DNA from: Parvibaculum sp.
GTDB taxonomy: Bacteria > Pseudomonadota > Alphaproteobacteria > Parvibaculales > Parvibaculaceae
DNA length: 64,000 nt
Direction: 5' to 3'
Assembly (NCBI GenBank): GCA_030645235.1
Contig: JAUSMV010000012.1
Span: forward strand, 1 to 64,000
Shown here piece by piece: positions 1-64,000 of this stretch (position 1 is its first letter; each line of letters opens with the position of its first letter). A program made the position numbers and the translations under genes. Under the pieces are notes generated by a model, which saw only the letters and a list, made by a program, of their open reading frames with translations, did no database searches and had not been told where the DNA came from.

Positions 1-203
<203 letters not shown>

Positions 204-301
204 ACTCTCATTTATCTCTGCTCATTCTTAAGATGAGAGAGTAAATGACGAACTAAAGACTAGACACGATAATCATTCGTATCCTGAACATGTGCATTTT
301 G

Positions 302-423
302 TCGGCCTGGTGGTTATAGCGAGGGGCCTGCACCCGATCCCATCTCGAACTCGGCCGTTAAATCCCTCTGCGCCAATGGTACTATGTCTTAAGGCATGGA
401 AGAGTAGGTCGCTGCCAGGCCTG
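302..423 (+). rRNA. rrf: 5S rRNA
   Basis: The sequence has the 5S pattern: a terminal helix formed by ggcctgg (304-310) and ccaggcc (415-421), and the conserved loop text cccgatcccatctcgaactcgg. It lies about 100 bases after the 23S end, as expected for an rrn operon. Boundaries are set by the closing helix and are accurate to 1-3 bases. Confidence 0.95.
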
Positions 424-587
424 CCAAATGCACATCTTTCAGAGATCCCTTCTTCACGAACTTCTTTGCGCAAAAGCCTCACACATCTCGTGATCTTTGT
501 GTTCGGTCTAGCGCCGGACGCGAAGCCTTTTGCGTTTGAAGAAGTTGTTGTCGGTCCGTCTTTTGTTGGTCCGGCAAACGAAATTGA

Positions 588-665
<78 letters not shown>

Positions 666-671
666 ATACGA

Positions 672-703
672 AAAACCCGCCTCATTCGTGAGGCGGGTTT
701 TTT
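672..703 (+). terminator. rho-independent terminator of the rrn operon
   Basis: A 13-bp stem (672-684 with 689-701) closed by a ttcg tetraloop and followed by a T-rich run. It lies 8 bases after the tRNA CCA end, so it probably ends the rRNA-tRNA transcript. Confidence 0.9.
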
Positions 704-731
704 GTTTTTGCATTTGATTGCAGCGAAAGTT

Positions 732-2048
732 TCAAAATTCGCGCAGGTTATCGCGAAGCAGTTGGTGGCGATATTCAGTGCGGACGAGGCCACGCTTTTG
801 GAGTGCTGGTACGAGGCCGTCGGCGACTTCAACGAGGTAGCGTCGGCTGACGCGCATCACCGGATTGGTGAGTAAGAAGCCGTCGCCGCCGACTTCCGCC
901 ATCGCAGCCCCCATCTTGTCGGCGACCTGGTCGGGCGTGCCGATCAACTCCAACGATGACACCAGACCGCCGCCAGAAGCAGACGCTAATTCGCGCAGTG
1001 TCTTGTCGCTGCCCCATTGCTGGAACTTGTCGAGCGTGCCGCTTTCGCCATTGGTCGTCAGTTTTTCCGGTAGCGGTTCATCAAGTGCAAAGCGGGCAAA
1101 ATCAACTTCGGTGATTGCCGAAATTTGCGCGAGGATGTCATTGACGAAATGATCGGATGTGGTGGTGCGCGTGTACTTAGCGTGTGCCTCTTCTTCGGTC
1201 TCTCCTAATGTCGGGGTGATGCAGAAGAGGATTTTGATGTCGTTCGGGTTGCGTCCGAGTTTTTCGGCGCGGGCGCGGATGTCGTTGCGAAACTCTTTCA
1301 TGCCCTCGACGCCATTGGCGACTGAGATGATGCTGTCGGCATGCTTGGCTGCGAAGTCACGACCGCGCGGCGAGGCGCCTGCCTGCACAAAGACAGGTCG
1401 GCCTTGCGGCGAGGGCACGGTGTTCAATGGCCCGCGTACTTTGAAATATTTGCCTTTGTGGTCGATGGTGTGAACCTTTTTCGGGTCGGCATAGATGCCC
1501 TTATCGCGGTCGAGCACCATAGCGTCGGGTTCCCAGCTATCGAAGAGTTTGTTGACGACCTCCATATATTCGTCGGCCATGGCATAGCGCTCTTCGCGTG
1601 GTGGTAGGACATCGAGGCCGAAATTTTGTGCCGCGAGATCTTCCGCGCTTGTCACAACATTCCAGCCAAAGCGGCCACGGGTTAAACTGTCGATGGTCGA
1701 GCAAAGGCGGGCAAGCAGGAAGGGCGGGTAGCCCAATGTGGACATGGTGGCGATAACGCCGAGATGTTTGGTTGCCATGCCCATGGCAACGGCGAGAGGT
1801 GCCGGATCGTGTTTGGGGGCAACCATGGCCGCTGTGATGGAGTAGTCGCGATTGCCGCCGAAGGTCTCAGGCACCATCAGCTTGTCTTCGATCATGATGT
1901 AATCGAAGCAAGCGCGCTCAAGGGTCTGCGCCATCTCCACGTAAAATTGACCATCCCACGGGTAGCCGCCGCCTTGGGTGAAAGGTTCACGCCATTCATC
2001 GGGTGTGAAATTCATGAACCAGGCAAGATGGAATCGTTTATCGGTCAT
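732..2048 (-). CDS. LLM-class flavin-dependent monooxygenase (NtaA/SnaA/DszA type)
   Basis: A 438-residue protein of the bacterial luciferase-like family, in the branch that includes nitrilotriacetate and dibenzothiophene-sulfone monooxygenases. These enzymes use FMNH2 from a separate reductase to oxidise small organic substrates. The family landmark TRGRFGWNVVTS is visible near residue 135, and length and TIM-barrel pattern fit. I chose the ATG at 2048, which opens MTDKRFHLAWFMNF; an in-frame start 16 codons upstream would run into the palindrome. It is divergent from a TetR gene whose likely operator lies between them, so it is probably repressed until substrate is present. The substrate cannot be told from sequence, and no flavin reductase is adjacent. 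Confidence 0.88.
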   Translation of the reverse strand: MTDKRFHLAWFMNFTPDEWREPFTQGGGYPWDGQFYVEMAQTLERACFDYIMIEDKLMVPETFGGNRDYSITAAMVAPKHDPAPLAVAMGMATKHLGVIATMSTLGYPPFLLARLCSTIDSLTRGRFGWNVVTSAEDLAAQNFGLDVLPPREERYAMADEYMEVVNKLFDSWEPDAMVLDRDKGIYADPKKVHTIDHKGKYFKVRGPLNTVPSPQGRPVFVQAGASPRGRDFAAKHADSIISVANGVEGMKEFRNDIRARAEKLGRNPNDIKILFCITPTLGETEEEAHAKYTRTTTSDHFVNDILAQISAITEVDFARFALDEPLPEKLTTNGESGTLDKFQQWGSDKTLRELASASGGGLVSSLELIGTPDQVADKMGAAMAEVGGDGFLLTNPVMRVSRRYLVEVADGLVPALQKRGLVRTEYRHQLLRDNLREF

Positions 2049-2080
2049 GGGGAGGGTCCTTAGACTGCAGGGGTAAGCAA

Positions 2081-2112
2081 CCGCACTATTAATCAAATGA
2101 TTAATAGTGCGG
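2081..2112. promoter_or_regulatory. perfect 15-bp inverted repeat, likely TetR operator
   Basis: The arm ccgcactattaatca (2081-2095) and its exact reverse complement (2098-2112) are separated by two A residues. The element lies between the divergent monooxygenase and TetR genes, 33 bases from one start and 76 from the other. This position and symmetry are what is expected of a dimeric TetR-family operator controlling both genes. Binding is inferred. Confidence 0.75.
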
Positions 2113-2188
2113 TCAAGCGTCTTTTATGCGAATAAGGCGTTGTCGATCGGATGGTTGGCAGTGTTTCAGGGCTAGGCGAGGGAGAGCC

Positions 2189-2800
2189 ATGACAGAAAAG
2201 CAGGTGCGCCAACGGCTCGACCCGGCGGAACGTCAGGAGATGATCCTGGAAGCAGCGCTACGGCTTTTTGAAAAAAATCAGTTTTCCGCCGTCAGCATGC
2301 GCCAGATCGCGGCGGCCTGCGGCGTCAACATGGCGCTTCTCTATCATTACTTCGGCAACAGGGATGAGCTTGTGCGGGCCACGTTGCGTCACGCGATTGA
2401 TGCTTTTGTTCGTGATTTTTCCTCTCAACCACCGGATCCGAAAGCGCCGCTGGGGGCTGCTGATGCCTGGTTAGATGCCACGACATCAAGCGCGCCACGA
2501 CTGCAACGCATGGTTAAATTGATGGCGGATTTCTCAGCTACGGGAAATCGGGATGCCGAAGCGCAGCAGATGGTGGATGAATTTTACCACCGTGAACGCG
2601 AGACGTTTGAAGGTGCGATCAGGGCGGGAATTGCGGAAGGACGCTTTAGAAACGTCGATCCGGTGCGTACGGCCCGCCTCACCAGCATTGCGCTCGACGG
2701 CATCTTTTATGCTGGTCCGCCGCGCAATGACTATGCCTTTGCTCAGAACATCCGCGACCTCAGGGATCAATTGCTCGACTATCTTCAGCCGGATTTGTGA
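2189..2800 (+). CDS. TetR family transcriptional regulator
   Basis: A 203-residue regulator. Residues ~12-60 form the TetR DNA-binding domain: an ILEAALRLFEKNQFSAVSMRQIA-type helix set followed by the recognition helix VNMALLYHYFGNRDEL. The C-terminal ligand domain is not assignable to a known ligand. The ATG at 2189 is chosen because gcgaggg precedes it and the TetR fold starts just after; an ATG 21 codons upstream has no support. It is divergent from the LLM monooxygenase and probably controls it, and itself, through the palindrome at 2081-2112. Confidence 0.92.
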   Translation: MTEKQVRQRLDPAERQEMILEAALRLFEKNQFSAVSMRQIAAACGVNMALLYHYFGNRDELVRATLRHAIDAFVRDFSSQPPDPKAPLGAADAWLDATTSSAPRLQRMVKLMADFSATGNRDAEAQQMVDEFYHRERETFEGAIRAGIAEGRFRNVDPVRTARLTSIALDGIFYAGPPRNDYAFAQNIRDLRDQLLDYLQPDL

Positions 2801-2856
2801 GGCGGTTTTTTTTGTGTTTGATGCGCGCAGGCTACCTCTTTTCGCCGCTTCATTAA

Positions 2857-2915
2857 ATTAGAATAATTCTATTTTATTGACGCGCCTCGTCTTTCTAGTT
2901 TAGAGTAATTCTTAT
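2857..2915 (+). promoter_or_regulatory. katG promoter with two Fur-family-like (PerR/Irr) boxes
   Basis: Two 7-1-7 inverted-repeat boxes are present: ttagaat-a-attctat (2858-2872) and ttagagt-a-attctta (2900-2914). They resemble PerR boxes and the Irr iron-control element, both of the Fur superfamily. Between them lies a -35-like ttgacg (2877-2882). A -10-like tagagt (2901-2906) sits 18 bases downstream, inside the second box. Repressor binding there would block polymerase. Which Fur-family member acts is inferred; the gene is not in this window. Confidence 0.55.
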
Positions 2916-3010
2916 ATTTGCGGCGCTGTTTGCGGATGGAGCGTGTAGTGTGGTCATTGGTCAATGTCTCATCTCATGCGGCGCTGAGCTTTTTGAAAGG
3001 GAGTACTTAA

Positions 3011-5167
<2,157 letters not shown>

Positions 5168-5200
5168 GCGAGACGAATATTGCCATTAAGCCAAAATAAC

Positions 5201-5228
5201 AACCTCCCGGGTTTCAGCCCGGGAGGTT
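5201..5228 (+). terminator. hairpin after katG
   Basis: An 11-bp perfect stem (5201-5211 with 5218-5228) with a 6-base loop, 33 bases after the katG stop. The following T run is short, so termination may be partial. Confidence 0.65.
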
Positions 5229-5506
5229 TAGTTTGCAGACGAGGTGCATGAATTGGGCGAAGTTGCATTTGTCTTGCCAGAAAAGCCTCTCCATTGAAGA
5301 GGCGCGACGGTAATATCATGCTGCCCGTCAGGTTTTGCTCTGCCTTAAGCATAACGGCCGAAAAGCCCGTCTTGTGCCCTGTATTTGTGCTTTGGAATTT
5401 CTCTTGGGGCTATTGATGGTGGCAATTTTCTGCCATTCTGCCGGAAACGAATCCAGAGGCGAGGCTGATAGGCCCGTCTCCAGTGTAATGTTTATGGGAG
5501 ACCTGC
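5229..5506. other. intergenic region upstream of the glycan cluster
   Basis: About 280 bases without a convincing gene. It must hold the promoter of the rightward glycan operon, but I see no clear -35/-10 pair. A ribosome-binding gggag at 5496-5500 precedes the GTG start at 5507. A 62-codon ORF in the region lacks coding character. Confidence 0.5.
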
Positions 5507-6835
5507 GTGCATCCTCGATATAGACGAACCTGCCGTGTCTGCGGCTCCGCCGATCTCGTTCCAGTGATCGATCTTGGCCGTCAGTACCTTCAGGGTTCGT
5601 TTGTAAAACCCGGCGTGCTGATGCCGCCGACACGCAAACTGCCGACTCAGCTCGTGCGCTGCGACGTGACGCGCAATGAAAATGGCTGTGGTCTGTTGCA
5701 GCTTGCTCATTCGTTCCCGCCGGAAATCCTCTACGCCAATTACTGGTACCGCTCCGGTACCAACGCGACCATGCGCAATCATCTGGCCAGCATCGCCAAA
5801 AGCGCGCTGTCACAGACCAAGAAAGCATCACCGACTGTTCTTGATATCGGGTGCAATGACGGCACGTTGCTCGCGAATTATCCGACGACAAGCAAGCGTT
5901 ACGGCGTTGATCCGTCGGATATTGCGCGTGATATCAAAGATGGCACGGTTGTCATCAACACAGTGTTTCCGTCGGAGCAGGCGACCAAGGTTTTGCCCGA
6001 GCATGGCATCGATATCGTGACGTCGATTGCGATGTTTTACGACCTTGAATCACCGGTTGATTTTGCCAAGAGCATTGAGCGTCTTCTCAGTGAAGACGGC
6101 ATTTGGGTTTTTGAGATGTCCTATTTGCCGCTGATGCTGCTGCAGAATTCATTCGACACAATCTGTCATGAGCATCTCGAATATTACAGCCTTGCCGCGC
6201 TCGAGGAGATTGCCGCGCGGGCTGATCTGCGCATCTTTAAAGTGGCGATCAACGATATTAATGGCGGATCGATCCGCTGCTATGCTTGCCGTGCGCATAA
6301 GGCCGATTTTGGTTCGGCGGAAGACCGTGCGTTTCTCCATCGTTTGCGTATCAAAGAGTTCGAGATGGAACTCGATACCGACACGCCCTACGTGACATTT
6401 CAGAACAATATCGACCGGCTGAAGGATGAATTGAATTCTCTTCTTTTCGGTATTCGCTCTAAAGGTGAGAAGGTCCATATTTATGGCGCTTCGACCAAGG
6501 GCAACGTGTTGCTGCAATGGTATGGTATCAATCGCGTCATGGTTGATTGTGCCGCTGACCGTAACCCCGAAAAGGATGGGTCAAGCACGCTCGGAACCGA
6601 CATTCCGATTGTGTCGGAAGAAAAGTCACGTGCCGCAAAGCCCGACTATTATCTCGTTCTGCCCTGGCATTTCAAATCTGAGTTTCTGGAACGTGAGCGT
6701 GAGATGATTTTTTCCGGCACCAAGATGATTTTTCCGCTGCCGGAAGTCGTGGTTGTCAGCAAAGACAATTATGATGAGGCGCTGGCTGCAGCCAAGCAGG
6801 GTACGGAATATCTCACCCAACTCCTTCTCGGCTGA
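5507..6835 (+). CDS. class I SAM-dependent sugar C-methyltransferase
   Basis: A 442-residue protein with the three-part layout of NDP-hexose C-methyltransferases. The N-terminal zinc-binding domain has Cys9, Cys12, Cys52 and Cys61. The central SAM-binding fold shows VLDIGCNDGT at 111-120. The C-terminal domain has IYGASTKGNVLLQW near residue 320. Family members methylate a carbon of a nucleotide-linked 4-keto sugar. The GTG start follows gggag. It is the first gene of a rightward run with a GDP-mannose-dehydratase-like enzyme and a glycosyltransferase, which points to a branched or deoxy sugar for a surface polysaccharide. The sugar itself is unknown. Confidence 0.85.
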   Translation: MHPRYRRTCRVCGSADLVPVIDLGRQYLQGSFVKPGVLMPPTRKLPTQLVRCDVTRNENGCGLLQLAHSFPPEILYANYWYRSGTNATMRNHLASIAKSALSQTKKASPTVLDIGCNDGTLLANYPTTSKRYGVDPSDIARDIKDGTVVINTVFPSEQATKVLPEHGIDIVTSIAMFYDLESPVDFAKSIERLLSEDGIWVFEMSYLPLMLLQNSFDTICHEHLEYYSLAALEEIAARADLRIFKVAINDINGGSIRCYACRAHKADFGSAEDRAFLHRLRIKEFEMELDTDTPYVTFQNNIDRLKDELNSLLFGIRSKGEKVHIYGASTKGNVLLQWYGINRVMVDCAADRNPEKDGSSTLGTDIPIVSEEKSRAAKPDYYLVLPWHFKSEFLEREREMIFSGTKMIFPLPEVVVVSKDNYDEALAAAKQGTEYLTQLLLG

Positions 6836-6847
6836 GGGGGGTACGTT

Positions 6848-7804
6848 ATGCCATGCTCGCTTGTCCTTGGCGTGAATGGTCAAGATGGCAGTTACCTCGC
6901 TGAAGCTTTGCTTCGGCGGGGCCATCAGGTTGTGGGCGTCGGGCGCAACACGGCGAGCCGCTATATCGTGCCGTCATCGCAGTTTCGTTATGTTGATCTC
7001 GATTTACGTGATGGTGCGGCGCTCGGTCGTCTTGCAAGCGAGGTTGCGCCTGATTTTGCTTTTCATTTTGCCGCCGTTCACGGGTCGGCGGGCTTTCAAT
7101 ATGAGCCCGTGGTCGGCGATATGTTTGCCACCAATGTTGTGGCACTGCATGTTCTTTTGGAACATGCACGCCTCAGCTCCAAGCCCGTGCGTGTGGTTTA
7201 TGCGGGATCGTCAAAGATATTTCCAAATCCGCTTGAAGGCGTGATTGACGAGACAACGCCGGCACGTGCGACCTGCCTTTACAGTATCGGCAAAATAGCG
7301 GCCCGCGATCTGATCATGCAATATAGGGCGTTGCACAAGGTCGCTGCGACAAATCTGATTTTGTTTAATCACGAGTCTTCGCGTCGTCCGCTGCAATTCC
7401 TGTTGCCTACGATTGCCAACGGGATTTTACGTGCCAAGACTGATCCGGCCTTTCGCCTCAAAGTGCAAACACTGGACTTTCGGATCGACTGGGCGGCAGC
7501 AGATGAGTTTGCCGATCTGTCGGTTGAGATTGCTACGCGCACTGATGTAGATGAATTTGTTCTGGCATCCGGCGTTACGCATCATGCACGCGCCATTGTG
7601 CATGGGCTTTTTCAACAATACGGGTTGGATGGTGAGACCTGCATCATTGAAGCGCTGGCTAGACGAGACCCCGGCCCTGAGTTTCGCGTCTCGCTTGAGC
7701 GGCTGGAAAAAGCGGTGGGACGTAAGCCCGTAAAATCGGTGCCGGACATCGTCGCTGATATGGTTTCGGCGGCGGATGCTTCGCTTTCGCGCGGAGTGGC
7801 GTGA
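6848..7804 (+). CDS. NAD(P)-dependent sugar epimerase/dehydratase, GDP-mannose 4,6-dehydratase-like
   Basis: A 318-residue extended short-chain dehydrogenase. The N-terminal nucleotide motif GVNGQDGSYL (8-17) closely resembles the GxTGQDGSYL of GDP-mannose 4,6-dehydratase. The catalytic pair Tyr145/Lys149 (YSIGK) and the preceding serines at 121-122 are present. It likely makes or modifies a 4-keto-6-deoxy sugar nucleotide, which would be a suitable substrate for the C-methyltransferase 12 bases upstream. It is shorter than typical Gmd (~340-370), so an epimerase or reductase role is possible. The following gene overlaps its stop. Confidence 0.82.
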   Translation: MPCSLVLGVNGQDGSYLAEALLRRGHQVVGVGRNTASRYIVPSSQFRYVDLDLRDGAALGRLASEVAPDFAFHFAAVHGSAGFQYEPVVGDMFATNVVALHVLLEHARLSSKPVRVVYAGSSKIFPNPLEGVIDETTPARATCLYSIGKIAARDLIMQYRALHKVAATNLILFNHESSRRPLQFLLPTIANGILRAKTDPAFRLKVQTLDFRIDWAAADEFADLSVEIATRTDVDEFVLASGVTHHARAIVHGLFQQYGLDGETCIIEALARRDPGPEFRVSLERLEKAVGRKPVKSVPDIVADMVSAADASLSRGVA

Positions 7805-9015
7805 TGACGGAGCGCATATTGCTGGGGCAGTTGGGGGCCAAAGGTGACAGCCTCTATGCGACGATCCTTGCGCGTCAGCTTCGACGCGACCATCCGACGG
7901 GGGAGATTACATGGGCGATCTTCGATCAGAATGCGGAGCTTCTCGCAAATAACCCCCATATCGACAATGTCTGGGCGGTGCCGCTCGGCGAGCGCAGTCA
8001 AACGGCAATGATGTGGGATGTTTTTGAACGCGAGGCTCTGCGCCGTGTCATCCGCAAAGAGTTTGACCGCATTGTCTTTTCACAAATCAATCCCAGTAAT
8101 TTTCAAAACTATGATGGTACCATCCGGCCCAGCATGTTGCGGGCCTATGGCGCGCCGATCACGGTGCCGATTGAGAATGTCATCAACCTCACCGATGCTG
8201 AAATAGAACGTGTGGAAGAGTTTGCCCGTGTGCAGGAACTTGACCGGTTTGAACATCGCATCTTGTTTGAATGCACGGCGCAAAGCGGTCAGTCATTTGT
8301 AAACACAGATATTGCGCAGGAAATTGCGGCTAAACTCTATGAACGTCTGCCAAATGCGACGGTGATTTTCACGACACATTTGCCGATGGCGCTGAAGGAC
8401 AAGCGCTCGCGTTATGCCGGTACGTTATCATTGCGTGAGACGGCGCATCTTACAAAACATTGCACACTGTTTGTGGGCTCCGGCAGCGGCGGCACGGTAG
8501 CTGCGTCATCTACGTCATCGGTCGCCTTACCGATGATACAGCTTTTGAAGAAGTCGACTTCGGTTTATGCCTCCTTTGCGCATGACTTTGAGTATTTCGG
8601 TATTAAAGATCGCACGATCCTCGAAATGACCGATGAGGATCCCGCGCGTATTGCTGATTGTTTTGCGGATGTCTGTTGCGAGGGAATTGATCAGGTTTTT
8701 GGTGAGTTCGACAGCCGTATTCCGGTTAAGTTCGATCACTACTTTAAAAGTATTGAGCAAAATCTGCTCTTCCGACATCGTTATCTTGATGGTGCCCGTT
8801 CGTTAATGGCGACAGCGCTGCGTTATGGCTGGACAAAAGAACTGATCGAGTTCGGTTTGAAACGTATTGTGCCAAATCTTAGGCTTGACCCGTCCTGGCT
8901 GTTTCTGACCGCCAGGTATGTTGGTGAAGAATTGAAGTCTCAAATTGCTGATGCGCGCAAACAGCCGGTCGACACGCCGCGACAGGGTTTGTGGGCGGAT
9001 GATCAAATGAAATGA
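7804..9015 (+). CDS. glycosyltransferase family 9-like (heptosyltransferase-like) protein
   Basis: A 403-residue protein whose N-terminus (ILLGQLGAKGDSLYATILARQL) and Rossmann-like pattern recall GT9 LPS heptosyltransferases. Those enzymes transfer sugars from a nucleotide donor in the cytoplasm. The C-terminal half has the donor-domain signature of a Gly/Ser-rich segment (LFVGSGSGGTVAASS, near 220-235) followed by helices. The ATG at 7804 overlaps the previous stop (TGATG), showing translational coupling; a GTG one codon earlier is possible. It is probably the glycosyltransferase of this cluster, but acceptor and donor are unknown. Base composition is somewhat lower in GC than the later metabolic genes. 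Confidence 0.7.
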   Translation: MTERILLGQLGAKGDSLYATILARQLRRDHPTGEITWAIFDQNAELLANNPHIDNVWAVPLGERSQTAMMWDVFEREALRRVIRKEFDRIVFSQINPSNFQNYDGTIRPSMLRAYGAPITVPIENVINLTDAEIERVEEFARVQELDRFEHRILFECTAQSGQSFVNTDIAQEIAAKLYERLPNATVIFTTHLPMALKDKRSRYAGTLSLRETAHLTKHCTLFVGSGSGGTVAASSTSSVALPMIQLLKKSTSVYASFAHDFEYFGIKDRTILEMTDEDPARIADCFADVCCEGIDQVFGEFDSRIPVKFDHYFKSIEQNLLFRHRYLDGARSLMATALRYGWTKELIEFGLKRIVPNLRLDPSWLFLTARYVGEELKSQIADARKQPVDTPRQGLWADDQMK

Positions 9016-9024
9016 CAACGCGTT

Positions 9025-10005
9025 ATGGCTTCTAATCCGGTCTCCAAATTCTTCAATCGTCTGCGGGTGCGTAGACGTCGTGACACATTGGCCCAACGTC
9101 ATTTGGTGGACCTTGCTGAGCGCACGCTATTCCTTCAGGGGCAGATTGCAGCGAAAGCAATTGACCCGGCGAAGAAACTTGCATGCCTGAGCGATGCGGA
9201 GTTTCGTGTTTTTTCCCAATGGGGAGAGGATGGCATTGTTGAATGGTTGGTGAGCCAGCTCGATGGCGTTGAAGATCGCTTTATTGAGTTTGGTGTTGAG
9301 ACCTTCAAAGAAGCAAATTGTCGTTTTCTGTTGGAGAACCGGAATTGGAAAGGTCTCGTGCTTGATGGCAGCGAGAATAATATGCGCGCGATGTGCAACG
9401 CAGCCTTTTATTGGATGCATGACATTACCGGTGTCCCCGCCTTTGTGACGGCTGAGAATATCAATTCGCTTATTACTGAAGTGGGTTTTGCTGGTCCGCT
9501 CGGCATCTTGTCGGTTGATATTGATGGCAACGATTATTGGGTTTGGCGGGCTATTGAATGCGTCAATCCGGCGATTGTGATTTGCGAAGTTAATCCGGTT
9601 CTTGGCGACATGCATCCTGTGACGGTACCTTATGATCCGGCCTTCTGGCGCTTTAACGCCCATTCAAGCGGCGTTTATTTTGGAGCGTCGATTGCCGCAC
9701 TTCGTCATCTGGCCGTTAAGAAGGGCTACACTTTTGTCGGTACAAGTTCGACGGGCATTAATGCGTTTTTCGTACGCAATGATTTGGCGGCACCTGTATT
9801 GGCCAAGCTTCGAGATGTCGTGGCTCATCCGCCACGCCATCGCGACAGCCGCGGGCCGGATGGCAAGCTCACCCATGCTGGTGGCATGGCACGGTTTGAA
9901 TTGATTGCGCACATGCCTGTCGTCGACGTTGTGACGGGTGAGACAAAAGCTCTGCGCGATATGGGCGAGCCCTATTCGCCGAAATGGCTCAAGGCGATTG
10001 TCTGA
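9025..10005 (+). CDS. FkbM-like putative methyltransferase of glycan clusters
   Basis: A 326-residue soluble protein. Segments FSQWGEDGIVEWL (~62-74) and FIEFGVE...NCRFLLENRNWKGLVLDGS (~88-120) recall a methyltransferase-like family often found beside polysaccharide genes. A SAM-binding role is inferred from FIEFGVE and VLDGS occupying the places of motif I and the acidic strand. No canonical GxGxG is present, so catalysis is uncertain. It starts 9 bases after the GT9-like gene and is followed 22 bases later by a small coiled-coil gene, so it is likely one operon. Confidence 0.6.
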   Translation: MASNPVSKFFNRLRVRRRRDTLAQRHLVDLAERTLFLQGQIAAKAIDPAKKLACLSDAEFRVFSQWGEDGIVEWLVSQLDGVEDRFIEFGVETFKEANCRFLLENRNWKGLVLDGSENNMRAMCNAAFYWMHDITGVPAFVTAENINSLITEVGFAGPLGILSVDIDGNDYWVWRAIECVNPAIVICEVNPVLGDMHPVTVPYDPAFWRFNAHSSGVYFGASIAALRHLAVKKGYTFVGTSSTGINAFFVRNDLAAPVLAKLRDVVAHPPRHRDSRGPDGKLTHAGGMARFELIAHMPVVDVVTGETKALRDMGEPYSPKWLKAIV

Positions 10006-10027
10006 GAAGGCTCAAGGAGAGCACAGC

Positions 10028-10312
10028 ATGGTCAAGGCGTTGAAAAATCTTTTCAAAGGACGGAAGACGCGCTCGCTTGAAGCGCAAGTGTCAGAGCTAC
10101 GCGTTGCGGTTGCATCATTGCTTGCAGAGTTCAAGACATCTGACGGGTCGGATCAGGCGCGTAATGACATTGATGCCGTGCTGGTTCATGCAGCGGCTGC
10201 GCGCGTTGAGGTGGAACGCTTAAGCGGGCTTTATGAATCGGCCCTCGCGCGGGTGGCGCTTATGGAGGAAAACCTGAGTGCACTTGAGCAAAAGATTGCC
10301 GTGCGTGCCTAG
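10028..10312 (+). CDS. small coiled-coil protein, unknown function
   Basis: A 94-residue protein that I do not recognise. The N-terminus is basic (MVKALKNLFKGRKTRS). Most of the rest has the heptad look of two helices, about 20-45 and 60-92 (VEVERLSGLYESALARVALMEENLSALEQKI). There is no signal peptide or membrane segment. The ATG at 10028 follows aaggaga closely. Being the last gene of the glycan operon, it may be a scaffold or partner of the enzymes upstream; this is inference. Confidence 0.6.
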   Translation: MVKALKNLFKGRKTRSLEAQVSELRVAVASLLAEFKTSDGSDQARNDIDAVLVHAAAARVEVERLSGLYESALARVALMEENLSALEQKIAVRA

Positions 10313-10325
10313 GTTTAGCGATGTC

Positions 10326-11324
10326 TTATTTTTTTGTCAGGAGCAATGTTGTGCCAATGCCTTCGGCATAGGTTTTGAATAAGTCGCCAAGACCGCTGAT
10401 TGCGTGGGCGTTGGTTTCACCGGCCCCGAAATCAATGAAATGCGTGAACTGTGCTTCAGCCTGTGCGCGAAAACTTTCGATGCCGCCGGTGCGCGCCATG
10501 CCGTAAGGCCAGAATTCCGTGAAAATTGTTTTGCATGAGGCAAGAAATTTAGGGGCCCCTTGCAACACGTAGGGCTCGAAGCCCTGCACGTCCATATGCA
10601 GAAAGCATTTCGCGGGATCAATGCCGAGTTCTGCGAGGGCAGAATCCAGGGTTTCCATACGCACAGAAACAGTCTTGCGCTTTTCTTCATCGTAGCGATT
10701 TTCGACGCCGGTGCCTTGGCCGCTTTGCCGGATGCGATGGTCGCCAAAATTGTCGGCTGCCAGTTCAAGCTCCGCGGTACCTGCTGCGCCGCCAAGCGCC
10801 ATATTGAGTAAATGGCATTTTTCGCCATAGCCGTTCTCTTTGATGTTGAGGCTCAGAAACCTGAAGTTTTCAGGATCTGGTTCAAAGCAAACAGCTTGGG
10901 CAAACAGTCCGGAGTTCATCGCATAAATGGTGTGTGTGCCGATATTGGCTCCGACATCGAGAAAGATAGCGTCCTGCGGCAATTTGAGGGTGCCGGACGA
11001 AATGGCGGCCTGAAGGCGTGAGAAGTCGGCATAGTCAAACTCGCCGTTGGCGAACAAGGAAAAGCCGATCGCGCTGTCGCCGGGCTTCGTCCAGAAGAAG
11101 CCGTGCGGCGTGTCGAGCATAACGGCTTTGCAGTTGCTTTGAGCGAGTTGCGCCCAAATCACTTTGGCAGATGGTGTGCGACGGCGAAGTTTTTTTAAAA
11201 CTCGCTTGAGGGGCTTGAGCATAGGGACGTTGCCTTGTCGTTTGATAAGCGGCGCTGTTGCTGACCTTATAAGAGATTTCCCTGCTTCGTGAATGTCAAA
11301 TCGGCTTTTTGCCTGAGCTTTCAC
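10326..11324 (-). CDS. FkbM family methyltransferase
   Basis: A protein of up to 332 residues with a clear FkbM-type SAM domain: FLDVGANIGTHTIYA near 122-136 (motif I), VCFEPDPENFRFL (acidic motif) and FLHMDVQGFEPYVLQGA further on. FkbM enzymes O-methylate hydroxyls of polysaccharides or secondary metabolites. The gene faces the glycan operon and ends 13 bases from it. The start is unsure: the longest frame opens with GTG at 11324, and an ATG at 11222 is also possible. Neither has a strong ribosome-binding site. It is divergent from lldD. Confidence 0.82.
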   Translation of the reverse strand: MKAQAKSRFDIHEAGKSLIRSATAPLIKRQGNVPMLKPLKRVLKKLRRRTPSAKVIWAQLAQSNCKAVMLDTPHGFFWTKPGDSAIGFSLFANGEFDYADFSRLQAAISSGTLKLPQDAIFLDVGANIGTHTIYAMNSGLFAQAVCFEPDPENFRFLSLNIKENGYGEKCHLLNMALGGAAGTAELELAADNFGDHRIRQSGQGTGVENRYDEEKRKTVSVRMETLDSALAELGIDPAKCFLHMDVQGFEPYVLQGAPKFLASCKTIFTEFWPYGMARTGGIESFRAQAEAQFTHFIDFGAGETNAHAISGLGDLFKTYAEGIGTTLLLTKK

Positions 11325-11376
11325 CCCGGCACTCGCTTATATTGGTGCTGAAAATGAGCAAGTCGGGGGGAACGAC

Positions 11377-12528
11377 GTGACACAACCAGCATCAGTTTCA
11401 GATTGGCGTTTGCGGGCAAAGTCGCGCCTCCCGCGCATGATGTTTGATTACATTGACGGCGGCTCCTATGCCGAGACGACGCTACGCCGCAATGCTGAGG
11501 CGTTTGATGAGATCGCTTTGCGTCAGCGTATTTTGACCGATGTGTCGAAACTCTCGCTCGAAACGCAGTTGTTTGGACAAAAACTGGCCATGCCGCTGGT
11601 GCTTGCGCCGGTTGGCATGGCGGGGCTCTATGCCAGGCGCGGGGAGACGCAGGCGGCGCGTGCGGCGCAAAAAGCGGGGCTTCCTTTTTGCCTTTCGACG
11701 GTAAGCATCTGTTCGATTGAAGAAGTGCGCAAAGCGGTGCCGGACCCTATCTGGTTTCAGCTCTATATGATTAAGGACCGCGGCTATATGGAGGCGCTGC
11801 TGCAGCGCGCTAAGGCAGCGGGCACCAACGTGTTGGTGTTCACGGTCGATCTGCCGGTTCCGGGTTCGCGCTATCGCGATATGCGCTCGGGCCTTTCCGG
11901 TCAGTTGACGGGGCTTGATCAGTTGCGTCGTGCCGTTAATACAGCGATGCATCCCCATTGGCTCTGGAATGTGATGGTGCAGGGCGGACCACCCAGTTTC
12001 GGTAATCTTGTTGAGGCCATGCCGGGCGCCAAAGGCACCAGCGATTTTGCAGCATGGATCGGCAAAAATTTTGATCCGTCGGTCAATTGGGATGATTTTG
12101 CCTGGGTGCGCGAGCGTTGGGATGGTCCCATTGTCATTAAAGGCATCCTCGATGCTGATGACGCGCGACGCGCGGCCTTTGTCGGGGCTGACGGCATTGT
12201 TGTGTCGAACCATGGCGGGCGACAGTTGGATGGTGTGCCCGCCGGCATTGAGGCTCTGCCGCCCATTGTTAAAGCGGTTGGCGATAAGCTCACTGTGCTC
12301 ATGGATGGCGGTGTGCGTTCCGGTCTTGATGTGCTCAAGGGTCTGGCGCTTGGCGCGCAAGGTGTGTTGATCGGCAAGGCCTGGGCCTATGCGCTGGGCG
12401 GCGGCGGCGAGGCGGGCGTGCGCGCGATGCTTGCCACGATGCGACGTGAGCTTGAGGTCGCAATGATGCTCACCGGTTGCACGGATGTGCGTCAGGCGGG
12501 TGAACATCTTCTTGTTCGTGATCTTTGA
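11377..12528 (+). CDS. lldD: FMN-dependent L-lactate dehydrogenase / alpha-hydroxy-acid oxidase
   Basis: A 383-residue TIM-barrel flavoprotein that oxidises L-lactate (or a related 2-hydroxy acid) to the 2-keto acid and passes electrons to the respiratory chain. The catalytic His279 and substrate Arg282 are in SNHGGRQLDG. The N-terminal FDYIDGGSYAETTLRRN and the FMN-phosphate segment MDGGVRSGLDVLKGLALGAQGVLIG are typical. The GTG start follows ggggggaa. An MctP-type monocarboxylate permease lies 3 kb away and could supply lactate, though it is not in the same operon. Confidence 0.92.
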   Translation: MTQPASVSDWRLRAKSRLPRMMFDYIDGGSYAETTLRRNAEAFDEIALRQRILTDVSKLSLETQLFGQKLAMPLVLAPVGMAGLYARRGETQAARAAQKAGLPFCLSTVSICSIEEVRKAVPDPIWFQLYMIKDRGYMEALLQRAKAAGTNVLVFTVDLPVPGSRYRDMRSGLSGQLTGLDQLRRAVNTAMHPHWLWNVMVQGGPPSFGNLVEAMPGAKGTSDFAAWIGKNFDPSVNWDDFAWVRERWDGPIVIKGILDADDARRAAFVGADGIVVSNHGGRQLDGVPAGIEALPPIVKAVGDKLTVLMDGGVRSGLDVLKGLALGAQGVLIGKAWAYALGGGGEAGVRAMLATMRRELEVAMMLTGCTDVRQAGEHLLVRDL

Positions 12529-12574
12529 ACCAATGCGCTAGGCTTTCGCCACACGATATTTCAGGAGTAAGAAT

Positions 12575-12853
12575 ATGGCTGATGAAGCGCGTGATGTGCC
12601 GGAGCGTCATAGATTTGAACTTGTGGTCGAAGGCATCACGGCTTTCGCCGAATATCGTCTCTTTCCCGGCGGGATCGAGTTTTATCACACGATTGTGCCG
12701 GAGGCTTTGGGTGGCAAAGGCGTCGGTTCGCGTCTCGTCAAATCGGCGCTTGATCAAGTGCGGACCCGTGGCCTCAAAGTGAAGCCGACCTGCCCGTTCT
12801 TTGAAGCCTACATTAAGAAGCATGCGGAATACCAAGACATGGTCGCGGCGTGA
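12575..12853 (+). CDS. small GNAT-like N-acetyltransferase (YjdJ/COG2388 type)
   Basis: A 92-residue single-domain protein of the minimal GNAT group. The acetyl-CoA-binding stretch VPEALGGKGVGSRLVKSAL (~41-59) and the following GLKVKPTCPFFEAYIKKHAEYQDMV are characteristic. Substrates of this group are poorly known. The ATG follows caggag. It lies between lldD and a small membrane-protein gene, probably as part of the same rightward transcript. Confidence 0.85.
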   Translation: MADEARDVPERHRFELVVEGITAFAEYRLFPGGIEFYHTIVPEALGGKGVGSRLVKSALDQVRTRGLKVKPTCPFFEAYIKKHAEYQDMVAA

Positions 12854-12872
12854 TGTATTGAGGGAGAGTGCG

Positions 12873-13286
12873 ATGAAGCTCAGAGGCCTGATTGTTGCCA
12901 ATCTCGTGCTCGTCTCTTTTGCGGTCACAGTGCCGATAGTGCATGTGTTTGCGTTGCCTTGGCGCTTTGCTCTTGACGCTGATTTATGGAACCAGGCGTT
13001 TGGATATTTTAATCAGGCATGGGGTGCTTACGCCGGGGGCGTTGCTCTCGTTGCGCTTTTCGTGTCGCTCATGCTCTTTGCTTGGCGGCGGAAAACTCCG
13101 TCGGCTTCGCTCCTGAGCCTTAATGCAGTTTTTGCTTATGCCGCTCTGAGTGGCTTGATTTTTCTTTCCGATACCTCAACGCATCAACATGTCATCGCGT
13201 TGGGGCTGAGTGTTTTTGGCTGGTTGGCTCTACTCAGCGCCAGCCTCATCGTCGCGGACCTGCGCCGCCCGTTACGTCAGGGCTAA
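12873..13286 (+). CDS. four-helix membrane protein, unknown function
   Basis: A 137-residue protein with about four hydrophobic segments (roughly 5-25, 43-65, 76-95 and 104-127). I do not recognise the family. The ATG at 12873 is preceded by agggagag. The stop codon lies inside the left arm and loop of a hairpin at 13275-13300. It is likely cotranscribed with the GNAT gene 19 bases upstream. Confidence 0.65.
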   Translation: MKLRGLIVANLVLVSFAVTVPIVHVFALPWRFALDADLWNQAFGYFNQAWGAYAGGVALVALFVSLMLFAWRRKTPSASLLSLNAVFAYAALSGLIFLSDTSTHQHVIALGLSVFGWLALLSASLIVADLRRPLRQG

Positions 13287-13300
13287 TCTTAGCCCTGACG
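13275..13300 (+). terminator. hairpin overlapping a stop codon
   Basis: cgtcagggct (13275-13284) pairs exactly with 13291-13300 across a 6-base loop, and the TAA stop lies at its loop border. No T run follows, so it may stabilise the 3' end rather than terminate strongly. The next 250 bases before mtnB hold no gene I can support. Confidence 0.5.
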
Positions 13301-13553
13301 AAGGTCCAACTGGGGCGGTCTGCAATCATCGCCATATATGGACCTCTTGATGCAACCATAGAGATATATTGCAGTATGCCTTTGCGTCGCATTTGGGCTG
13401 ACTTTTCGCGGCCACTTGTCTTTGTAAGGCGGTTATGGGCAAAACGTCTCAAAAGCATGAATTGATGTTTGCGCCGGAGGCCTTAAATAGGGGCCTTGAA
13501 TTGCTTGTGCCTGACGCTTTCTTCGTCCGGCGAGCCATGAAGTCCGGATTGAT

Positions 13554-14198
13554 ATGATGCACGCTAATGAAACCCCGCTCAGCTTCGTCGATGCCGCGCT
13601 CCTTTCAGAAGCGGCATCGGGCGTTATTGCGATGGCGCATTTTGCTGGGAGCCGCCATTGGGTGCCCGCGACCAGCGGCAACTTCTCGGTGCGCATGGAC
13701 GAGCGCTTCGCGGCACTCACCGCCACAGGAGCGGACAAAGCCCGTTTAACCGAAAGCGAAGTGATCGCTGCGGAAATTCTGGGCCCGAAGCATCCTCGCG
13801 CGTCCGCCGAAGCACCGCTCCATCTTGCACGCTATGCGAGTACACCTGCCATTGGCGCGATTGCGCATATTCATTCTCTGCCTGCCACGCTCTTGTCGCG
13901 CCGCCACGAGAAGGCGGGCTTTCTGCGGCTTGAAGGTTGGGAGCTTCTGAAAGCCTTTTCCGGCATCACTACCCATGCGACTTCGATTGATGTGCCGATT
14001 GTGCCCAATGATCAGGATACTGATCGACTTGCGGCTCTTGTTGAAACGCGTATGGCATCGGCGGGTTCGGTGCCGGGTTATCTCATTGCCGGTCACGGTC
14101 TTTATGTATGGGGCGCGCGCGCGAAAGACGCGATCCGCCATATGGAAGCCTTTGACTTTCTTCTGACAGCTCAGATGCACGAGGAGAATGCCCGATGA
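13554..14198 (+). CDS. mtnB: methylthioribulose-1-phosphate dehydratase
   Basis: A 214-residue enzyme of the class II aldolase fold that dehydrates 5-methylthioribulose 1-phosphate in methionine salvage. The family stretch TSGNFSVRMD (40-49) and zinc ligands His105 and His107 (AHIHSLPATLLS) are present; a third histidine lies in GHGLYVWG. Two ATGs in a row (13554, 13557) open the frame without a strong ribosome-binding site. It overlaps mtnD by 4 bases (ATGA). The window lacks mtnA and mtnK/mtnP, so upstream steps must be encoded elsewhere. Confidence 0.93.
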   Translation: MMHANETPLSFVDAALLSEAASGVIAMAHFAGSRHWVPATSGNFSVRMDERFAALTATGADKARLTESEVIAAEILGPKHPRASAEAPLHLARYASTPAIGAIAHIHSLPATLLSRRHEKAGFLRLEGWELLKAFSGITTHATSIDVPIVPNDQDTDRLAALVETRMASAGSVPGYLIAGHGLYVWGARAKDAIRHMEAFDFLLTAQMHEENAR

Positions 14199-14740
14199 CA
14201 CAGCTCACGGTCTATCCGGATACGGATCCCGCCCAAATTCTGATCGATACGCGCGACGGCAGTGAAATCGCCAGAGTGCTCTCCGAAATCGGCGTTGATT
14301 TTGAGCGTTGGGAAGCTTCGGTCATGTTGCCCTCCGACGCGGGGCAAGACGATGTATTGGCCGCATATGATGCTCAGGTGAAAAAGCTGATGCGCGAAGG
14401 CGGCTATCAGACGGTCGATGTCGTGCGCGTGAAGCCGGATCATCCTGATCGTGTTGCCATGCGCCAGAAGTTCCTTGCGGAACATACCCATGCCGAAGAT
14501 GAAGTGCGTTTCTTCGTTGAGGGGGCGGGTGCGTTTTATTTGCGCAAAGGTGGCCGGGTCTATCGCGTTGTCTGTGAGCGCAATGATCTTCTCAGCGTGC
14601 CTGCCGGTATCACTCATTGGTTCGATACAGGCCGCGAGCCGCATTTTTGTGCTATCCGTATTTTTACGTCCGCTGACGGCTGGGTTGGTAACTTCACGGG
14701 CGACGACATCGCCACGCGCTTTCCTGCTTTTGGCGATTGA
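14195..14740 (+). CDS. mtnD: acireductone dioxygenase
   Basis: A 181-residue cupin that oxidises acireductone to the 2-keto precursor of methionine and formate. The metal site is complete: His97, His99, Glu103 and His141 in HTHAEDEVRFF and PAGITHWFD. With Fe(II) it performs the on-pathway reaction; Ni would divert to CO. It starts inside the mtnB stop (ATGA) and ends 6 bases before mtnC. Confidence 0.96.
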   Translation: MTQLTVYPDTDPAQILIDTRDGSEIARVLSEIGVDFERWEASVMLPSDAGQDDVLAAYDAQVKKLMREGGYQTVDVVRVKPDHPDRVAMRQKFLAEHTHAEDEVRFFVEGAGAFYLRKGGRVYRVVCERNDLLSVPAGITHWFDTGREPHFCAIRIFTSADGWVGNFTGDDIATRFPAFGD

Positions 14741-14746
14741 ACTCCT

Positions 14747-15451
14747 ATGACCATCCGAGCCATCGTTACCGATATTGAGGGTACGACAACGCCGATTGCT
14801 TTTGTGCATGAGGTTTTGTTTCCCTATGCGCGCGCACGGCTTGCTGATTTTTGCGCGGCGCATCAGAGCGAGCCTGCTGTTGCAACGGTCCTTGCAGCGG
14901 TGCGAGAAGAAGCAGGCGACGCGTCTCTCACACTTGATGAGACGGTTGTCGTTCTTTTCCAATGGATGGATGAAGACCGCAAGTCAGGTCCGCTTAAAAC
15001 ATTGCAAGGCATGATCTGGCGATTGGGCTATGAAGAAGGCGTGCTCAAAGGTCAGATCTATGACGATGCGGCAGAGGTTCTCAGTGCGTGGCATGTGAAG
15101 GGCATCGTACTTTATGTCTATTCGTCAGGCTCGGTGGCCGCACAAAAGCTTATTTTTGGATTTTCTGATCACGGTGATTTGACGCGGCTCTTCGGCGGCT
15201 ATTTTGATACGGCTATCGGTGCGAAGGTGGATGTTGCGTCATATGCTGCCATTGCCAAGTCAATCGGAGTGGCACCTGCCGACATTCTCTTTCTTACCGA
15301 CATGGAAGCAGAAGTTGTTGCCGCGCGTGCTGCCGGTCTCACTGTTGCCAAGATTGATCGCTCTCTGCCTCAGGAAAAAACTCGCCACGACGGAGATTTG
15401 CTCGTCGCAGGTTCCTTTGGACCGGTTGACCGGCTGATTGTTCAGGCGTAG
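14747..15451 (+). CDS. mtnC: 2,3-diketo-5-methylthiopentyl-1-phosphate enolase-phosphatase
   Basis: A 234-residue HAD enzyme that enolises and dephosphorylates diketomethylthiopentyl phosphate to acireductone, the substrate of MtnD. The HAD nucleophile region is VTDIEGTTTPI, with Asp9 and Glu11 as typical for MtnC. The second motif YSSGS and late acidic motif FLTDMEAEV are visible. The ATG follows gaactcct. Its last 10 bases overlap the 3' end of the convergent symporter gene. Confidence 0.95.
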   Translation: MTIRAIVTDIEGTTTPIAFVHEVLFPYARARLADFCAAHQSEPAVATVLAAVREEAGDASLTLDETVVVLFQWMDEDRKSGPLKTLQGMIWRLGYEEGVLKGQIYDDAAEVLSAWHVKGIVLYVYSSGSVAAQKLIFGFSDHGDLTRLFGGYFDTAIGAKVDVASYAAIAKSIGVAPADILFLTDMEAEVVAARAAGLTVAKIDRSLPQEKTRHDGDLLVAGSFGPVDRLIVQA

Positions 15452-16977
15452 TCGCTCGCCACCGTCACGTCGCCGTGTTCGCGCTTGGCCACCGCGCGGA
15501 ATACGATGGTGAGCAGCACCGACACGATGATGTTGAGGATCACGGTGTAGAAAGCTGCATAGCCCGGCATCACGTAGCCGAAGAGTTCGAGCGGATAGAT
15601 AGAATTTTTGAAATTCAACGTCCATGCCATCCATGTGCCCGTGCCGATGCCAATGGCCCAGCCAATCAGCAGTGCACGCGGATCAAGCCAACGTGTGTAG
15701 AGACCGAAGAACACGGCAGGTAAAGTCTGGATGATCCAGATGCCGCCGAGAAGTTGCAGCTGAATGGCGAGTTTCGTGTCGAGCGCCAGCACAAAGGCGA
15801 CAGCACCTGCTTTGGCGACGAGGGAGACAAGTTTGGCCATGCGCGCTTCGTCTGCCGCTGTGCAATCGGGTTTCAAATATTCTTTGTAGATGTTGCGTGT
15901 ATAGAGATTGGCAATGGCAATCGACATGATGGCTGCAGGCACCAGCGCGCCGATACCGATAGCGGCAAAAGCGATGCCGACAAACCAGCCATCAAACTGA
16001 TCAAGAAACAAGGCGGGCACGGCGAAGTTCGCGCCGTATTTGGCAAAGCCTTCCGCAAATTCAGGTTTCGTTGCGACGCCTGATGCATAAGCCATGTAAC
16101 CCAAGAGTGCGAGGAGAGCCAGGACCAGTGAATAGGCCGGCAGTATCGCGGCATTGCGACGGATCACTTTGCCCGAGCTGGCGCTCAGCACGCCTGTCAT
16201 TGAGTGCGGATAGAGAAAGAGCGCGAGTGCCGAGCCAAAGGCAAGAGTCGCATAAGCGCTCCACGTGCCGAGGCTGCCTTCAGGCGGCGTTGGCAGTGTC
16301 AGTTTTTCAGGCGGCACAGCGGCGAAAATTGTGGCCCAACCACCGAGTTGTGCCGGAATGATTATGATTGCGGCAATCACCGTGATGTAGATGAGTAGGT
16401 CTTTGACAATGGCGATCATGGCCGGTGCGCGAAGTCCGCTCGAATAGGTGAAGGCGGCAAGAATCAGAAACGCGATGATGAGCGGCATGTGGCCTGTGGC
16501 GCCGTGTGTATCAAACCCTAGAGCACCGATAACAGTTTCCAGGCCGACAAGCTGGAGCGCAATATAGGGCATTGTGGCGATGATACCCGTGAGTGCGACG
16601 GCAAGCGCCAATCCGCTATGGCCGTACCGGCCCTTGACGAAATCGGATGCGGTTACAAAACCATGTTTTCTTGCGACAGCCCACATGCGCGGGAAGATCA
16701 CGAAGACCAGTGGATAGACCAAGATCGTGTAGGGCACGGCAAAGAAGCCAAGTGCGCCCGCGGTGAAGACAGCGGCGGGGACTGCGATGAATGTATAGGC
16801 TGTATAAAGGTCGCCGCCGAGCAGGAACCATGTGACGATTGTGCCGAAGCGTTGCCCGCCCAGTCCCCATTCATTGATGTGATTGAGATCGCCTGCGCGC
16901 CAGCGCGCAGCGGCAAATCCCAGGATGGTGACAAAGACAAAGAGCCCGGCGAAAACGTAAGTCGCTGTCCACTGCAT
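15442..16977 (-). CDS. sodium:solute symporter, MctP-like monocarboxylate permease
   Basis: A 511-residue inner-membrane protein with about 13 hydrophobic helices and the start typical of the SSS family. The segments INEWGLGGQRFGTIVTWFLLGGDLYTAYTF and PRMWAVARKHGFVTASDFVKGRYG fit the MctP branch, which takes up lactate, pyruvate and other short carboxylates. It is preceded by a DUF3311 protein gene 5 bases upstream, the usual two-gene arrangement. The substrate is inferred from family only; lldD nearby makes lactate plausible. Confidence 0.85.
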   Translation of the reverse strand: MQWTATYVFAGLFVFVTILGFAAARWRAGDLNHINEWGLGGQRFGTIVTWFLLGGDLYTAYTFIAVPAAVFTAGALGFFAVPYTILVYPLVFVIFPRMWAVARKHGFVTASDFVKGRYGHSGLALAVALTGIIATMPYIALQLVGLETVIGALGFDTHGATGHMPLIIAFLILAAFTYSSGLRAPAMIAIVKDLLIYITVIAAIIIIPAQLGGWATIFAAVPPEKLTLPTPPEGSLGTWSAYATLAFGSALALFLYPHSMTGVLSASSGKVIRRNAAILPAYSLVLALLALLGYMAYASGVATKPEFAEGFAKYGANFAVPALFLDQFDGWFVGIAFAAIGIGALVPAAIMSIAIANLYTRNIYKEYLKPDCTAADEARMAKLVSLVAKAGAVAFVLALDTKLAIQLQLLGGIWIIQTLPAVFFGLYTRWLDPRALLIGWAIGIGTGTWMAWTLNFKNSIYPLELFGYVMPGYAAFYTVILNIIVSVLLTIVFRAVAKREHGDVTVASDYA

Positions 16978-16982
16978 GATGC

Positions 16983-17219
16983 TTATTCTTCTTCTTCGTT
17001 ATTGGTCGCAAAGTAGACAAAAATGGTCAGCACGGCAGAAATGCCGATCCAGGCCATCTGATACCAATAGAAGAAAGGCACGCCGCCCAGCGCCGGTTCG
17101 AGCTTGTTGTAGGACGGCACCCAGAGTGCGGCGAAAAAGGGGAGGAATATAAGCGGAATGAGCCAACGGCGTTTTAACCCGCCTTTTGGCTTTTGATCCG
17201 TCTTCTTCTTGTCCGGCAT
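16983..17219 (-). CDS. DUF3311 small membrane protein, symporter partner
   Basis: A 78-residue protein with a basic N-terminus, two hydrophobic helices (~19-36 and ~48-69) and an acidic tail (NNEEEE). This matches DUF3311, commonly encoded just before SSS symporters and likely a small accessory subunit. Here it starts 5 bases upstream of the MctP-like gene. The role is inferred from this conserved pairing. Confidence 0.8.
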   Translation of the reverse strand: MPDKKKTDQKPKGGLKRRWLIPLIFLPFFAALWVPSYNKLEPALGGVPFFYWYQMAWIGISAVLTIFVYFATNNEEEE

Positions 17220-17261
17220 ATTTAGTCCCCCGTCGCAGATGCCCCAAATCTGAGCCGGACT

Positions 17262-20200
17262 TTAATCGGCAGGCGCTGCCGTGTCACCTGCCTGTTGGGT
17301 TTTAGGTGCGAACCTTTGGCCCAGCCGGTCGAGATAGATATAGAGGACGGGGGTGATGTAGAGGGTCAGAATTTGCGACAGAATCAACCCGCCGACAACC
17401 GCAAGGCCAAGAGGTTGGCGTACATCGCCGCCTTCGCCCATCCCCAGCGCAATCGGCATCGTGCCCATGAGAGCGGCCATGGTCGTCATCATGATGGGTC
17501 GGAAACGGATGATAGCAGCTTGCAATATAGCTTGCTCAGGTGCGAGGTTTTCCTTGCGCTCCCGCTCCAGAGCAAAGTCGATCATCATGATGGCATTTTT
17601 CTTGACGATGCCAATCAGCATGATCATGCCGACAAATGCATAGAGCGTCAGTGGTACACCAAAGAGTATGAGCGTGATGAGCGCACCGACGGCGGCTGAC
17701 GGCAAGCCCGACAGGATCGTCAATGGATGGACAAAGCTTTCATAGAGAATGCCAAGCACGATATAGACGGTGAGAATCGCGAGTATGAGGAGCATGCCAA
17801 GTCCGCTCACCGAACTTTGGAAAGCCTGGGCCGTGCCCTGGAAACTGGTGGTCACGCTCTCCGGCAAATTGATTGTGCTCTGCACTTTTTTGATCGTGGA
17901 AACAGCGTCAGACAAAGCAACGCCGGGTGCGAGGTTGAACGAGATTGTGACGGCGGGTAACTGGCCCAGATGGTTCTGCGTCAGTGATGTTGCGGATGGA
18001 CTTGTTGATGTCACAGCTGTCAGCGGTACGAGTGCGCCGGATGATGAGCGCAGATAGAGGCGCTCAAGGGCGGATGCGTCTTGCGTATACTTGTCCTGCA
18101 ATTCCATCACGACTTGAAACTGATCCGATGCCGTATAGATCGTCGAAATTTGCACACCGCCAAAGGCAGATGATAAGGCGTCTTGAATTTGTGCAGGTGT
18201 TACGCCCAGCACTGCTGCGCGGTCGCGTTCAATTTTGACGTTGAGAGTCGGCGTCGAGAGATCAAGGTCGCTGGTGACATCCTGAAAGCCTGTTTGTGTG
18301 GTGAGAGCTTCCTGCAGACGGGTGGCGCTGGCATAGAGCGTTGTGGGATCAATATCCTGCAATGTGTATTGATAAGCGGCCTTGGAATTGCTGCCGCCGA
18401 TGCGCAGTGAGGGGGGATTTTGCAAATAAACTTTGAAACCTGGAATGATCGCAAGTTTCGGGCGCAATTCCTGAATGATTTCATCCGCGCTCAGCGAGCG
18501 TTCACCACGCGGCTTGAGGCGAATAATCAGCGTACCATTATTGATGCTGCTGCGAGAGCCGCTTGCGCCTATCACTGACATGACAGCGTCAATATTGGCA
18601 TCAGCCGCGATGATGGCCGCCGCTTTGTCCTGACGGCGCTTCATGTCCTGAAATGAAATGCCGTTTGAGCCTTCGGTGTTACCGCGAATCTGTCCGGTGT
18701 CGCTGCTGGGCAAAAAGTCTTTCGGGATCACCATGAAGAGTGCAGCGGTTACAATGAGACTTGCGATAAAGATACCAAAGACTGTGCGACGATGTGTGAG
18801 GCTCATCATCAGGGTGCGTTCATAGAAACGCTCTAACCGTTCAAATTGACGTTCGCTCCATTGTAAGATGGCCAACGGTTTTTTGTCGGTCTTTTGCTTC
18901 GATTTATCGCGGATGACGCGGCTCGCCAGCATCGGTGTCAGCGTCACTGACACAAAACCGGAGATGATAATCGTGAGCACAATTGTCACGGCAAATTCAT
19001 GCAGCAACCGTCCGACAATGCCGCTCATGAAGAGGATCGGAATGAAAACCGCTGCCAGCGACACGGTCATCGATAAGATGGTGAAGCCGATTTCGCGCGC
19101 GCCTTTCAAAGCGGCTTCATAAGGACTTTTGCCTTCCTCAATGTGACGCATGATGTTTTCGAGCATGACAATCGCGTCGTCAACAACGAAGCCGACTGAC
19201 AGCGTCAACGCCATTAACGAGAGATTGTCGAGGCTGTAACCGAAGAAGGCCATGCCGCCAAATGTGCCGATGATCGAAATGGGCAACGCCAACGAGGGAA
19301 TGATTGTCGCGGTGAGATTGCGCAGGAACAGAAAGATCACCATGACGACAAGAGCTGCGGCGATGGCGAGCGTCAGTTGTACATCATGAACAGATGCGCG
19401 GATTGATTGGCTGCGGTCATAATGAATATTGAGCGAAATTGAGGCAGGAAGGTCTGTGCGGAAACCGGGCAGGATTTTTTTTACCGCATCCACGACTTCA
19501 ATCGTGTTCGCACCGGGTTGGCGCTGTATGGACAGCATGATGCCTCTGACGCCGTTGACCGCGCTTGAAACCTTGTTGTTCTCAACGCTGTCGAACACAT
19601 CGGCCACATCACCAAAGCGCACTGGTGCGCCGTTGCGCCAAGTGATGATCTGGCGTCGGAAGGCGCTTGCGTCGGTGAGCTGGCCTTGCGCCTGAATGAC
19701 GGTGGTGCGTGTCGGCCCGCTCAATTGACCGGTCGGGTTGTTGACATTGGTTGCGCGCGCTGCGTCCGTCACTTCATTGATGCCGATGCCGCGGGCGGCG
19801 AGGGCGTCAGGATTGAGCTGAATACGCACGGCATATTTTTGCGAGCCGTAGACATTGACTTGTGCCACGCCGTCGATGGTGGAGAGCTGCCGCGCCAGCA
19901 GCGTTTCGGCGTAGCGGTTCACTTCCGATAGTTCCAGGGTGGGCGATGTCAGAGTAAGAAAGAGAATGGGGCTATCAGCCGGATTGACCTTGCGCAAAGT
20001 GGGTGGCGTTGGCATGTCGTCGGGCAATTGCCGCTGCGCTGCCGAGATCGCCGATTGCACGTCTTGGGCGGCAGCATCGATATTGCGGTCAAGCTTGAAT
20101 TGAATGGTGATTGAGGTGGAGCCGAGGCTCGACCTCGATGTCATTTGGTCGATACCGGCAATAGTCGTGAATTGACTTTCAAGCGGTGTGGCGACCGATG

Positions 20201-20381
20201 AAGCCATTGTCTCAGCCGACGCGCCGGGGAGTGAAGCAGAAACTGAGATCGTCGGAAAGTCAACGTCAGGAAGCTCGCTCACCGGCAGTTGCGTATAGCC
20301 GAACAATCCAAAGAGTACGAAGGCGACCATAACGAGTGTCGTCATCACAGGCCGTAGAATGAATGTCTCTGACAAATTCAT
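17262..20381 (-). CDS. RND multidrug efflux permease (MdtB/MdtC-like)
   Basis: A 1039-residue inner-membrane proton antiporter of the HAE-1 RND family. The N-terminus (MNLSETFILRPVMTTLVMVAFVLFG) and PFGG-loop region are typical. The proton-relay aspartates are in GFVVDDAIVMLENI, and a matching lysine-bearing helix is GIVKKNAIMMIDFAL. Two large periplasmic loops and about 12 helices fit the family. Segments such as FGGVQISTIYTASDQFQVVMEL are most like MdtB/MdtC. It overlaps the adaptor gene by 4 bases. No outer-membrane channel gene is adjacent. Confidence 0.93.
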   Translation of the reverse strand: MNLSETFILRPVMTTLVMVAFVLFGLFGYTQLPVSELPDVDFPTISVSASLPGASAETMASSVATPLESQFTTIAGIDQMTSRSSLGSTSITIQFKLDRNIDAAAQDVQSAISAAQRQLPDDMPTPPTLRKVNPADSPILFLTLTSPTLELSEVNRYAETLLARQLSTIDGVAQVNVYGSQKYAVRIQLNPDALAARGIGINEVTDAARATNVNNPTGQLSGPTRTTVIQAQGQLTDASAFRRQIITWRNGAPVRFGDVADVFDSVENNKVSSAVNGVRGIMLSIQRQPGANTIEVVDAVKKILPGFRTDLPASISLNIHYDRSQSIRASVHDVQLTLAIAAALVVMVIFLFLRNLTATIIPSLALPISIIGTFGGMAFFGYSLDNLSLMALTLSVGFVVDDAIVMLENIMRHIEEGKSPYEAALKGAREIGFTILSMTVSLAAVFIPILFMSGIVGRLLHEFAVTIVLTIIISGFVSVTLTPMLASRVIRDKSKQKTDKKPLAILQWSERQFERLERFYERTLMMSLTHRRTVFGIFIASLIVTAALFMVIPKDFLPSSDTGQIRGNTEGSNGISFQDMKRRQDKAAAIIAADANIDAVMSVIGASGSRSSINNGTLIIRLKPRGERSLSADEIIQELRPKLAIIPGFKVYLQNPPSLRIGGSNSKAAYQYTLQDIDPTTLYASATRLQEALTTQTGFQDVTSDLDLSTPTLNVKIERDRAAVLGVTPAQIQDALSSAFGGVQISTIYTASDQFQVVMELQDKYTQDASALERLYLRSSSGALVPLTAVTSTSPSATSLTQNHLGQLPAVTISFNLAPGVALSDAVSTIKKVQSTINLPESVTTSFQGTAQAFQSSVSGLGMLLILAILTVYIVLGILYESFVHPLTILSGLPSAAVGALITLILFGVPLTLYAFVGMIMLIGIVKKNAIMMIDFALERERKENLAPEQAILQAAIIRFRPIMMTTMAALMGTMPIALGMGEGGDVRQPLGLAVVGGLILSQILTLYITPVLYIYLDRLGQRFAPKTQQAGDTAAPAD

Positions 20382-21532
20382 GGCTGTGGCTGGCCTTTAT
20401 CATCTTCAACAATTTTGACAAGTGTGTTGGGTAGCAATCGCAATTGTCCGTCAGTGACCACACGTTCGCCTGCATTGAGACCCTCCTTGATCGCGGCAAT
20501 CTCATTGTTTTGATAGGCGAGTGTGACGGTGCGCATTTCTACTTTGTTGTCTTTGCCGATCACAAAAACATAAAGACCTTTCTGGCCTGTGTTCACTGCT
20601 TCGCGAGGTATTGTGACGGCGGATTTCAATTCGACGAGACGCACGTTCACGTCAACAAATTCGCCGGGCACAAAGCTCAGGTCGGGATTGTCGTAGGTGG
20701 CGCGCAGTTCAATCGTGCCGGTGGATGTATTGACCGTATTGCCGATGAAATCAACAGGTGCTATGGCGTCGGCTTTCGGCGGAACCCCTGGTGTGCTTTG
20801 CACATGAATGGCTGCGACCAGCGTTCCGGCCTTCATCTGTTCTTGCAGTTGCGGTAGATTTTGCTGCGCCAATGAGAATGAAATTTTCACCGGTTGGATC
20901 TGCGTGACGGTGACGAGTGGGGTGGAACTCGCCGCCTGAACAATGTTTCCGGCATCGACCAGTATGGGACCTGTCTTGCCGTTAATAGGAGAGCGAATCT
21001 CGGTATAGCCCAGTTGCAACTGCGCCTGATCGACGGCGGCCTGAGCGGCAGCAACGCCTGCGGCGAGTGATTTCTTGCTGGCGCTTGCGGTATCGCGCGT
21101 CTGTGCGGAGGCATAACCTTTTTTGGATAGCTCATTGGCGCGGCCGAGATCGCGTGAGGCATTGCCAAGCTGGGCTTCGTCGCGTTGCAAATTCGCCTGT
21201 GCTGCCCGCAGTGCTGCCTCGTAGGGTGCACGGTCGATTTCAAACAACAGATCGCCTGCCTTGACAATCTGTCCTTCGCGAAAACGCACGGCCACGATCT
21301 GTCCATCAGCGCGTGGGCGCACCTGCACGGTGGCATTGGCCATCACTGTGCCGATGGTCTGCGTGTAGACGGGCACATCGTTGATTTGAGCGATGGCTGC
21401 CGTTACAGGCGAGGCTTGTTCGCCCTTTGCGTTCTGAGCGCCGCCAAGCCCCAAAGAACCGCGAAATAGAAACACAGTGAGGAGCAGCAGCCCGCCTACG
21501 ACATAGACCCAGCGGTTATTCAGGCGGTTCAT
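20378..21532 (-). CDS. RND efflux periplasmic adaptor (MdtA-like)
   Basis: A 384-residue membrane-fusion protein. It has one N-terminal anchor helix (~8-24), a lipoyl-like segment (VRPRADGQIVAVRFREGQIVKAGDLLFEID), a coiled-coil hairpin and the closing lipoyl half near YTEIRSPINGKTG. It links the RND permease to an outer-membrane channel. I chose the ATG at 21532; a GTG directly before it is also in frame. The ATGA overlap with the permease shows coupling. Confidence 0.92.
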   Translation of the reverse strand: MNRLNNRWVYVVGGLLLLTVFLFRGSLGLGGAQNAKGEQASPVTAAIAQINDVPVYTQTIGTVMANATVQVRPRADGQIVAVRFREGQIVKAGDLLFEIDRAPYEAALRAAQANLQRDEAQLGNASRDLGRANELSKKGYASAQTRDTASASKKSLAAGVAAAQAAVDQAQLQLGYTEIRSPINGKTGPILVDAGNIVQAASSTPLVTVTQIQPVKISFSLAQQNLPQLQEQMKAGTLVAAIHVQSTPGVPPKADAIAPVDFIGNTVNTSTGTIELRATYDNPDLSFVPGEFVDVNVRLVELKSAVTIPREAVNTGQKGLYVFVIGKDNKVEMRTVTLAYQNNEIAAIKEGLNAGERVVTDGQLRLLPNTLVKIVEDDKGQPQP

Positions 21533-21867
21533 CACAAGGGTATTTCCGATTGCTGATGCGCGACGTGCGCCGGCTGGGTGAAGCTGACATTTCCGGTCAG
21601 AGGGTCACTCAGTAGTTAACGCAAGCACAAGGGCATGCTCAGGGAGTTTTAGATTATCTCGAATAAAACGGCATAATGGATCGGTTTCCGTTGCTATTTG
21701 CTACGTCAGTTTATTGTCATTCCTGCGACAGTCTTCGTTTATCGCTCACTTGTCCGTTACCGTGCTTGCTTTTATAAGATGTTATAATATAACAATCTTG
21801 AGTTTTTTTGTATTCCTCACATCATTACGACCTTGCGCCCCAAAATGCGCATTCTCAGGAGTTGAAT
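21533..21867. other. divergent intergenic region between efflux and porin genes
   Basis: 335 bases without a supported gene. It is AT-rich near 21774-21800 and contains a -10-like tataat at 21783-21788 on the plus strand, which could serve the porin, but no good -35 partner at 16-18 bases is seen. An aggag ribosome-binding site precedes the porin ATG. Confidence 0.4.
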
Positions 21868-23031
21868 ATGTCTGCACGTCAGAATTTGAAATGGATAGCG
21901 CCCGCTCTTGCGGCCTTTCTTGTGACCGCGCCCGTTGCCTATGCAGATGACAAGATCGGCGAGGCGGAGGAAGCGAAATCCGGCGAAGGAGAGCCTTTAT
22001 TTGAAGCCTCGCTCATTGGCACTTATCAGGCTGCCAGTGATGGCCGCGTTAAAGACGAAGCGGGTTTGCGCCCTGAAGTGATCTTCACCCTGCCGGTTCC
22101 GGCCGTTGGCGGCAATCTCGTCATTCATGTCGAAGGCTCAACCACGCCGCGCACGGATGGTGTCACCACCTATCTTCCCGATGCCAACGGTAATATCGGA
22201 CCTGCCACCAACTCCCGTGGTCACGGCCGCTTGCAGTTTTCAGAAGTCTATTATGAGTTCGAAGTCGCAAGCGTCGGCATCAGTGCCGGTTTGATCGACA
22301 CATCCGCCTTTATTGACGCCAGTGCCTTTGCGGGCGACGAGCATTCGCAATTCATGAACGCGACGCTTGTCCACAATGCCACGATCGAATTTCCCGACTA
22401 CACGCTTGGTGTCGCAATGACGACCGAAGGCGAAGATCTCATTCCCGGCGTCACACTTGTCGCGGGTAGTTCCAGCGGCCTTGGCGACAATCCGACTCAC
22501 AATTACAACGACCTCTTCGATGTGCGCAGCTCCGGCAAGGGCGTCTTTGCAGCGGCTGAGCTTGGCTGGGGTCTTGAAGCTCTGGGCGATGATGGTGCTG
22601 TGCGTGTCGGCGCCTGGACCAATACGGCCGACCATGCCTATCTTGACGGCACACCGGGTGAACCCGAAAACAAAGGTGTTTACGGCGTTCTTGAAGGCAC
22701 GGCGCTTGGCACAGGCTGGTCCTTGCGCGGCGGCGTAGCGGACGAATCCGTGTCGGCGGCTGATTGGTTCGTCGGTGCTGCGCTTCAGCGTCAACTCAGC
22801 GAGAAATTTTTGGCCGGTATCGGTGCTACCCAGACAGGTGCCAATGACAAATTGGGTGCAGGCTTTTCAGACAGCACACAGGCTGAAGTCTATGTGAAGT
22901 ATGACGTGTTGCCCTATCTCAACCTCACACCTTCGCTTCAGTGGATTCGTAATCCGGGTTTTGACGACACCGAAGCCGCTGTTGATCAAGACAATTACGT
23001 GCTCGGCCTGCGCGTCGGCGTTGCCTACTAA
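21868..23031 (+). CDS. OprB-like carbohydrate porin
   Basis: A 387-residue outer-membrane protein. The signal peptide is ~1-26 (NLKWIAPALAAFLVTAPVAYA, cleavage after AYA). The mature part alternates short beta strands and acidic turns, and ends in an aromatic residue (GLRVGVAY), as beta barrels do. Segments such as FSEVYYEFEVASVGISAGLIDTSAF resemble OprB porins, which admit sugars. The ATG at 21868 follows aggag; longer starts lack a signal peptide context. A strong terminator follows. Specificity cannot be read from sequence. Confidence 0.75.
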   Translation: MSARQNLKWIAPALAAFLVTAPVAYADDKIGEAEEAKSGEGEPLFEASLIGTYQAASDGRVKDEAGLRPEVIFTLPVPAVGGNLVIHVEGSTTPRTDGVTTYLPDANGNIGPATNSRGHGRLQFSEVYYEFEVASVGISAGLIDTSAFIDASAFAGDEHSQFMNATLVHNATIEFPDYTLGVAMTTEGEDLIPGVTLVAGSSSGLGDNPTHNYNDLFDVRSSGKGVFAAAELGWGLEALGDDGAVRVGAWTNTADHAYLDGTPGEPENKGVYGVLEGTALGTGWSLRGGVADESVSAADWFVGAALQRQLSEKFLAGIGATQTGANDKLGAGFSDSTQAEVYVKYDVLPYLNLTPSLQWIRNPGFDDTEAAVDQDNYVLGLRVGVAY

Positions 23032-23052
23032 GTAACTGAGCAAGCAATTTGG

Positions 23053-23085
23053 GAGAGACGCCGAACAAATGGCGTCTCTCTTTTT
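23053..23085 (+). terminator. rho-independent terminator after the porin
   Basis: gagagacgcc (23053-23062) pairs exactly with 23071-23080 across an 8-base loop and is followed by five T residues. It lies 22 bases after the porin stop. Confidence 0.88.
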
Positions 23086-23133
23086 GTTTTCTTGTGAGAT
23101 TAAGAGTGAAATCCTGATGCGGGCCTTGTCTGT

Positions 23134-23892
23134 TTGGCAGGCTTCGTTAAATTCGACCGCGTGAAAGATTATCGCCTGAACAGCAAATGGCACCGCCTGC
23201 GCGAGCGCCAAAGGACCAAGCGGACAGGCCTCAGGCGCTGGCTCGGTAATGTCTTGCTTGTTCTCGTCGTCGTCCCCGCCCTTATATTTGTGGTCTATCG
23301 CGTTGTGCCACCGCCTGTCACTCCGCTTATGATCATCCGTCTCTTCGAAGGCTATGGCCTCACGAAGGACTGGGTGCCGTTGTCGCGTATCTCGCCTAAT
23401 CTCCAGCGCGCGGTTATCGCGTCGGAAGACGCCAAGTTCTGCCAGCATCGCGGCTTTGACTGGGAAGCGGTGGACAATGCGATTGAACGCAATGCGCGGG
23501 GGCAGCGCACTGTGGGCGCGAGCACGATCAGCATGCAAACATCAAAGAATCTGTTGCTCTGGCCCGGACGCAATTTCCTGCGCAAGGGGGCGGAAGCCTA
23601 TCTCACCGTCTGGCTTGAAGGCCTGCTGCCCAAGCGCCGGATCATGGAACTCTATCTCAACGAAATTGAGTGGGGTCAGGGGATCTATGGGGCTGAGGCT
23701 GCAGCGCGGACTTACTTCGGTGTCAGTGCCGCGCAACTCACACCACAACAGGCAGCGCTCATGGCGGCTGTCCTGCCCAACCCGCTGAACTGGCGGCCTG
23801 ATCGTCCGGGTCCCTATATCTCAGATCGTGCATCCACCATCCGTGCGCGTATGGCGAGCGTACCGCTTGCAGCAGGCGGTCCTTGCCCTTAG
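23134..23892 (+). CDS. mtgA: monofunctional peptidoglycan glycosyltransferase
   Basis: A ~250-residue GT51 enzyme that polymerises lipid II into glycan strands without a transpeptidase domain. It has one N-terminal membrane helix (~36-58). The catalytic glutamate lies in [16 protein letters not shown], with further GT51 motifs [13 protein letters not shown] and [20 protein letters not shown]. The start is uncertain: the longest frame begins with TTG at 23134, and GTG at 23161 is an alternative; neither has a clear ribosome-binding site. It ends one base before the convergent small dehydrogenase gene. Confidence 0.93.
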
Positions 23893-24348
23893 TCAGGCCG
23901 CGTCGTGCTTGCCTTCATCGGCAAGGCTTGCCGCCAGCGCACAGAGTTCCGCTGAGGTGCGCGCCAGTTGCCAGCCGCTGATGCCGACCATATCGCTCAC
24001 CTCAAAATCGTGGCGGATGCGGGCGAGGAGCGCGGTGCGTAACTCATCGGGCGTACCGTCCTTGCGCCAGCCATAAGGCACAAGGCGCTTGCCGATTGAG
24101 GCGGCGATGACGCGGGGCTCGCGCGCGCCTGTGCTTTTGAGCCGCCATTCGCGGCCAAGGCGGGCGGCGGCGTCTCTGTCCACGAGCAGGCCCGCCAAAG
24201 CATCGACGAGCGTGTGGCTGTCCGGTTCAAAGCGCGGGAAGGCCAGCGGCAATGCGGCCGTCACAAGCGCGACGCCGCCAAGGATCAGAATGTTGCGGCG
24301 GGAAATAGCCGGATGAGGTTCGTGCTTATCGTGTGATGTGTCACCCAT
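23893..24348 (-). CDS. Tat-type small protein, putative GMC dehydrogenase small subunit
   Basis: A 151-residue protein. The N-terminus has a twin-arginine motif and hydrophobic core (SRRNILILGGVALVTAALPLAF, ~17-37), suggesting Tat export. The rest is helical, with the conserved-looking end GISGWQLARTSAELCALAASLA. It starts 3 bases after the GMC oxidoreductase gene. Membrane or periplasmic GMC dehydrogenases of the fructose/gluconate type use a small Tat subunit of similar design to carry the flavoprotein out, so I infer that role. I do not recognise the exact family. Confidence 0.6.
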   Translation of the reverse strand: MGDTSHDKHEPHPAISRRNILILGGVALVTAALPLAFPRFEPDSHTLVDALAGLLVDRDAAARLGREWRLKSTGAREPRVIAASIGKRLVPYGWRKDGTPDELRTALLARIRHDFEVSDMVGISGWQLARTSAELCALAASLADEGKHDAA

Positions 24349-24351
24349 GGC

Positions 24352-25890
24352 TCAGACTCCGCGCGTGAATGTTTGCTGCACATGGTCTGACAGTCGCAGT
24401 GCCAATGCCACCAGCGTCAATGTCGGATTGACGGTCGCCGATGTTGTAAAGAGCGAGCTCCCTGCGACATAGAGATTATCGATCCCGTGCACTTTGCAAT
24501 TGGCATCGACCACGCCTTTACGCGGGTCGCTCGACATGCGCGTCGTGCCCATATGGTGATTGCCCCAGCCTTCAGCCTCGTCCCATTTGTCTTTGTCTTT
24601 GAAAAGAATGCGTACCGTGCCATTGCCCCATTGGCCGAAGGCGCGCGCCAGAGCTTCGAGGTTTTTGCGCAGATTATCGCGGTCGGCATTGGTGAGCCGC
24701 CAGTCTATTTTTGTTTGGTTGAGGCCCAGTGCGTCTTTCTTGCCCGATAGCGTGATACGGCTCAAGGGGTTTGGCGCCTGTTCGGTGGCGCAGCCCGTGC
24801 CATAGCGTTTGCCGAGTACGGGACCGTCCGCCTTATTGCCGCTTGCCGAGCGCATCAGTTGTAAAATATCGGGCTCGAGTGAACGCTGGCTGACGGGATC
24901 TTCCTTGTCGTAATTGTCGTCGGTGCGGATTTCCTTGGACTCGTAAAACGTCATCACTGTGCCGAGGCGGCGCTGCGCGCGTAGATATTCGTCGGTGAAC
25001 ATAAAGACCGCGCGGATCGAAGCGCCGTTGAGCTTGGTATAGGTCTTGTAGTAGGGCGTCACGACGCTCGGATCAGTTAGCAAGATTTCGGCAGGCCGGT
25101 CGACGTGGGGATGTTCCATGAAATAGCGCCCGACTACGTCATGGCTATTGCCGAGGCCTTTCTTTTCGACGCTGTTTGACAGGAGCAGCATGCGCGCATT
25201 TTCGATACCGCCTGTCGCCAGGATCACAAGCTTCGGTGTTACCTCAAAGCGTTTGCCGCTTAATGTGCCGACGCGTAATCGTTCAACATGGCTCGCATCT
25301 GCTGTCGGTACGATTTCGAGCACGTTTGAATTGAGATAGGTCGTGATGTTTTTGGCCGCATCAATCGGTTTGCGGTAGAGCCAGCCAAAGCGCGTCGGCG
25401 GGCTATATTCAAACCAGCGTGTCGTCACTTCGCCGCCGGGCAGCGGCAGCGGTGCGTTCTTGCCGCCGTCTGACCACCATTCCGCATTGTTGTACTGAAA
25501 AGGGCCGACCTGCGCGATTTCATTGGCGCGTTCATAATAGGGCAGCAGATCATCATAGGTGATGGGCCAGCCTGAATGGGGTACCCAGTCGCGCTTTTCA
25601 AAGTCGATGGGTTGCATCGGGCGGCACCAGCCGCCCCAATGGTTTGTCGAGCCGCCGAAATAGCGAAGCCGCGAGGCATCAAGCGAGTAGGGCACACCGA
25701 CGCTTTCGCCTTCATAGAGCGCCTGCGTTTCAGGGTCGAAGTCGAATCCGCCGCTTTCAATCAGTGTGACTGTCATGGCCTTGTCCGCAAAGGAGCGGGC
25801 AAGCGTAATGCCCGCCGCACCCGCGCCAATGATTGCGATGTCGGTATCGATGATCGTGCCGTCCGGCACCTGACGCCCGTCGATGAACAT
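24352..25890 (-). CDS. GMC family oxidoreductase
   Basis: A 512-residue FAD flavoprotein. The dinucleotide motif AIIGAGAAGITLARSF is near residue 20, and an acidic ESGGFDFD follows. The C-terminal active-site histidine region is WGNHHMGTTRMSSDP with the closing SSLFTTSATVNPTLTLVALALRLSDH. Such enzymes oxidise alcohols or sugars; the substrate is unknown. I chose the ATG at 25890 (MFIDGRQV), since the longer frame begins with TTG. It has no signal peptide itself, fitting export by a Tat-bearing partner encoded 3 bases downstream. Confidence 0.88.
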   Translation of the reverse strand: MFIDGRQVPDGTIIDTDIAIIGAGAAGITLARSFADKAMTVTLIESGGFDFDPETQALYEGESVGVPYSLDASRLRYFGGSTNHWGGWCRPMQPIDFEKRDWVPHSGWPITYDDLLPYYERANEIAQVGPFQYNNAEWWSDGGKNAPLPLPGGEVTTRWFEYSPPTRFGWLYRKPIDAAKNITTYLNSNVLEIVPTADASHVERLRVGTLSGKRFEVTPKLVILATGGIENARMLLLSNSVEKKGLGNSHDVVGRYFMEHPHVDRPAEILLTDPSVVTPYYKTYTKLNGASIRAVFMFTDEYLRAQRRLGTVMTFYESKEIRTDDNYDKEDPVSQRSLEPDILQLMRSASGNKADGPVLGKRYGTGCATEQAPNPLSRITLSGKKDALGLNQTKIDWRLTNADRDNLRKNLEALARAFGQWGNGTVRILFKDKDKWDEAEGWGNHHMGTTRMSSDPRKGVVDANCKVHGIDNLYVAGSSLFTTSATVNPTLTLVALALRLSDHVQQTFTRGV

Positions 25891-26316
25891 GGTCCGTCCG
25901 TACTCCCGCCTGCTCTTCAAAACCCTGTTCGTTTCAGGGTTATGTTCCGTTTCTTTGGCTTCTTCTTTGCCGTCCGGGCCATTAAGCAGGCCGGAGGTGA
26001 ACCTAAGCTGAATAAGGTGTCCAGTTTGATGTGCCTGAATAGCTTGTCAAATTTGCGGTGCAACCAAGAATTTTAGGGTGCGGTTGTTTTGGCCGGATTA
26101 GGGTGCAACATGTCCTTGGTTGCGGATTACAAGCCCCAAATTCACGCCCCTTTTGGGCACCTTTCGGGTCGCTCTCACTTGAGCCAAGAGACCCTATGTG
26201 TCAGTTTCTCTCCCAATCAAGAACGCCCCCGGTCAACGGGCAGGCTCCGGTATTGCTGATCTTATCGTCGGGGTCTGTGCGGGTTCAGGGAAGTCGCATC
26301 CAAACGGAGAGAGAAC
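25891..26316. promoter_or_regulatory. divergent control region of GMC and aldehyde dehydrogenase genes
   Basis: A gap of about 425 bases without a supported gene. It holds two direct copies of ttagggtgc (26073-26081 and 26098-26106), 25 bases apart. A 9-bp inverted pair, gcaaccaag (26060-26068) and cttggttgc (26115-26123), flanks them. The same 9-mer occurs upstream of the monooxygenase at 62005. These could be binding sites for a shared regulator; function is inferred. A ggagagaga ribosome-binding site precedes the ATG at 26317. Confidence 0.4.
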
Positions 26317-27744
26317 ATGGCTGATTATCTGAAGTTTTACATCGATGGCAAATGGGTTGACCCGGTCACCCCCAAGACGCTCGACGTCATCAACCCGGCG
26401 ACCGAAGAAGCCTTCGCCCGCATCAGCATGGGTTCGCCCGCTGACGTGAACAAGGCCGTTGCCGCCGCCAAGGCCGCCTTCCCGAAATTCTCGACCACCA
26501 CGAAGCAGGAACGCATCGAGCTTTTGCAGTCGATCATGGCGGTCTATCAGAAGCGTTATCCGGAAATCGCCGCTGCGATCACATCGGAAATGGGCGCGCC
26601 GACAAAGCTCTCCATGCAGGCTCAGGCCGCGATGGGCATTGCGCATTTCAACACCAATCTTGAACTCCTGAAGTCCTACGAATTTGAACAGGACAAGGGC
26701 AACACGCGCATTGTGCGCGAGCCCATCGGCGTTTGCGCCTTCATCACGCCGTGGAACTGGCCGATCAACCAGATCGCCTGCAAAGTGGCACCGGCGCTCG
26801 CCGTTGGCTGTACGATGGTTCTGAAGCCGTCAGAAGTCGCGCCGATCAACGCCTATCTTTTTGCTGAAGTGATGCATGAAGCGGGCGTGCCCCACGGTGT
26901 GTTCAATCTCATCAATGGCGACGGCCCCTCAGTCGGTTCGCCCATGTCGTCCCATCCCGATGTGGACATGGTGTCCTTCACGGGTTCGACCCGCGCCGGC
27001 ATTCTCGTGTCGAAGGCCGCTGCGGATACCGTCAAGCGCGTCGCGCTCGAACTCGGTGGCAAGTCAGCCAACATCGTTCTCGACGATGCTGACTTCAACA
27101 AAGCCATCACCGGCTCCGTGCTCGGCATGATGTCGAACTCCGGCCAGTCCTGCAACGCGCCGACGCGTATGCTCGTCCCCGCCAAGCGTCAGGACGAAGC
27201 CATCGCGATTGCCAAGGCCGCTGCCGAAATGGTGAAGGTGGGTGATCCCACAGCCGAAGGCACCACAATGGGTCCCGTCGTCTCGGACGTGCAGTACGAT
27301 AAGATCCAGGCGCTCATCCAGAAGGGCATTGACGAAGGCGCGACGCTCGTCACCGGCGGCACAGGCCGCCCGACGGGCCTCAACAAAGGCTACTTCGTGC
27401 GTCCCACAGTTTTCGCCAATGTGTCGAACGACATGACCATCGCGCGCGAAGAAATCTTCGGCCCCGTTCTCTCCATCCTTCCCTATAAGGACGAAGAAGA
27501 CGCGATCGCCATTGCGAATGATACGGTCTATGGCCTCTCCGGCTATGTGCAGGGTGAACCCGCTCATGCCAAGAAGGTCGCTGCGCGTCTGCGCACCGGC
27601 AACGTGCATTTGAACCTCGCTGGTCCCGACCTCAACGCACCTTTCGGTGGCTACAAGCAGTCCGGCAACGGTCGCGAATGGGGCGAATTCGGCTTCGAAG
27701 AATTCCTCGAAGTCAAAGCCGTGCTCGGTTACAACGCCGCTTAA
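26317..27744 (+). CDS. NAD(P)-dependent aldehyde dehydrogenase
   Basis: A 475-residue ALDH superfamily enzyme oxidising an aldehyde to its acid. The catalytic Cys279 is in NSGQSCNAPTR and the general base Glu245 in LELGGKSANIV. The cofactor segment FITPWNWPINQ and GSTRAG are present. Codon choice is strongly biased toward C-ending codons, more than in neighbours, suggesting high expression. The ATG has a clear purine-rich site and a strong terminator follows, so it is probably monocistronic. The substrate is unknown. Confidence 0.93.
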   Translation: MADYLKFYIDGKWVDPVTPKTLDVINPATEEAFARISMGSPADVNKAVAAAKAAFPKFSTTTKQERIELLQSIMAVYQKRYPEIAAAITSEMGAPTKLSMQAQAAMGIAHFNTNLELLKSYEFEQDKGNTRIVREPIGVCAFITPWNWPINQIACKVAPALAVGCTMVLKPSEVAPINAYLFAEVMHEAGVPHGVFNLINGDGPSVGSPMSSHPDVDMVSFTGSTRAGILVSKAAADTVKRVALELGGKSANIVLDDADFNKAITGSVLGMMSNSGQSCNAPTRMLVPAKRQDEAIAIAKAAAEMVKVGDPTAEGTTMGPVVSDVQYDKIQALIQKGIDEGATLVTGGTGRPTGLNKGYFVRPTVFANVSNDMTIAREEIFGPVLSILPYKDEEDAIAIANDTVYGLSGYVQGEPAHAKKVAARLRTGNVHLNLAGPDLNAPFGGYKQSGNGREWGEFGFEEFLEVKAVLGYNAA

Positions 27745-27765
27745 TCTTTCGGTGATTGAATACGG

Positions 27766-27801
27766 AAAAGCCGGTGCGAGTAATCGCACCGGCTTTTTTC
27801 T
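27766..27801 (+). terminator. rho-independent terminator after aldehyde dehydrogenase
   Basis: A perfect 14-bp stem (27766-27779 with 27784-27797), a 4-base loop and a T-rich tail, 22 bases after the stop. Confidence 0.93.
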
Positions 27802-27854
27802 TTTTGCCGTGAACTGCCCTATACTCTGCGGCACATAGAAACAAATGGTGCCCT

Positions 27855-28265
27855 GTGTCTCAATCCCCCGACCTTCCAACTACTCCCAAGGGCGAGCTCG
27901 CGATCCGCGTGCTTGCCATGCCTGCTGACACGAATGCCAATGGCGATATATTCGGCGGGTGGCTGCTCGGGCAGATGGATATGGCGGGCGAGATCACTGT
28001 GTCGAAAGTCAGCAAGAGCCGCTGCGTGACGGTTGCTGTGGACGCGATGAGTTTTCGCAAGCCTGTCTATGTCGGTGATGTTGTCGGTATCTATGTCGAT
28101 GTGCTCCGCGTCGGCAACACGTCCGTTGCCGTGAGCATTGAGGCCTGGGCGCTCCGGCGCAATGAGACGGAGTCTATTCTCGTCACACAGGGTAAGTTCA
28201 CTTACGTCGCGATTGATGATGCCGGCAGCCCACGCGTTATTGCAAAACAGGCGTCGGCACAATGA
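27855..28265 (+). CDS. hotdog-fold acyl-CoA thioesterase (YciA-like)
   Basis: A 136-residue hotdog protein. The segment MPADTNANGDIFGGWLLGQMDMAGEI (~18-43) carries the family's active-site Asn-Gly-Asp, and VAVDAMSFRKPVYVGDVVGIYVDV follows. YciA-type enzymes hydrolyse short to long acyl-CoAs to release CoA. The GTG start at 27855 has a weak ribosome-binding site. The stop overlaps the start of the next gene (ATGA), which also acts on acyl-CoA thioesters, so they probably work together. Confidence 0.92.
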   Translation: MSQSPDLPTTPKGELAIRVLAMPADTNANGDIFGGWLLGQMDMAGEITVSKVSKSRCVTVAVDAMSFRKPVYVGDVVGIYVDVLRVGNTSVAVSIEAWALRRNETESILVTQGKFTYVAIDDAGSPRVIAKQASAQ

Positions 28266-30088
28266 GCGCTGCACCTTTCACAAATGCCGACAAAATTGTT
28301 GATGCCATCATCGCAGGTGCGGGAAAAGATATTGTGCTGGGTCTGCCGTTGGGCTTGGGTAAAGCCAACACCATCGTCAATGCGCTCTATGCCCGCGCTG
28401 TGGCCGACCCCACGATCAATCTTAAAATCTTTACCGCGCTGACGCCTGAGGTGCCGCGCGCGTCCGGTGATCTGGAACGGCGCTTTCTTGAGCCTTTCGC
28501 TAAACGTGTCTTCGGTAATTATCCGGCGCTCGCCTATGCACGGGATCAACGCGCCGGAAAACTGCCTGTCAATGTTGAGGTCAGCGAATTTTTCTTTCTC
28601 GCCGGGCGTTGGCTTTCAACGCCTTCCGCCCAGCAAAATTATATCTCGGCCAACTACACGCACGCCTCGCGCTATCTGATTGATCAGGGCGTTAATGTCA
28701 TCACGCAGCTTGTTGCGAAAAAAGGTGAGCGCTACAGCCTCAGTTGTAATACTGATATGACGCTTGATCTGCTCGATGCGCGCACCAGGGGCAAAGCTAA
28801 ATTCATGCTGGTGGGCGAGGTGAATTCCGAGCTGCCCTTCATGCCTGGTCCGGGCGATCTGCCGTCCGATGTCTTCGCGCATATGCTCGACAATCCGGCA
28901 ACAGATTTCAATTTGTTCTCTGCGCCGAAAGAACCCGTGAGTCTCACCGAGTATGCAATCGGCATTCATGTCGCGCGCCTCATTCCCGATGGTGGCACAT
29001 TGCAAATCGGCATTGGCAAACAGGCTGATGCGCTTGTTCACGCGCTGACATTGCGCCAAAACAAGAATGATTTGTTCCGGCGTGCCGGTGCGAAACTCGG
29101 CTCAAGCGCACATGAAGATGCGCCTTTCGTCGAAGGTCTCTACGGCGTCAGCGAAATGTTTGTTGATGGATTTCTCACGCTCATCAAAGCGGGCATTCTG
29201 AAACGTGAAGTCGATGGCGCGCTTCTGCACGCGGCCTTCTTTCTCGGCCCGCGCGCGTTCTACAAAACGCTGCGCGAGATGGATGCGTCTTCGCTTGCCA
29301 AATTGCAGATGTCGGCTGTGTCCTTCACCAATGATCTTCTTGGTGATGAAGCCACCAAGCGCCGTCACCGTATGAAGGCGCGTTTCGTCAATAATACGAT
29401 GATGGCGACGTTGCTCGGTGCTGTCGTCTCCGACGCGTTGGAAGACGGGCGTGTGGTGAGCGGTGTCGGCGGGCAGTATAATTTTGTGGCACAGGGCTTC
29501 GAGCTTGAAGGCGCGCGCTCTGTCATCACGCTTTCGTCCACGCGCGTCGCGCAGGGAAAGCTCGTCTCGAACATTCTCTGGTCCTATGGGCACCAGACCG
29601 TGCCGCGTCATCTGCGCGATGTCATCGTCACCGAATACGGTGTTGCGGATCTGCGCGGAAAATCTGATGCCGATGTGATTGCGGCGATGCTCGCCATCAC
29701 GGATTCACACTTTCAGAGCGAGTTGCTTGCGCAAGCGAAAGCCGCAAAGAAAATCGCAAGCGATTACGAAATCCCTGAGGCGCATCGGCACAACACACCG
29801 GAGCACATTGCCGATGCGCTCGCCGAACTTGCCGCGCAAGGTCATCTGCCTGTCTTCCCGTCCGGGACTGATTTTACCGACGTCGAGCAGCGTCTTCTGC
29901 CCGCATTGCAGGTTCTGAAATCCGCAAAGCCCGTGCAATTAATTGCACTCGTTGCGCGCGGATTGTTCTCAAAGCCGACTTCTGCCGATGTCGAGTGTCT
30001 CGTGCGTCTTGATCTTGCTGCGCCCCGCAACATGAAAGAGCGCTTTACGGGATGGCTCGTTGCCGGTGCGCTTAAGCCATTGCTCTGA
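28262..30088 (+). CDS. acetyl-CoA hydrolase/transferase family protein
   Basis: A 608-residue member of the CoA transferase superfamily. It has an N-terminal part (~1-210) and a C-terminal acetyl-CoA hydrolase/transferase domain with GGTLQIGIGKQADALVHAL and, later, RHLRDVIVTEYGVADLRGKSDADVIAAML. It is longer than classic ~500-residue members. It would move CoA between acids or hydrolyse acyl-CoA. Translation is coupled to the thioesterase gene by a 4-base overlap. Its last 17 bases overlap the convergent XRE gene. Confidence 0.85.
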   Translation: MSAAPFTNADKIVDAIIAGAGKDIVLGLPLGLGKANTIVNALYARAVADPTINLKIFTALTPEVPRASGDLERRFLEPFAKRVFGNYPALAYARDQRAGKLPVNVEVSEFFFLAGRWLSTPSAQQNYISANYTHASRYLIDQGVNVITQLVAKKGERYSLSCNTDMTLDLLDARTRGKAKFMLVGEVNSELPFMPGPGDLPSDVFAHMLDNPATDFNLFSAPKEPVSLTEYAIGIHVARLIPDGGTLQIGIGKQADALVHALTLRQNKNDLFRRAGAKLGSSAHEDAPFVEGLYGVSEMFVDGFLTLIKAGILKREVDGALLHAAFFLGPRAFYKTLREMDASSLAKLQMSAVSFTNDLLGDEATKRRHRMKARFVNNTMMATLLGAVVSDALEDGRVVSGVGGQYNFVAQGFELEGARSVITLSSTRVAQGKLVSNILWSYGHQTVPRHLRDVIVTEYGVADLRGKSDADVIAAMLAITDSHFQSELLAQAKAAKKIASDYEIPEAHRHNTPEHIADALAELAAQGHLPVFPSGTDFTDVEQRLLPALQVLKSAKPVQLIALVARGLFSKPTSADVECLVRLDLAAPRNMKERFTGWLVAGALKPLL

Positions 30089-30893
30089 ATAAGGTCTCGG
30101 TTGCTTCGTCGGCGGGAAAGAGGCTTTCGATGCGCAGCTCATCTGCCGTTACGTCCTGCGCGGTGCCGAAGGTTGCGATCACGGTGAAGAGCGAGACGCG
30201 CGCGCCGTCCTTCTCGATTTCCAGCGGCAGCACGGGCACGAGGGCGGCGTCTTCTGCCGACCAGAGCGTTTCTGCGTCCTGAAATTCGGCGAGATCAAAC
30301 AGCACTTGTTTCATTTCCTGACCGCCCAAGGCTTCCGCCTCGCGGCCCGCGCGGTGCCAGAGAAGCGGTGCGACGGAGGACCAGTTGGTCACATAGGGTT
30401 TGATGCCGCCCGGATGAAAGAACAGCCGCATGAGATTGCGCTGCGATCCGCCGACACGCGCCCAGAGATCGTCGCCGAACATGCCCATCAGCATATCAAA
30501 CGGCGCATTCGCCATGCGGATGTTCCATGCGCGATCGATGGCGATGGCGGGGAAGGGCGCGTGATTGGTGAGCATCATGTTGACCGCCGCCATCACTTGC
30601 GACATTTGCGGATCGTCGAGCGGGCGCGCTTTGAACACGGGCGCAAAGCCTGCCGCTGTGAGCCAGTCGTTTCTCTCGCGCAATGGCACCTCCAGCGTCT
30701 CGCTTAATTGCAGGATCATGGCGCGGCTTGGTTTGGCGCGACCCGATTCCAGAAAGCTCACATGGCGCTGCGATACGTTGGATGCAAGGGCTAAATCCAA
30801 TTGCGACAGACGACGCTTTTGCCGCCAGCTTTTCAGCAGATGCGCGAAGGCACCGGTGCTGTCTTGCGGGCGCGCTAAAGTGGCTTGCGGCAT
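30072..30893 (-). CDS. XRE-family regulator with MmyB-like ligand domain
   Basis: A 273-residue regulator. The helix-turn-helix (~13-68) shows RRLSQLDLALASNVSQRHVSFLESGRAKPSR. The rest matches the MmyB-like domain that follows such HTHs in many actinobacterial and proteobacterial regulators, and which can bind a fatty-acid-like ligand. I chose the ATG at 30893 behind agggagatatcc. It is divergent from a small DUF2834 membrane-protein gene and is a candidate controller of it. Its 3' end overlaps the convergent acetyl-CoA hydrolase gene by 17 bases. Confidence 0.9.
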   Translation of the reverse strand: MPQATLARPQDSTGAFAHLLKSWRQKRRLSQLDLALASNVSQRHVSFLESGRAKPSRAMILQLSETLEVPLRERNDWLTAAGFAPVFKARPLDDPQMSQVMAAVNMMLTNHAPFPAIAIDRAWNIRMANAPFDMLMGMFGDDLWARVGGSQRNLMRLFFHPGGIKPYVTNWSSVAPLLWHRAGREAEALGGQEMKQVLFDLAEFQDAETLWSAEDAALVPVLPLEIEKDGARVSLFTVIATFGTAQDVTADELRIESLFPADEATETLFRAMA

Positions 30894-31018
30894 GGATATC
30901 TCCCTTTGTGTGTCTTCAATATCGGGCGAGAGGCGCGCGGGTTCAATGACCTGCGAGGTAATTGCGGCATGTACTTGCACATCTCATTGTTGGCGGCACC
31001 AACAACAGGAGGTACCCC

Positions 31019-31327
31019 ATGTCCGGACGTTTTATCGCTCTCATCCTTGTTATCGCCGGGTTCGGCGCACTGAGCGCCATGGCGCTATTGGAGGTCGGTT
31101 ATATCGGTATTTTCGAGCAGCATTTGCAGAACTGGGCCGGGATGCAGGTGCTGACGGATCTTGTGATTGTCTGCCTGCTCGCCATGATCTGGATGGTCCA
31201 GGACGCCCGCAAGAGCGGCATCACGGTCTGGCCCTTCCTCGTGATGACGCTGGCGCTCGGCTCCTTCGGCCCGCTTTTCTATCTGGCCTTCCGCGAGCTG
31301 CGCGCGCCCGCCTCCGTCATGGCATAA
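31019..31327 (+). CDS. DUF2834-like small membrane protein
   Basis: A 102-residue protein with three hydrophobic helices (~5-24, ~43-60 and ~72-92) and the pattern LTDLVIVCLLAMIWMVQDARKSG...WPFLVMTLALGSFGPLFYLAFRE, which fits DUF2834. Function is unknown. The ATG at 31019 has a near-consensus aggaggt, a strong start. It is divergent from the XRE regulator and followed by a GC-rich stretch before the GST gene. Confidence 0.75.
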   Translation: MSGRFIALILVIAGFGALSAMALLEVGYIGIFEQHLQNWAGMQVLTDLVIVCLLAMIWMVQDARKSGITVWPFLVMTLALGSFGPLFYLAFRELRAPASVMA

Positions 31328-31378
31328 ACACGGACCGGGGGCGGGCGCCGCACTTGATCGGCTCTTGCCCCCGCCCCA

Positions 31379-31416
31379 TTTCAGTGAACAATAGGCACAT
31401 AACAAAATCACTGAAA
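31379..31416. promoter_or_regulatory. inverted repeat upstream of yghU
   Basis: tttcagtga (31379-31387) and its exact complement tcactgaaa (31408-31416) are separated by 20 bases. The right arm ends 16 bases before the ATG of the GST gene. It could be an operator or a 5' leader hairpin. No regulator is identified. Confidence 0.4.
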
Positions 31417-31432
31417 CACGGGAGCGACCACC

Positions 31433-32311
31433 ATGTCCGACGCATCAACACCTTATGTCCCTCCGAAAGTCTGGACCTGGAACAAGGGTTCCGGCGGGCG
31501 CTTTGCCAATATCAACCGCCCGATTGCGGGGGCGACGAGCGAGAAGGTTCTGTCCGTCGGCAAGCATCCGTTCCAGCTTTATTCGCTCGGCACACCCAAC
31601 GGCGTCAAAGTCACGGTGATGTTTGAAGAGTTGCTGGAACTCGGTCACAAGGGCGCTGAATATGATGCCTGGCTCATCAATATCGGCACCGGCGATCAGT
31701 TTGGTTCGGGCTTTGTCGAGATCAATCCGAACTCGAAAATACCGGCCCTGATGGACCACTCGACGACGCCGCCGACGCGGTTGTTCGAGTCCGGTTCCAT
31801 GCTCGTCTATCTCGCTGAAAAATTCGGCGCGCTGATCCCCAAGGATCACCATGCCAAAACCGAATGCATGAACTGGGTGTTCTGGCAGATGGCGAGCGCG
31901 CCTTATCTCGGCGGCGGCTTCGGACATTTTTATGCCTATGCGCCGGAAAAAATCGAATATGCGATTGACCGTTTCGCGATGGAAGTGAAGCGCCAACTCG
32001 ACGTGCTCGACCAGCATCTGGCGAAAAATAAATATATGGCGGGCGACGAATATTCCATCGCCGACATCGCCATCTGGCCGTGGTACGGCTCGCTGGCGCT
32101 CGGCCTCCTCTATGAGGGCGGCGAATTCCTCGATGTCGCGTCCTATAAAAACGTCATCCGCTGGACCAAGGAAATCGGCGAGCGCCCGGCGGTGAAGCGC
32201 GGTCGCATGGTCAATCGCGCTTTCGGAGAACCCTCATCGCAGCTTCTGGAACGCCACGACGCGAGCGACTTTGACACCAAGACACAAGACAAGGTGAAGG
32301 TCGCGGAATAG
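31433..32311 (+). CDS. yghU: YghU-type glutathione S-transferase / disulfide-bond oxidoreductase
   Basis: A 292-residue GST of the Nu class. The extended N-terminus VPPKVWTWNKGSGGRFANINRPIAGAT is diagnostic of YghU. The thioredoxin-like domain follows (PFQLYSLGTPNGVKVTVMFEEL), then the glutathione-contact stretch NPNSKIPALMD and ESGSMLVYLAEKFG, and the helical domain. These enzymes bind two glutathiones and reduce disulfides or organic peroxides. The gene is followed by a terminator, so it is probably a single-gene unit. Confidence 0.93.
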   Translation: MSDASTPYVPPKVWTWNKGSGGRFANINRPIAGATSEKVLSVGKHPFQLYSLGTPNGVKVTVMFEELLELGHKGAEYDAWLINIGTGDQFGSGFVEINPNSKIPALMDHSTTPPTRLFESGSMLVYLAEKFGALIPKDHHAKTECMNWVFWQMASAPYLGGGFGHFYAYAPEKIEYAIDRFAMEVKRQLDVLDQHLAKNKYMAGDEYSIADIAIWPWYGSLALGLLYEGGEFLDVASYKNVIRWTKEIGERPAVKRGRMVNRAFGEPSSQLLERHDASDFDTKTQDKVKVAE

Positions 32312-32346
32312 GGTTTTTTTGATCCCCATACGGCAAAAACGGGACG

Positions 32347-32383
32347 GCCGGACCTGTTCATTTTTGGACAGGCCCGGCTTTTT
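32347..32383 (+). terminator. rho-independent terminator after yghU
   Basis: A 13-bp stem with one A-C mismatch and one G-T pair (32347-32359 with 32366-32378), a 6-base loop and a five-T tail, 36 bases past the stop. Confidence 0.88.
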
Positions 32384-32651
32384 CGTTTCGGGGACAGGTT
32401 TGCAAGAGGCCTGACACAAGGCTCGAAAAGGCGCGTGTCAGTCACAATTTCTTGCAAGAGATCGAGTGTTTCCATGCAGAGATCGTGTGTCCGTTCGTCG
32501 AGCCTCCCCGCGTCACCCGCGTGAGCCAATCCCCGGGCGGGGATAAGATTTTAGGGTGGCGCAAAATAAGTTATGCCCGGGGTGAAGAGCGGCGTCCGAT
32601 GGTGGCCTGATGCAGCGCGACCGGCTGATCAAAAATCCCGTGTCGGCGATC
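32384..32651. other. intergenic region holding an SDR-like fragment
   Basis: About 270 bases between two transcription units. I see no intact gene. The notable content is the 36-nt sequence shared with the DprE2-like gene (separate entry) and a ttagggtgg at 32553. Minus-strand codons around the match stay open for over 100 codons but show no other family similarity. Confidence 0.5.
32451..32486 (-). pseudogene. short in-frame relic or copy of a DprE2-like SDR gene
   Basis: On the minus strand this stretch matches 61457-61492 of the DprE2-like gene at 35 of 36 bases, and the reading frame is kept: both encode DLCMETLDLLQ. Weaker similarity seems to continue a little on both sides (gctcac upstream, with slightly different spacing). 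No other part of an SDR is recognisable. It may be the remnant of a decayed paralogue or a short gene-conversion copy. A plus-strand transcript here would be antisense to the dprE2 mRNA. Confidence 0.5.
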
Positions 32652-33062
32652 TCAATAGCCGGGAGCCCGGTTAGGGTTATTTGCACGGACAAGACGGGCG
32701 ACCACGGAGAGCTTCTTGGCGAGCTCGTCCCTTGAATAGGGCTTCTTGATGTAGGCGGTTACGCCATGTGATTTTGCCAGTGAGACATCCGTTATGCCGG
32801 CCGACCCTGTGACCATAAGAAAGGGAATGTCCATGCAGGCACCACGTATTTGCTTCAGGACATCAAGGCCGCTCATATCGGGCATTTTCCAATCGCAAAG
32901 CACAACATCGATCATCTCCCCGCAGAGGTCGAGAAATGTCAGCGCGTCACGACCGCAATTTGCCGGATGCACATGATCTATGCCGAGATCGGACAAGAAG
33001 TAAGTCAGCAACTTCATTGCCTCCGGACTGTCCTCGACGACCAACACTCTGAGATCTTTCAT
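32652..33062 (-). CDS. single-domain response regulator (CheY-like)
   Basis: A 136-residue receiver domain without an output domain. The phosphoacceptor is Asp57 (VVLCDWKMPDMSG), the acidic pocket Glu10-Asp11, the switch Thr85 and the conserved Lys107 in IKKPY. It is the second gene after the hybrid histidine kinase, overlapping it by 4 bases (ATGA), so the two form a phosphorelay. The output is unknown: it may act by protein contact like CheY or as a phosphate sink. Confidence 0.93.
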   Translation of the reverse strand: MKDLRVLVVEDSPEAMKLLTYFLSDLGIDHVHPANCGRDALTFLDLCGEMIDVVLCDWKMPDMSGLDVLKQIRGACMDIPFLMVTGSAGITDVSLAKSHGVTAYIKKPYSRDELAKKLSVVARLVRANNPNRAPGY

Positions 33063-34699
33063 TTCGCTTCTCCTTCTCCTTCTTCTTTGCCAATTATTGT
33101 GTCTGTGTCTGTGTCTGTGTCTGTGTCTGTGTTTGCGGATGACACCTGACCAAGTGTCTCGCGAATGACCTGCGCCAGATGCTGGCGATCTATCGGTTTT
33201 TGCAGGAGCAAGACGCCTTCAGGCTTTTCAGCCTGTTTGCCGTCACCTCTTGTGGGGTACCCGGACATTAAAATGATCCTGATGTCGGGGCGCGTCTCCT
33301 GAAGGGCTTTTGCCAGTTCAAACCCGCCGAGTGTGGGCATCACGACATCGGACAGAAGCAGATCGATGCGGCCTTTGTGTATGCTTTCCAGCTCCAGAGC
33401 TTCGAAGCCATTTCTGGCTGCCAGGACGTGGTAGCCGAAGTCCTCAATCATCGTTGTCAGAAAACTGCGCAATGAGTCATTGTCTTCTGCCAAAAGAATG
33501 GTTTCGCCCTTTCCGCTCCAATCATCGTTCAGCACAAGTGAACTCACGGTCTCAGGCTTTTCCGAAACAGGAAAATACAAAGTGAATGTGGTCCCTTCTC
33601 CCGGAGTACTTTCCACATCCAGAATTCCGCCCGATTGCATAACGAAGCCGTGGACCATGGACAGGCCCAGCCCGGTTCCATTGCCTTGTGTTTTTGTTGT
33701 GAAGAACGGCTCGAAGATGCGCGCGATGGTTTCCTCATCCATGCCCGTGCCCTGATCCTTTACAATCACGGTGGCATAGCGCTCTTCGGTCATTGTCGGA
33801 TATTTGCGCAGCAGTCTTTCCGATGGTTCGACAATCTCTGTCGATATCTCGAGATATCCGGTGCCGTTCAGGGCATCGCGACCGTTGATCGCGAGATTGA
33901 TGATGGCTTGCGTCAGCAGGGACTTGTCGATTTTCATCCAGACATTCTCGCCTCTGAAGGGGCGCAGGATCAGGCGGATATTTGCGTCGAGCAGAGGGAC
34001 CAGCAGGCCGGCGGCATCATCCAGGGCAGAGTTGAAAAGGATTTCTCGCTGATCCAAAGGCTGGCGTCTGCCGAATGCGAGGAGCTGCGCCGTTAAATCT
34101 CTCGCATTTTCAGCGGCTCTTATAACCTCCAGCAATGAAGACAATACGACTTCCTTGTCATCATATTTTTCGACGGCGCGTTTTGTATATCCCAGAACGA
34201 CCATCAGCAGATTGTTGAAGTCATGCGCCACGCCGCCGGCAAGCTGCCCCAGGGCGTTGAGCTTTTCGACTTCCTGCTGCTGCTCTGCCAAGGCCAGCCG
34301 GTCAGTGACGTCGTGCCAGAAACCGAGATAGCCTGAGTCGTCTCCCTCCTGAATTTTCAAAACTGAAAATTCAACTCTGACTGACTCTCCGTTTTTCTTT
34401 CTGGCATGTAGTGGTCTGTTCTCATTTTTGATCTGGCTAAGAATCTCGATGAGATCAATTTGTGAGAGGTCGCCCTGATCTTCTATTTCGTCAGGGATCA
34501 ACTGGCAGATGTTCTGCCTGTTCAATTCCCGCGGTTCATATTGAAGCAGACTATCCAGAGTGGGATTGGTGTTCAGTATCTTTCCGTTTTTTTTGAAAAG
34601 GATGAGCGGCAACGGATGGTTGGTCCAAAGGGCGGTGATAAAGCTCTCGTCGTTATTGAGAGGCGATTCTTCCATCAATTTTATTGAATGTATTTTCAT
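33059..34699 (-). CDS. cytosolic PAS hybrid histidine kinase
   Basis: A 546-residue protein without membrane helices. A PAS domain (~20-140, with FWHDVTDRLALAEQQQE) is followed by the dimerisation helix carrying phosphoacceptor His159 (GGVAHDFNNLL). The ATPase domain has the EPFFTTKTQGNGTGLGLSMV box, and a C-terminal receiver has LLLSDVVMPTLGGF. The extreme C-terminus has a TDTDTDTDTDT tract encoded by a hexanucleotide repeat, then a charged tail. I chose the ATG at 34699, because the upstream extension (130 codons) is not protein-like. It is coupled to a CheY-like gene by a 4-base overlap. Confidence 0.87.
   Translation of the reverse strand: MKIHSIKLMEESPLNNDESFITALWTNHPLPLILFKKNGKILNTNPTLDSLLQYEPRELNRQNICQLIPDEIEDQGDLSQIDLIEILSQIKNENRPLHARKKNGESVRVEFSVLKIQEGDDSGYLGFWHDVTDRLALAEQQQEVEKLNALGQLAGGVAHDFNNLLMVVLGYTKRAVEKYDDKEVVLSSLLEVIRAAENARDLTAQLLAFGRRQPLDQREILFNSALDDAAGLLVPLLDANIRLILRPFRGENVWMKIDKSLLTQAIINLAINGRDALNGTGYLEISTEIVEPSERLLRKYPTMTEERYATVIVKDQGTGMDEETIARIFEPFFTTKTQGNGTGLGLSMVHGFVMQSGGILDVESTPGEGTTFTLYFPVSEKPETVSSLVLNDDWSGKGETILLAEDNDSLRSFLTTMIEDFGYHVLAARNGFEALELESIHKGRIDLLLSDVVMPTLGGFELAKALQETRPDIRIILMSGYPTRGDGKQAEKPEGVLLLQKPIDRQHLAQVIRETLGQVSSANTDTDTDTDTDTIIGKEEGEGEAK
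33099..33134. repeat. hexanucleotide tandem repeat (gtgtct)n in a kinase gene
   Basis: Five perfect gtgtct units (33099-33128) and one degenerate unit (33129-33134). On the coding strand they give a Thr-Asp tract before the kinase C-terminus, 37 bases from the start of the response-regulator gene. The unit is a multiple of three, so slippage would change tract length without a frameshift. Confidence 0.9.
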
Positions 34700-35328
34700 C
34701 GGAGAGTGCGCCTGGTGAACTTTCGGTGTGTGCTGACCCCATGACGGATGGTTGGTCAGGAGCGATAGCTGGTAGGTTGCCTTGCCACAGTCCTGTGAGC
34801 GGTTTTTATCGGAGCAGATCGTTGAAACGCAGGTTGCTGCATGAGTGGACGTTGTTGTGAAGAGCGTTTGATTGAAGGCCAGAGCCGGTTCAGCCTGTCT
34901 GTAGAATCTGCAATCGCCTGCTTTCCGGTCCTTGGTGATTTGTTTCTCCCTCTCATCGTGGCATCGTTTATGTAACAAGCCCCGATTTTCGGGTTGCGAT
35001 CTTGATTTCTTGCCAATGGTAGAACGCAGATTTTTTAATCTGTCGGAAAGGATGTTCTGTCGTTTGATGTTTGAGTTTTCACAAACCAAGCGTTGCCGCC
35101 GGTTGCGGTCATCTTCTCTCCGCGCGGCAACCGGCCGGGGGATGAAGGGGCGTTTTGACGCAGACGTATATCGCCCGTCTGCACAAGGCGGGCGATGATA
35201 CGTATAATTGCGTAGTGTTGTGCGGCGCTTTATCAGCGTCGCGCTTTTTGATCTGTAGGCGGATGAAAGAGATCCGGCGCGGAACGGTGGTGTCCGGCGG
35301 GCGGGCGGTGCCGGTCGCGGGGGGTGTT
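34700..35328. other. intergenic region upstream of the kinase, with a long hairpin
   Basis: About 630 bases without a supported gene, assuming the kinase starts at 34699. The kinase frame stays open upstream to 35089, but its residues there are Arg/His/Ser-rich and lack family similarity. The main structure is a hairpin at 35164-35203, followed by a -10-like tataat at 35203-35208. The rest shows nothing I can name. Confidence 0.5.
35164..35203. repeat. imperfect 14-bp inverted repeat
   Basis: acgtatatcgcccg (35164-35177) pairs with 35189-35203 with a single-base bulge and an 11-base loop. It could be an operator or an RNA hairpin. It lies 490 bases from the kinase start and 475 bases upstream of the start of the small membrane-protein gene on the same minus strand. 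Confidence 0.55.
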
Positions 35329-35679
35329 TTACCGCGTCCGCGCTCTTTCACGGCCCATCATGATTTCAGCTATGTCGCCTTTGCTTTGCAGGCTGACGAA
35401 AAAGAGATAGGGCGCGAGAAAGGCGATGCCGCCGAAAATACCGGCAAAGAACAGCGCGAGGCCGAGCGGCGAGAAGTGATGCCGCCAGGCGAGCCACGCG
35501 CCCGACAGGATCAGGAAGCCGAGAAAATCGAGATTGAACTGGCCCGCCCATGTCATCGCCGCGATGTCGCCAAAAAAGAGCGGGATCAGGTTCAGCCCGT
35601 GGTTCATCGCGACGAATAGGGTGTAGATCGCCACGGCGCTGAATATGGCAATCAGATAAGTGCGAAACAAAATCATCAA
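35329..35679 (-). CDS. small four-helix membrane protein, unknown function
   Basis: A 116-residue protein with about four hydrophobic helices (~4-24, ~28-45, ~50-66 and ~72-95) and a short basic tail. The pattern FNLDFLGFLILSGAWLAWRHHFSPLGLALFF recurs in small membrane proteins of proteobacteria, but I cannot name the family. The start MMILFR at 35679 is preceded by a gggagag. No functional link with the adjacent kinase or MFS genes is evident. Confidence 0.6.
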   Translation of the reverse strand: MMILFRTYLIAIFSAVAIYTLFVAMNHGLNLIPLFFGDIAAMTWAGQFNLDFLGFLILSGAWLAWRHHFSPLGLALFFAGIFGGIAFLAPYLFFVSLQSKGDIAEIMMGRERARTR

Positions 35680-35810
35680 TCTCTCCCGTGAGGCCGGTGC
35701 GGCCCGAGTCCGGTTTACAGTCTCAGGCCGAAGGGGCGATCGGGCAATGACCTTGGAGGTAATTGTTTGGGGAGATGTTGGTTTGGACCACGAATGAAGG
35801 ATCGTCCTTA

Positions 35811-35914
35811 CCTCCCCCTTGTGGGGAGGCCGAAACGCTTTGCGTTTCCTTCGGCGGGAAATTGATCCACCGGATCAATTTCTTATCCGCCTCAGCCCCA
35901 CAAGGGGGAGGCGA
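35811..35914. repeat. large palindromic intergenic element (REP-like)
   Basis: Arms cctcccccttgtgggg (35811-35826) and its complement ccccacaagggggagg (35897-35912) enclose two small hairpins: gaaacgc/gcgtttc and aattgatcc/ggatcaatt. Elements of this design are scattered between genes in many Rhizobiales and related genomes. It lies between the small membrane-protein gene and the MFS gene and may form a stable RNA structure. Confidence 0.75.
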
Positions 35915-35960
35915 AAAGAAACAAGATGGTTTGTCTTTTTACAGATGTTCAGGTCGGCTC

Positions 35961-37295
35961 TCAATGAAACAACCCTCTCGCCCTTGGTTCCTTTACCGCG
36001 AACAACACCGTGCCGAAGCTCACCGCCAGCATCGCGGCTGACAGGAAAAACACCGCGTAGAATGAGAAGAAATGCGCGATGAGGCCGCCGAGCAGGGGGC
36101 CGACGGCGTTCATCGCTGATACTGCCGTGTTCATCATGGCGATGCGCATGGGGAGGTCTTCTCTGGTGCCGAATTCCAGAATGATATTGTTGGTGCTGTT
36201 CTGAAAGCCGCCCTGGCCTGCGCCGAGGCCTGCGAAGACCGCTGCCAGCGCCCAGAGTGTGTGGGCTTCCATCAGCAACAATGTTGCGAGCGCCCATGTG
36301 CCGATGGAGAGGAGGAAGACGAGGCGGTTGCCGAAGCGGTCGGCGATCCAGCCCCAGAGGAGGTTGGTGCCGGTTTGCGACAGGAGGAAGGCTGTTGAGA
36401 GGACGCCCAAGTTGGTGCCGGTCATGCCGATCGATTTGGTGGCGTAGAGAATATAGAAGGGTACGGCAAGTGTGCCGAGGGCGGCGGCGGATGAGGCGAG
36501 ATAGAAGCGCAGGAGTTCCTTGTCTTCGCGCAGCAGGCCCGGGATTTCGCGCATACGGTGGAAGAAGTTTGTCCGCGCGCGCACGGTGGGCGGCTCAGGC
36601 TCACGCACCATCATCAACATGCTAAGGCCGATTGACGTCAGGATGAAGGCGGCGAGGAAGGTGGTGGCGTAGCCGTTGCCGAGCGCGTTGGCCTCGACGA
36701 AATATTTGCCGCCTATGTAAGCGACGCCCGAGGCTGTGAGGCCTGCCGCGAAATTTCTGAAGCCTGTGAGGCGGCCGCGCAGGCGGAGCGGGATCACTTT
36801 GGCCATCAGGTAATTGAAGATTACCGACTGGATGCCGTTGAACAATCCGAAACACATCAGAAAGACGCAGGCGAAGACGAGCGCCCAATCGGGGGGGAGG
36901 AAATAACCGCTGAGTGCGAGGCCGAGCACACCGCCGCGCATGCCCCAGCCGATCAGCATGCCGATGGGGAGCACGCGCTTTCTGTGTTCCACCATCGTTG
37001 CGCCGAGCGTGGACGACAAGGCATTGCCCAGCCATTGTGAGGCGAGCGCGAGGCCGACCATGAATTCGGAGCCTGAGAGCAGATAAATATAAGCGGGCAC
37101 GAAAGTGGGGGCGGTGACGAGGCGGAAGCCTGTTTGTCCGAGCAATCCGTGGGCGAGGTTGGCCGCGAAGTTGCGCCTGAGATTGGTCTCGACCTCGGCG
37201 TGATAATCCGCTTCCGCCTTTTGGCGGTCGGCGCTCCAGTGGAGTTCGGAGCGGAGGAGCTCAGTCTCTGTTATATCGGGGGGCGTGTCGGCCAC
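35961..37295 (-). CDS. MFS transporter
   Basis: A 444-residue protein with about 12 hydrophobic helices. The first 45 residues form a hydrophilic N-terminal extension. The loop motif between helices 2 and 3 is relaxed (STLGATMVEHRKRVLPIGML). The second half has TNLLWGWIADRFGNRLVFL, a clear copy of the MFS loop signature. Substrate unknown; the family includes sugar and drug exporters. It appears monocistronic, bounded by the palindromic element at its 3' end. Confidence 0.85.
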   Translation of the reverse strand: MADTPPDITETELLRSELHWSADRQKAEADYHAEVETNLRRNFAANLAHGLLGQTGFRLVTAPTFVPAYIYLLSGSEFMVGLALASQWLGNALSSTLGATMVEHRKRVLPIGMLIGWGMRGGVLGLALSGYFLPPDWALVFACVFLMCFGLFNGIQSVIFNYLMAKVIPLRLRGRLTGFRNFAAGLTASGVAYIGGKYFVEANALGNGYATTFLAAFILTSIGLSMLMMVREPEPPTVRARTNFFHRMREIPGLLREDKELLRFYLASSAAALGTLAVPFYILYATKSIGMTGTNLGVLSTAFLLSQTGTNLLWGWIADRFGNRLVFLLSIGTWALATLLLMEAHTLWALAAVFAGLGAGQGGFQNSTNNIILEFGTREDLPMRIAMMNTAVSAMNAVGPLLGGLIAHFFSFYAVFFLSAAMLAVSFGTVLFAVKEPRARGLFH

Positions 37296-37373
37296 TGTTT
37301 TATTTCCTAGCGTTGCGCGTCTTTATAGACCGGTCAACGGTTCGGGTCATTCAGGGATCGTCGGGGGGGCTGT

Positions 37374-38210
37374 TTATTTTTGCAACCAATCGACGCGGGC
37401 GCGCGCACCTTCGCCCTGTTTCAGGATGTTTGCGAGCCAGGTGAAAAGGCCGGTGAGTGTTTCATCAAGCTGCCAGGGCGGATTGATGATCAGGAGGCCG
37501 CAGCCGGACATGGTGGCGGGATCTGTTGCACGGATGAACAATTCGGCGCGCAGCGTCTTGGGCGGGCCGTTGCGCTCCATGTGATCGAGGAAAGCCCCCG
37601 ACAGAGAAGGGTCTTTGACCGGATACCAGATCATATAGGTGCCGGTGGCAAAGCGTTTGAGCGCGGCGTCGAGTTCGCGGGCGAGGCGGTCAAATTCATC
37701 GCGCGCTTCAAAGGGCGGGTCGATCAGGATGAGGCCGCGGCGCTCTTTGGGCGGGAGCATGGATTTCAAGGCCGTGTAGCCGTCGATCTCATGGACGCGT
37801 GCCTGCGGATTGCGCGGGAAGTGGGCGCGCAGGGTTGCGGCGTCGTCCGGGTGCAGCTCGCAAAAGGCCAAGCGATCATCGGCGCGCGCCATTTGGTAAG
37901 CGATGAGCGGGGAGCCGGGATAAAGCGCGGGCGCGGGGCCGGTGCAGCCGAGGGCGGCGAGCGTTTCGAGATAGGGTTTTAAGGCGTCATGCGGGTGAGC
38001 TTCGGCGAGGACGCGCGCGATGCCGTCGCGAAATTCGCCGGTCTTTTGCGCTTCGATGCCGCGCAAGTCCGTCAGGCCGGTGCCTGCATGGGTGTCGAGG
38101 ACGAAGAAGGGTTTGTCCTTCTGCTTTAAGTGGTCGAGCACGAGGGCGAGCGCGCTGTGTTTCATCACGTCGGCGAAATTGCCTGCATGATAGGCGTGGC
38201 GGTAGTTCAT
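37374..38210 (-). CDS. rlmJ: 23S rRNA (adenine-2030-N6)-methyltransferase RlmJ
   Basis: A 278-residue N6-adenine methyltransferase acting on 23S rRNA. The start MNYRHAYHAGNFADVMKH is diagnostic. The SAM region FFVLDTHAGTGLTDL (~39-53) follows and the catalytic motif is DPPFE (LILIDPPFEARDEF). An open frame extends upstream but runs over the mgtC gene; the real ATG at 38210 overlaps the mgtC-like stop (ATGA). It is the last gene of a ppk2 - mgtC-like - rlmJ operon. Confidence 0.95.
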   Translation of the reverse strand: MNYRHAYHAGNFADVMKHSALALVLDHLKQKDKPFFVLDTHAGTGLTDLRGIEAQKTGEFRDGIARVLAEAHPHDALKPYLETLAALGCTGPAPALYPGSPLIAYQMARADDRLAFCELHPDDAATLRAHFPRNPQARVHEIDGYTALKSMLPPKERRGLILIDPPFEARDEFDRLARELDAALKRFATGTYMIWYPVKDPSLSGAFLDHMERNGPPKTLRAELFIRATDPATMSGCGLLIINPPWQLDETLTGLFTWLANILKQGEGARARVDWLQK

Positions 38211-39532
38211 GTCCGGTGCAGCATCACAAAGGCGGCGACAAGGCCCATGGCTGCAAGCGCGAAAAGCGTGAGCGCCGGTTTGAGGCCGTGCTGGCGTCCT
38301 GCGACGATCAAGGTGTAACCGGCTTTCAGCATATTGTTGGAGGAGGCGGCAATCAGGATCGCGGTGGCGGCGACGTTGAGGTTCAAGGCGCCGGCCCCTT
38401 GCGCGAGATTGAGCACGAAAGGATCGACATCGGTGACGCCGGCCAGAGCGCCCAGCAGGAAGAGGCCTTCCTCGCCGAAGCGGGTTTTGGCCCAGGCGAC
38501 GGCGACGGAAAGGACGATGAAGAGGCCTGCAAAGGTGATGGCGGTCGTGACCTCCAGCGGATTGGCGGGGGGCGTGGCTTTGCTTTTCGATCCGTCGCGC
38601 GGGGTTCCGATCTTTTGAATGGCATAGGCGGCGGCGAGGCCGAGGCCGCAAAGGAGGACAAGCGGCATGAACAATGTGGTGGCGAGATCGAGATCGAAGA
38701 CGCCGACCACGACCAGGATGCGCAGAAACATGATCGAGGTGGCGAGCACGATGGCCGACTGGACGGCGTTTGCGCCCTGCGTTTTGTCCGAGGCGCGGCG
38801 CGAGAGAATGATGGTGGTGGCGGTTGAGGAGTAAAGACCGCCAAGGGCGGCTGAAATGAGGAGGCCGTGATCCGGCGCGATGAAACGCTGCACGAGATAG
38901 CTGGCATAAGAGAGCGTCGAGACCGTGACGACGGCGAGCCAGACCTGATAGGGCGTGATGTCTGTGAGGCTTGTGACCGGCGTATCGGGCAGGAGCGGCA
39001 GGATGATGCCGATGATGATGAGGAATTTGGCCAACGTCACGATTTCACCGTCGCGCAGTGTGGCGGCCAGGCGATGGAGCCGGGCGCGGGCGCTGATGAG
39101 CAGGACGGCGAAGACGGCGATGCTGACCGGCACCCAGAGCGGTGTTGTCAGCGTGACGGGGCCAAGGAGATAGGCGATCAGATTGCAGACGGGACCCATA
39201 ATGCCGCCGTCGAGCTGCGCGCTTTCATCGTCCCCATCATCGTCATCGTCTATCGCGGGCAGACCGTGGCGCAACCTCTCGCGATAATAGAGCGCGAGCC
39301 AGAGGCCGAGAATGAGAAGTCCTGCGATCAAAAGAAATTTGCGCTCGGGGTCAAGCGCATAGAGCAGAGCGCCGATAAGGGCCAGCAGCGGAAAGGTGCG
39401 CACACCGCCCGGCGGCTTGATGCGGCTGCCGGAAAAATATTCTTCAAAGGCGAGGCCGAAGAAGAAGGCCAGAGCGAGGAGCGCGCCGATATGCTCAAGG
39501 TTGAAGGTGCTGACAAGGACCTCAGGTGTCAT
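38207..39532 (-). CDS. MgtC/SapB and DUF4010 family membrane protein
   Basis: A 441-residue inner-membrane protein with ~12 helices. The N-terminal MgtC-like part (~10-140, LIALIGALLYALDPERKFLL region) is followed by a long DUF4010 segment with LGGLYSSTATTIILSRRASDK and NNMLKAGYTLIVAGRQ. MgtC proteins help with low-magnesium and phosphate homeostasis; the long form's function is less known. It overlaps both neighbours by 4 bases, so the three genes are translated together. Pairing with polyphosphate kinase suggests a phosphate or Mg link (inference). Confidence 0.87.
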   Translation of the reverse strand: MTPEVLVSTFNLEHIGALLALAFFFGLAFEEYFSGSRIKPPGGVRTFPLLALIGALLYALDPERKFLLIAGLLILGLWLALYYRERLRHGLPAIDDDDDGDDESAQLDGGIMGPVCNLIAYLLGPVTLTTPLWVPVSIAVFAVLLISARARLHRLAATLRDGEIVTLAKFLIIIGIILPLLPDTPVTSLTDITPYQVWLAVVTVSTLSYASYLVQRFIAPDHGLLISAALGGLYSSTATTIILSRRASDKTQGANAVQSAIVLATSIMFLRILVVVGVFDLDLATTLFMPLVLLCGLGLAAAYAIQKIGTPRDGSKSKATPPANPLEVTTAITFAGLFIVLSVAVAWAKTRFGEEGLFLLGALAGVTDVDPFVLNLAQGAGALNLNVAATAILIAASSNNMLKAGYTLIVAGRQHGLKPALTLFALAAMGLVAAFVMLHRT

Positions 39533-40305
39533 GGTGCAATTTTACCAAGTTTGTAAAGGTCGGGGTTGAAGGGCATGACGATATTGGTATCGGGCGTTGT
39601 CAGTATGGCTTTTTTTCCGTCATAGGCCAGGCGGTTCAGAATGTCGCGGATGATGTTGAGGCGGGCATCCTTCTTTTTGTCGGCGCAAACCAGTGTCCAG
39701 GGCGAATGCGGCGTGTGGGTGCGGGCGAACATGGCGTCGCGCGCTTTGGAGTAATCATCCCATTTTTCCTGCGCCACCTGATCGATGGGCGAGATCTTCC
39801 ATTGTTTCAGCGGGTCGTTGCGGCGGTCTTCAAGGCGTTCGGCCTGCTCGTCCTTGTTGATGTCGAGATAGAATTTCAGCAGTTCAATCCCTGATCCGAT
39901 CAGCATGTCTTCAAAGGTCGTTACCGTCGCCATGAAGCGTTCATAGTCCTTATCGGTGCAGAAGCCCATGACGTGCTCGACACCGGCGCGATTGTACCAT
40001 GAGCGGTTGAAGAGCACGATTTCATCGGCGGCGGGCAGATGGGAGACATAGCGCTGGAAATACCATTGTGTCTGTTCTCTGTCGGATGGTTTTGACAGGG
40101 CGACAATGCGGGTTTCGCGCGGGGACATATGTTCGGTGATGCGCTTGATGGTGCCGTCTTTGCCTGCGCCGTCGCGGCCCTCCATGACGATGAGGAGTTT
40201 GCGGTTGTTGGCGATGACGTCGCGCTGGAGTTTGACGAGTTCAACCTGCAGGTCATAGAGCGCATCTCCATAATCTTCGTCACCGTTTTTTTTGGATTTG
40301 GCCAC
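39529..40305 (-). CDS. ppk2: polyphosphate kinase 2
   Basis: A 258-residue PPK2 that phosphorylates nucleoside di- (or mono-) phosphates with polyphosphate. The Walker A loop EGRDGAGKDGTIKR, the switch region SKPSDREQTQWYFQRYVSHLPAADEIVLFNRSWYNRAGVE and the lid following are all present. I chose the GTG start at 40305 because ggaggacataac precedes it exactly; the longer frame from 40359 has no such site. It is the first gene of an operon with mgtC-like and rlmJ genes, overlapping by 4 bases. Confidence 0.94.
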   Translation of the reverse strand: MAKSKKNGDEDYGDALYDLQVELVKLQRDVIANNRKLLIVMEGRDGAGKDGTIKRITEHMSPRETRIVALSKPSDREQTQWYFQRYVSHLPAADEIVLFNRSWYNRAGVEHVMGFCTDKDYERFMATVTTFEDMLIGSGIELLKFYLDINKDEQAERLEDRRNDPLKQWKISPIDQVAQEKWDDYSKARDAMFARTHTPHSPWTLVCADKKKDARLNIIRDILNRLAYDGKKAILTTPDTNIVMPFNPDLYKLGKIAP

Positions 40306-40527
40306 GTTATGTCCTCCGGTGGTTGTCCCGCTGATGCGGGCAGATCGGGATTTGATCATAGTTTGTTAAACTTTGGCTCAATTCTCTGCCGATTCCGGCT
40401 AAGTGCCTGTCAGAAAGAGTAAATGGCGTAACCACTTCTTAGCGGTCCGCTTCATAAGATAGACCGAAAGTTTTGAAGCCGGCTTTGCTTAACTGCGAAA
40501 CCGTTAACGCGAAGGATGCGAGGATTG

Positions 40528-42768
40528 ATGCGCCTTTCGGCCAGAGCAGCCGAGACGAAGCATGGCGAAAGCGCCGTGCCCGGCGGAGCCATGCGCCGCG
40601 CGCAGGCCTTTTTGCAAGCCCGCCTGAATACGCTTTTGCCGACCGTTCGCATTAAGGTCGTGGCGCTGCTTTGTGCTGTCGGTGTGGCGATCGGGCTGGT
40701 GAGCGTTGTTTTTGTGCTCCATGTTTATGAAAGTCAGATCGCGGGCCGCGTCAGTGAGCGCGTGGTTGCCTTTACCGATATTCTCGCCCGTGCGTCGGCG
40801 GATGCGAGCTCGCCCGAAGAGGTCAATACGCTGCTGCGCGCCTTCCGCACATTGCCCGCGCTCAGCGTTGTCGCGATCGCCGATCCGTCGGGTAAAATCT
40901 TTGCTTCCACCATGCCCGATCTCAAAGGCCGCTCGATCAATGATCTCGGCTGGCGCGATATTTCCATGCGTCTTGTTGAGAGCAACGGCAAGCTTGTGCG
41001 CGCACAGGTGAGGGACACGGAACTTTCTGAGAAGGGCAGCGCTGAATTTGCCCGCCGCGCCGATGTCGGTTTTTCCGATAGCAAGGGCATCATCTATGTG
41101 CGGCTCAATCTGCTGCCGATGCTTGAGCTGGTGCAGGCGACGGCCTGGGGGCTGCTCGTCTGGCTCGTTGCTGTGATCATTGTGGCGGTTCTTGTGGTCT
41201 CGCTTGTTATGCAGCGTATTGTCGTTGCGCCCATTGAAGCTTTGCGCGGTTTTGCCGAGCGGCGCGGCTCCGGCCCCTTCGCCTATGCGGAGGGATCGAA
41301 CGATGACATTGCTGTTATTGCCAGCCGTCTTACCGAGGCTTATGACGCGACCAGCAACAATGCCGAGCGTCTCGCTGATCTGGCCCAAATCGACGGGCTT
41401 ACGGGGCTTAACAACCGGGCGCAGTTCCGCACGCATCTGACGCGCGAAATCGAGCGTGCACAGAACACGGATCATCTCGTCGGTGTGATGATCCTCAATC
41501 TCGACAGTTTCAAAGTCATCAATGACAGTCTCGGCCATGATGTCGGTGATCTTATTCTGCAACGCACGGCGGATATTTTGCGCGGTTGCCAGCGCAACGG
41601 CGATGTTATCGCGCGTTTGGGTGCTGACGAATTCGGCGTGATCCTGACCGGTCTTTCCGTGCTTGAAGAAACATCAGACAGTGCCAACCGGTTTATCCGC
41701 GCGGTCGGTGTGCCTTTCCGCGCCGGTGGCCATGAATTGCACCAGACGGCTTGCGTCGGTCTCACGGTCTATCCGCAGGACGGACGCGACGCGGACGTGT
41801 TGCTGAAGAATGCCGATCTTGCGCTGTCGCGGGCGAAGCACGAAGGCTCCGGCGCCTGCGTTCTCTATCGCCATGAATTGCACCTGCGCGCGATGGAGCG
41901 CAATTCGATTGAGCGCGATTTGCGCGCGGCCCTCGCGCAGCGTCAGTTCGTGCTCTATTACCAGCCCAAGGTTGATATTCTCACCGGCGAGATCAAAGGC
42001 GCTGAAGCGTTGATCCGCTGGATGCATCCCGAACGCGGCCTTGTGCCGCCGGATCTGTTCATTCCGGTCGCAGAGCGGTGCGGTATTATTTCCGATGTGA
42101 CGCGCTGGGTGATGGATGAGGCCTGCCGCCAGAACCGTGCGTGGCAGGATATGGGTCTTGCCAAAATCGGCGTGGCGGTCAATGTCTCCGCCGTGGACCT
42201 GCGCCGTGCGGATCTCACCGATCTTGTGGCGAATACGCTTGTCGCACGTGGTCTCTCGCCACAATATTTAGAGCTCGAAGTCACCGAAAGCATGGTCATG
42301 CGTGACGTTGATGTCGTTATCGGCACGCTGCGCCGTTTGCGCAGTCTCGGCGTTGGTATCGGCATTGACGATTTCGGCACGGGCTATTCATCGCTTGCCT
42401 ATCTGAAGCGGTTTCCCGTGAAGAGGCTGAAGATCGACCGCAGCTTTATCAGCGATATTGCGGACGGTCGCTCAGGGATGATCATCCCCAAGGTTATTAT
42501 TGATCTCGCCCATGCGCTCGGTGTCGAAGTGCTGGCTGAAGGCGTTGAGGATATGGAGCAGCTCGAAATTCTGCGCACGCTTGGCTGCGACGAAGCGCAG
42601 GGCTATTTCCTCGGTCGTCCGATGCCTGCCGGTGAGTTTGCTGAGTTTCTTGCTCAATCGGAAGGCGGCATCCATCCGCGCACCGATATCCGCACCTTTG
42701 TCGGCGCGGTGCCGCGCCTCATCGGCGATGAAGCCCCCGCTCGTATCGACGTCAGCGGCGCGGCCTGA
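40528..42768 (+). CDS. GGDEF/EAL protein, likely c-di-GMP phosphodiesterase
   Basis: A 746-residue inner-membrane protein. Two helices (~40-62 and ~195-218) flank a periplasmic sensor domain. The GGDEF domain (~290-450) is degenerate: the signature reads GADEF (365-369) and the usual metal-binding first Asp of the DxDxFK motif is Asn324. The EAL domain is intact, with E493-A-L, the E of LEVTES, IDDFGTG (D614) and AEGVED. It probably hydrolyses c-di-GMP, with the GGDEF domain binding GTP as a regulator. I chose the ATG at 40528, preceded by gcgagga. It is divergent from ppk2. Confidence 0.9.
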   Translation: MRLSARAAETKHGESAVPGGAMRRAQAFLQARLNTLLPTVRIKVVALLCAVGVAIGLVSVVFVLHVYESQIAGRVSERVVAFTDILARASADASSPEEVNTLLRAFRTLPALSVVAIADPSGKIFASTMPDLKGRSINDLGWRDISMRLVESNGKLVRAQVRDTELSEKGSAEFARRADVGFSDSKGIIYVRLNLLPMLELVQATAWGLLVWLVAVIIVAVLVVSLVMQRIVVAPIEALRGFAERRGSGPFAYAEGSNDDIAVIASRLTEAYDATSNNAERLADLAQIDGLTGLNNRAQFRTHLTREIERAQNTDHLVGVMILNLDSFKVINDSLGHDVGDLILQRTADILRGCQRNGDVIARLGADEFGVILTGLSVLEETSDSANRFIRAVGVPFRAGGHELHQTACVGLTVYPQDGRDADVLLKNADLALSRAKHEGSGACVLYRHELHLRAMERNSIERDLRAALAQRQFVLYYQPKVDILTGEIKGAEALIRWMHPERGLVPPDLFIPVAERCGIISDVTRWVMDEACRQNRAWQDMGLAKIGVAVNVSAVDLRRADLTDLVANTLVARGLSPQYLELEVTESMVMRDVDVVIGTLRRLRSLGVGIGIDDFGTGYSSLAYLKRFPVKRLKIDRSFISDIADGRSGMIIPKVIIDLAHALGVEVLAEGVEDMEQLEILRTLGCDEAQGYFLGRPMPAGEFAEFLAQSEGGIHPRTDIRTFVGAVPRLIGDEAPARIDVSGAA

Positions 42769-42911
42769 TTTACCTGTTCCGTTGAATTGACGTCGCGTCC
42801 TCTGCGCCCGGCATAATTCTTTACCTCGCCGCTGGACGGACCTGACCCTTGCGCTAAACTCGCTCCCAATTAATGACAAGGTGCCGCAATGACGGCGTCA
42901 GGGAGCAGGCG

Positions 42912-44105
42912 ATGGATCTCAATTACAGTCCGCAATATGAGGCCTTCAGGGCCGAAGTGCGCGAATTTCTCAAGACGCATAGCAAAAGCGCGCCCGGCGG
43001 CTTTGGTGTGTCGCGCCCCGGCGGGAATGTGCTGGCCTGGCAGAAGCTTCTGATTGCCCATGGTTATGCGGCGCGCACGATCCCTAAGGAATATGGCGGC
43101 TTTGGCGCTGAGCCCGACATTTTGAAATCGCGCATCATTGCCGAAGAATTTGCGGCGGCGAAAGTGCCGATGGGTATGGCGAGCCAGGGCATATCGATGT
43201 TCGTGCCGACGCTGCTTGAAATGGGCACCGAAGAGCAGAAGCAGAAATATATCAAACCGACGCTGAACGGCGAGATCATCTGGTGTCAGGGTTATTCAGA
43301 ACCGGGGTCGGGATCGGATCTTGCCTCGCTGCAAACCAAGGCCACCGAAGACGGCGATGATTTCATCATCAATGGTCAGAAAATCTGGACCTCGACGGCC
43401 AAGCAGTCCGACATGATTTTCTGCCTTGTGCGCACCGAGCCTGACGCACCGAAGCATGAAGGCATTTCCTATCTCATTTTCTCGATGAAGACGCCGGGCA
43501 TTGAAGTGCGCCCGCTTGTTACCATGACGGGCCATGCGGAATTCAACGAAGTTTTCTTTACAGATGTGCGTGTACCAAAAACGCAGATCGTGGGCGCGCG
43601 CGGGCAGGGCTGGTTTGTGGCCAACGCGACCTTGAAGCATGAACGCGGCATGCTGGGCGATCCCAATCAGGCCGGTGCGCGCTTACGAGAGATCATTGAT
43701 CTCATGCATAAAGAAACTTTGGACGGCGAACGTCTGATCGACAATCCGCTGTTCCGTGACCGCCTTGTGCAGTTGCAGAGCCGAGTGCTCGCCATGCAGT
43801 TCCACGGGCTTCGTCTCCTGACGGCGTCAGCAAAAAAAGAAGATGCGGGTCTTGCGCGTTTGATCGTCAAATTGCAGGGCTGCGAAATCAACCATCAGTT
43901 GGCCGCGCTCGCCATTGATGCGTTGGGTGAGCTTGGCGTGCTCTATGGTGACAGTCCGCATCTCAGAGCCTATGGCTCGTGGCAGCACCGCTATATGTTC
44001 GACCTCGGCCTTATCATCGGCGGCGGCACGGCACAGATTCAGAAAAACATTATTTCGGAACGCGGTCTCAACATGCCGCGTGAACCGAAAACGGTAAAGG
44101 CATAG
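42912..44105 (+). CDS. acyl-CoA dehydrogenase (first of a pair)
   Basis: A 397-residue FAD-dependent acyl-CoA dehydrogenase. The N-terminal helical domain is followed by WCQGYSEPGSGSDLASLQT (substrate and FAD contact). The C-terminal segment GGTAQIQKNIISERGLNMPRE is typical. The ATG at 42912 follows cagggagcagg. The next gene encodes a second acyl-CoA dehydrogenase 9 bases away. Such pairs often make heterotetramers acting on bulky or ring-containing acyl-CoAs, as FadE28/FadE29 do; this role is inferred. Confidence 0.92.
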   Translation: MDLNYSPQYEAFRAEVREFLKTHSKSAPGGFGVSRPGGNVLAWQKLLIAHGYAARTIPKEYGGFGAEPDILKSRIIAEEFAAAKVPMGMASQGISMFVPTLLEMGTEEQKQKYIKPTLNGEIIWCQGYSEPGSGSDLASLQTKATEDGDDFIINGQKIWTSTAKQSDMIFCLVRTEPDAPKHEGISYLIFSMKTPGIEVRPLVTMTGHAEFNEVFFTDVRVPKTQIVGARGQGWFVANATLKHERGMLGDPNQAGARLREIIDLMHKETLDGERLIDNPLFRDRLVQLQSRVLAMQFHGLRLLTASAKKEDAGLARLIVKLQGCEINHQLAALAIDALGELGVLYGDSPHLRAYGSWQHRYMFDLGLIIGGGTAQIQKNIISERGLNMPREPKTVKA

Positions 44106-44114
44106 GGGCGCATC

Positions 44115-45206
44115 ATGGAATTTGGATTGTCAGAAGACCAGCGTCTCATGCAGGACAGCGTGCGCCGTACTCTTGAAAAAGTGTCGTCGCTTGATCGTGT
44201 GCGCAAAGCGGCAGAGGCCAAAGAAGCCAAAGCCACAGACGTCTGGCACGCGCTGGTCGAGCTTGGCGTGCCGGGCCTCCTTATTGATGAAGAGTTCGGC
44301 GGCATGGGCCTGCAGCTTCTTGATGCGGCGCTGATTGCCGAAATGCTCGGTCGCTTTGTGGCACCCGTGCCGTTTGTCGCCAGCGCCGTGATGGCGCCGA
44401 TTGCGATTGCGGCGCTCGGTTCGCCCACGCAGAAAGAAGCATGGCTGCCGAAGCTTGCCAGCGGCGAGATTGTGGCCGGTGTCGCGATTGCCGAACGCTC
44501 ATCCGGTGCGCGTGAAAGTGCGGGCGTTACAGCGTCGGGCGGCAAGCTCACGGGTAAAACCTTGTTCGTGATGGATTTCGGGGCTGCTGATATTTTTGTT
44601 GTCGGTGACAATAAAGGCGGTCTCCATATCGTGAAGGCAGACGCCAAGGGTCTCACGAAAGTCGCGCTCACCTCTATCGACCTCACAAGCTCTGTCGGCG
44701 AGTTGCAGTTCGACAATGTCGAAGCCTCGGCGCTTGCGAGCGGCGATGCCAAAGCCGGGTTACAACGCGTGCTTGATGCCGGTCGCATCATGCTCGCCGC
44801 TGATACGCTGGGGGCAGGTTGGATGATGATCGACAAGGCGGTTGATTACTCCAAAGAGCGCAAGCAATTTGGCCGCGTCATCGGCTCGTTTCAGGCGGTG
44901 AAACATCTTTGCGCTGAAATGGCCTCTGAGATCGAGCCGGGCCGTTCGCTGATCTGGTATGCGGCTTATGCCTTTGACCATATGCCTGACGAGGCTCCGC
45001 TGATGGCGGCGCATGCCAAATCTTTCATGGGTGATGTGGGGCGGTTCGTCGCCCGCACCGCCACGGAAGTGCATGGCGGTATGGGCTTTACGGATCTCCT
45101 GGGTCTGCACTATTGGTTCAAACGCATTGGTCTCGCACGTCAGCTTCTCGGCAGTCCCGAACGCGCGCGCAATGATGCGGCCCGTTTGCAAGGCTGGGTT
45201 GCCTGA
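44115..45206 (+). CDS. acyl-CoA dehydrogenase (second of a pair)
   Basis: A 363-residue acyl-CoA dehydrogenase, shorter than the first. The N-terminus MEFGLSEDQRLMQDSVRRTLEK is typical. The middle lacks the well-conserved GSGSD contact motif and has VAIAERSSGARES instead. The C-terminus has TEVHGGMGFTDLLGLHYWFKR. This asymmetry between partners is what paired subunits show. It lies 9 bases after the first gene and 6 before chrA. Confidence 0.9.
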   Translation: MEFGLSEDQRLMQDSVRRTLEKVSSLDRVRKAAEAKEAKATDVWHALVELGVPGLLIDEEFGGMGLQLLDAALIAEMLGRFVAPVPFVASAVMAPIAIAALGSPTQKEAWLPKLASGEIVAGVAIAERSSGARESAGVTASGGKLTGKTLFVMDFGAADIFVVGDNKGGLHIVKADAKGLTKVALTSIDLTSSVGELQFDNVEASALASGDAKAGLQRVLDAGRIMLAADTLGAGWMMIDKAVDYSKERKQFGRVIGSFQAVKHLCAEMASEIEPGRSLIWYAAYAFDHMPDEAPLMAAHAKSFMGDVGRFVARTATEVHGGMGFTDLLGLHYWFKRIGLARQLLGSPERARNDAARLQGWVA

Positions 45207-45212
45207 TCAAGC

Positions 45213-46379
45213 ATGCAAAATGTGAAAGACATCTTTCTTGTTTTTCTCAAGCTTGGGCTCACCTCCTTTGGTGGGCCCATTGCGCATCTGGGCTATTTCC
45301 GCAGCGAGTTTGTCGGGCGTCGGGCCTGGCTTGATGAGGCGGCTTACGCCGAGCTTGTGGCGCTGGCGCAGTTTCTTCCCGGTCCGTCGAGCAGTCAGGT
45401 CGGCATGAGCATCGGCCTCTTGCGTGGCGGCGTTGCAGGCATGTTCGCGGCGTGGTTTGCCTTCACTATGCCGTCGGTTTTTCTGCTGATCGGCTTTGCG
45501 TTTGTGGCTCAGAGGCTTGAAGGATCGTTGGCGGAGGGCATCACGCATGGGTTGATGCTCGTCGCGGTGGCGGTCGTCGCGCAAGCGGTGATGCAAATGG
45601 CGCGGGTGCTGACACCCGATCCGCCGCGTGTGGTGATTGCTCTGGCGACTTGTGTGTTTTTGCTCGCCGTGCCTTTCACATTTGCTCAAATCGGTGTGCT
45701 CATTGCGGGCGGTCTCATCGGATATCGTTTCTTTACGCCCCCGCCGCCGTCTGATCATCCTGTGCTCGCCGTGCCCGTGAGCCGCAAGGCGGGGGCCGCG
45801 CTTATCGCGCTTTTCTTTGTCCTTCTCGCGCTCCTGCCGCTTTTCGCAACGCAGGGCGGCGCGATGGTTCAACTTATCGACGGTTTCTACCGTGCCGGTG
45901 CGCTGGTCTTTGGCGGGGGGCATGTCGTCCTGCCGCTTCTCGAAGCCGAGCTCATCCCGAAGGGTCTTATTGATCGCGAGACGTTCTTTGCGGGCTATGG
46001 GGCGGCGCAGGCTGTGCCTGGTCCGCTTTTTTCATTCGCGGCTTTTGTAGGCTTTGCAGGTACGGGCGGCGGGCTTGTCCATGCGGCTCTCTGCCTTATC
46101 GCCATGTTCGGTTCGTCGTTTCTGCTTGTGCCCGGCGTGCTGCCTTTCTGGGCGCGTCTGGCGCGGGTGCAGTCCATGCGGGCGGCACTGATGGGGCTCA
46201 ATGCGGCCGTGGTCGGGCTGTTGGCGGCGGCTTTCATTACGCCGGTTTTCACCAGTGCCATATTGAGCATCTATGATTTCGCCGCTGCCTGTCTGGCATT
46301 TGCGCTCCTCATATGGAGCCCTTTGCCCGTTTGGCTGATTGTTGTTATGACGGGGCTCACAGGTCTTTTTCTCATCTGA
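45213..46379 (+). CDS. chrA: ChrA-type chromate transporter
   Basis: A 388-residue two-domain CHR protein. The first half has FLKLGLTSFGGPIAHLGYF and FLPGPSSSQVGMSIG. The second repeats the pattern as ALVFGGGHVVLPLLEAEL and AVPGPLFSFAAFVGF. This is the full-length bidomain form. Family members export chromate and may lower sulfate-like oxyanion load. It begins 6 bases after the acyl-CoA dehydrogenase gene and is followed 9 bases later by a SemiSWEET gene. No chrB regulator is present. Confidence 0.93.
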   Translation: MQNVKDIFLVFLKLGLTSFGGPIAHLGYFRSEFVGRRAWLDEAAYAELVALAQFLPGPSSSQVGMSIGLLRGGVAGMFAAWFAFTMPSVFLLIGFAFVAQRLEGSLAEGITHGLMLVAVAVVAQAVMQMARVLTPDPPRVVIALATCVFLLAVPFTFAQIGVLIAGGLIGYRFFTPPPPSDHPVLAVPVSRKAGAALIALFFVLLALLPLFATQGGAMVQLIDGFYRAGALVFGGGHVVLPLLEAELIPKGLIDRETFFAGYGAAQAVPGPLFSFAAFVGFAGTGGGLVHAALCLIAMFGSSFLLVPGVLPFWARLARVQSMRAALMGLNAAVVGLLAAAFITPVFTSAILSIYDFAAACLAFALLIWSPLPVWLIVVMTGLTGLFLI

Positions 46380-46388
46380 AAGTTCCCT

Positions 46389-46661
46389 ATGTTGTCTGGC
46401 ACCTTCATTGGTTATCTCGCGGCTTTTCTCACCACGGCGGCCTTTGTGCCGCAGGCGGTCAAAACGATCCGTACCCGCGATACGGAGGGCATTTCGGTGC
46501 TGATGTATCTGAGCTTCACCACCGGCATTGTCTTCTGGATTGCCTATGGCGTTGTGCGCGAAGACCCTGTGATCATCATCGCCAATAGTCTGACGTTTTT
46601 GCTGGCGCTGCCCATTCTGCTCATTGCGCTTAACAATGCGCGCAAGCAGAAGGCGCTGTGA
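46389..46661 (+). CDS. SemiSWEET sugar transporter
   Basis: A 90-residue three-helix protein of the MtN3/PQ-loop family. The first helix carries the PQ motif (AAFVPQAVKTIRTRDTEGIS), followed by MYLSFTTGIVFWIAYGVVRED and IIIANSLTFLLALPILLIAL. Dimers form a sugar channel. It lies 9 bases after chrA, likely cotranscribed; the pairing has no obvious functional reason. Confidence 0.92.
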   Translation: MLSGTFIGYLAAFLTTAAFVPQAVKTIRTRDTEGISVLMYLSFTTGIVFWIAYGVVREDPVIIIANSLTFLLALPILLIALNNARKQKAL

Positions 46662-46781
46662 CAAAGGTTTCCCCAACGTCGCCTGACGTGCTCTTGCAAG
46701 TGGCGCAAAGGACTGAGACCATAGGGTCATTCATATTCATAAGAGCGCGGGGCCAGACCTGCGCCACCGGAGGATAAACCC

Positions 46782-47876
46782 ATGCGTGCTGCCATTTTCC
46801 GTAACGGCGATCTTGTTGCCGATACTATTCCTGATCCGAAGCCTGTTGACGGACAAGTGCTTGTCAAAACGCTGGCTTGCGGTATTTGCGGCTCTGATCT
46901 TCACGCCTTTCACCATGCCGATAAGATGATGGAAGTCGCCAAGCGTTCGGGTTCGGAGTTCGGCATGGACACAAAGCGCGACATCGTTTTTGGTCACGAG
47001 TTTGTCGGCGAGATCATTGAGCATGGTCCCAATACGCAAAAGACACTGAAAGCCGGCACGCGCGTTTGTTCGGTTCCGATCACTGTGACCGTTGCCGGTG
47101 AAAAGGCGCGGGTGCATCCCGTTGGCTATTCCAATGAAATGCCCGGTGGCTTTGCCGAGCATATGGCTCTCAGCGAAATGCTTCTTCTGGAAGTGCCGAA
47201 CGGTTTGGCGACCGAACAGGCGGCGCTCACGGAACCGATGGCTGTGGGCTGGCATGCGGTTGAGAAGGCGCGTCTGACGCCTGAGGATATTCCGGTCGTG
47301 ATCGGTTGCGGCCCCGTGGGGCTTGCTGTCATTGCCGGTTTGAAGATTAAAGGCGTGCATCCGATCATCGCGTCGGACTTCAGCCCCGCGCGCCGTGCGC
47401 TGGCCGAAAAGATGGGTGCCGACATCGTGCTCGATCCCGCCAAGTCCTCGCCCTATAAGCGCTGGACCGATGAAGCGACGCCGGAAGGGTTTGATCCCAC
47501 CAGCCTTATGACGATCCTCGGCATGGGCCCCAAAATGCGCCCCGGTGTTTTCTTTGAATGTGTCGGCGTGCCCGGCATCATTCAGCAGATGCTTGAAGGT
47601 ACACCGCGCGGGGCGCGCATTGTCGTTGTCGGCGTTTGCATGGAGCCGGATAAGTTTGAGCCTTTCTTCGGCATCAACAAAGAAATCAATATGCAATTCG
47701 TGCTCGGCTATACGCCGGAAGAATTTGCGCTGACGCTGCATCATCTGGCCGAAGGCAAGATCGATGGTGCGCCGCTCGTCACCGGCCGCGTCGGTGTTGA
47801 AGGTGTCAAGCAGGCCTTCAAGGATCTCGCGAACCCGGAAATTCACGCCAAGATTCTTGTGGAACCGTGGCGCTAA
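46782..47876 (+). CDS. zinc-dependent alcohol dehydrogenase family protein
   Basis: A 364-residue medium-chain dehydrogenase. Catalytic zinc ligands Cys36 (CGICGSD), His72 and Glu73 (GHEFVGEI) are present. The four-cysteine structural zinc lobe is absent, which sets it apart from classical ADH1. The cofactor-binding turn is IGCGPVGLAVIAGLK. The ATG follows accggaggataaaccc with a good ribosome-binding site. The substrate is unknown; the family includes threonine and sorbitol dehydrogenases. Confidence 0.88.
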   Translation: MRAAIFRNGDLVADTIPDPKPVDGQVLVKTLACGICGSDLHAFHHADKMMEVAKRSGSEFGMDTKRDIVFGHEFVGEIIEHGPNTQKTLKAGTRVCSVPITVTVAGEKARVHPVGYSNEMPGGFAEHMALSEMLLLEVPNGLATEQAALTEPMAVGWHAVEKARLTPEDIPVVIGCGPVGLAVIAGLKIKGVHPIIASDFSPARRALAEKMGADIVLDPAKSSPYKRWTDEATPEGFDPTSLMTILGMGPKMRPGVFFECVGVPGIIQQMLEGTPRGARIVVVGVCMEPDKFEPFFGINKEINMQFVLGYTPEEFALTLHHLAEGKIDGAPLVTGRVGVEGVKQAFKDLANPEIHAKILVEPWR

Positions 47877-47901
47877 TTTTCGTCACATCTGATTGCTAAG
47901 A

Positions 47902-48501
47902 TCAGGCCGGTGCTGTCTCTTTGAAGGCGGGCCGGCCTGAAATTTTTTCATACCATGCCGTCAGCGTCGGGCGACCGTTGCGCCAGCCCAGATAGTCGTG
48001 ACGAAAATCAAGATAGCCGAGGGCACAGGCGACGGCGATGCGGCCAAGCGTCAGATCGCCCTCCAGGCCGGCGGCTTCTTCTTCCAGCAGATCAAGCGAG
48101 CGGCTGACCGCGCGCTGCCAGCGTCCTGTCCAGACGGGTGAGCGCTGTTCTTCGGGCCGCATGCCTTCAAAGGACAGCGAGACCGCGGCTTCGGCAATGC
48201 CGTCACCGATTGTCTGCAGTCGCATGTCGTCCCAATGCGGTTCGCCGAAAGGCGGGATGAGTTTGTGGCCACCCAGTTCCTCGTCGAGAAACTGACAGAT
48301 GAGCGGGCTGTTAATGATCTGGCGGCCATTGTCGAGCAGAAGGGCCGGCACCTGTCCCAGCGGATTGGCCGCATGAAGTTCGGCGGGGTCGCTGAGGGCG
48401 GCGACCACCGTTTCACGCACTTTATCGGTCGCGCCTTTTTCGCGGATCAGCACACGTATTTTGCGCACGAAGGGCGATGTGGGTGACGAAAATAATTGCA
48501 T
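47902..48501 (-). CDS. glutathione S-transferase
   Basis: A 199-residue GST. The thioredoxin-like domain begins MQLFSSPTSPFVRKIRVLIREKG, with a serine in the place of the catalytic Ser/Cys. NPLGQVPALLLDNGRQIINSPLICQFL is the glutathione-contact segment and a helical domain follows. It conjugates or reduces substrates with glutathione. It is convergent with the alcohol dehydrogenase and divergent from the SPFH gene. Confidence 0.9.
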   Translation of the reverse strand: MQLFSSPTSPFVRKIRVLIREKGATDKVRETVVAALSDPAELHAANPLGQVPALLLDNGRQIINSPLICQFLDEELGGHKLIPPFGEPHWDDMRLQTIGDGIAEAAVSLSFEGMRPEEQRSPVWTGRWQRAVSRSLDLLEEEAAGLEGDLTLGRIAVACALGYLDFRHDYLGWRNGRPTLTAWYEKISGRPAFKETAPA

Positions 48502-48651
48502 CCGGCTCTCCTGTGGCTCCGCTCACGCCCCATATATGGTGTGATTGGCTCATCTTTATAAAACGCGGCACGGTCTTTAAATCTGGTCTATGTTTTAGCG
48601 GGAAAATGAGCGGGCGTCTTGGGCGACCACGCGCAAAATGGAGGATGGTCT

Positions 48652-49641
48652 ATGTTAGGCGGCACAACGTTGGTTTTTGCGGGCCTGTTTCTGGCCATTG
48701 TCTTTCTGCTGAAGGCCATCAAGGTTGTCCCTCAGGGATATATCTACACGGTGGAGCGCTTCGGGCGTTACACCCATAGCCTGACACCGGGTCTTGGTAT
48801 CATCACGCCTTTTGTTGACCGCATCGGCGCCAAAGTCAGCGTCATGGAAACCGTGCTCGATGTGCCCTCACAAGAGGTCATCACGCGCGACAATGCGATG
48901 GTGACGGTTGACGGGGTCATTTTCTATCAGGTGCTTGATGCCGCCAAAGCCACTTACGAAGTCGGCAATCTGCAGCTTGCCGTGCTCAATCTCGTGATGA
49001 CCAATGTGCGTACTGTGATGGGCAGCATGGATCTCGACGAGTTGCTCTCGCAGCGCGACAGTATCAATGCGCGGCTTCTCAATGTGGTCGATGAAGCGAC
49101 GCATCCCTGGGGCCTCAAAGTCACGCGTATCGAAATCAAGGACATTGCGCCGCCCAAGGATATTGTCGATAGCATGGCGCGTCAGATGAAAGCCGAACGC
49201 GAAAAGCGCGCCAATATTCTTGAAGCTGAAGGGTTCCGTCAGTCGGCCATTCTCGCGGCTGAAGGCAAGAAGCAGGCAGCGATCCTTGAAGCTGAAGGTC
49301 GTCGCGAAGCGGCTTACCGCGACGCTGAGGCGCGTGAACGGCAGGCCGAAGCCGAAGCGAAAGCGACGCAGGTTGTGTCGGACGCGATTGCGGGCGGCAA
49401 TGTGCAGGCGCTCAACTATTTCGTGGCGACAAAATATGTCGAGGCTTTGCAGGCGGTGGCGTCCGCTCCCAATCAGAAGCTCGTTCTCATGCCGCTTGAA
49501 GCCTCAAGCGTTATCGGGGCGCTTGGCGGCATCAGCGAAATCGCGCGTGAAGCTTTTGGCGGTGGCGGTTCCGGCGGTGGTGCGCCTGCACCTGTTCGCC
49601 GGACCTCTGCCACAGTGCCGCCTGTGAGCCGGGGTGAATAG
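48652..49641 (+). CDS. SPFH/stomatin-like protein (QmcA type)
   Basis: A 329-residue membrane-anchored scaffolding protein. It has one N-terminal helix (~5-22), an SPFH domain (~22-200, GYIYTVERFGRYTHSLTPGLGIITPF) and a coiled-coil rich in Ala/Glu/Lys (KAEREKRANILEAEGFRQSAILAAEGKKQ). A Gly/Ser-rich tail follows. It organises membrane microdomains. I chose the ATG at 48652 with ggagg before it; the longer frame begins with TTG. It is followed 3 bases later by an NfeD gene, the standard partner. Confidence 0.93.
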   Translation: MLGGTTLVFAGLFLAIVFLLKAIKVVPQGYIYTVERFGRYTHSLTPGLGIITPFVDRIGAKVSVMETVLDVPSQEVITRDNAMVTVDGVIFYQVLDAAKATYEVGNLQLAVLNLVMTNVRTVMGSMDLDELLSQRDSINARLLNVVDEATHPWGLKVTRIEIKDIAPPKDIVDSMARQMKAEREKRANILEAEGFRQSAILAAEGKKQAAILEAEGRREAAYRDAEARERQAEAEAKATQVVSDAIAGGNVQALNYFVATKYVEALQAVASAPNQKLVLMPLEASSVIGALGGISEIAREAFGGGGSGGGAPAPVRRTSATVPPVSRGE

Positions 49642-49644
49642 GTG

Positions 49645-50088
49645 ATGGACACGCTTTTTGCAGAACTCGGCCAATGGGCATGGTGGGTTGTCGCCGTGGT
49701 CCTCGGCATTCTGGAATTGCTGGTGCCGGGCATTTTCTTCATCTGGCTTGCGGCGGCGGCCGCTGTTGTCGGATTGATTGTGCTCGTCTTTCCGATCCCG
49801 ATATTGGGTCAGGTCGCGCTCTTTGCCATCCTGTCGCTCATTTCTGTCTGGGTGTCGCGTCAGTGGTTTCAGCGTCACCCGATTGCATCTGACAGCCCGC
49901 TTCTCAATCAGCGGGCGCAAACCTATATCGGGAAAAGCTATGTGCTGGAGCAGGCTATCGTGAACGGCCGCGGCAAAATCAGAATCGGTGACACGCTCTG
50001 GCTCGCCTCCGGTCCTGATCTGCCAGCCGGATCGTCGGTGCGTGTCACTGGCGAAAGCGGCGGCGTCCTCGTGGTTGAGGCTGCTTAA
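49645..50088 (+). CDS. NfeD family membrane protein
   Basis: A 147-residue short NfeD protein with about three N-terminal helices and a C-terminal OB-fold (RAQTYIGKSYVLEQAIVNGRGKIRIGDTLWLASGPDLPAGSSVRVTGESGGVLVVEAA). It partners with the SPFH protein encoded 3 bases upstream. An in-frame GTG directly before the ATG is also possible. Together they act in membrane quality control. Confidence 0.92.
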   Translation: MDTLFAELGQWAWWVVAVVLGILELLVPGIFFIWLAAAAAVVGLIVLVFPIPILGQVALFAILSLISVWVSRQWFQRHPIASDSPLLNQRAQTYIGKSYVLEQAIVNGRGKIRIGDTLWLASGPDLPAGSSVRVTGESGGVLVVEAA

Positions 50089-50103
50089 ATGTCGTCGCGC
50101 GAC

Positions 50104-51363
50104 CTATCTTCGTCTGCGATGCCACATAAAGCTGCCGATCAGGATCACAAGCGCACCTGATGCGAGCTGAATCAGAATGCTGCGAAGGTTGAACATCACC
50201 AGTGTGTCGAGACCGACGGTTCCTGTCTGCCAGAAGGTCCATTCGCCGCCGATTTCTCTGGCGAGCGTGGCACTACCGGTTTGAAGGACCAGAATGCCGT
50301 CGCCTGTCGCCGGATCAAGACGCGCTGTGGTGTTGATCGCGGGGTAGTTGCCGCCGTCGTGACCGATTACATAGCTGCCTGTTCCGTTGGGAACGTAGAG
50401 GGTTTCGCCCAATCCCCATACGGCCAAGCCAAAGAGGAAGGCTTGCGGGGTCTGCATGGTTTCGAGCGTCGCGGGGCTTAATACACCACGGCCGGGCGGA
50501 GCGCCGTCGGCTCCGGGAAACTGCGCCGCGAGGAAGCGGGTCATATCGTCCGCCGAGGTATAAAGCGAAGCGGCGGCAAGTGCTGTGAACTTGTAGTGGA
50601 TCGCCTTTGATCCGTCGGCGTCGTAGAAGTCGGCAAGATGCGCCGGATCGGGATCGACAAAGGTTGATGCTGTCATGCCAAGGGGCTGAAAAACCAAGCG
50701 GCGCATGACGTCATTGAACGGTTCCTGCGTCACCTCTTCGATCAGAAGCTGCAGCAGCAGATAGCCGCCGCCGGAATAGCGCCAGTCTGTGCCCGGTGCC
50801 GCGCCAACGCGTGTGATGCCGTCAGCGCCCGGGAGCGTATCCGTTGCCTGCGTCAACTCCTCTTCGATTGAGGGCAGGGTTTGCTCCGGCGTAAATCCGA
50901 GGAAGCCCAGCCCGTCGGTCAGGCCCGCCGTGTGGGCGAGTAGTCTGCGCACCGTTACAGCGTTGTTGTCGAATGTGCCTGGCGGCAATTGCCATCGGGT
51001 CAGGTATTGCGACACCGGCGCATCGAGATCGAGACAACCTTGTTCGACCAGCGCCATAACACCCCAGGCGGTGATCCATTTGCTCATTGAGGCAACCTGG
51101 AAGAGGGAATTGCCATCGACCGGCTGGCCATGCGACGCGTAAAAGGTTTCTGCAATCTGACCGCGATTGAGCAACACGATCGCAATGTTGCCTTTTGACT
51201 CCGTCGCGTAGCGACCTTCCGCCCAGTTGAGGAAACCTGCCGTATCGCCTTTTGCCGCGGGCATCGCGCGCCACCAACCCTCCCGCGCGCCGCCGACGAC
51301 CAGTGCCGCCCATATGACGAGCAGGACAGTTGCGGAAAAGATAATCCCACCCAACCTTCTCAT
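50104..51363 (-). CDS. serine hydrolase of the beta-lactamase class C family
   Basis: A 419-residue protein with an N-terminal membrane helix (~7-25). The catalytic S92-M-S-K95 is in FQVASMSKWITA. The second motif YSGGGYLLLQ has tyrosine as the general base and GHDGGNY is the third box. A C-terminal hydrophobic helix (~390-410) follows. It is likely a membrane-anchored esterase or peptidase rather than a resistance enzyme. Substrate unknown. It is convergent with nfeD. Confidence 0.9.
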   Translation of the reverse strand: MRRLGGIIFSATVLLVIWAALVVGGAREGWWRAMPAAKGDTAGFLNWAEGRYATESKGNIAIVLLNRGQIAETFYASHGQPVDGNSLFQVASMSKWITAWGVMALVEQGCLDLDAPVSQYLTRWQLPPGTFDNNAVTVRRLLAHTAGLTDGLGFLGFTPEQTLPSIEEELTQATDTLPGADGITRVGAAPGTDWRYSGGGYLLLQLLIEEVTQEPFNDVMRRLVFQPLGMTASTFVDPDPAHLADFYDADGSKAIHYKFTALAAASLYTSADDMTRFLAAQFPGADGAPPGRGVLSPATLETMQTPQAFLFGLAVWGLGETLYVPNGTGSYVIGHDGGNYPAINTTARLDPATGDGILVLQTGSATLAREIGGEWTFWQTGTVGLDTLVMFNLRSILIQLASGALVILIGSFMWHRRRR

Positions 51364-51387
51364 GCGTCGCCCCGTGATGCGGTGTCT

Positions 51388-51930
51388 TTATGAAATGATT
51401 TTTAAGATCGGTTGAATATAGCGGTTGAGCGTCGGGCTCACCGCACCGATGGCCGAGAGCACCATCGCGATCATTGCAAGATTGACGTTGCCGCTGGCGG
51501 GTTCGTTTTCTTTGCGGCCGTCGATGAATTTAGCAAGGCCGCTGCTCACTTTGTTAAAGCTGGTTTCCAGGGCTTCGATATCCACACGCAGATCGTCGCG
51601 GGCTTCTTCGATGGCGCGGTTCAGAATTTCGCTTTCCAGCTCCTCGCGTCTGCCCGGCCCGACCAGGGAATAGGCAATGGCGCTTGCGGCGATGGCGAGA
51701 AGTGCGCCGCCGATTGACATGGCCGCGTTGATTGCGCCATAGCGCTCTGCCAGCCACAAAAAAGAACCGTAAGACAAAAACACAATGGCAATGCCGCCTG
51801 CGATGACGCCCGCTGAAATGATCAGAGCGCGGCGGGCAACGCGACGCGCTTTGATTTCGGCGCGCAGCATTTCAACTTCGGCAAGGCGGCGAATTTTCGT
51901 CGATGTGTTGGGCATGACCTTGTCTTTCAT
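51388..51930 (-). CDS. membrane protein, unknown function
   Basis: A 180-residue protein I do not recognise. The N-terminal 35 residues are basic. Two adjacent hydrophobic helices (~36-57 and ~66-90) are followed by a charged helix (~95-140) and a third hydrophobic stretch (~148-170). The layout resembles small envelope or YqjE-like proteins. It overlaps the preceding DUF883-like gene by 4 bases, so the two are probably made together. Confidence 0.65.
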   Translation of the reverse strand: MKDKVMPNTSTKIRRLAEVEMLRAEIKARRVARRALIISAGVIAGGIAIVFLSYGSFLWLAERYGAINAAMSIGGALLAIAASAIAYSLVGPGRREELESEILNRAIEEARDDLRVDIEALETSFNKVSSGLAKFIDGRKENEPASGNVNLAMIAMVLSAIGAVSPTLNRYIQPILKIIS

Positions 51931-52160
51931 CGCGACAGGAGGCGGGAGAGCATGAAGCCGAGACCAAAGGCAATGAGCGTGCTTTGCAAAGGATGCGCTT
52001 TGATCAGGCTTTCAAGTTCCTGCAAGCCCTCCTGCGCCCGTTCGCTTAAGTCTTCGGCACCTGCACGTAATTCTTCGCGCACTTCCTCGCCCAGAGTCGC
52101 GCTCAACTCCTCGGCGGCCTCACTGACGGCTTCTTTGGCTTTCGCGGTCTTTTCGCTCAT
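51927..52160 (-). CDS. DUF883/ElaB-like membrane-anchored protein
   Basis: A 77-residue protein. It has a long charged helix (EAAEELSATLGEEVREELRAGAEDLSERAQEGLQELESL) and then a single C-terminal helix HPLQSTLIAFGLGFMLSRLLSR, the tail-anchor seen in ElaB/YqjD. Those proteins bind ribosomes at the membrane in stationary phase. I chose the ATG at 52160 with aaggacc before it. It overlaps the next gene by 4 bases. Confidence 0.8.
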   Translation of the reverse strand: MSEKTAKAKEAVSEAAEELSATLGEEVREELRAGAEDLSERAQEGLQELESLIKAHPLQSTLIAFGLGFMLSRLLSR

Positions 52161-52252
52161 GGCTGATGGTCCTTGCAGTTCAGTCGCGCCCCACGCCTTT
52201 GCAGGGGTGAGCATCGCCTTATTGGCGGGTAAATGAAAGTCCGGAGATAAAC

Positions 52253-53692
52253 TTATAAATAGGGTGATGCCAGACGTATTGCCGCATCGCGCAGGCGTAC
52301 AGGCAATGAGCGTGAGGTGATGTCCTTGCGCTGCACGGCTTTGGCGATGGCGATTTTGGCGTCAATGAGCCGGTCGAGGCGGCTCGCAAAGGCGCGGTCG
52401 TAGCATTCGAGGTTCAACTCAAAATTGAGCCTGAGGCTGCGTCCGTCCCAATTGGCCGAGCCCACCATTGACCAGATGCCGTCAATGGTCATGAGCTTGG
52501 TATGTTCAAACGGTCCTTCGGTTTTCCAGACGCGGCAGCCCGCTTCGATGAGCCATGCCAGTTGCGGCGTTGCGGCCCAATCGACAAAGCGCAGATTATT
52601 ATTGGCGGGCAGAACAATATCGACTTCGACGCCCCGCATGGCGGCAACCGAGAGCACCGTGCTCAGGGTGGAGTCCGGCAGAAAATAGGGCGTCACAATG
52701 CGGATCGATTTGCGTGCTTCGGACAAGGCCGCCAACATCGTCCAGCGGATCGGGTTGATGCCCTGATCGGGCCCGCCGGGCAATGCGCGGGCCACAATGC
52801 CGGTGTTGGCGGATGTGCCGGTCTCCAGCGGCGGAAACCAATCGGGCCCGTCGAGAATTTCGCCGGTGGTAAAGGTCCATTCATAGGCAAAGGTGCGCAT
52901 GAGTTGGGCGACAACCGGCCCTTCGATTTTGAAGTGATGATCGAGGATCGGCTTGCGCGGCCGGTCTTTGATGAGATTGCCTTCCGCGATATTGATGCCG
53001 CCGGTAAAGCCGATTGTGCCATCGACCACCAGAATTTTTTGGTGATTGCGCATATTGAGATAGGGCATCTGCCAGGGTGTCAATGAATAGAGGAAGCGGG
53101 CATGGTTGATGCCGCGTTCTTTCAGCGCCGGTATGATTGAGGGATGCGAATACCATGAGCCGACGCCGTCAATGAGGACGCGCAGGCGTACGCCGCGTGC
53201 GAGCGCGCGAGAGAGCGCGTCGAGGAAAAGTTTTCCCGCTTTGTCATTGTTGAAAATATAGGTCGAGAGCGCGAGAGAGCGCGTGGCCCCGTCAATGGCG
53301 GCGATCATGGCGGGATAGGTCTCGTCACCATTGGTTAGTACAATGATGGTATTGCCCGCATCAAAGCGCTCGGCAAGCACCTTCTGACCAAATTGCGCCA
53401 GGCTTTCCAGCTCGTGCTGTTGCCTGTGTTCCGGGGCTACACGCCCGCTCGCAAGTCTTGGCAGACCTTGTGCCGGGCCGCGCATTTCGCGTGCGCGTCG
53501 TTCAATGCGGTTGACGCCAAAGAGGAAATAGATGAGCCAGCCGAGAATGGGCACAAGCAGAATAAAGCCCACCCAGCCCGATGCCGAGCGCACATCGGAT
53601 TTGCTCAGCATGGCGTGGCCTGCCGCACCGAGCATGGCGGCAAGCTGAATGGTTGCGAGCGTGATGGGCCAGATGTCGGCGAAAAACTGCAT
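52253..53692 (-). CDS. cls: cardiolipin synthase
   Basis: A 479-residue inner-membrane phospholipase-D superfamily enzyme. Two N-terminal helices are followed by two HKD motifs: HQKILVVDGTIGFTGGIN and HTKLMTIDGIWSMVGSANWDGRS. It condenses two phosphatidylglycerols into cardiolipin. The full two-domain length and both catalytic motifs are intact. It is upstream of the DUF883 and membrane-protein genes on the same strand, but with a ~90-base gap. Confidence 0.94.
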   Translation of the reverse strand: MQFFADIWPITLATIQLAAMLGAAGHAMLSKSDVRSASGWVGFILLVPILGWLIYFLFGVNRIERRAREMRGPAQGLPRLASGRVAPEHRQQHELESLAQFGQKVLAERFDAGNTIIVLTNGDETYPAMIAAIDGATRSLALSTYIFNNDKAGKLFLDALSRALARGVRLRVLIDGVGSWYSHPSIIPALKERGINHARFLYSLTPWQMPYLNMRNHQKILVVDGTIGFTGGINIAEGNLIKDRPRKPILDHHFKIEGPVVAQLMRTFAYEWTFTTGEILDGPDWFPPLETGTSANTGIVARALPGGPDQGINPIRWTMLAALSEARKSIRIVTPYFLPDSTLSTVLSVAAMRGVEVDIVLPANNNLRFVDWAATPQLAWLIEAGCRVWKTEGPFEHTKLMTIDGIWSMVGSANWDGRSLRLNFELNLECYDRAFASRLDRLIDAKIAIAKAVQRKDITSRSLPVRLRDAAIRLASPYL

Positions 53693-53721
53693 TAGCCTTT
53701 GAGTGTTGTTGGGGCGCGGGA

Positions 53722-54294
53722 TCAGTCGGCAGGGGTCAGACTATCGTCTGCGAGACCTGTTGACCAACCATCAAGACTGATCATGTTCTTTTGACGACGA
53801 TATGTCTCAAGCCCGTCTTGTCCCTGTGCATCGGCCCAGCGGGTCAAAGAGGCACGCTCCTCCTTGTAGTCGTAAAGCGGTACGCCCATGCCGCATGAGG
53901 TCTGCACCAAATCAAAATCGAGCCGGATCATGTGGCGTGCGCCCGTCGGCTCCACGCCGTTAAAGGCCGAAGCGAGGAGGCTGTTATAGTCCGTGCTCCC
54001 CTTTTTCAGCAGCGTGCCGCGCCCGTAGAGGCGCAGGATCATCGGCACGCCGTCAAAGGCGCAAAACATGATGGTGAGCCGCCCGTCTTGCTTCAGCAGG
54101 GCCGCCGTCTCGTTGCCGCTGCCTGTGTGGTCCATATAGACAACCGCATTGGGTCCGATGACGCGCAAGCCGTCGAGGCCTTTGGGTGAGAGATTGATAT
54201 GGCCCGTCGCGGCGGCACTTGCGGTAAAGAACATATGCTGGCGTTCAATGAAGTCGGTCTGCGCTTTGTCGAGAGCGGGAAATTGTTTGGCCAT
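53722..54294 (-). CDS. pyridoxamine 5'-phosphate oxidase-fold protein
   Basis: A 190-residue protein of the split-barrel FMN-binding fold. Segments MFFTASAAATGHINLSPKGLDGLRVIGPNAVVYMDHTGSGNET and RLTIMFCAFDGVPMILRLYGRG match the family. These proteins reduce or oxidise small cofactors, or bind haem. I chose the ATG at 54294 (MAKQFPALD). It starts 84 bases after the TonB-receptor gene on the same strand, so the two may be one transcript. Confidence 0.87.
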   Translation of the reverse strand: MAKQFPALDKAQTDFIERQHMFFTASAAATGHINLSPKGLDGLRVIGPNAVVYMDHTGSGNETAALLKQDGRLTIMFCAFDGVPMILRLYGRGTLLKKGSTDYNSLLASAFNGVEPTGARHMIRLDFDLVQTSCGMGVPLYDYKEERASLTRWADAQGQDGLETYRRQKNMISLDGWSTGLADDSLTPAD

Positions 54295-54378
54295 GAGATG
54301 TCTCGTGTTTTCCGGCGGTTCGTTCCGCTTGCCTGCTGACAATTTGGGCCTGTGTGCACCGAAAGCCAAGGGTAAGTA

Positions 54379-56481
54379 TCAGTAGCGCACGGTTGCACCT
54401 ACATAAAGGGCACGGCCTTCGCCGGGGAAATAGCGGTCGGCAGTGAAGGTTGTGTAGTCGGCACGGTCGGCATAGCGCGTGTCAAAGACATTGGAGAGCC
54501 GCGAGAAGAGCGAGAGATTGTCGGTCAGCTCATATTCACCGCGCAGGTTCATCAGATCATGACCCGCATAATCATGCAGGTTTGCCGCATCGGTCTTATA
54601 CTCGCCCATATGCACCCATTCGGCTTCGATGCGCGCGGCATCGCCCGCGAAATTGTAGCCAAGGCGCACGGAGCCCAGAGTGCGCGGCGCGGTGTCCACG
54701 TCATTGCCCTCGCGGATGCCTTCGGCAGTATTGTTGAAGCGGTAGGTGTGGCGCGCATAGGTGGCGCTGGCTGCCAGATCGAAATTCCACATGAGTGGTG
54801 TCGCGATTTCCGCCTCAATGCCGATATGGCGCGTCTTGCCATTCGTGATGGTGTTGCCCGCCGCATCGCGGAAGGCGAAATTATCCTTGTCCATATAATA
54901 GGTCGCGACTTCATAGACCATGCTGCCGATTTTGCCGCGTGTGCCGAGTTCAAGGCTGTTCAGCACTTCTGATTTGATGGTGCCCGGATCGATCGCCGTT
55001 GCGGTGCCCGGAATTTTTTGCAGGCGATAAAGGTCGGTTGTCTGCGGTGCGCGTGCGGCACGGGCGATATTGGCAAAGCCGATGAATTCGTCAGAAAAAA
55101 TATGCGTGAGGCCGAGCTTCGGGGTCGGATTGGAGAATGTATCAACGCGGTCATTAGGTCTTGCCACGCGGTCAGCGGCATAGAGAAGGCCGCTCGTCGG
55201 GCCTGCATGGTTCTTGTAATCGTAGCGCGTATATTCATAGCGCAATCCGGCGGTGAGTTCGGTTGCCGGTGCCACGGCCCAGACGGTGTGGATGTAAGGC
55301 GCGAGCACCAGCGCATCGACGTCATAGTTATAGTGGACGCCGGTGATATAGCCCGACGCGGCCGGTCCTGTTTGCGTTTCGTTGAGACGGCCTTGCGTAT
55401 ATTCCGTATCAAAGCCGACAATGATCTTGTGGCCGCCGCTCAGGCGCTTTTCAAAACTTGTAAGCAACCCGCCTGACCAATGGCCGCTGTCTTCAGTGGC
55501 GGCACCGGGCTGAAAATGCATCAGAAAATTCATCGCATTGGTGCGCATATAAGGCGTCAGCGCGATGGTCGTATCGGTGCCGAGATCATGCTCGATGCGG
55601 ATGGCGCTGCGCACGGCCCAGGCATCGCGATAGGCGTTGGGATTGGCGTTTGATTCAGCAATTGTTTCGTTTTTGTAAGATTCATAACCGGTGATGAAAC
55701 CGGCAGTCTCCTGATTGACGTTGATCGCCGAGGCCGTCGCGCGGATGCGTGTGTCGGGTGCTTTGTAGTCGTAACGGAGTTGTCCCTTCTGCTGGCCATA
55801 GCCACTGTCAACGCGCCAGCCATCATCCTCGTTGAGTGCGAATGAGCCGCGCACGCCATGGCTCGTGTCATTGGCACCTTTGACGGTTGTTGATGCCGTG
55901 CCGTCAAGATTGCGGCTGCCATGGGGTCCCGCCCAGCCGGTGAGCGAGGCATCACCCTCATCCGATGGTGCGCGGCTCAGCACGTTGATGAGCCCGTGTT
56001 CGGCGTTTGAGCCGTAAAGGGCGGAGCCCGGCCCGCGCACGATTTCGATGCCGCCTGCTTCCTCCGTCATCGCTTCCATCAGCGCATTGTTGTTGCCAAA
56101 GCCTGCGGCGCGCATCGGCACGCCGTCTTCGAGATAGAGAAAGGAGCCCGCACCCGCGCCGCCTGTGAGCACCGGCGAGCGGATGGCGGTGAGGTGCTCA
56201 ACGCCCGATCCCTGTTCAATGCCGACGCCCGCTGCGCGGTTCAGCAGTTCAGCCGGTTGCTGTGTTTTGGCAAAGTCGATTTCACCGGCATTGATTTTGG
56301 CAATGTTGCCCGCATGTGTGGCGCGCGCTTCGCCATAACCTGTCGAGGTGATGACCAGTTCATCAAGCGTCAGCGTCGCTTCATCTTCCGCAGGCTTCTC
56401 AGCGGCGGTTGCGCCCACAGGCAAAATCATCGCGGTCGCCATCAGGCCCAGCACCGCACCAGCACTTACACGTTTACCCAC
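54379..56481 (-). CDS. TonB-dependent outer-membrane receptor
   Basis: A 700-residue receptor. The signal peptide runs ~1-26 (VLGLMATAMILPVGATAAE), followed by a TonB-box-like TLTLDELVITST. The plug domain (~40-160) has EIVRGPGSALYGSNAEHGLINVLSR. A long beta barrel ends in the aromatic VRY. It imports siderophores, cobalamin or other large ligands; which is unknown. I chose the GTG at 56481, behind cggggga, which gives a proper signal peptide. No TonB or ABC genes are nearby. Confidence 0.9.
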   Translation of the reverse strand: MGKRVSAGAVLGLMATAMILPVGATAAEKPAEDEATLTLDELVITSTGYGEARATHAGNIAKINAGEIDFAKTQQPAELLNRAAGVGIEQGSGVEHLTAIRSPVLTGGAGAGSFLYLEDGVPMRAAGFGNNNALMEAMTEEAGGIEIVRGPGSALYGSNAEHGLINVLSRAPSDEGDASLTGWAGPHGSRNLDGTASTTVKGANDTSHGVRGSFALNEDDGWRVDSGYGQQKGQLRYDYKAPDTRIRATASAINVNQETAGFITGYESYKNETIAESNANPNAYRDAWAVRSAIRIEHDLGTDTTIALTPYMRTNAMNFLMHFQPGAATEDSGHWSGGLLTSFEKRLSGGHKIIVGFDTEYTQGRLNETQTGPAASGYITGVHYNYDVDALVLAPYIHTVWAVAPATELTAGLRYEYTRYDYKNHAGPTSGLLYAADRVARPNDRVDTFSNPTPKLGLTHIFSDEFIGFANIARAARAPQTTDLYRLQKIPGTATAIDPGTIKSEVLNSLELGTRGKIGSMVYEVATYYMDKDNFAFRDAAGNTITNGKTRHIGIEAEIATPLMWNFDLAASATYARHTYRFNNTAEGIREGNDVDTAPRTLGSVRLGYNFAGDAARIEAEWVHMGEYKTDAANLHDYAGHDLMNLRGEYELTDNLSLFSRLSNVFDTRYADRADYTTFTADRYFPGEGRALYVGATVRY

Positions 56482-56651
56482 AATCGTCCCCCGCCCGTAT
56501 CGAATTTTTTCGTTGCCGCAGCATGACGAAAATTCACCGGAAACCCAAGCCCCAAACCACATTTCAGGGCTGACGCGACGCCAATTGCGAGACAATAGGT
56601 CACGCGCTCAAACCTTGCGGGGGATGGGGCGTGGCCGTTAGGGTGACGCCT

Positions 56652-57314
56652 ATGAAAAACCCCGCCTTTACCATCCGCTGGGACATGCTGCCCTCAGTGC
56701 TTCTCTCGCTTGCCATCGTCTCGCTGATGACGGCGGCGGTTGCCTATTCGCCGACGCTTTACAAGATGTTTTGCGAAGCCACGGGCTATGGCGGCGCGGT
56801 GTCGGTGGCGCGGTCGCTTGATACCAGCAAGGAGACTTCCGGCGTCGGGCCTGAGATTGAAGTGCGTTTCGATACCAATGTCTCGTCTGATCTCAACTGG
56901 GAATTTCAGCCCGAGCAACGCACGATTAAAACCCATATCGGATTACCGACCACGGTTTACTTCACCGCGAAGAATCTCGAGGACAAAGAGATCACGGCGC
57001 GCGCCACCTATAATGTGACGCCGGATGTGATGGGTTATTATTTCTCCAAGGTGCAGTGCTTTTGCTTCACTGAAGAAAAACTGGCCCCGGGCGAGACGGC
57101 GCGTATGCCGGTTGTGTTCTTCGTTGACCCCGAAATGCTCACTGACGTTGAAAGCAAGTCGATCCGTTCAGTGACGCTGTCCTATAGTTTCTTCCGTCAG
57201 GCGGATGAAAAAACTGCCGCCGCGCGACCCTTGCGCGAAGGTTCGGAACAGCAGGTCGAAGATTTTAAAACGGCCAAGGAAGCCGTCTTCGAGCCCATTG
57301 AGCAGATGCGCTGA
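56652..57314 (+). CDS. cytochrome c oxidase assembly protein Cox11/CtaG
   Basis: A 220-residue protein with an N-terminal membrane helix (~12-35) and a periplasmic immunoglobulin-like copper domain. The copper motif CFCF is in FSKVQCFCFTEEKLAPGETARMPV. Cox11 inserts CuB into subunit I of aa3-type oxidase. I chose the ATG at 56652; a GTG 7 codons upstream is possible. It is alone here, without the usual ctaBCDE neighbours. Confidence 0.93.
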   Translation: MKNPAFTIRWDMLPSVLLSLAIVSLMTAAVAYSPTLYKMFCEATGYGGAVSVARSLDTSKETSGVGPEIEVRFDTNVSSDLNWEFQPEQRTIKTHIGLPTTVYFTAKNLEDKEITARATYNVTPDVMGYYFSKVQCFCFTEEKLAPGETARMPVVFFVDPEMLTDVESKSIRSVTLSYSFFRQADEKTAAARPLREGSEQQVEDFKTAKEAVFEPIEQMR

Positions 57315-57317
57315 GCC

Positions 57318-58211
57318 TCAGAGGCCGAGCACTTCATAGCGGACCGTCAAAGACATGGTTTCGTCCGGCGCGAGCACCCTGAGCCCCGTCACGTCGGGAC
57401 CCTCCTGCCGGTTAAAAGCATTGGGCACAATCGTCACCGGCTCGACGCAGAAAAAATCTTCGGCCTGGGGCGTATAGACGACTGTGTGGCCCGCCTCTCG
57501 GCCATGAATGCGGATACCCAGCGCCTCATCATCCCAGTGAATGTCAATCGGCCCGCGCCCGCCGGAGAAACAATTGTCGAGCGTCAGGGGGGCAATGCGC
57601 CGTCCATGAGCAAAATTGCGCACGGCGATCACATCGACGCGGTTGGTCGGCAATCCGTTGGCGGATGATTCCCAGATCAGCGGTAAATCGCCTGTCATCC
57701 GTGCCGTCTGACGGTTCGGGAAGAAGGGATGGACGCCAAGGCCTGCAGGCATGCTGGTGTCATCCCGATTGGTGATGGTGAGCGTTTGGGTGAGGTTCAT
57801 CTCATCCAGCGCAAACGTCTGCTGCGCGCGAAAACGCCAGGGCCAGCCCGCGCCGCCGTCATGGTCGAGCGCAATCGTTGCTGTCCGATCGCCTGCTGCC
57901 GTCACGCTCCATGGCCGCTGCCAGCCGATGCCGTGGAGCGCATGGGGCGCTGAAATCGGATGCGGCGGCAAGGTCACGTCGCGGCCTTCAAAGCGGAAAT
58001 GACCAAAGGCGACGCGCCCGACAAAGGGCAGGAGAGGGTAGCAGGCCATGGTGAGCGGATCGGTTGATGCGAGGTCCGGTGCCGGTCGCATCAGCGCCGC
58101 GTTTTTTGTGTCAAAGGTGGCAGCCTCAAACCGCGCAAGGCTGCCGCCCGCATGCGGGGCGACAAGCGCGTGTAAGCGGCCCGCTTTCAGTTCAATCATC
58201 CCGTCGCTCAT
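57318..58211 (-). CDS. aldose 1-epimerase family protein
   Basis: A 297-residue galactose-mutarotase fold protein. The catalytic histidine region GVHPFF (LGVHPFFPNRQTARMTG) and the later glutamate FFCVEPVTIVPNAFN fit the family, and HALHGIGWQRPWSV is the substrate-binding stretch. It interconverts anomers of a free or phosphorylated sugar. It is convergent with cox11 (3-base gap) and divergent from the HAD-UbiA gene. Confidence 0.88.
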   Translation of the reverse strand: MSDGMIELKAGRLHALVAPHAGGSLARFEAATFDTKNAALMRPAPDLASTDPLTMACYPLLPFVGRVAFGHFRFEGRDVTLPPHPISAPHALHGIGWQRPWSVTAAGDRTATIALDHDGGAGWPWRFRAQQTFALDEMNLTQTLTITNRDDTSMPAGLGVHPFFPNRQTARMTGDLPLIWESSANGLPTNRVDVIAVRNFAHGRRIAPLTLDNCFSGGRGPIDIHWDDEALGIRIHGREAGHTVVYTPQAEDFFCVEPVTIVPNAFNRQEGPDVTGLRVLAPDETMSLTVRYEVLGL

Positions 58212-58361
58212 TCTTGATCGCTATACTGTTTCAAATTGGTTCAATTGTGCAAAGGATAGCAGGACAAGGGCACCGAAACAGGCGCTTTTTGCCTGGCCGT
58301 TCATTCTTGATGATCTTTTTCTGCGTTAGTCTTCAGGCATGAAAAGAGGCCACGCTTTGAA

Positions 58362-59834
58362 ATGACTTTCACCGTCTCCGCTGCCGTCGATAAAAGCGAC
58401 AACGCGCCCGCCGCGTCGGCGCGCGTGCCGCTTTGCGTCGATCTCGATGGTACGCTTGTTCTGAGTGATACGTTGGTGGAGCTCTTTCTGCTGCTCATCA
58501 AACGCAAGCCGTGGCTGATCCTCTATCTGCCCTTCTGGCTCCTGCGCGGCCGCGCCGGTTTCAAAGCCGAGATCGCGCGGCGCGTGAAATTTGACGCCTC
58601 GTTATTGCCCTATCGTGCGGACCTTGTGGACTGGCTGCGTGCGGAGGCCGCGTCCGGCCGCATGCTCGTGCTCGCGTCCGGTGCCAATCGCCGCATCGTT
58701 CATGCGGTTGCCGATCATTTTGGTTTTTTCACCGAAACATTTTCAAGCAACGAGGGCGAGAACCTCAAAGGTCTCGCCAAGGCCAATGCGCTTACCGCGC
58801 GTTTCGGCACATTCGATTATGTCGGCGATGCGCCGGTTGATGTCGCTGTCTGGCGCGCCGCGCGCAAATCTTACCTTTGCGTGTCCTCGCCTTCCGGCAA
58901 GCCTGCCTTTGGCCGTGACATCACATTTGAGCGTGTCTTTCCGCTTAATCGCTCGTCACAACCTCTGTTGTGGCTGCGCGCGCTGCGCCTTCATCAATGG
59001 GTCAAAAATGTTCTGATGTTTGTGCCGTTGGTGCTCGCGCATCAGGTTGACGATATGCAGCGCCTGACGACCCTTATATTGGCGTTTATGGCGTTCAACA
59101 TCGCGGCCTCCAGCGTCTATGTGCTGAACGATCTTCTTGATCTTGCCGCCGACCGTGCCCATCCGCGCAAAAAGCATCGCCCCTTTGCCGCAGGCCATTT
59201 GTCGCTCCGTTCTGGCCTCGCGCTCTGGCCTGTGCTGCTGGTTGCAAGTTTCGCGCTTGCGCTTTATGCCAGTCCCGCTTTTGCTGCTGTTCTTGGTGTT
59301 TATTACGCGCTCACGGTCGCCTATTCGTTTGAGCTCAAACGGCGCGCCCTTGTTGATGTGTTCACGCTCGCCTCGCTTTATACGTTGCGCATCATCGCAG
59401 GTGCCGTCGCTGCCAGTGTTGTGCTGTCGCCTTGGCTTTTGGGTTTTTCCGTTTTCATTTTCCTCAGCCTTGCCATCGTCAAGCGAGTTGCCGAATTGCA
59501 TTCGCTGCATGCGCGTGGTGTCACGGACCCTGCAGGGCGCGGCTATCATCATGCCGATCTGGCCATGCTTGAAATTCTGGGCGTGGCAGCGGGTTATGCG
59601 AGTGTCGTCGTGCTGGCGCTTTATGTCAGCGCGCCTGAGAGTAAAATCCTCTATGTCCGTCATCAATTGCTTTGGCTCTTTGCGCCGCTTGTTCTCTTCT
59701 GGATCAGCCGCGTCTGGCTCATCACCCATCGCGGTGAAATGCATGATGATCCGATTGTTTTCGCATTGAAGGACTCGCCAAGCCGCATTGTCGGGCTCCT
59801 TGCTGTGCTCGTCCTCGAACTTGCTGCGTTTTGA
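58362..59834 (+). CDS. HAD phosphatase fused to UbiA-family phosphoribosyltransferase
   Basis: A 490-residue fusion. Residues ~20-200 are a HAD phosphatase with nucleophile D27-L-D29-G-T, LASGANRRI and the late YVGDAPVD. Residues ~205-490 are a UbiA prenyltransferase with about nine helices. They carry N256-D-L-L-D-L-A-A-D (Mg/diphosphate motif) and YSFELKRRALVDVFTLASLYTLR. This branch resembles mycobacterial Rv3806c, which joins PRPP and decaprenyl phosphate. The HAD domain would then remove the 5-phosphate of the product; that is inference. It is the first gene of an operon with dprE1- and dprE2-like genes, 2-base spacing. Confidence 0.87.
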   Translation: MTFTVSAAVDKSDNAPAASARVPLCVDLDGTLVLSDTLVELFLLLIKRKPWLILYLPFWLLRGRAGFKAEIARRVKFDASLLPYRADLVDWLRAEAASGRMLVLASGANRRIVHAVADHFGFFTETFSSNEGENLKGLAKANALTARFGTFDYVGDAPVDVAVWRAARKSYLCVSSPSGKPAFGRDITFERVFPLNRSSQPLLWLRALRLHQWVKNVLMFVPLVLAHQVDDMQRLTTLILAFMAFNIAASSVYVLNDLLDLAADRAHPRKKHRPFAAGHLSLRSGLALWPVLLVASFALALYASPAFAAVLGVYYALTVAYSFELKRRALVDVFTLASLYTLRIIAGAVAASVVLSPWLLGFSVFIFLSLAIVKRVAELHSLHARGVTDPAGRGYHHADLAMLEILGVAAGYASVVVLALYVSAPESKILYVRHQLLWLFAPLVLFWISRVWLITHRGEMHDDPIVFALKDSPSRIVGLLAVLVLELAAF

Positions 59835-59836
59835 CG

Positions 59837-61165
59837 ATGGCCGAGAGCGAGATCACACACGCAAGCTGGGGCATGTATCCGCCGGAGCCGCAGCATATGC
59901 GCAAGCTTACGAGCCGTCATGCCGGTTTGCCGCTTACGGGTGACGAGACGGTGCTGCCTTACGGGGCAGGGCGTTCTTACGGCGATAGTTGTCTCAATAC
60001 CGGCGGCACGCTTTTGGGCTCTGCGGCGCTTGATCATTTCATCGCGTTTGATGCTGCAACCGGCGTTCTCACCGCCGAAGCCGGTATCACTTTCGCCACG
60101 ATTATCGACACCGTATTGCCGCGCGGCTGGTTCCTCCCCGTTACGCCCGGCACCAAGTATCTGACGCTTGCAGGCGCTATTGCCAACGACGTGCATGGCA
60201 AAAACCATCATCGCGTGGGCACGTTTGGTGCGCATATCCTCTCGTTTGAATTACTGACATCGGATGGTGGGCGCCGCACCTGTTCGCCGGATGAAAATGC
60301 CGATCTCTTTGCCGCCACAATCGGCGGGCTGGGTCTCACCGGCTTCATCACGCATGCGACAATTCAATTGATGCCTGCGGCATCTGCCTTTCTTGACGGT
60401 CAGTCGATCCGTTTCGGCAATTTGGACGAGTTTTTTGCTCTCGCGGAAAGCTCTTCTGTGAATTACGACTACACCGTCTCATGGATTGATTGTCTGAGTG
60501 GCGGCACGTCACTGGGGCGGGGTCATTTTCTCCGCGCCAATATCGCCTCATCCGATCTTGTCGCCGCGCGCGGTGGCAAGACAGGCGCAGGTCTGCCTCT
60601 GTCTGTGCCGTTCGTGCCGCCCGTTTCGCTTGTCAACCGCCTGACACTGAGGCCGCTCAACGCGCTTTATTATCAGCGCCAGCAAGCAAGTGTTGTTGAG
60701 AAGCTCTGGAGCTATGATCAGTTCCATTATCCGCTTGATGCTATCGCGCATTGGAACCGCATCTACGGGCCCAAAGGCTTCCTGCAATATCAATGTGTCG
60801 TACCTGTCGCGGTCCAGCGGGAGGCCGCGCATGCGTTGTTTCTCGAAATAGAAAAATCCGGACAAGGATCATTTCTCGCCGTCTTCAAAACTTTCGGCGC
60901 GGTGAAATCGCCGGGGCTTTTGTCCTTCCCCATGGAAGGGGCGACACTGGCGCTTGATTTTCCGGTTGCAGGTGAGCGTACATTCGCCCTTCTCGACCGG
61001 CTCGATGCGATTGTGGTGGAGGCGGGCGGGCGGATTTATGCCGCCAAAGACGCGCGCATGTCGGCGGCGACGTTCCGCGCGGGTTACGCTCGTTTGGACG
61101 AATTCCGGAAATTTATTGATCCGCGTTTCAGCTCAGGTTTTGAACGACGCGTCATGGGAAAATAG
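59837..61165 (+). CDS. dprE1: DprE1-like FAD oxidoreductase (decaprenylphosphoryl-ribose oxidase)
   Basis: A 442-residue FAD-binding oxidoreductase. The FAD segment is LPYGAGRSYGDSCLN and the C-terminal part has AGGRIYAAKDARMSAATFRAGYARLDEF. DprE1 oxidises the 2-OH of decaprenylphosphoryl-ribose, starting its epimerisation to arabinose. At the place of the drug-reactive Cys387 of the mycobacterial enzyme (ICVDFP, from memory) this protein has Ala372 (LALDFP). The ATG at 59837 lies 2 bases past the previous stop. It shares an operon with a UbiA fusion and a DprE2-like gene. Confidence 0.87.
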   Translation: MAESEITHASWGMYPPEPQHMRKLTSRHAGLPLTGDETVLPYGAGRSYGDSCLNTGGTLLGSAALDHFIAFDAATGVLTAEAGITFATIIDTVLPRGWFLPVTPGTKYLTLAGAIANDVHGKNHHRVGTFGAHILSFELLTSDGGRRTCSPDENADLFAATIGGLGLTGFITHATIQLMPAASAFLDGQSIRFGNLDEFFALAESSSVNYDYTVSWIDCLSGGTSLGRGHFLRANIASSDLVAARGGKTGAGLPLSVPFVPPVSLVNRLTLRPLNALYYQRQQASVVEKLWSYDQFHYPLDAIAHWNRIYGPKGFLQYQCVVPVAVQREAAHALFLEIEKSGQGSFLAVFKTFGAVKSPGLLSFPMEGATLALDFPVAGERTFALLDRLDAIVVEAGGRIYAAKDARMSAATFRAGYARLDEFRKFIDPRFSSGFERRVMGK

Positions 61166-61167
61166 TT

Positions 61168-61902
61168 ATGCAGCGGATTGTGATCTTTGGTGCGACGTCA
61201 GACATAGCAGAGGCCGCCGCGCGCGATTTTGCGAAAGCGGGGGCAAGTTTTATTTTGGTCGGGCGTAATCCCCGTGCTTTGGATGACCTTTGTGCCGACC
61301 TCAAAGTGCGGGGAGCGGCATCCGTAGAATCACGTATAGCGGATTTGTCGCACGTCGCGTCGCTGCCTGCGCTCTGCAACGATGTGCAAAATACACTGGG
61401 GATAGTGGATGTCGCGCTGATCGCTCACGGCGTCTTGCCCGATCAACAAGTGACTAACGATCTCTGCATGGAAACGCTCGATCTCTTGCAAGTAAATGCA
61501 GTGTCACCGAGCCTTTTGATGATCGAAATGCTGCGCATTTTCAAGACGCAGGGGCGGGGACATCTCGTCGTTCTGTCTTCCGTGGCGGGCGACAGAGGAC
61601 GGCCGTCGAACTATTTTTATGGCGCAACTAAAGCACTTTTATCGGTTTTGGGCGAAGGTATGGCGCTTCAGCATGCCGGTTCCGACATCAAAATTCTGGT
61701 CGTCAAACCGGGATTTGTGGACACAAAAATGACAGCCGCCTTCAAGAAAGGTGCGCTCTGGGCATCCGCTTCCGACGTCGGTGGCGCCATTGTTTCTGCC
61801 GTCGCCAAAGGCAGGTCCGGTGTCATGTACACACCGCGCTTTTGGGCACTCATCATGCTCATTGTGAGGAATGCACCCTCTTTCATAGTGCGTCGCATGT
61901 GA
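61168..61902 (+). CDS. dprE2: DprE2-like SDR (2-keto-pentose reductase)
   Basis: A 244-residue short-chain dehydrogenase. The cofactor turn is GATSDIAEAAARDFA and the catalytic pair is in YGATK, with VAGDRGRPSNYF just before it, a stretch typical of DprE2. It reduces the keto intermediate made by DprE1 to decaprenylphosphoryl-arabinose. It begins 2 bases after dprE1. Part of it (61457-61492) recurs at 32451-32486 on the other strand. The C-terminus ends with a hydrophobic helix (FWALIMLIVRNAPSFIV), suggesting membrane contact. Confidence 0.88.
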   Translation: MQRIVIFGATSDIAEAAARDFAKAGASFILVGRNPRALDDLCADLKVRGAASVESRIADLSHVASLPALCNDVQNTLGIVDVALIAHGVLPDQQVTNDLCMETLDLLQVNAVSPSLLMIEMLRIFKTQGRGHLVVLSSVAGDRGRPSNYFYGATKALLSVLGEGMALQHAGSDIKILVVKPGFVDTKMTAAFKKGALWASASDVGGAIVSAVAKGRSGVMYTPRFWALIMLIVRNAPSFIVRRM

Positions 61903-62004
61903 GGTTTGGCGTGCGCCGAATTAGGGTGCGCGACAATTCTGTTGCTTGCGTGAGAGGCATTAGAGAGTGACAATGCTGACATCAAAAAACCAAGAAGGTT
62001 TATC

Positions 62005-63513
62005 ATGTCAGGGACGGAAACACTTGAGCGGACCACGTCCGCGTCATCAAACAAAGTTGAACATTTCGATGTTCTCGTCGTCGGTGCCGGTATCTCGGGT
62101 ATCGGTGCTGCCTATCATTTGAAAACACAGAACCCCGATAAAACATTCGTGGTGCTCGACAAGTTCGAGACCTTCGGTGGTACGTGGCATACACACAAAT
62201 ATCCCGGCATTCGCTCCGATAGCGATCTCTACACATTCGGCTATCGCTTTAAGCCGTGGGTCGGCGCGCCGATTGCGACAGCGGCTGAAATCAAATCCTA
62301 TATGAATGAAGTGATCGACGAGAACGATCTCAAAAGGCATATCCGTTATCGCCACCGCATCGAAAAAGCGAGTTGGTCAAGTAAGACAAATCTCTGGACG
62401 GTGACAGCGACAAATCTTGCGACGAATGAAGCTGTGACTTTCACGACAAATTTCATGTTCATGGGTTCAGGCTATTACAACCACGAGAAGGGCTATACGC
62501 CCCAGTGGAAGGGCATGGACAAGTTCAAGGGCAAGATCGTTCATCCGCAGCATTGGCCCGAGAATCTTGACTACAAAGGCAAGCGCGTTGTGGTCATCGG
62601 ATCGGGTGCAACAGCCGCAACCGTTATTCCGGCTATTGCCGCAGATGTTGAGCATGTAACGATGCTGCAGCGGTCGCCGACCTATTTTATTCCGGGGCTC
62701 AACAGGAACGAACTTGCTGACATGCTGGCACCGCTTGATCTTGATCCGATGCTGGTGCATCAGATCGTGCGTAAGAAGATTCTCCATGATGCCGGTGAGT
62801 TGACACGGCGCTCCTTTGAAGAACCCGAAGCATTGACGGCGGAATTGCTTGAAGCTGTGAAAATGTTTGTCGGCGAAGATATTGCGAAGAAGCACTTCAC
62901 GCCGACTTATCGTCCGTGGCGGCAACGTATCGCCTTCGTGCCGGAAGGTGATATTTTTCAGGGCATCGCGTCGGGCAGAGCCTCTGTCGTTACCGATGAG
63001 ATCGACTCATTTGTGGAGGATGGCATCAAGCTCAAATCGGGTGAGGTGTTGAAAGCTGATATTGTTGTGACTGCAACAGGCTTTGACCTTTGCGTGATGG
63101 GTGACATCAAATTCTCGGTGGATGGCAAGTCGGTGTCTTGGCCCGATACGATCAACTATCGCGGTATGATGTTTACGGGCGTGCCGAACCTTATCTGGGT
63201 TTTCGGTTATTTCCGCGCGAGTTGGACATTGCGTGTTGATCTGCTCGGCGACTTTTTTGCACGCTTGCTGAAAAAGATGGATGAGAAGGGCGCCCGCCAA
63301 GTTCGTGTCGCCTTGCGACCGCAGGACAGCAATATGCCTTTGCTTGACTGGATCGACTCGGAGAATTTCAATCCGGGTTATCTCACGCGCTCAATGCATC
63401 TCTTGCCCAAGCGCGGTGACAAGCCTGAATGGATGCATAATCAGGACTATTGGGCTGAGCGGAATGAAATTCCGGCGATTGATCTTGATGGTGCCGAATT
63501 CGTCTATAGCTAA
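62005..63513 (+). CDS. flavin monooxygenase with Baeyer-Villiger fingerprint
   Basis: A 502-residue FAD/NADPH monooxygenase. The FAD motif is VVGAGISGIGAAY, the NADPH motif is VVIGSGATAATV, and between them lies FKGKIVHPQHWP, a full match to the FxGxxxHxxxWP pattern of type I Baeyer-Villiger enzymes. It inserts oxygen next to a ketone or oxidises a heteroatom; the substrate is unknown. The ATG has aaggttt before it. It shares a 9-base promoter motif with the aldehyde dehydrogenase at 26317. It is convergent with kpsF. Confidence 0.9.
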   Translation: MSGTETLERTTSASSNKVEHFDVLVVGAGISGIGAAYHLKTQNPDKTFVVLDKFETFGGTWHTHKYPGIRSDSDLYTFGYRFKPWVGAPIATAAEIKSYMNEVIDENDLKRHIRYRHRIEKASWSSKTNLWTVTATNLATNEAVTFTTNFMFMGSGYYNHEKGYTPQWKGMDKFKGKIVHPQHWPENLDYKGKRVVVIGSGATAATVIPAIAADVEHVTMLQRSPTYFIPGLNRNELADMLAPLDLDPMLVHQIVRKKILHDAGELTRRSFEEPEALTAELLEAVKMFVGEDIAKKHFTPTYRPWRQRIAFVPEGDIFQGIASGRASVVTDEIDSFVEDGIKLKSGEVLKADIVVTATGFDLCVMGDIKFSVDGKSVSWPDTINYRGMMFTGVPNLIWVFGYFRASWTLRVDLLGDFFARLLKKMDEKGARQVRVALRPQDSNMPLLDWIDSENFNPGYLTRSMHLLPKRGDKPEWMHNQDYWAERNEIPAIDLDGAEFVYS

Positions 63514-63528
63514 ATGATCTGATGCCGG

Positions 63529-63565
63529 AGGCGAGGCATGCAGAATTTTGCGGCCTCGCCTTTTG
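63529..63565. terminator. hairpin between convergent genes
   Basis: aggcgaggc (63529-63537) pairs with 63553-63561 across a 15-base loop, followed by ttt on the plus strand. It lies between the monooxygenase and kpsF stops and may serve both directions; the loop is long, so it is weaker than the other terminators. Confidence 0.55.
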
Positions 63566-63618
63566 CATTCCGTTATGGCAACGGCAGTGATTGCGCAACA
63601 CGCTTTTCGGAGTCCCGC

Positions 63619-64000
63619 TTATGCGACGCCGGCCTTCAGGAAGTCGTGAATGTGAACGACGCCGACGGGTTTGCCTTTGTCCACAACAAAGAGGCTTGTG
63701 ATGCGCTTTGTATTGAGCACGTTCAAGGCTTCGGAGACGAGCATGGTTGGCGGAACGGTCTTGGGTGACGGGTTCATGATGTCGTTAACCGTTTTTTGCA
63801 GCAGGTCTTTGTTCATGTGACGGCGGAGGTCGCCGTCCGTTACAAGGCCTTTGAGCGCACCGCTCGCATCCACCACACCGATGCAGCCAAGCCGCTTGTC
63901 GGACATGACATAGATCGCATCTCCCATAGACGTGCCCATCGCGACGAGCGGTAGGTCTTTTTCCTTGTGCATGATGTCGGAGACGTGACGAAGGCCCGCG
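63619..64000 (-). CDS. kpsF: arabinose-5-phosphate isomerase KpsF/GutQ, C-terminal part (partial)
   Basis: Only the last ~127 codons are in the window; the frame runs off the right edge. They hold the paired CBS domains that end KpsF/GutQ isomerases: HVSDIMHKEKDLPLVAMGTSMGDAIYVMSDKRLGCIGVVD and VNDIMNPSPKTVPPTMLVSEALNVL, closing PVGVVHIHDFLKAGVA. The missing SIS domain would convert ribulose 5-phosphate to D-arabinose 5-phosphate for Kdo. The CBS end could also belong to another SIS-CBS protein, but the closing residues fit KpsF best. Confidence 0.87.
   Translation of the reverse strand, partial: AGLRHVSDIMHKEKDLPLVAMGTSMGDAIYVMSDKRLGCIGVVDASGALKGLVTDGDLRRHMNKDLLQKTVNDIMNPSPKTVPPTMLVSEALNVLNTKRITSLFVVDKGKPVGVVHIHDFLKAGVA

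Follow-up and report, generated by a model that had tools for sequence, protein, structure and literature searches.

Does a compact three-gene operon of Parvibaculum sp. provide a lipid-linked D-arabinose donor, and if so, for which glycan? The mycobacterial cell wall is the best-known site of D-arabinofuranose, and the pathway that makes its donor there is targeted by drugs. The operon lies in a 64,000-nucleotide stretch of one contig, referred to here as the window (Table 1), and, as far as can be judged from homology, its three adjacent genes very probably make a D-arabinose-carrying lipid for surface sugars.

Table 1. Features of the operon and its flank (positions in the window).
Feature	Position	Strand	Remarks
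HAD phosphatase - UbiA phosphoribosyltransferase fusion, PRP-PPPRS type (predicted)	58362..59834	+	490 aa
HAD (phosphoribose phosphatase-like) domain	58431..58946	+	approx. residues 24-195; PF12710, motif conservation, model
UbiA-fold polyprenyl-phosphate phosphoribosyltransferase domain (predicted)	58974..59831	+	residues 205-490; PF01040, 8j8j alignment, tree, Foldseek
DprE1-like FAD-dependent polyprenylphosphoryl-ribose 2'-oxidase (predicted)	59837..61165	+	442 aa
DprE2-like SDR 2'-keto reductase (predicted)	61168..61902	+	244 aa
C-terminal (CBS) end of KdsD/KpsF-type arabinose-5-phosphate isomerase	63619..64000	-	continues to 64605 on the contig; context, outside the pathway

The ORF list and a check of the sequence reveal three intact plus-strand ORFs at 58362-61902, with 2 bp between neighbours. 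The fusion gene runs from ATG 58362 to the stop codon TGA at 59832-59834. For the DprE1-like gene the ORF tool had chosen a TTG that overlaps this stop; ATG 59837 is likelier and gives a protein of 442 aa and a 2-base gap, and the DprE2-like gene follows at ATG 61168 after another 2 bases. With dN/dS values of 0.17-0.18 against congener G003, all three genes evolve under purifying selection. Because of these values, the PRK08238.1 score and the PDB matches described below, the ORFs cannot be chance open frames. The architecture proposed in the initial annotation, a HAD-UbiA fusion closely followed by DprE1- and DprE2-like genes, is thus confirmed by ORFs, Pfam and PDB matches.

In the fusion, Pfam recognizes a HAD domain (PF12710, 3.5e-7) and a UbiA domain (PF01040, 1.3e-20), and the NCBIfam model PRK08238.1 covers the whole length (residues 16-489) with 613.9 bits at a cut-off of 351. 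A PDB sequence search matched Rv3806c (8j8j) at 1e-30. In the predicted structure (mean pLDDT 92) the HAD domain is joined to a UbiA/PRTase domain; the top Foldseek match of the modelled UbiA half is again Rv3806c 8j8j, with a TM-score of 0.81 of the target and 30% identity in the structural alignment. Both phosphoribosyltransferase motifs, NDxxDxxxD and KRxxE, are present (N256-D257-x2-D260-x3-D264-R-x-H-x2-K-x2-R and K374-R375-x2-E378), and N256, D257, D260, D264, H267, K270, R273, K374, R375 and E378 are invariant among 77 fusions. The HAD catalytic positions are D27/D29, S106, K140, D156 and D160; in the same set D27, D29, K140 and D160 are invariant, and the position of S106 is always Thr or Ser.

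Since the general UbiA Pfam model matches the fusion, one might read its second half as an ordinary quinone or haem prenyltransferase in a fortuitous neighbourhood. The model scores tell otherwise: the PRK12324 phosphoribosyltransferase models give the fusion 139-156 bits, versus 33 bits for ubiA_proteo and cyoE. In the tree, the UbiA half clusters with Rv3806c and the stand-alone PPPRS proteins and is split (99/97) from quinone UbiAs and MjDGGGPS; the tree was built without haem O synthases, and the haem model gives the fusion only 33 bits. Moreover, the genome holds three further UbiA genes, two of which obtain much higher scores from the general UbiA model, and the gene order of the operon is kept across many taxa. 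Unless both are artefacts, scores and tree refute this reading, to which we assign a very small probability, and the grouping that had been named in advance as a refutation of the phosphoribosyltransferase assignment is not what the tree displays. By homology, the fusion is therefore very probably of the PRP-PPPRS type, predicted to transfer from PRPP to polyprenyl phosphate and to act as a 5-phosphatase. That one chain would supply both transferase and 5-phosphatase, as first suggested from the sequence, has a precedent in ORF15 of Citrobacter youngae (PMC11127046), and the HAD half, predicted to act on a phosphoribosyl lipid, keeps all catalytic positions.

The second protein carries the FAD_binding_4 domain PF01565, and DprE1 (4aut) is by far its best PDB match (1.9e-88). 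The active-site His and Lys of DprE1 are kept and invariant in 63 relatives (H121 and K405 when numbered from codon 59834; subtract 1 for ATG 59837). At the position of the mycobacterial Cys387 there is an Ala, as in 62 of the 63 relatives. For the third protein, mycobacterial DprE2 (21gq_C) is the only PDB sequence match at E<=1e-20 (1.9e-25); the SDR glycine motif (G8) and the triad S138, Y151 and K155 are invariant in 52 relatives. We call both proteins "-like" because they miss the NCBIfam equivalog cut-offs: the oxidase reaches 385.9 of 500 bits with NF053785 and the reductase 149.6 of 250 bits with NF053786, the latter also scoring 239 bits with PRK07102, again below the cut-off. These cut-offs may simply suit actinobacterial members.

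From these homologies it is likely that the product of the operon is a D-arabinofuranose donor linked to polyprenyl phosphate, with PRPP as the starting material. The UbiA half would join PRPP and polyprenyl phosphate to polyprenyl-P-ribofuranose-5-P, from which the fused HAD half would strip the 5-phosphate. In the resulting polyprenyl-P-ribofuranose the DprE1-like enzyme would oxidise C2 with FAD, and the DprE2-like enzyme with NAD(P)H would reduce the keto sugar to polyprenyl-P-D-arabinofuranose. The first two steps are supported by homology to the characterised ORF15, the last two by homology to DprE1/DprE2; sequence by itself leaves room for chemistry at C3 instead of C2. The carrier is probably undecaprenyl phosphate. 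Thereafter, a flippase would move the lipid-linked sugar across the membrane for a GT-C enzyme to use on the outer side, the likeliest acceptor being the exopolysaccharide encoded next door. This flippase, transferase and acceptor are inferred, as are the identity of the product as arabinofuranose and its arrival in an envelope glycan. The mycobacteria-like donor route put forward at the outset (the steps of Rv3806c, a phosphatase, DprE1 and DprE2) is hence supported by homology, tree and conserved catalytic residues. Its presumed self-sufficiency holds for donor synthesis and ends there; the operon has neither a flippase nor a GT-C gene.

It is conceivable, albeit improbable, that the product is another polyprenyl-phosphate pentofuranose, such as ribose or xylose, with oxidase and reductase acting on a different carbon or substrate. 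Apart from the missed equivalog cut-offs, this possibility draws on 13 of 75 informative fusion loci that have no dprE1 nearby and should supply ribofuranose, and on Citrobacter O2, where xylofuranose is made via an SDR epimerase (PMC11127046). However, the xylose system has a single GalE-like SDR instead of a DprE1 plus DprE2 pair, DprE1 and DprE2 stand out among the PDB matches, and DprE1/E2 homologues go with Araf-containing glycans (PMC11127046).

As to the glycan, an exopolysaccharide cluster starts beside the KdsD/KpsF-type isomerase gene, and genes of the Wza/Wzc/Wzx/Wzy type adjoin the operon, which in congener G014 is embedded among such genes. The position of the operon beside an exopolysaccharide cluster is new here. 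The polytopic proteins of the adjoining cluster are two Wzy_C proteins, one acyltransferase and one Wzx; no GT-C was recognised among them. The search for a GT-C gene outside the window, proposed with the initial annotation, yielded a candidate: an unlinked GT87 gene (contig C58:1720370-1721596) is the leading arabinosyltransferase candidate in the genome, whereas PMT_2 and PMT genes, like those of the flippase family GtrA, were not found in the genome with positive search controls. Likewise, a search that ran without a positive control revealed no relative, in this genome, of a GT-C-like protein (L085) that other bacteria encode close to the fusion. Within the genus, the GT87 gene co-occurs with the fusion in 7/7 complete genomes (2e-5), a simple count that overstates the case because, in a ubiA marker tree, fusion-bearing genomes fall into few lineages, with about two or three independent events. 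In other Alphaproteobacteria, GT87 genes adjoin fusion or stand-alone PPPRS genes; the flanks of the 80 loci surveyed, mostly outside Alphaproteobacteria, contain no GT87 relatives. A PDB sequence search with the GT87 protein gave no matches; its best structural match is PimE (Z 28.5, rmsd 3.6 over 362 residues). The GT87 family includes users of polyprenyl-phosphate mannose, e.g. PimE, which counts against a role as arabinosyltransferase.

In five congeners a PF03706/TIGR00374 flippase-like gene directly precedes the fusion. The only copy in this genome is located on another contig (C1), within a second set of the order stand-alone PPPRS-PF03706-DprE1-DprE2. We treat this set as possibly foreign because the tetranucleotide distance of its contig (0.252) is as large as those of other organisms, versus <=0.140 for the genome's own chunks. 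These observations, together with the missing PMT_2, PMT and GtrA genes and the absence of PF03706 upstream of the fusion both here and in sister G003, would also fit a donor whose onward system has been lost, the operon either decaying or relying on a flippase and transferase gained elsewhere. We regard this as quite unlikely: the three operon genes are intact and constrained, the genome carries a GT87 gene that is just as constrained (dN/dS 0.145), and the adjoining cluster offers a Wzx-like flippase. Returning to the arabinofuranose donor, we tentatively propose that the operon, a PF03706/TIGR00374-type flippase and the unlinked GT87 protein may form one exopolysaccharide D-arabinofuranosylation system in Parvibaculum. 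If true, the flippase of this three-component system would belong to a family other than the MATE, SMR and GtrA types reported to date, and the transferase would be a GT87 enzyme for arabinofuranose from beyond the Actinobacteria. In any case, GT87 and PF03706 give testable names to the missing transferase and flippase.

The wider survey for HAD-UbiA fusions next to dprE1/dprE2 found the co-linear order in 58/75 informative loci, the majority of them from Proteobacteria. Operons in which transferase and phosphatase share one chain, with DprE1/DprE2-like genes behind it, are thus common among Proteobacteria and occur in scattered cases elsewhere. Therefore, many Gram-negative bacteria may carry surface glycans with D-arabinose. 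Since nearly all of these DprE1 homologues have Ala at the benzothiazinone-reactive Cys, they are predicted to escape covalent benzothiazinone inhibition.

With ORF15 characterised, a fusion family in NCBIfam and this recurrent gene order, the operon is a good fresh example and not a novel kind of system. The NCBIfam entry, PRK08238.1 (NF006088), is named "UbiA family prenyltransferase", a name without the phosphoribosyltransferase/phosphatase function. ORF15 is a biochemically characterised PRP-PPPRS fusion with transferase and phosphatase in one chain, and its D18A variant accumulates the 5-phosphate (PMC11127046). Like ORF15, the Parvibaculum protein has an N-terminal HAD phosphatase joined to a UbiA-fold phosphoribosyltransferase; by motif spacing, D18 equates to D27, N247/D248/D251/D255 to N256/D257/D260/D264, and R366/E369 to R375/E378. 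Whereas the Citrobacter systems yield ribose (O1) or xylose (O2, SDR epimerase), Parvibaculum has DprE1/DprE2-like genes after the fusion, homologues of which are linked to arabinofuranose systems (PMC11127046). Of the three-component pentofuranose system, the donor synthase is present in Parvibaculum by homology only; the Citrobacter cluster encodes a MATE flippase as well as a GT136 GT-C, in place of which the PF03706 and GT87 proteins are the candidates here. The mycobacterial decaprenylphosphoryl-arabinose pathway (Rv3806c, Rv3807c, DprE1, DprE2) has the same order of reactions and DprE1/DprE2 active-site residues, but its phosphatase is a separate, unrelated protein instead of a fused HAD domain, and its DprE1 has the benzothiazinone-reactive Cys387 in place of Ala. 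The parallel to the Azorhizobium noe genes, also drawn at the outset, is real: in the noeCHOP (noeCNHOP) operon for Nod-factor D-arabinosylation of Azorhizobium/Rhizobium, noeC, noeH and noeO are assigned to steps of the mycobacterial pathway (PMC2443382, PMC5080398). Like the Parvibaculum operon it represents a proteobacterial D-arabinose donor route, yet with a phosphatase proposed as a separate gene, noeN, with nodulation genes nearby, and with a proposed transferase of its own, NoeP.

The three genes lie on contig C55 of a 3.83 Mb assembly, whose closest named relatives are Parvibaculum (the fusion at locus L064 is 72% identical), and the three-gene operon of the initial annotation is found where it was described, with a single refinement. 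For the DprE1-like gene the tool called a TTG start overlapping the stop of the fusion, but translation more probably begins with the ATG at 59837. With this start, both intergenic gaps are 2 bases. Comparison with the sister congener G003 gave dN/dS values of 0.17-0.18 for all three genes.

Table. Features of the operon region (window positions).
Feature	Position	Strand	Remark
HAD-UbiA fusion gene	58362-59834	+	intact ORF
DprE1-like gene	59837-61165	+	intact ORF
DprE2-like gene	61168-61902	+	intact ORF
FMO/Baeyer-Villiger-type monooxygenase gene	62005-63513		directly after operon
KdsD/KpsF-type arabinose-5-phosphate isomerase	63619-64000 (to 64605 on contig)		between operon and exopolysaccharide cluster

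The fusion protein is matched by both the HAD and the UbiA models of Pfam, and scores 614 bits with the existing fusion family NCBIfam PRK08238.1 (cut-off 351 bits). Among other UbiA models, the PRK12324 phosphoribosyltransferase models reach 139-156 bits, whereas quinone/haem models reach 33. The mycobacterial polyprenyl-phosphate phosphoribosyltransferase (PPPRS) Rv3806c is the top PDB sequence match (1e-30) and, as 8j8j, the best structural match (E 2e-10, TM-score 0.81 of target) of the predicted model (mean pLDDT 92.3, 48-sequence alignment), the HAD half of which resembles phosphoserine phosphatases. Catalytic residues are invariant in 77 fusions. In a maximum-likelihood tree the UbiA half joins Rv3806c and stand-alone PPPRS, split from the quinone UbiAs (99/97). 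Stand-alone relatives of the HAD half (~180-220 aa, no fused UbiA) occur in other Alphaproteobacteria (G048, G052, G183, G281 and others), some with genomes of only 0.6 Mb.

A PDB search with the DprE1-like protein finds DprE1 (1.9e-88), and mycobacterial DprE2 is the only match at 1e-20 for the DprE2-like protein; catalytic residues are invariant in 63 and 52 relatives, respectively. The position of the benzothiazinone-reactive mycobacterial Cys387 is an Ala codon here (60950-60952), and Ala in 62 of the 63 fusion-linked DprE1 relatives. Since Ala replaces the reactive residue, covalent inhibition by benzothiazinone would not be expected. By homology, which supports the transferase, phosphatase, oxidase and reductase functions, the operon would make polyprenyl-phosphate D-arabinofuranose (for the mechanism, see Kelly et al. 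2024, PMC11127046), and the D-arabinose donor pathway proposed initially holds on this footing. The identities of lipid and sugar, export, transfer and acceptor are parts of the route that we infer.

Downstream of the isomerase, the contig encodes a metallophosphatase, a Wza-like export protein, a BBP2 porin, a Wzc-like kinase, two Wzy_C proteins, an acyltransferase, a Wzx-like flippase, a sulfotransferase and glycosyltransferases. In the congener G014 the operon is embedded in a matching exopolysaccharide cluster, and matching genes lie near it in G004, G015 and G019. Because the operon is beside or inside an export-polymerisation cluster here and in congeners, exopolysaccharide is the likeliest acceptor of D-arabinose. 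The isomerase probably functions in Kdo synthesis; four congeners have relatives of it close to the operon. The monooxygenase is 89% identical in G003, compared with 68-74% for the operon, and among congeners adjoins the operon only there.

No PMT_2, PMT or GtrA genes were found in the own genome, which has a single GT87 gene (C58:1720370-1721596, 408 aa), modelled with a PimE-like GT-C fold (Z 28.5). Mycobacterial AftC is a GT87 member. It is a GT-C arabinofuranosyltransferase (PMC2610374). Within the genus, the fusion exceeds its family cut-off in 8 of 27 genomes (G000, G003, G004, G006, G014, G015, G019 and G023); GT87 occurs in the first seven and in G020. The two exceptions, G020 (57%) and G023 (79%), are both incomplete genomes. 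Without correction, the probability of this co-occurrence is 7e-5 (2e-5 in complete genomes), but on a ubiA marker tree the independent lineages number only about two or three. Across the class sample, where 28 of 385 genomes carry the fusion above cut-off, GT87 is present in 12/28 versus 48/357 others (p 3e-4), and in 25/69 genomes with any PPPRS versus 35/316 (p 2e-6), kinship being ignored in both. Physical linkage is stronger evidence than these counts: G242 has fusion, dprE1, dprE2 and GT87 in a single run, a GT87 gene 49% identical to the present one adjoins a stand-alone PPPRS in G092, and another adjoins a UbiA gene in G218. The GT87 protein is a predicted candidate for the transferase that would use the operon's product.

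The candidate flippase is the PF03706 protein (TIGR00374, flippase-like), which is above cut-off in seven genus genomes, all fusion-bearing; in G006, G014, G015, G019 and G023 its gene immediately precedes the fusion. Relatives occur in 26 fetched loci, in many just upstream of the fusion. The sole copy in the own genome is on contig C1 (L144), within a second donor set (943-4832) that combines a stand-alone PPPRS from the Rv3806c clade with PF03706, DprE1-like and DprE2-like genes and adjoins a GDP-mannose pyrophosphorylase gene. As its tetranucleotide composition is unlike the remainder of the assembly, C1 may stem from contamination or have been acquired recently. In one Methylococcaceae MAG (L075:117-2564) PF03706 and the HAD-UbiA fusion share one 815-residue frame, a single instance that a sequencing error in a stop codon could explain. 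Another locus (L192 of G391, 2753-8513) has a compact cluster of fusion, GtrA, dprE1, dprE2 and a polytopic 589 aa protein that no Pfam model matches; it probably provides donor synthesis, a flippase and a GT-C outside Pfam coverage.

A scan of genome contigs yielded 192 fusion relatives, 80 of which were kept for the survey, among them relatives from Xanthomonas, Pseudomonas, Competibacter, Legionella, Nitrosomonas and Paracoccus, and on one contig each labelled cyanobacterium, Nitrospirota, Kapaibacterium and actinomycete. Among the 75 loci with sufficient sequence downstream of the fusion, dprE1 is adjacent without dprE2 in three, nearby in one and absent from the vicinity in 13; the operon is common, since fusion, dprE1 and dprE2 are co-linear in the other 58. 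What is added here is the operon survey together with two predictions, the GT87 and PF03706 candidates, for a kind of operon that is already known and widespread.
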